From Defluviicoccus sp. (GTDB lineage Bacteria > Pseudomonadota > Alphaproteobacteria > MPNO01), in the NCBI GenBank assembly GCA_028820945.1, contig JAPPHW010000176.1:1-17342 (forward strand): a DNA stretch of 17,342 nt, read 5' to 3'. This document shows, piece by piece, positions 1 through 17,342 of this stretch. Numbering within the stretch: the first letter of the stretch is position 1; every line of letters begins with the position of its first letter. The notes below the pieces were generated by a model. It did no database searches, was not told the origin of the DNA, and saw only the letters and a program-made list of their open reading frames with translations. The position numbers and the translations under genes are program-made.

Positions 1-101
1 CCGGCCAGACCGCCCCGAGAGGACGATCACGCCCTCCAACTGCCGCATTTAGGGTTACTACAATAAACGGTTCAAGCCCGACCGGGCCGACCCGAAGATC
101 C
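1..101. other. Left-edge non-coding stretch
   Basis: No coding region can be supported here. The stretch lies downstream of the minus-strand cyclodeaminase gene. Read on the minus strand it contains a short GC-rich inverted repeat near 76-88 (GGGC/GCCC arms) followed by a weakly T-containing stretch, which could act as a transcription end but is a poor terminator by sequence. No tRNA or mobile-element end is visible. Confidence 0.3.
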
Positions 102-1109
102 CTACCCCCGCCCCACCGCGTGCGGCAGCGGCAGCCTGAGCCCCGCCCCGATATCGAGCGCCTTCCGGTAGACGTAGTGCGCGACGCCGATGTCCTGGCT
201 GACGAGGCCGACGGTGTGGATGAGGTTGCGCTCGTCCGGGCTTTCCCGGCCTCCAGCCCTCCCCGCTACGAGGTCCGATATCTCGCCGTGCATCGCCTCG
301 CGCGAGAACAGCCCGTCGGCGACGGTCTTGCGGAACTCGGGCGTCACCATGTTGATGTCGAAATCGTCGATCACGATCTTGTCCATCGCGGGCCAGCCGG
401 CGGGGTCGAGCTCGCGGCGGGCCAGCGAGACGAAGGTGGCGCCGGGCTTGAGCCAATCGGCGCGGCTCACGATGTCCTTGGACGTGGTGCCGCCGACCGC
501 GATGTCGGCGCCGCGCACGACTTCCTCGATCGAGGAAGCCGGGGTGACCGGGATTCCGAGCGCCGCCGACCACTTGTCAGCGAAGGCCCCGCGGGTCTCG
601 GGCCGCCGCGAGGTGCAGCGGATCTCGGCGAAATCGTACATTTCCTTCAGGCATTGCAGCGCCGTCGTCCCCATCGTGCCGACGCCGACGAGGCCGAGCA
701 CGCTTGCATCCGGGTTCGCCATCCACTTGCAGGCGAGGCAGGCCGCCGCGGTCGAGCGGATGGCGTAGGTCCAGTGCTCCTCGACGATGGCGAGCGCGGC
801 CGACGTGACGGGATCGGAAAGCACGATGTAGCGGGTGGCGTCGAGGGTGCCGACCGTCGAGCGTTCGGCATCCTCGTAATAGGCGTAGAGCCTCACTCCC
901 GAGACCGGGATCTCGGACAACAGCGCGCCCTTCACGTGCCAGTGGTGGTGGAAGCGGTCGTCGTCGAGCCGGAAGGCGGGCGGGTCGGTCCAGCTCACCG
1001 TGCCGTCGGCATGCATGCGGTAGACGTCCTCGCACACCGCCATCGCCTCGGCCGGGCTCAGCAGGTCGAGGGTCTCGGCATGCGACAGGAAGAGAAGCTC
1101 GTCGGTCAT
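102..1109 (-). CDS. Ornithine cyclodeaminase / mu-crystallin family protein
   Basis: This 335-residue protein belongs to the ornithine cyclodeaminase/mu-crystallin family of NAD(P)-dependent enzymes, which includes ornithine and alanine cyclizing or dehydrogenating enzymes and imine reductases. The Rossmann nucleotide-binding motif GVGTMG is at about residues 142-147. The family lysine is in the VKG segment near residue 60, and an IRSTAA segment (about 117-122) matches the conserved RTAA region. Length is normal for the family. I chose the ATG at 1109 because it overlaps the TGA of the upstream hydantoinase B gene as ATGA (1106-1109), a sign of translational coupling; a longer in-frame extension runs through that gene and is not credible. 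Pairing with a hydantoinase-type enzyme suggests amino-acid or imine turnover downstream of ring opening, but the substrate cannot be inferred. Cytoplasmic; no signal peptide. Confidence 0.9.
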   Translation of the reverse strand: MTDELLFLSHAETLDLLSPAEAMAVCEDVYRMHADGTVSWTDPPAFRLDDDRFHHHWHVKGALLSEIPVSGVRLYAYYEDAERSTVGTLDATRYIVLSDPVTSAALAIVEEHWTYAIRSTAAACLACKWMANPDASVLGLVGVGTMGTTALQCLKEMYDFAEIRCTSRRPETRGAFADKWSAALGIPVTPASSIEEVVRGADIAVGGTTSKDIVSRADWLKPGATFVSLARRELDPAGWPAMDKIVIDDFDINMVTPEFRKTVADGLFSREAMHGEISDLVAGRAGGRESPDERNLIHTVGLVSQDIGVAHYVYRKALDIGAGLRLPLPHAVGRG

Positions 1110-2884
1110 CGCGTCTCTCCCTCCGCGCTCGCCAGCGTCGCCATCGCCGCGCGCACCCGCTCGGTCGCCGCCGCATCGAGCCGCATCGTGCCGGGGTCGA
1201 TCACCACGCCGTAGAGCGCGCGCGCCGCCTGGGCCGAGACATAGCCCTGGCGCACGTCCTCCAGCACCGTCCCCGCCGGGCGCTGGAGCGGCGAGCCGAA
1301 CCCGCCGCCGCCGCCCGAGTTCACGATGAAGGCATCGCCCTCCTCGATCCGCTTCCAGAACAGCTTGGCGTTGGGGAAGTCCGGCCCCGGCTCGCCGTTC
1401 ACCCGGAGCCCGACGCGGTTGCCGCGCCCGGCGCGCCCGCCTTCCAGCCCCCAGGGCTCGCAATTGGCGCGGTCGGCCTGGCTGTTGAAGTTGAGCGGTG
1501 AGCGCGCCTGCACCACGTATTCGATGCCGAGCCCGCCGCGATGGCGCCCCGCCCCGCCGGAATCGGGGATCAGCGCGTGGCGCTCGATGACGATCGGGTA
1601 GTTGACCTCCATCAGCTCCGACGGGCTGTTGTGGGTGTCGCCGTCGTTGAGGCAGACGGTGGCCGGCATGCCGTCCTCGTTGTGCTTGGCGCCCCAGCCG
1701 CCGCCGGTCGGCCCGATGGCGCCGATGAACAGGGTGTTGGCGCGCGGGTCGATGCCGTTCATCCGCCCCATCACCAGATCGGCGTGGTGGCCGGCGGCGA
1801 CGCGCTCAGGGATGGCGGGCGCGAGCGCCTTGAACACCGCATCCACGATGGTCATCGGGAAGGTCATCCAGCTCCGCATCGCCGCCGGGCGCTCGGCGCT
1901 GACGATCCGGCCGGGCGGGATCACCGTCTTCAGCGGGCGGAAGCTGCCGTCGTTGATCGGATAGTCGACAGGCGAGGTGATGCACTTGAAGGCCACCTGG
2001 GAGCAGGCATAGGCGGTGGTGATGCCTGAGTTGTAGAACCCCTTCACCTGACGCGAGACATCGCTCAGGTCGATGGTCATCTGCTCGCCCGCGACGGTGA
2101 CGCGAACGACGATCGGGACCTCCTTGCCGATGTCGATTCCGTCGTCGTCCATGAACGCCTCGGCCTCGTACACCCCGTCCGGGATCGAGCGCGTGCGTTC
2201 GCGCGCCGCCCGCTCCGACTGGTCCATGATGCGGCCGATCGCGCTTTGGACCGCGTCCCTGCCGTAGCGCTCGATCAGGGCGAGGAAGCCGCGCTCGCCC
2301 GTCCGCACCGCGGTGAGCTGGGCGCGGAGGTCGCCGAGCGCGCGCTCCGGCATGCGGACGTTCATCGCGATGATGTCGACCAGGTCCCGGTTGAGCTCGC
2401 CCGCGCGCTGCAATTTCAGGATCGGGACCTGCAGCCCCTCGGCGTAGATGTCGGTGGTAATGCCCTGCAGCGTGCCGCCGATATCGAGCCAGTGCGCCAT
2501 GCAGCAGGAGAACCCGACGAGCCGGCCCTCGTGGTAGACTGGCAGGCTTAGCGTGATGTGGTTGAGGTGGCTGCCGGTGACATAGGCGTCGTTGGTGACC
2601 AGGATGTCGCCGGGCTCGATGCCGCCGGTCCCGAAATGTTCCAGCTTGGCCTTCAGCGTCTCCGCCATGCCGCGGATGAACATCGGCAGGCCGAGCCCGA
2701 TAGAGATCGTCTCGCCCTTCGCGGTGAACAGCCCGACGGTGAAGTCGAGCGCCTCGTAGATGATCATGTTGTAGGCGGTGCGCATGAGGTTGGTCTTCAT
2801 CTCCTCGGTCACCGCCATGACCCCGTTGCGCACCAGCTCGGTGGTCACGGGATCGCTCCGGGGATTTGCGCCGTTCTCCGCCAT
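1106..2884 (-). CDS. Hydantoinase B / oxoprolinase family protein (HyuB-like)
   Basis: This 592-residue protein has the features of the hydantoinase B/oxoprolinase family (N-methylhydantoinase, 5-oxoprolinase and acetone carboxylase relatives). The N-terminal block includes EALDFTVGLF and the GDILVTNDAYVTGSHLNH segment near residues 100-120. The glycine-rich GAIGPTGGGWGAKHNEDGMP stretch and the C-terminal GGGGGFGSPL and DVRQGYVS blocks are also typical. Members normally act with an ATP-binding HyuA partner to open cyclic amides. No HyuA is visible: this is the first gene of its operon, because the genes immediately upstream are divergent (vapBC). ATG 2884 starts the conserved MAENGANPRSDPVTTELVR region; an upstream ATG at 2980 would run through the vapBC operator and is unlikely. 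It overlaps the downstream cyclodeaminase by 4 nt. Confidence 0.9.
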   Translation of the reverse strand: MAENGANPRSDPVTTELVRNGVMAVTEEMKTNLMRTAYNMIIYEALDFTVGLFTAKGETISIGLGLPMFIRGMAETLKAKLEHFGTGGIEPGDILVTNDAYVTGSHLNHITLSLPVYHEGRLVGFSCCMAHWLDIGGTLQGITTDIYAEGLQVPILKLQRAGELNRDLVDIIAMNVRMPERALGDLRAQLTAVRTGERGFLALIERYGRDAVQSAIGRIMDQSERAARERTRSIPDGVYEAEAFMDDDGIDIGKEVPIVVRVTVAGEQMTIDLSDVSRQVKGFYNSGITTAYACSQVAFKCITSPVDYPINDGSFRPLKTVIPPGRIVSAERPAAMRSWMTFPMTIVDAVFKALAPAIPERVAAGHHADLVMGRMNGIDPRANTLFIGAIGPTGGGWGAKHNEDGMPATVCLNDGDTHNSPSELMEVNYPIVIERHALIPDSGGAGRHRGGLGIEYVVQARSPLNFNSQADRANCEPWGLEGGRAGRGNRVGLRVNGEPGPDFPNAKLFWKRIEEGDAFIVNSGGGGGFGSPLQRPAGTVLEDVRQGYVSAQAARALYGVVIDPGTMRLDAAATERVRAAMATLASAEGETR

Positions 2885-2948
2885 GGCGCGAACATAGCCG
2901 GCGCGGCGCCGTCCCTCAATTTCCTGTCCGTTCCCGACCGTGGTCCGG

Positions 2949-2991
2949 TTGCGAGCCCGTGCCACGATGATATATATCATAAAGAGATATC
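2949..2991 (+). promoter_or_regulatory. vapBC promoter/operator with perfect palindrome
   Basis: A 14-bp perfect palindrome ATGATATATATCAT occupies 2967-2980, followed one and a half helical turns later (centre to centre 15 bp) by a smaller GATATC palindrome at 2986-2991. A plausible -35 TTGCGA (2949-2954) and -10 TATATA (2971-2976, 16-bp spacing) place the -10 inside the palindrome. VapB-type AbrB-fold antitoxins usually bind such AT-rich palindromes to repress their own operon, so this is probably the autoregulatory operator. It also lies in the divergent gap that precedes the hydantoinase B gene. Confidence 0.65.
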
Positions 2992-3009
2992 AACACGAGG
3001 GGTCCGGCG

Positions 3010-3261
3010 ATGACCATGACCGCCAAGCTGTTCTGGAACGGGAGATCCCAGGCCGTGCGGCTCCCCAAGGAATTCCGCATGCCCGGCAAGGAGGTCCGGA
3101 TTCGCCGCCAAGGCGCGGCGGTCGTGCTCGAGCCGATTGCCGACGGCTGGGAGTGGCTCGATGAAATCCAGGGCAAATTCTCCGAGGATTTCTTTGCCGA
3201 AGGCCGCAACCAGCCACCGATGCCGCCGCCGCGGCCGGGGCTCGACGAAGCATTCGAATGA
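3010..3261 (+). CDS. vapB: Type II antitoxin, VapB family (AbrB-fold)
   Basis: This 83-residue protein starts with the VapB/AbrB-SpoVT swapped-hairpin DNA-binding domain. The segment AKLFWNGRSQAVRLPKEFR (about residues 5-23) is a hallmark of chromosomal VapB antitoxins. The C-terminal half, ending in a proline-rich stretch (MPPPRPGLDEAFE), is expected to wrap around and block VapC. The ATG at 3010 is preferred over an in-frame ATG at 3016 because an AGGGG ribosome-binding site (2998-3002) sits 7 nt upstream of it. The stop overlaps the vapC start (ATGA at 3258-3261), coupling the two. Autorepression through the upstream palindrome is likely. Confidence 0.92.
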   Translation: MTMTAKLFWNGRSQAVRLPKEFRMPGKEVRIRRQGAAVVLEPIADGWEWLDEIQGKFSEDFFAEGRNQPPMPPPRPGLDEAFE

Positions 3262-3671
3262 TGCGCTACCTGCTGGACGCGAATGCCTGTATCGCGCTCC
3301 TCAACGCCAGCTCCCGCAGCCTCTCCGCGCGGGCGCGGCGCCACAGAGCGGGAGAGATGGGACTCCCCGCCCCGGTGGCGTTCGAGCTCTACTACGGCGC
3401 CTTCAAGAGCCGGGAGGGAAACCGAAACCTCGGCTATCTCGACCGCATGGCGTTCGAAATCGTCCCCTTCGACGCGGCCGACGCGCGGGCGGCCGGCGCG
3501 ATCCGCCGCGATCTCGAGGCCCGCGGGCTGCCGATCGGCCCCTATGACGTGCTGATCGCCGGCCAGGCGCGGGCGCGCGACCTGGTGCTGGTCACCGCCA
3601 ATACCCGCGAATTCGAACGGGTGGACGGGCTGAAGGTCGAGGATTGGTCCACCCCCTTGCCGGAGGGCTGA
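3258..3671 (+). CDS. vapC: Type II toxin, VapC family PIN-domain ribonuclease
   Basis: This 137-residue PIN-domain protein is the predicted toxin of the pair, a Mg2+-dependent endoribonuclease of the VapC family (known members cut tRNA or rRNA). Acidic residues expected in the active site are visible: Asp7 in YLLDANACIA, Glu43 in VAFELYYGAF and Asp97 in IGPYDVLIAG. The C-terminal LVTANTREFERVDGLKVEDW matches the family end almost exactly. Two adjacent ATGs (3258 and 3261) are possible; 3258 gives the ATGA overlap with vapB, while 3261 gives the commoner MRYLLD start. The catalytic residues look intact, so the toxin is probably active. It lies between two metabolic operons, and the target RNA cannot be inferred. 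Confidence 0.92.
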   Translation: MMRYLLDANACIALLNASSRSLSARARRHRAGEMGLPAPVAFELYYGAFKSREGNRNLGYLDRMAFEIVPFDAADARAAGAIRRDLEARGLPIGPYDVLIAGQARARDLVLVTANTREFERVDGLKVEDWSTPLPEG

Positions 3672-3683
3672 ACGGCCGCCCCC

Positions 3684-3711
3684 CCAACCGGCCAACTTGC
3701 CGGTTGGCCGG
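3684..3711 (+). other. Two mutually exclusive hairpins between vapC and the selenoprotein gene
   Basis: The segment can fold in two ways. CCGGCCAAC (3688-3696) pairs over 9 bp with GTTGGCCGG (3703-3711) around a 6-nt loop. Alternatively CCAACCGG (3684-3691) pairs over 8 bp with CCGGTTGG (3700-3707) around an 8-nt loop. The arms overlap, so only one can form. No T-tract follows. It could end vapBC transcription, protect a 3' end, or regulate entry into the downstream operon. Confidence 0.5.
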
Positions 3712-3732
3712 CGGCGGGCGAACGGCGATAAT
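3704..3732 (+). promoter_or_regulatory. Possible promoter of the CMD-molybdenum hydroxylase operon
   Basis: A -35-like TTGGCC (3704-3709) and a -10-like GATAAT (3727-3732) are separated by exactly 17 bp. Transcription would begin about 22 nt before the ATG at 3761. The -35 element overlaps the right arms of the hairpins. This is a pattern match only; read-through from vapBC is the alternative. Confidence 0.4.
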
Positions 3733-3760
3733 CCGGCGCCGTATTCCGAGGGACCGCGCC

Positions 3761-4405
3761 ATGCCCAATATCCGCATGCTCGACATCGAGGAACTCAAGG
3801 CGGGCAAGCTCCGCCCGCTGGTCAACAAGGCGCTGCGCCACCGTGCGCCCGACCCCGCCTTCCACGCGATGCTGGGCCACAGCCCCGATATCGCGCGCTC
3901 GATGTATCTCGCCTGGGGCGCGGTGTTCAACACCGGGCGGATCGACCACAAGCTGAAGGAAATCATCCGCGTCCAGCTGTCGCGGATGGCCGCGTGCCGC
4001 TATTGAGGCAACGTCCGGTCTGCTTCGGCGAAGCAGCAGGGATTGACGGAAGAGACCATCGACGAGGGTATCGAGGCCCATGCGTCGAGCGACCGCTTCA
4101 CCCCGGCGGAGAAGATCGCGCTCCGCTACTCGGAGCTGATGGGGACCGCGCCGGAGAAGGTCGACGCCGCGCTCTACGACGCGCTGGCCGAACACTATTC
4201 GGTCGAGGAGATCGTCGAGCTCGGCGCCTTCGTCGGCTTCAACGTCGGCTACCACACCTTCTTCGGGACGCTCGACTTCTACCCGATGTTCACCCCGGAC
4301 GGACGGCTGGTCGACCAGGCGGAGTCGCGGCGGATCTACGGCGAGACCCCGGTCTCGCTCGACAAGGGCGCGATCGAGCGCGCCACGGCGGAAGCCGCCG
4401 AATGA
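3761..4405 (+). CDS. Putative selenoprotein: carboxymuconolactone decarboxylase / AhpD-like family, CxxU motif (Sec82)
   Basis: Read with TGA 4004-4006 as selenocysteine, this gene encodes 214 residues. CMD/AhpD-like proteins are helical oligomers whose CxxC pair does thiol redox chemistry. Here the motif reads Cys79-Arg-Tyr-Sec82-Gly-Asn-Val-Arg-Ser, so the TGA replaces exactly the second redox cysteine. Homology continues uninterrupted in the same frame (GLTEETIDEG, SSDRFTPAEKIALRY, VEEIVELGAF), and the neighbouring paralogue aligns on both sides. A SECIS-like hairpin follows (4020-4036). The start ATG 3761 has a GAGGGA-type ribosome-binding site about 10 nt upstream and opens the conserved region; a longer in-frame ATG (3644) lies inside vapC. 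The gene overlaps the next by ATGA. Standard gene calling would split it into two fragments (to 4006 and from about 4043). The alternative is a nonsense mutation or sequencing error of TGC/TGT. The substrate is unknown, and no Sec machinery genes lie in the window. Confidence 0.82.
4007..4040 (+). promoter_or_regulatory. SECIS-like element downstream of the in-frame TGA
   Basis: A perfect 7-bp stem CTGCTTC (4020-4026) / GAAGCAG (4030-4036) closes a GGC loop (4027-4029). Two more C-G pairs (4015-4016 with 4039-4040) can extend it across a small internal loop. The loop begins 20 nt after the TGA with G in its first two positions, matching the general bacterial SECIS pattern: short stem, guanine at the loop start, roughly 16-37 nt from UGA. 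Codons in the arms (TCT, GCT) end in T, unusual beside neighbours that nearly all end in G or C, as expected if RNA structure constrains them. Confidence 0.72.
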
Positions 4406-4953
4406 GCACCGCGCGCGCGACTTTGCCGCCGATCCCCCGGTCGGAGATCGACGATCCCGGGCTCCGGGCGCTGATCGCGCGCACGGATGAGACCGGCGTC
4501 GGGGACTCGCGTTTCGTCCGGCTGATGGCGTACGTGCCGGGCTATGCCGAGGCGCTGCACGACGCTCTCGACCGCTCGCTGATGGAAGGCGAGGTCGATC
4601 ACGGGCTCAAGGAAGTCGTCCGCATCCAGCTCGCTCGCCTCGCGGGCGATCCCTACTTTGCCGCCTTCCGGTCGAAGCGCGCGCTGGAAGACGGGCTCAC
4701 CGAGGAACGGATCGAGGCGGGCTGCGGCAATTTCGAGACCGACGACCGCTTCACGCCGGCCGAGAAATGGGCGCTTCGCTACGGCTGGCTGATGTACCGC
4801 GCGCCAGAGAAGGTCGACAAAGCGTTCTACGACGAGGGCAAGACCCATTATTCCGAGGCCCAGATCGTCGAGCTCGGCGCCTTCATTGCCTTCCACTACG
4901 GCATGCAGATCTTCCTCAGCACCCTGGACCTGCCCGCGGAAGAAGGTGCCTGA
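4402..4953 (+). CDS. CMD/AhpD-like family paralogue lacking the redox motif
   Basis: This 183-residue protein is a clear paralogue of the preceding gene product. Matching blocks include DHGLKEVVRIQLARLAG, DGLTEERIEAG, DDRFTPAEKWALRY, APEKVDKAFYDEG and EAQIVELGAF. At the redox motif it reads Asp83-Pro-Tyr-Phe86 where the upstream protein has Cys79-Arg-Tyr-Sec82, so both catalytic positions are lost; only one cysteine (about 108) remains. It probably cannot do CxxC-type chemistry alone and may be a structural or regulatory partner in a hetero-oligomer, since CMD/AhpD-like proteins are commonly trimers or hexamers. It starts at ATG 4402, overlapping the upstream stop by 4 nt, and its own end overlaps the molybdenum hydroxylase gene by 8 nt. 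The partner role is inference; independent binding of a small molecule is possible. Confidence 0.88.
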   Translation: MSTARATLPPIPRSEIDDPGLRALIARTDETGVGDSRFVRLMAYVPGYAEALHDALDRSLMEGEVDHGLKEVVRIQLARLAGDPYFAAFRSKRALEDGLTEERIEAGCGNFETDDRFTPAEKWALRYGWLMYRAPEKVDKAFYDEGKTHYSEAQIVELGAFIAFHYGMQIFLSTLDLPAEEGA

Positions 4954-7252
4954 CACGCGGATCGAAGATCCGCCGCTGCTGCGCGGGCGGGCGCGCTTCG
5001 TCGACGACATCCATCTGCCCGGGACCCTGCACGCGGCATTCGTGCGGAGCCCGCTGGCTCATGCCGCGATCTCGGGGATCGACAAGCGCGCGGCGGAGGC
5101 GGTATCCGGCGTGCACGCCGTGTGGACGTTCGACGACCTGAAACGCCATCTCGCCGAAGAACGCCTGGTCGTGGGCCTGCCGAGCCCGGCATACCGCCAG
5201 CAACGCGACCGGCCGCTGCTCGCCGCGGGCGAAGCCGTCCATGTCGGCGAGGCGGTGGCGATGGTCGTCGCGGGCTCGCGCTATGCGGCCGAGGATGCGG
5301 CGGCGACGGTCGAAGCGGTCTACGAACCCCTTGCCGTCGTCGCCGATTGCCGCGAGGCGCTGGCTCCCGGCGCGCCGCCGGTCCATCGCGACGGCGATCA
5401 CAACCTGCTCGCCGAACTCGTCATGGAATTCGGCGACATCGAGGCCGCCTTCGCGGGAGGCCGCGTCTTCTCCGCCGGCCTCTCCGTCCACCGCGGCGGC
5501 GGGCATTCGATCGAGGGGCGCGGCGCGCTTGCCCGCCACGACGCGATCGACGATCTGCTCACCCTCTGGAGCTCGACCCAGACGCCGCATGCCGGACGCA
5601 ACCTGATCGCCCGCATGCTTGGCCGGGAGGCGCGCCGCGTCCGGGTCGTCGCTCCGGCGGTGGGCGGCGGGTTCGGCCCCAAGCTCGTTACCTATCCCGA
5701 GGAGGTCGCGGTCGCCCTTGCGGCGCTTCTGCTCGCGCGCCCGGTCAAGTGGATCGAGGACCGGCGCGAACATTTCGTCGCCAGCACGCAGGAGCGCGAC
5801 CAGTTCTGGGAGGTCGAGGCGGCGTTCGACGCCGACGGCGCTATCCGCGGCGTGCGCGGCACCATGGTGCACGATCACGGCGCCTACACCGCGCGCGGCG
5901 CCAACCTGCCCTACGAGTCCGCGCTCACGGTCACGCTGCCCTACGACGTCCCGGCCTACCGGCTTACCGCCCGCGCGGCACTGACCAACAAGGTGCCCGT
6001 CACGCCGGTCCGGGGCGCCGGCCACCCGCAGGCGGTCTTCGCCATGGAACGCCTGCTGGACAAGGCGGCGGAGGGGCTCGGCATCGACCGGTTGACAATC
6101 CGCCAACGCAACCTGATCGGGCCGGAGCGTATGCCATGCACCCGCCCGCTGCAGAGCCGGGGCGGGCGCAAGGTGGTGCTCGACAGCGGCGACTATCCGG
6201 GCTGCATGCGCGCCGCGCTGGATGCGGCCGGCTGGGACGGGTTTCGGGCGCGGCGCGACGCGGCGGCGGCGCGGGGGCTCGCCCGCGGCATCGGGCTCGC
6301 CAACTACGTCAAGGGGACCGGGCGCGGGCCATTCGAGTCCGCCAGCGTCGCCATCGATCCGTCGGGAACGGTGTCGGTCGCTTCGGGTGCGGCGCCGATG
6401 GGGCAGGGAATCGAGACCATGCTCGCCGACATCGTCGCCGGGGCGCTCGGCTGCGACCGCGATCGTGTCAGGGTCACCGCGGGCGACACGGCTGCGGTCG
6501 CGCTCGGCATCGGCGGGTTCAACAGCCGACAGGCGGTGACCGCGGGGAGCTCGGCCTACAACGCCGCGCGCGAGGTTCGTGACAAGGCGCTCGCCGTCGC
6601 CGCGCGTCACCTGGAGGCAGCGGAAGAGGACTTGGAGGTCGCGGGCGGCGCGATCCGGGTGCGCGGCGCGCACGATCTCTCCGTCGGCCTCGGCCGGCTC
6701 GCGGAGACGGTAGGCGGCACGCCCGGCGTGACCCTGCCGGAGGGGATCGCGCCGGGCCTCGCGGCGGAAGAGAATACGGTGCTCGACGACATGCCGTTCG
6801 CCAACGGCACCGCTGTCGCCGAGGTCGAGATCGACCGCGAGACCGGCCATACCGTGCTCGCCGGGCTCGTCGTCGCGCACGATTGCGGGCGCATCGTCAA
6901 CCCGGCCATCGTCGAGGGCCAGATCGTCGGCGGCGCGGCGCATGCCGTTGGCAATGCGCTCTACGAATGGATGGGCTTCGACGGCGATGCACAGCCGCTG
7001 ACGACGAACCTCGCGGACTACCTTCTTCCCGGTTCGACCGACGTGCCGAGGATCGCTACGGTGCACATGGAATCGCCGAGCCCGCTCAACCCGATCGGGG
7101 TCAAGGGGGTAGGCGAGTGCGGCACAGTGCCGACCGCCGCCGCCATCGCCGCCGCGATCGAGGACGCGCTCGGTCTCCCCGGCGGCACGATAGACCGGAC
7201 GCCGCTTTCGCCGGCCGACATCGGGACGCTCGCGCATGACCGCACGGTTTGA
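4946..7252 (+). CDS. Xanthine dehydrogenase / aldehyde oxidase family molybdopterin-binding large subunit
   Basis: This 768-residue protein is the molybdenum-cofactor subunit of the molybdenum hydroxylase family (xanthine dehydrogenase, aldehyde oxidase, CO dehydrogenase-like). It opens with the usual RARFVDD and RSPLAHA blocks. The cofactor motif VGGGFGPK is at residues 239-246, an RGAGHPQA segment aligns with the RGAGR region of non-CO-oxidising members, and the C-terminal KGVGECG carries the predicted base Glu724. It lacks the AYxCSFR signature of true form I CO dehydrogenase. FeS and FAD subunits are not in the window, so it is alone or works with partners elsewhere. I chose GTG 4946 (GGAAG-like ribosome-binding site just upstream) because it overlaps the previous stop by 8 nt and precedes the conserved region; an upstream ATG at 4886 is the alternative. 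Substrate unknown. Confidence 0.92.
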   Translation: MPDTRIEDPPLLRGRARFVDDIHLPGTLHAAFVRSPLAHAAISGIDKRAAEAVSGVHAVWTFDDLKRHLAEERLVVGLPSPAYRQQRDRPLLAAGEAVHVGEAVAMVVAGSRYAAEDAAATVEAVYEPLAVVADCREALAPGAPPVHRDGDHNLLAELVMEFGDIEAAFAGGRVFSAGLSVHRGGGHSIEGRGALARHDAIDDLLTLWSSTQTPHAGRNLIARMLGREARRVRVVAPAVGGGFGPKLVTYPEEVAVALAALLLARPVKWIEDRREHFVASTQERDQFWEVEAAFDADGAIRGVRGTMVHDHGAYTARGANLPYESALTVTLPYDVPAYRLTARAALTNKVPVTPVRGAGHPQAVFAMERLLDKAAEGLGIDRLTIRQRNLIGPERMPCTRPLQSRGGRKVVLDSGDYPGCMRAALDAAGWDGFRARRDAAAARGLARGIGLANYVKGTGRGPFESASVAIDPSGTVSVASGAAPMGQGIETMLADIVAGALGCDRDRVRVTAGDTAAVALGIGGFNSRQAVTAGSSAYNAAREVRDKALAVAARHLEAAEEDLEVAGGAIRVRGAHDLSVGLGRLAETVGGTPGVTLPEGIAPGLAAEENTVLDDMPFANGTAVAEVEIDRETGHTVLAGLVVAHDCGRIVNPAIVEGQIVGGAAHAVGNALYEWMGFDGDAQPLTTNLADYLLPGSTDVPRIATVHMESPSPLNPIGVKGVGECGTVPTAAAIAAAIEDALGLPGGTIDRTPLSPADIGTLAHDRTV

Positions 7253-8126
7253 TGAGATCGGCGAGCGCCTGCGCGCTTTCCGCCTCGGCTCGGGGCTCGG
7301 CGCCGACGAGGTCGCGAGCCGAATCGGTATCTCACGCACCGCGCTCTACCGTTTCGAGAAGGGCCAGGTGGCGAAAATCGAGACGCTGGAGAAGCTCGCC
7401 GATCTGCTGGACGTGTCGCTCCCGACGCTGCTCGGCGTCGGCGTCGAATATATCGGCTCGGCGGTAAGCTTCTTCGAACGCCTGCGCCAGATCGAGGCGG
7501 CGGCCGAGCACATCGTCGTGCTGGCCGGGCCGGTCTCGTTTCTGCTGTCGAGCGACGCCTTCGTCGACACGCTGGAAGAGGTCCTCGGCGAGAGCATCCC
7601 CGACAGCGCCGAGGGGCGTGCGCGCGGGCTCGACCAGGTGAGCGAGCTGATGACGATCCTCCGCCAGCGCAAGGAGACCTACCGCGAGCGACGGCCCGGT
7701 GTCCTCAACCTGATCTCGGAGGCCGAGATGGGGCGGTTCCTGCGGAACGGGCTGGTGGGGCGGTTCGACCTGCCGGCGCCGGTGCGCGAGGACCGCCTCG
7801 CCCGGGCGCGCAAGGAGGCCGAACATCTCGTGCGGATGATGGAGGACGAGCCGATCGGGGTCCAGATCGGCCTCGTTCCGTCCACGCTGCCGCCGACGAG
7901 CTTCCAGATTTTCCGCCAGCCGGGGCGCCGCGTGCTGACGCTGAGCCCGTTCCGGCTCGGGGAGCAACCCAATATCCATGCCGGAGTGGCGATGATTACC
8001 TCGGCGCCAGAGGCGCTCGCGCTGCACGAAAAGACGGCGGAGGATCTGTGGCGCCGCGCCCGCAAGGGCGCCGCCGCCGCGGCCGCGATGCGGGACCTGA
8101 TCGCGCGCCACGCCGCCGCCGGCTGA
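7236..8126 (+). CDS. XRE-family transcriptional regulator with C-terminal putative sensor domain
   Basis: This 296-residue protein has an N-terminal helix-turn-helix of the XRE/Cro-C1 type. Residues about 7-65 include GERLRAFRLGSGLGADEVASRIG, ISRTALYRFEKGQ and IETLEKLADLLDVSLPTLLG. The remaining about 230 residues are predicted cytoplasmic; the end (from about residue 150) loosely recalls the DUF5753-like domain of actinobacterial XRE proteins in the order of a helical SEAEMGRFL segment, a QIGLVPSTLPPTSFQIF strand region and a helical tail. I cannot assign it to a named family. It is the last gene of the operon and overlaps the hydroxylase by 17 nt, so it is co-expressed with the genes it most likely controls. 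It converges with the PqiA-like gene with only 4 nt between the stop codons. Confidence 0.85.
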   Translation: MTARFDEIGERLRAFRLGSGLGADEVASRIGISRTALYRFEKGQVAKIETLEKLADLLDVSLPTLLGVGVEYIGSAVSFFERLRQIEAAAEHIVVLAGPVSFLLSSDAFVDTLEEVLGESIPDSAEGRARGLDQVSELMTILRQRKETYRERRPGVLNLISEAEMGRFLRNGLVGRFDLPAPVREDRLARARKEAEHLVRMMEDEPIGVQIGLVPSTLPPTSFQIFRQPGRRVLTLSPFRLGEQPNIHAGVAMITSAPEALALHEKTAEDLWRRARKGAAAAAAMRDLIARHAAAG

Positions 8127-8130
8127 CGCG

Positions 8131-8517
8131 CTATCGCCTCACCAGGCGGTGGGTGGCGATGGTCGACACCACCACACCGGCGGCGAACAGCACCAGCCCG
8201 GCGTGGATGTCCGCCGTCGTCAGCAGGCTCCCTTCGAGCGCGACCACGAGCAGCGCGACGATACACACGTCGAGCATCGACCAGCGGGATATCCAGGCGG
8301 CCGCCCGCAGCAGCCGGCCCGGCAGCGATCCGGGGTCGGCGCCACCGGTCCAAGCCCAGATTCCAACCGCGACCTTTCCCAACGGCAGCACCACCGAGAA
8401 CAGGAAGACCAGCGCGAACAGGAAATAGCGCCCGTCCGACCAGAAACCGAACACGCCTTCCACGATGGAGTAAGTCCGGCCGAACAGGACGAAGCTGGTC
8501 ACCGAAACCGCCGGCAT
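8131..8517 (-). CDS. PqiA-like (paraquat-inducible protein A family) membrane protein
   Basis: From ATG 8517 this is 128 residues with three evident membrane segments: YFLFALVFLFSVVLPLGKVAVGIWAW, SMLDVCIVALLVVAL and AGLVLFAAGVVVSTIA. The FLFSVVLPLGK and SMLDV elements are typical of single PqiA domains. PqiA proteins are inner-membrane proteins, linked in other bacteria to lipid transport between membranes, usually with PqiB/MCE partners that are absent here. The start is uncertain: the frame stays open upstream to the stop of the ABM gene (8602) and encodes a further hydrophobic segment (IAGLLLAVSLPLLIAGL) normally part of the domain. A CTG at 8586 would include it, giving 151 residues, but no ATG, GTG or TTG is available there. 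It may be translated by coupling to the ABM gene. Confidence 0.75.
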   Translation of the reverse strand: MPAVSVTSFVLFGRTYSIVEGVFGFWSDGRYFLFALVFLFSVVLPLGKVAVGIWAWTGGADPGSLPGRLLRAAAWISRWSMLDVCIVALLVVALEGSLLTTADIHAGLVLFAAGVVVSTIATHRLVRR

Positions 8518-8601
8518 CGTCAGCCCGGCGATCAGGAGCGGCAGGGAGACCGCGAGAAGCAGTCCGGCGATACGGTCGCGGGGCAGGGCCGCCGGCCGCG
8601 C

Positions 8602-8889
8602 TCAGCCGCGCGGCTCGAAGTGGAAGACCTCCGGCGGCTTGGCGAGACAGTCGCGGAACTTCGATCCGAAGGTCTTGTAGTCCTCGCTCTCGCGGAAGGC
8701 GAAATGGTCCTCGATCCGGTCCCACTCGACCGCGATCATGTAGGCGAGCTCGGGCTCGACCCGCTTGCCCCAGCGCAGCCCCTGGCAACCCGGCTGGCGG
8801 CGCAGAATTTCGGAGCCTTCCGAGAAACCCTCGAGGAAAGCGGCCTCGTCCTCAGGCTTGACGTAGATCGTGGCGATCTCGACGACCAT
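8602..8889 (-). CDS. Antibiotic biosynthesis monooxygenase (ABM) domain protein
   Basis: This 95-residue protein is a single ABM (dimeric alpha-beta barrel) domain. It begins MVVEIATIYVKPEDEAAFLEGF, followed by a helix and LRRQPGCQGLRWGKRVEPE, then strand and helix YMIAVEWDRIEDHFAFRES, all in family order. Members include cofactor-free monooxygenases, haem-degrading enzymes and many proteins of unknown substrate. A strong GGGAGG-like ribosome-binding site (complement of 8893-8899) precedes ATG 8889, only 14 nt after the asd stop, so it is probably co-transcribed with asd. The function in this organism cannot be stated more closely. The TGA at 8602-8604 is in the same frame as the downstream PqiA-like reading frame. 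Confidence 0.88.
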   Translation of the reverse strand: MVVEIATIYVKPEDEAAFLEGFSEGSEILRRQPGCQGLRWGKRVEPELAYMIAVEWDRIEDHFAFRESEDYKTFGSKFRDCLAKPPEVFHFEPRG

Positions 8890-8903
8890 CTTTCCCTCCC
8901 CGG

Positions 8904-9929
8904 TCAGGCCGCGGGCAGCAGCCGGCGCGATTGCGCGATGTGCTCGGCGATCTGGACGGCGTTGAGCGCCGCCCCCTTGCGCAAATTGTCGGCGACGACC
9001 CAGAAGCTCAACCCGTTTTCCACCGTCGGGTCCTTGCGTATCCGGCTGACATACACCTGGTCCTCGCCGGCGCTTTCCGCCGGCGTTACGTAACCCTCGT
9101 CGGCACGGTGGTCGACGACGGCGACGCCCGGCATCTCCGACAGCGCCTCGCGCGCCTCCTCGACCGAAATCGGGCGGTCGAACTCGGCGTTGACGGCCTC
9201 GCCATGACCGATGAAGACCGGCACGCGTACGCAGGTCGCGGCCACGCGGATATCCGGGTCGAGGATCTTCCGCGTCTCGACCGCCATCTTCCACTCCTCC
9301 TTGGTCTCCCCATCCTCCATGAAGACGTCGATATGGGGAATGACGTTGAAGGCGATCTGCTTGGTGAACTCCTCGTTGGGGACCTGCTCGTTCACGTAGA
9401 TGCCGCGGGTCTGGTTGAACAGCTCGTCCATCGCCGTCTTGCCGGCGCCGGAGACCGACTGGTAGGTCGCGACCACGACCCGCCTGACTCGGGCAAGATC
9501 GTGCAGCGGCTTGAGCGCCAGCACCATCTGGATGGTGGAGCAGTTCGGATTGGCGACAATGTTCCTCTTGCTCCCGGCAAGGGCGTGCGCGTTGACTTCG
9601 GGCACGACCAGGGGCACGTCCGGCTCCATGCGGAACCGCGAGGTGTTGTCGATTACCACGCAGCCCGCCTTGGCGGCGCGTGGCGCGTGGACGGCGGAGA
9701 CCTTCGCGCCGGGCGAGAAAAGCGCGATGTCGAAACCGGCGAAGTCGAAGGCGGAGAGGTCCCGGACCGGTAGCTCCTCGTCTTCGCCAAACGAAACCTC
9801 GCGCCCGACCGAGCGCTCGGAGGCAAGCGCTACCACGTCGTCGACGGGAAAGGCGCGCTCGGCCAGACATTGCAGAATCTCGTGCCCGACCGCACCGGTC
9901 GCGCCGGCCACGGCAACATTGTAACCCAT
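8904..9929 (-). CDS. asd: Aspartate-semialdehyde dehydrogenase
   Basis: This 341-residue enzyme catalyses NADPH-dependent reduction of beta-aspartyl phosphate to aspartate semialdehyde, the shared step to lysine/diaminopimelate, threonine and methionine. The nucleotide-binding GATGAVG is at residues 10-16, the catalytic Cys130 lies in NPNCSTIQ, and the catalytic His242 in IGHGEAVNAEF; length fits the family. ATG 9929 begins the conserved MGYNVAVAGATGAVG; a longer in-frame ATG at 10217 would overlap the upstream gene and is rejected. In many alphaproteobacteria asd follows leuB directly; here the two are separated by a TRAP transporter operon and a small exported protein gene. The about 109-nt gap upstream (9930-10038) contains a small hairpin (9949-9963, CTCGCC/GGCGAG arms) but no convincing promoter. 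Confidence 0.97.
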   Translation of the reverse strand: MGYNVAVAGATGAVGHEILQCLAERAFPVDDVVALASERSVGREVSFGEDEELPVRDLSAFDFAGFDIALFSPGAKVSAVHAPRAAKAGCVVIDNTSRFRMEPDVPLVVPEVNAHALAGSKRNIVANPNCSTIQMVLALKPLHDLARVRRVVVATYQSVSGAGKTAMDELFNQTRGIYVNEQVPNEEFTKQIAFNVIPHIDVFMEDGETKEEWKMAVETRKILDPDIRVAATCVRVPVFIGHGEAVNAEFDRPISVEEAREALSEMPGVAVVDHRADEGYVTPAESAGEDQVYVSRIRKDPTVENGLSFWVVADNLRKGAALNAVQIAEHIAQSRRLLPAA

Positions 9930-10038
9930 TGGAATACCCTCTCTCGGCCTCGCCACCGGCGAGCGTGCCTTCGCGCCGGCTCCCGAATGTGCGGGACCGG
10001 CGGCGTCAATCCCGGAAATGCGCTGAGGCGCGCCGGCC

Positions 10039-10254
10039 CTAGCTGTCCGACTTGGCCTCGGGTTTCTGATCGGCCGGCTTCGGCACGATCGGCTGAGTCT
10101 CGAGTGCCGGCGTCGACGGCTGCTGATTGAGCGCGGTCGTGATGGGCCCGGATTTCTCGGTCGAGACCATCTTGCCGTACATGCAGGCAAACGCCGAAGT
10201 GGAGACCGAAGCGGCAAGGGCAGCGGCCGCGATGATCGCGAAGGTCTTTTTCAT
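10039..10254 (-). CDS. Small exported protein of unknown function
   Basis: This 71-residue protein starts MKKTFAIIAAAALAASVSTSAFA, a clear Sec-type signal peptide with predicted cleavage after AFA (about residue 23). The mature part is about 48 residues: it begins with Cys-Met-Tyr-Gly and continues into a proline-, glutamine- and lysine-rich low-complexity tail (PALETQPIVPKPADQKPEAKSDS). The Cys is next to the cleavage site, but Phe at -2 does not fit a classical lipobox, so a lipoprotein is possible rather than likely. A GAGGTGCG ribosome-binding site precedes ATG 10254. I do not recognise the family. It lies upstream of asd on the same strand and divergent from the TRAP operon. Confidence 0.75.
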   Translation of the reverse strand: MKKTFAIIAAAALAASVSTSAFACMYGKMVSTEKSGPITTALNQQPSTPALETQPIVPKPADQKPEAKSDS

Positions 10255-10290
10255 GAACACGCACCTCAGCAGAGGGTTGCAAACCCGAAC

Positions 10291-10319
10291 ATGATAGCGC
10301 GGCCCCCGCGGGCGAGCAA
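10291..10319 (-). promoter_or_regulatory. Possible promoter of the small exported protein gene
   Basis: On the minus strand TTGCTC (10319-10314) and TATCAT (10296-10291) are separated by 17 bp, upstream of ATG 10254. The -10 matches five of six consensus positions and the -35 three of six. On the plus strand the same gap holds a TTGACG (10333-10338) that could serve the TRAP operon, but without a good -10. Confidence 0.4.
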
Positions 10320-10395
10320 CGGGGCGCGTCGGTTGACGCCGCACGGTGCCGATGGAAGACTCCTTTCCAGGCATCACGGAACGAAGGGATCGGCG

Positions 10396-11373
10396 ATGAA
10401 GTTCAGGATTTCGGCGGTGGCAATGGGCGTGGCGGGGCTTCTCGCGGCCAATGGCGCGCTCGCCGCGCAGCAGTGGAACATGGCAACGGCCTACCCCGAT
10501 CCGTTCTTCCACACCAAGAACATCCACGGGTTCGTGAAGGAGATCGCGGATGCGTCCAAGGGCGATCTGAAGATCACCGTCCATAGCGCGCAGTCGCTCT
10601 ACAAGCTGCCGGAAATCCATCGCGCCGTGCAGAGCGGCCAGATCCAGATGGGCGAGACGATCGTCTCGCTGCTGGCCAACGAGGATCGCGTCTACGAGGT
10701 CGACTCGCTCCTGTTCTTTGCGGAAAGTTACGACCAGGCCAAGCGCCTGTGGAAGGTTTCCAAGCCGTTCATCGCGAGTCGGCTGGCCAAGAAGGGCCTG
10801 ACCCTCCTCTATTCGGTCCCCTGGCCGCCCCAGGGCTTCTACGCGAAGAAGGAGCTCAAGAGCGCCGACGACTTCAAGGGCCTGAAATTCCGCGCCTATA
10901 ACGCGACCATCTCGCGCTACGCCGCGGCGGTCGGCGCGGTGCCGACCACTGTGCAGCTCGTCGACATACCGCAGGCGTTCTCGACCGGGATCGTCGACGC
11001 GATGATTACCTCGGCCACCACGGGCGTTCTGACCAAGTCCTGGGACTACCTCTCCCACTATCACGACACCCGCGCCGGGCTCGGCAAGAACATGGTCATC
11101 GTCAATACCCGGGCCTTCAAGCGCTTGAGCGAGGCAACCCGCAAGGCGGTGACCGATGCCGCCGCCCGCGCCGAGCCCCGGGGCTGGGAGATGAGCGCCA
11201 ACGAGACCGCCAAGATGACCGCGAAGCTCGACGAGAAGCTCACCGTGGTGCCACCCAAGCCGGGCCTGATGAAGGGGCTGCGCGCGGCCGGCGGGCGGAT
11301 GGTCGAGGACTGGCTTTCCAAGGCGGGGCCGGACGGCAAGAAAATCCTGGACGCCTATCGCGCGTCCAAGTGA
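10396..11373 (+). CDS. TRAP transporter substrate-binding protein (DctP family)
   Basis: This 325-residue periplasmic protein begins with a signal peptide (MKFRISAVAMGVAGLLAANGALA, cleavage about residue 23) and continues in DctP-family fashion: QQWNMATAYPDPFFHTKNI, LYKLPEIHRAVQSGQIQMGE, LKFRAYNATISRYAAAVGAVP and FSTGIVDAMITSATTG. DctP proteins capture small carboxylates and related acids and deliver them to the QM membrane pair that follows. The ligand cannot be told from sequence; the Arg in KFRAYN is the usual carboxylate-contacting arginine of the family. ATG 10396 was chosen because it starts the signal peptide and has a GAAGGGA ribosome-binding site. First gene of a three-gene transporter operon. 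Confidence 0.95.
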   Translation: MKFRISAVAMGVAGLLAANGALAAQQWNMATAYPDPFFHTKNIHGFVKEIADASKGDLKITVHSAQSLYKLPEIHRAVQSGQIQMGETIVSLLANEDRVYEVDSLLFFAESYDQAKRLWKVSKPFIASRLAKKGLTLLYSVPWPPQGFYAKKELKSADDFKGLKFRAYNATISRYAAAVGAVPTTVQLVDIPQAFSTGIVDAMITSATTGVLTKSWDYLSHYHDTRAGLGKNMVIVNTRAFKRLSEATRKAVTDAAARAEPRGWEMSANETAKMTAKLDEKLTVVPPKPGLMKGLRAAGGRMVEDWLSKAGPDGKKILDAYRASK

Positions 11374-11384
11374 GTTCGCGGGGA

Positions 11385-11406
11385 GGCAGGTGAGGGGTCG
11401 CCTGCC
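11385..11406 (+). other. Intercistronic hairpin between TRAP P and Q genes
   Basis: GGCAGGTGA (11385-11393) pairs with TCGCCTGCC (11398-11406) over 9 bp including one G-U, closing a GGGG loop, in the 50-nt gap after the binding-protein gene. No T-tract follows. Such hairpins commonly stabilise the upstream message or attenuate transcription so that the binding protein is made in excess over the membrane subunits. Confidence 0.55.
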
Positions 11407-11423
11407 GGCCCGCGCATGACGAT

Positions 11424-11960
11424 GTGAGACGTCTCCTCAACGGGCTCTACAAAGGGTGCGGCGTGTTGTCGGCCGCATTCATCGTCTGTATCGCGCTCGC
11501 CATACTGGCCGAGATTATCGGCCGCATGGCGGGCGTGCTGATCCCCGCCGCCACGGAGTTCGCCGGATACTGCCTCGCCTCGGCGATCTTCCTCGGCCTC
11601 GCCTATACGCTGACCAGCGGCGAACACATCCGGGTTTCGATTCTCCTGCTCCGGATGCCGCCGCGGGCGCGGAACGCTTTCGAGATCTTCTGCCTCGTGC
11701 TCGGTACCGCGCTCAGCATCTATTTCGCCTGGCACTTCTGCGCCTTCGCATACGAAACCTTCGTGTTCGGGGAGGTCGGCCAGGGGCTGATCAAGACCCC
11801 TCTCTGGATCCCGCAATCGGGTCTTGCGCTGGGTCTCGTCGTGCTGGCGATCGCCTTCGTCGACGAGCTGACGACGATGCTGCGCGGACGGACGCCGCAA
11901 TACGCGGCGCGGGATGGCGACGAGACGGCGCGGGCGCTCAGGACCGGCGGGGAGACCTAG
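11424..11960 (+). CDS. TRAP transporter small permease subunit (DctQ family)
   Basis: This 178-residue inner-membrane protein has the four membrane segments of DctQ subunits: GVLSAAFIVCIALAILAEII, EFAGYCLASAIFLGLAYTL, AFEIFCLVLGTALSIYFAWH and SGLALGLVVLAIAFVDEL. The EFAGYCLASAIFLGLAYTL and SGEHIRVSILL blocks are family-typical. It is needed together with the large subunit for Na+-driven uptake. The likely start is GTG 11424. The stop lies 4 nt before the GTG of the next gene, so the two subunits are closely coupled. Confidence 0.92.
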   Translation: MRRLLNGLYKGCGVLSAAFIVCIALAILAEIIGRMAGVLIPAATEFAGYCLASAIFLGLAYTLTSGEHIRVSILLLRMPPRARNAFEIFCLVLGTALSIYFAWHFCAFAYETFVFGEVGQGLIKTPLWIPQSGLALGLVVLAIAFVDELTTMLRGRTPQYAARDGDETARALRTGGET

Positions 11961-11964
11961 CGCG

Positions 11965-13269
11965 GTGGACATCCTCTCAATCGCGCTGATCCTGACCTTC
12001 GTGCTCCTGCTGCTGCTGGGGGCGGGGCTTTGGGTAGCGCTCTCGCTGGTCGGCGTCGCGGTGTTCGCGATGGCGGCCTTCACCACGGCCCCGGTGGGCC
12101 CGGTGCTGGCGACGACGACCTGGGGGTCGACCACCCCGTTCGCGCTGATCGCGCTGCCGCTTTTCGTCTGGATGGGGGAGATCCTGTTCCGAACCCGGCT
12201 GTCGGAGGACATGTTTCGCGGCATCGCGCCTTGGGTGACGCGGTTGCCGGGCCGCCTGCTCCACGTCAACGTGGTCGCCTGCGGCATCTTCGCGGCGATT
12301 TCAGGGTCTTCGGCGGCAACGGCGGTGACCATCGGTCGCATGTCGATCCCCGAGCTGCACAAGCGCGGCTACGACGAGCGCATGTCGATCGGGACACTCG
12401 CGGGTTCGGGCACGCTCGGTTTCCTGATCCCTCCCTCGATCATCCTGATCGTCTACGGCGTCGCCGCGGAGCTCTCGATCGCGCGGCTGTTCATCGCGGG
12501 CATCCTGCCGGGCGTGATGCTGATCGCGCTGTTCATGGGGTTCATCATGCTCTGGGCGCTGGTTAATCCGGGCCGGGTGCCGAAGAGCGACGAGCGGCTG
12601 TCGTTCTGGCGCAAGGTCTACGAGTCGCGCCGTCTGCTGCCGACCGTCCTGCTGATCCTCGCCGTCCTCGGTTCGATCTATCTCGGCGTCGCGACCCCGG
12701 TGGAAGCCGCGGTGGTCGGGGTGCTGGGATCGCTCGCTCTCGCCTGGGGCACGGGCGGGCTCAACCGGCGGGTCCTCGCCGACAGCCTGATGGGGGCCAC
12801 CCGGACCACCTGCATGATCAGCTTCATCTTCGTCGGGGCGTCGTTCCTGACCATCGCCATGGGCTTCACCGGCATCCCCCGCTCGCTGGCGCAGTGGATC
12901 GGCGAGATGGAGCTTGGCCGCTACGGGCTGATCGCCGCGCTCACGGTGTTCTTCATCGTGCTCGGCTGCTTCCTCGACGGCATCTCGGTGGTCCTGCTCA
13001 CCACGTCGATCATCCTGCCGATGATCCAGGCAGCCGGGATCGACCTGATGTGGTTCGGCATCTATCTCGTGCTGGTGGTCGAGATGTCGCAGGTGACGCC
13101 GCCGGTCGGCTTCAACCTGTTCGTGCTGCAGGGGCTTACCGGGCGCAACATCCTGCAGATCGCCCGCGCGGCGTTCCCCTTCTTCATCCTGTTGCAGATC
13201 GGCGTGGTGCTGCTGGTGGTGTTCCCCGAGATCGCCACCTACCTGCCGCAGCAGATGACGAAGAACTAG
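11965..13269 (+). CDS. TRAP transporter large permease subunit (DctM family)
   Basis: This 434-residue protein is the multi-spanning transport channel of the TRAP system, with about 12 hydrophobic segments. The DctM signature region [19 protein letters not shown], then [20 protein letters not shown] and [20 protein letters not shown], is intact, as is the C-terminal [20 protein letters not shown] chose GTG 11965 because it follows the small-subunit stop by 4 nt and directly precedes the first membrane segment; an ATG at 11914 would overlap the small-subunit gene by 47 nt. Its TAG stop shares the palindromic CTAG (13266-13269) with the TAG of the convergent leuB, so the genes overlap tail to tail. 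Confidence 0.96.
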
Positions 13270-14378
13270 GCCGCCAGCCCATCCAGCGCAGCGGTGACCG
13301 CCTCGCCCATCCCGGTTGTGGAGACGAGGTTCATCCCGGGCTGCATGATGTCCCCGGTGCGCAGCCCCCCGGCGAGCGCGTTCTCGACCGCCTTTTCCAC
13401 TAGCGCCGCGTCTTCCTCCATGTCGAAGGAATAGCGCAGCATCATCGCGAAGCTGAGCAGGGTGGCCAGCGGGTTGGCCTTGTTCTCGCCGGCAATGTCG
13501 GGCGCCGAGCCGTGGATCGGCTCATAGAGCGCGCGCCTCCGCCCCGAGGAGTCGGCCGGGCCGAGCGAAGCCGAAGGCAGCATGCCGAGCGAGCCGGTCA
13601 GCATCGAGGCCACGTCGGACAACATGTCGCCGAATAGATTATCGGTGACGATCACGTCGAACTGCTTGGGCGCGCGGACGAGCTGCATGCCGCAATTGTC
13701 GGCGAGCATGTGCGAGAGCTCGACATCGGCGTATTCCGCCTCGTGCAGGCGGGCGACCTCCTCGCGCCACAAGAGCCCGCTCTCCATCACGTTCGCCTTC
13801 TCGACCGAGCAGACGCGGTTGTCCCGCTTGCGCGCGAGGTCGAAGGCAACGCGGGCGACGCGGACGATCTCGGAGGTGGTGTAGACCTGCGTGTTGATGC
13901 CCCTGCGCTCGCCGTCCTCCAGATCCTCGATACCGCGCGGCTCGCCGAAATAGACCCCGCCGGTAAGCTCGCGGACAATCAGGATATCGAGCCCCGCAAC
14001 CAGCTCGGTCTTGAGCGTCGAGGCCTCGGCCAGCGCATCGAAGACCAGCGCCGGGCGCAGATTGGCGAACAGCTGGAGATCCTTGCGCAGCCGAAGGAGG
14101 CCGGCCTCGGGCCGTATATCGAACGGCACATCGGCCCATTTGGGTCCGCCACAGGCGCCCAGCAGGACCGCATCGGCGCCCATCGCGGCGTCCATCGTGG
14201 CGTCGGAGATCGGCCCGCCCTCGGCGTCGATCGCCGCCCCGCCGACCAGCGCCTCGTCGACGTCGAAGCTCACATGGCGGCGCCGGTCCATCCAGTCGAC
14301 GACCCGGCGCACCTCGCCCATCACCTCGGGACCGATTCCGTCCCCGGCGAGAATCAGCAGCTTCTTGTTGGCGGCCAT
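13266..14378 (-). CDS. leuB: 3-isopropylmalate dehydrogenase
   Basis: This 370-residue enzyme oxidises and decarboxylates 3-isopropylmalate with NAD+ in leucine synthesis. It starts [19 protein letters not shown] and carries the family blocks [48 protein letters not shown] and the C-terminal [12 protein letters not shown] and [18 protein letters not shown], which bind substrate, metal and NAD+. ATG 14378 matches the conserved N terminus; a longer frame from 14432 runs into leuD. It is 7 nt downstream of leuD in the leuC-leuD-leuB operon. The stop overlaps the convergent TRAP large-subunit stop. Confidence 0.98.
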
Positions 14379-14385
14379 CGCGGCG

Positions 14386-14991
14386 TCAGGCCCAAGACTG
14401 GGCTGTCTTGCGCCCGTCCTCGAAGGCGGCAATCTTGTCGTCCTTCTGCAGGGTCAACGCGATGTCGTCGAGCCCGTTGAGAAGGCAGTGCTTCTTGAAC
14501 GGATCGATGTCGAAGTCGATGACTTCCCCATCCGGGCGAACGATCTGCTGCTTCTCGAGGTCGACCGAAAGGCGGGCGTTTCCGCCCTTCTCGGCATCCT
14601 CCATCAGCTTGTCGACCGTTTCCTGGGGCAGCGCGATCAGCAGCATGCCGTTCTTGGACGCGTTGTTGTTGAAGATGTCGGCGAAGCTCGGCGCGATCAC
14701 GCAACGGATACCGAAATCGATCAGCGCCCAAGGCGCGTGCTCGCGCGACGAGCCGCAGCCGAAATTGTCGCCCGCGACCAGGATCCTGGCCTCCCGATAG
14801 GCCGCCTTGTTGAGGATGAAGTCGGGCCTTTCCGAGCCGTCCTCGCTGTAGCGCAGCTCGTTGAACAGGTTTTTCCCGAGCCCGGTCTTCTTGATCGTCT
14901 TCAGGAATCGCGCCGGAATGATCCGGTCGGTATCGACATTGACCATCGGGAACGGCGCCGCGATGCCCTGAAGGGTGTTGAATTTCTCCAT
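14386..14991 (-). CDS. leuD: 3-isopropylmalate dehydratase small subunit
   Basis: This 201-residue small subunit of isopropylmalate isomerase pairs with LeuC to interconvert 2- and 3-isopropylmalate. Typical blocks are [14 protein letters not shown] near the N terminus, the [17 protein letters not shown] signature at about residues 73-89, and [20 protein letters not shown]. Length is normal. ATG 14991 has a GGGAG ribosome-binding site and lies 13 nt after the leuC stop, so translation is probably coupled within the leu operon. Confidence 0.98.
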
Positions 14992-15004
14992 CGCTCGCGT
15001 CTCC

Positions 15005-16411
15005 CTACAGAAGTTGCCGGTGATCGCTCAGATGACCGTTGACCGCGGCGGCGGCAGCCATCGCGGGGCTCATCAGGTGGGTGCGCCCGCCCGGCCCCTG
15101 GCGGCCCTCGAAGTTGCGGTTCGACGTAGACGCCGAACGCTCGCCCGGCTGCAGCATGTCGCCGTTCATCGCGATGCACATCGAGCAGCCCGGCTCGCGC
15201 CAGTCGAACCCGGCTTCCTTGAACACCGCGTCGAGTCCCTCTTCCTCGGCCTGGTGCTTCACCAGCCCGGAACCCGGCACCACCATCGCGTGGACGCCGT
15301 CGGCGACGCTGTGCCCCCGGGCCACGGCAGCCGCGACGCGCAAATCCTCGATCCGCGAGTTGGTGCATGAGCCGATGAAGACCTTGTCGACCCTGATATC
15401 GGTCAGCGCCTGGCCGGCGGTGAGCCCCATATAGTCGATCGCCCGCTCCAGCGAGCGTTTGCGGTTGCCGTCCTCCTCGCCCGAGGGGTCGGGCACCGAG
15501 CCGGAGATCGGCAGCACCATCTCCGGGCTGGTGCCCCAGGTAACCTGCGGCTCGATGCTGTCGGCGGAGATCGTGACCTCCTTGTCGTACGCCGCGCCGG
15601 GATCGGAGGGCAGTGTCCGCCAGTAGGCCTCGGCCTGCTCCCATTCCGCCCCCTTGGGCGCCATGGGCCGGCCCTTGATGTAGTCGAAGGTCGTCTGGTC
15701 CGGGGCGACGAGACCGGCCCGCGCCCCGCCCTCGATGGTCATGTTGCAAAGCGTCATGCGGCCTTCCATCGACAGGTCCTCGACCGCCTTGCCGGCGTAC
15801 TCGATGACGCAGCCGGTGCCGCCGGCGGTTCCGATCGCGCCGATGATGGCAAGCGCGAGGTCCTTTGCGACCACGCCCTGCGGCAGCGCGCCTTCGACCG
15901 TGACCCGCATGTTCTTCGCCGGGCGCTGGATCAGCGACTGGGTGGCGAGCACGTGCTCGACCTCCGAGGTGCCGATGCCGAAGGCGAGGCAACCGAAGGC
16001 GCCGTGCGTCGAGGTGTGGGAATCGCCGCAGGCCATGGTGAGCCCGGGCAGGGTGAAGCCCTGCTCCGGGCCGATCACGTGCACGATGCCCTGGCGGATG
16101 TCGTTGAGCTCGATATAGGGCAATCCGAACGCCTCGGCGTTTTCCTTCAGGAGATCGATCTGGATGCGCGATTCCTCGTTCTCGATCGGCAGCGATCGGT
16201 CCGTCGTCGGCACGTTGTGGTCGGGGACCAGAAGCTGGGCTTCCGGCCGGCGCACCGTGCGGCCTGCCGCGCGCAGCCCCTCGAACGCCTGGGCGCTGGT
16301 GATCTCGTGGATGATCTGCCGGTCGATATAGAGCAGGCAGGTACCGTCCTCCTGGACGTCAACCACGTGGCTTTCCCAGATCTTGTCGAACAGCGTCTTC
16401 GGTTGCGCCAT
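15005..16411 (-). CDS. leuC: 3-isopropylmalate dehydratase large subunit
   Basis: This 468-residue aconitase-family protein carries the [4Fe-4S] cluster of isopropylmalate isomerase. Ligand cysteines are visible at Cys349 (GSCTNSR), Cys409 and Cys412 (GCSMC). Other family blocks include [44 protein letters not shown] and the C-terminal [30 protein letters not shown] 16411 has a GGGAGG ribosome-binding site 6 nt upstream. First gene of leuC-leuD-leuB, 71 nt after rplS. Confidence 0.98.
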
Positions 16412-16433
16412 CGAGCGCCTCCCTCGATTGGTC

Positions 16434-16475
16434 CCGGGCGCGGCCCGGCCGGTCTGTAAACCCCGGAAGTTCCGG
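16434..16475 (-). other. GC-rich hairpins between rplS and leuC
   Basis: The rplS-leuC gap holds two small inverted repeats, CCGGGC/GCCCGG (16434-16439 with 16443-16448, 3-nt loop) and CCGGA/TCCGG (16463-16467 with 16471-16475, 3-nt loop). Neither is followed by a T-tract on the minus strand. They could slow or partly end transcription from trmD-rplS before leuC; I cannot call either a true intrinsic terminator. Confidence 0.3.
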
Positions 16476-16482
16476 TTCGGAT

Positions 16483-16908
16483 CTAATCTTCGTCGGAGCC
16501 GGTTGCTTCGGCTTCGGGCACGGCCTCCGCTTCCTCGGCGAATTGCCTGCGATCGACCTTCTCGGCGATGCGGGCGCGCTTGCCGCGCCGGCTCCGCAGG
16601 TAATAGAGCTTCGCGCGCCTGACCTTGCCCCGGCGGACGACCTCGATCCGGTCGATGCGCGGCGAATAGAGCGGGAAGACGCGCTCGACGCCTTCGCCGT
16701 AGGAAATCTTGCGCACGGTGAACGCGGAATTGACGCCGCTCGACGTGCGCGCGATCACCACGCCCTCATAGACCTGGATCCGTTCGCGGGTGCCTTCGAC
16801 GACCTTGAAGTGGACGCGCACCGTGTCCCCCGGCGCGAATGCCGGGATCGGCCGTTCCTCGGTCAGCTTCGAGATCTGCTCGGCTTCGATCTGCTCAATC
16901 ACGTTCAT
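16483..16908 (-). CDS. rplS: 50S ribosomal protein L19
   Basis: This 141-residue protein is ribosomal L19, found at the 30S-50S interface. The conserved core includes [59 protein letters not shown] and [23 protein letters not shown]. An acidic, alanine/glutamate-rich tail (from about residue 122, [17 protein letters not shown]) extends the core, as is often seen in alphaproteobacteria. ATG 16908 overlaps the end of trmD by 14 nt, coupling the two. Confidence 0.98.
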
Positions 16909-17342
16909 CGTCGTCCCCTTCCATCGACCGCCGGTAGCGCCGCCACAGATCGGGCCGGCGTTCCTGCGTCGAACGTTCCGCTTCGGCCAGGCGCCATTCG
17001 CGGACCCGCTCGTGATGCCCGCTCAACAGCACGTCGGGCACCCTTCGCCCCCGCCATTCCTGCGGGCGCGTGTAGTGCGGGTACTCGAGCAGCCCGTCGG
17101 CAAAGCTCTCCTCGGCCAGGGAGTCGGCCTGACCGATCACGCCGGGCAACAGCCGCACGCAAGCGTCGATCAGCGCCATCGCGGCCGGCTCGCCTCCCGA
17201 CAGCACGAAATCTCCGAGGCTGACCTCCTCGATTTCGTGCGCCTCGAGCACCCTTTCGTCGACGCCCTCGAACCGGCCGCAGAGCATGCTCATTCCCGGC
17301 CCGGAGGCCAGCGCGCGAACCCGCGCCTGATCGAGCAGCCGT
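16895..17342 (-). CDS. trmD: tRNA (guanine-N1)-methyltransferase, 3' part (runs off the window)
   Basis: The C-terminal 148 residues of TrmD, the SPOUT-fold enzyme that makes m1G37 in tRNAs with S-adenosylmethionine, are present; the N-terminal part lies beyond the right edge. The visible part has [12 protein letters not shown], the cofactor-knot motifs [12 protein letters not shown] and [26 protein letters not shown], and the C-terminal [30 protein letters not shown]. An internal ATG near 17293 is not the start because the homology and frame continue to the window edge. The stop lies inside the start of rplS. The order trmD-rplS is the usual bacterial one. Confidence 0.97.

Follow-up and report, generated by a model that had tools for sequence, protein, structure and literature searches.

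The 17,342-nucleotide stretch of Defluviicoccus sp. DNA analysed here (the window) carries a gene of the AhpD/CMD family in which an in-frame TGA codon, at 4004-4006, is very probably decoded as selenocysteine (Sec). Taken as a whole, the data point to a Sec-containing, selenol-dependent AhpD/CMD redox enzyme that probably acts as a heterodimer with a Cys-less paralogue encoded just downstream.

An in-frame TGA in an AhpD/CMD-family gene

3761..4405, + strand: predicted selenoprotein gene of the AhpD/CMD family, 214 aa, with TGA as Sec at residue 82
3995..4006, + strand: active-site motif Cys79-Arg-Tyr-Sec82 (CxxU), with the TGA at 4004-4006

By reading of the sequence, the selenoprotein frame starts at ATG 3761 and stops at 4403-4405, with 132 codons after the TGA. 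As an earlier note on this DNA had claimed, the TGA stands between Cys-Arg-Tyr and Gly-Asn-Val-Arg-Ser: codons TGC (3995-3997), CGC (3998-4000), TAT (4001-4003) and TGA (4004-4006) are followed by GGC AAC GTC CGG TCT. The protein scores 42.1 bits with the Pfam profile PF02627, above the cut-off of 23. The adjacent paralogue, said to align without gaps on both sides of the TGA, does so over 163 columns (43% identity, 0 gaps), and the 132 codons to 4405, over which homology was said to continue, form an open frame under purifying selection. The note had also foreseen that an ordinary annotation would show two broken genes, and these were indeed obtained: two ORFs of 120 codons each, one at 3644-4006 and the other opening at TTG 4043. 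That an ORF caller ends at 4006 and reopens at 4043 speaks for the TGA being a plain stop, the gene being either a decaying pseudogene or two halves made as separate peptides.

The main proposal of the earlier note, a probable CxxU selenoprotein, is strongly supported by the conserved TGA, a sister family with Cys at the site and sel genes in the relatives. The SECIS hairpin, the fixed partner unit, the fusion and the sestrin-like arrangement described below go beyond it.

The TGA is conserved among relatives

Relatives were collected from genome contigs with six peptide patterns, the Sec site lying outside all six. A TGA at the same site in related genomes, which the note had named as support for Sec, was found in 46/46 relatives, whose matched stretches contain no further stop; as the patterns did not include the Sec site, this is more than chance would give. 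The record titles of the relatives name Defluviicoccus (5), other Rhodospirillales, Nitrospinota, Acidimicrobiia, SAR324 and others. Near-copies occur among the 46 loci, for example L013 and L015, which are titled differently; dereplication at 5% over 390 nt left 35 of 45 rows, window included (L044 and L046, being incomplete, were omitted).

The window DNA and the five Defluviicoccus loci are 87-92% identical over their main pieces, which reach up to 10 kb. Between them, dN after the TGA is 0.004-0.023 and dS 0.14-0.24, and dN is likewise far below dS before the TGA. The low dN after the TGA indicates that the part downstream is under protein-level selection. Both this result and the retention of the TGA with an open frame beyond it in 46/46 relatives, titled from several phyla, argue against a plain stop.

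Profile searches showed how the gene is distributed. In the phylum of G026 (titled Nitrospinae), 16 of 18 genomes carry it, all with the TGA, 13 of these carriers being already among the 46 relatives. Within the class of G002, 5 of 385 sampled genomes are carriers (E of 1e-90 or better), G002 included, and all have the TGA. G034 is the sole carrier among 296 genomes sampled from its phylum, and G036 the sole carrier among 52 sampled from its own.

A predicted SECIS hairpin follows the TGA

4020..4036, + strand: predicted bacterial SECIS hairpin, 7-bp stem, GGC loop at 4027-4029, 20 nt after the TGA

The hairpin (CUGCUUC-GGC-GAAGCAG, 4020-4036) has an energy of -7.6 kcal/mol when folded alone. 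This energy, the 3-nt loop with G first, the 7-bp stem and the 20-nt distance fall within the limits for bacterial SECIS elements given in the accessible text of PMC13188914. Residues 88 to 91, which lie in the hairpin, are frozen, each being encoded by one codon across the dereplicated rows, whereas the codon homozygosity of 49 other conserved columns averages 0.44 (p 1.5e-4 for the difference). This freezing of the SECIS codons is a further point against a plain stop.

Over 40 distinct rows, 98.9% of the hairpin cells are paired, and the second stem pair is U-A in 28 rows, C-G in 9 and U-G in 3. The paired percentage, the both-side changes and the covariation score were reached by 0/500 shuffles; neither the count of covarying pairs nor that of pair types did better than the shuffles (486/500), and covariation was seen in only one of the seven stem pairs in these rows, which speaks against the hairpin. 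Also against it, the 49-nt stretch after the TGA in the window folds no better than its shuffles (z -0.42, 62/200 as good). One stem pair is broken in each of three loci (L022, L027 and L029); of six loci whose bare 17-nt stems were folded, these three and L034 gave energies above -7.5, and the 53-nt folds of five loci were all under -7.5. No Rfam family was detected in the window, a result of little weight, since Rfam is not known to include a general family of bacterial SECIS elements. No tRNA was detected in the window.

Residues found at the Sec site

A search of 5.8 billion predicted proteins was evaluated on the best 120 of 320 matches. For these 120 proteins, 109 of the 129 local alignments begin at or after residue 82. 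That most listed matches begin after the TGA would fit a plain stop. Headless fragments make up the majority of the listed copies, since gene callers end an ORF at TGA. Among the 20 alignments that span the site (best 120 of 320), seven have Trp, fragment P0021 has Cys and twelve were set aside: nine Phe rows are the partner halves of fusions, P0020 (Phe) is partner-like, and P0022 (Cys) and P0051 (Leu) are apparently frame-shifted. A second search of this set, with residues 20-105 as query, was evaluated on the best 12 of 14 matches. These comprise the seven Trp proteins again, two proteins that end immediately upstream of the TGA, one protein lacking Cys, one with a frame shift, and P0124. 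No full-length Cys form was found among the best 120 of 320 and the best 12 of 14 matches, and P0021 is the only case of Cys within the window's own subfamily among the matches listed.

Homologues with Cys at the Sec position, the other kind of support named in the earlier note, were present among distant relatives found by profile: a sister family (L111, L114, L115, L119, L120 and L121) has the motif CxYC or CxFC-GNQRS at the exact Sec site, and L084 and L117 have Cys in other contexts. Cys in the sister family and near-fixed Sec in the window's subfamily indicate a Sec/Cys exchange between families. Three distant relatives, L105 (CNLU), L113 and L116 (CGYU), have a TGA at the second redox position; L105 and L116 are possibly further AhpD-like Sec subfamilies.

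The seven proteins with Trp among the matches listed would be consistent with decoding of the TGA as tryptophan (code 4) or as some other standard amino acid. The longest contigs of these entries are 806-1319 bases, which suggests that the gene caller ran in its TGA=Trp (code-4) mode, and the entries are probably its product. Moreover, Trp is not a redox residue and the sister proteins have Cys at the site, the matched stretch of the 46 relatives contains no other in-frame TGA, and a frozen hairpin would have no role in a Trp code. On the Cys of the sister proteins and the frozen hairpin we reject this reading, which we regard as extremely improbable, and retain Sec.

Selenocysteine machinery in the genomes of relatives

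The search for sel genes that the note had proposed was run in the genomes of the relatives. tRNA-Sec was found at 59 bits or more in 36/46 of these genomes. The 59-bit limit was set by hand, as weaker matches above the gathering score of 47, possibly to other tRNAs, are seen as well; matches above 47 were present in 5/14 control genomes. The curated cut-off was exceeded for selB in 34/46 genomes of relatives and 2/14 controls, and for selA in 35/46 and 1/14. tRNA-Sec, SelA and SelB occur together in 29/46, including 5/5 Defluviicoccus MAGs, the closest relatives, and at least one of the three is present in 41/46. The remaining five (G011, G013, G027, G031 and G040), in which none of tRNA-Sec, selA and selB exceeded the limits, speak against Sec decoding; they are taken for incomplete MAGs. 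In the 385-genome sample of G002's class, selA is over the cut-off in 56 genomes, that is, in 5/5 carriers of the gene vs 51/380 non-carriers (Fisher 5.6e-5; 3.8e-4 without G002). The phylum of G026 adds nothing in this respect, because selA is found there in 13/16 carriers vs 1/2 others.

The co-occurrence of the Sec machinery with the gene also counts against a plain stop. Given the conserved TGA, the low dN/dS beyond it and the frozen hairpin codons, we reject a plain stop or pseudogene as highly improbable.

A Cys-less paralogue is the constant partner of the Sec gene

4402..4953, + strand: partner gene, Cys-less paralogue, 183 aa; PF02627 score 23.5 bits, above the cut-off of 23

The two genes overlap at ATGA, which holds both the partner's ATG and the selenoprotein stop, and the partner protein has Asp and Phe at the two redox positions, without Cys or Sec. 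The partner was surveyed in 47 loci including the window, of which 44 were testable, three contigs ending too early. It is the next gene in 43 of the 44, at gaps of -26 to 52 nt, and in the other (L036, SAR324) the Sec protein and the partner are fused in one 426-residue chain. The redox positions of the 43 partners hold Asp/Phe in 39, Asp/Ser in 3 and Ala/Phe in 1; the Glu and the Arg are kept in all 43. Nine headless fusions of the same layout are present among the matches listed (P0006, P0007, P0009-P0013, P0015 and P0019), P0007 being the L036 protein itself. A structure model of the fusion reached a pTM of 0.86. In a tree of 45 rows, 18 Sec proteins and 18 partners group separately (support 93/97 and 100/99), partner branches are longer, and nine outside rows, some on long branches, lie on the tree's other side. 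This fits one old duplication, with the partner losing its redox residues afterwards.

Gene order, the natural fusions and the models suggest that the Sec protein and its Cys-less partner likely form a heterodimer. Alternatively, the Sec protein could act alone as an AhpD-like homo-oligomer, its neighbour being unrelated or a regulatory remnant. The characterised AhpD-like proteins are homo-trimers and hexamers (accessible text of PMC3141380), and the 3.2-3.5 kb loci of six Cys relatives of the sister family hold no second CMD-like gene within about 1.5 kb. However, a partner that adjoins the Sec gene in 43 of the 44 testable loci and is fused to it in the other, the nine database fusions and the confidence of the fusion model argue against a lone homo-oligomer, which we consider rather unlikely.

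Several further arrangements were noticed. Genome G175 has two Sec copies around one partner gene (Sec-partner-Sec; L103, L106 and L110), with the TGA and the same hairpin in both Sec copies. In genome G071 (contig 32, 19546-20154), a copy of the partner is recorded with an in-frame TAG. In L113 (G499), where the TGA motif is CDYU, a degenerate CMD-like ORF without a redox motif lies downstream after a stop; this may be another, separate instance of a Sec protein whose partner is disarmed.

Other neighbours differ between lineages

4886..7252, + strand: CoxL-like molybdenum hydroxylase large subunit (Pfam MoCoBD), true start probably about 4950

In the ORF clusters of the 47 loci, the CoxL-like gene is near the pair in the window and in L001-L005, and on the opposite strand at L042; it is a neighbour of the Defluviicoccus group, outside the conserved unit. 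Neither its medium nor its small subunit is among the annotated genes that flank it in the window. A MazE-type antitoxin and a PIN-domain gene form a pair just upstream of the Sec gene, at 3010-3671 of the window. Elsewhere the neighbours vary by lineage and include, in ten annotated clusters, aminotransferase class III, FAD-binding, HMGL-like, SDR, cupin, MFS, FAA hydrolase, alpha/beta hydrolase, UPF0261 and CoA transferase genes. Besides the partner, no general neighbour was seen in the 30 ORF clusters printed for the 47 loci, and, the neighbours differing by lineage, the operon context of these loci gave no lead to the substrate.

Active site and proposed reaction

3959..3961, + strand: codon of Glu67, aligned with the proton-relay Glu of AhpD/PA0269

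Cys79-Arg-Tyr-Sec82 aligns with the Cys-x-Tyr-Cys of PA0269 and Bmp8. Glu67 is invariant in 23/23 rows, and the spacing Glu-12-Cys-x-Tyr-Cys is that given in the accessible text of PMC3141380. The spacing of Glu67, Cys79, Tyr81 and Sec82 thus fits an AhpD-type site, but position 86 holds Arg in place of His in 23/23 rows, which makes the protein AhpD-like rather than a canonical AhpD.

By analogy with AhpD, we propose the following sequence of events. Sec-tRNA would be brought in by SelB bound to the hairpin at 4020-4036. Because Sec82 replaces the C-terminal Cys of CxxC, it would provide the attacking selenolate, with Glu67 acting as a base and Arg86 (His in AhpD) holding the selenolate. Cys79 would then resolve the oxidised Sec as a selenenyl-sulfide, to be reduced by a cellular thiol system. 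The partner would supply the second half of an AhpD-type dimer and help to shape the substrate pocket, as in the redox and non-redox halves of sestrins. The most likely reaction would be the reduction of an organic hydroperoxide or similar electrophile, and we lean towards selenol-dependent peroxidase/reductase chemistry.

The main rival for the reaction is reductive dehalogenation. Bmp8, a debrominase, is the best PDB profile match and shares the CMD fold with CxxC at the site; it has Cys instead of Sec, and debromination differs from the reaction favoured here. Thyroid deiodinase offers a comparison for a role of Sec in reductive dehalogenation, and our literature search on Bmp8 and deiodinase found nothing on this topic. 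We consider dehalogenation unlikely and prefer peroxide reduction.

Relation to known selenoproteins and to sestrins

The earlier note had allowed that the family might not be wholly new, and CxxU selenoproteins of the CMD/AhpD superfamily are indeed already in surveys: according to the accessible text of these sources, they were reported in 2005 and 2008 (PMC1088965, PMC2398784) and are in current lists (PMC9312934, PMC13188914). Both the 'CMD domain-containing' proteins of the Sargasso Sea (PF02627, 4 sequences; PMC1088965) and the GOS 'AhpD-like 2' proteins (PF02627, 70 sequences; PMC2398784) share with ours, as described there, PF02627, CxxU and an origin in environmental bacteria. The window's subfamily may be among the Sargasso CMD sequences already listed. 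In the accessible text on the Sargasso and GOS proteins, neither a fixed partner without Cys nor a fusion is mentioned.

Among curated families, NCBIfam NF053654, 'YciW-related (seleno)protein', matches both proteins best, with 64.7 bits for the Sec protein and 33.6 bits for the partner; since its cut-off is 310 bits, far above 64.7, the Sec protein is not a member. The peroxidase-related AhpD-like family TIGR01926/COG2128, including CxxU forms (AhpD-like 1), is alike in superfamily and, as far as its accessible description goes, in CxxU type, but the Sec protein scores 32.5 bits against its cut-off of 81.8. The PA0269-type AhpD of Pseudomonas aeruginosa (2IJC, 2O4D) differs, in the accessible descriptions, by Cys for Sec, His for Arg86 and a homohexameric assembly.

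In the models, two AhpD-like halves take up a sestrin arrangement. The likeness to human Sestrin2, which has Cys instead of Sec, is a fold-level match only, at 12% identity and with a Z that the longer match raises by itself; an artificial AhpD dimer resembles Sestrin2 too (accessible text of PMC11429811). No sestrin chain was retrieved up to an E of 10 in a profile search of PDB sequences, with a profile lacking the gap-rich N-terminal columns, and no Pfam sestrin match is listed for the window. In sestrins the redox half comes first, as in the window's pair, whereas the Corynebacterium and Comamonas analogues of the sestrin-origin proposal have their cysteines in the C-terminal half (accessible text of PMC11429811). 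We tentatively suggest that the pair could be a Sec-armed bacterial counterpart of sestrins, built by an ancient AhpD duplication: one copy would have retained its redox site and upgraded it to CxxU, and the other would have lost both redox residues and turned into an obligatory partner or ligand-binding half. With the redox half first, as in sestrins, the two would be coupled but separate proteins in most lineages and a single chain elsewhere.

In the accessible part of the literature we found no description of a selenoprotein with a fixed Cys-less partner, a fusion or a sestrin-like layout. It looks as if selenocysteine has become fixed in a single subunit of an asymmetric enzyme. If the heterodimer is true, it would provide a testable bacterial model for the loss of symmetry in an AhpD dimer, which has been proposed as a step towards the sestrins.
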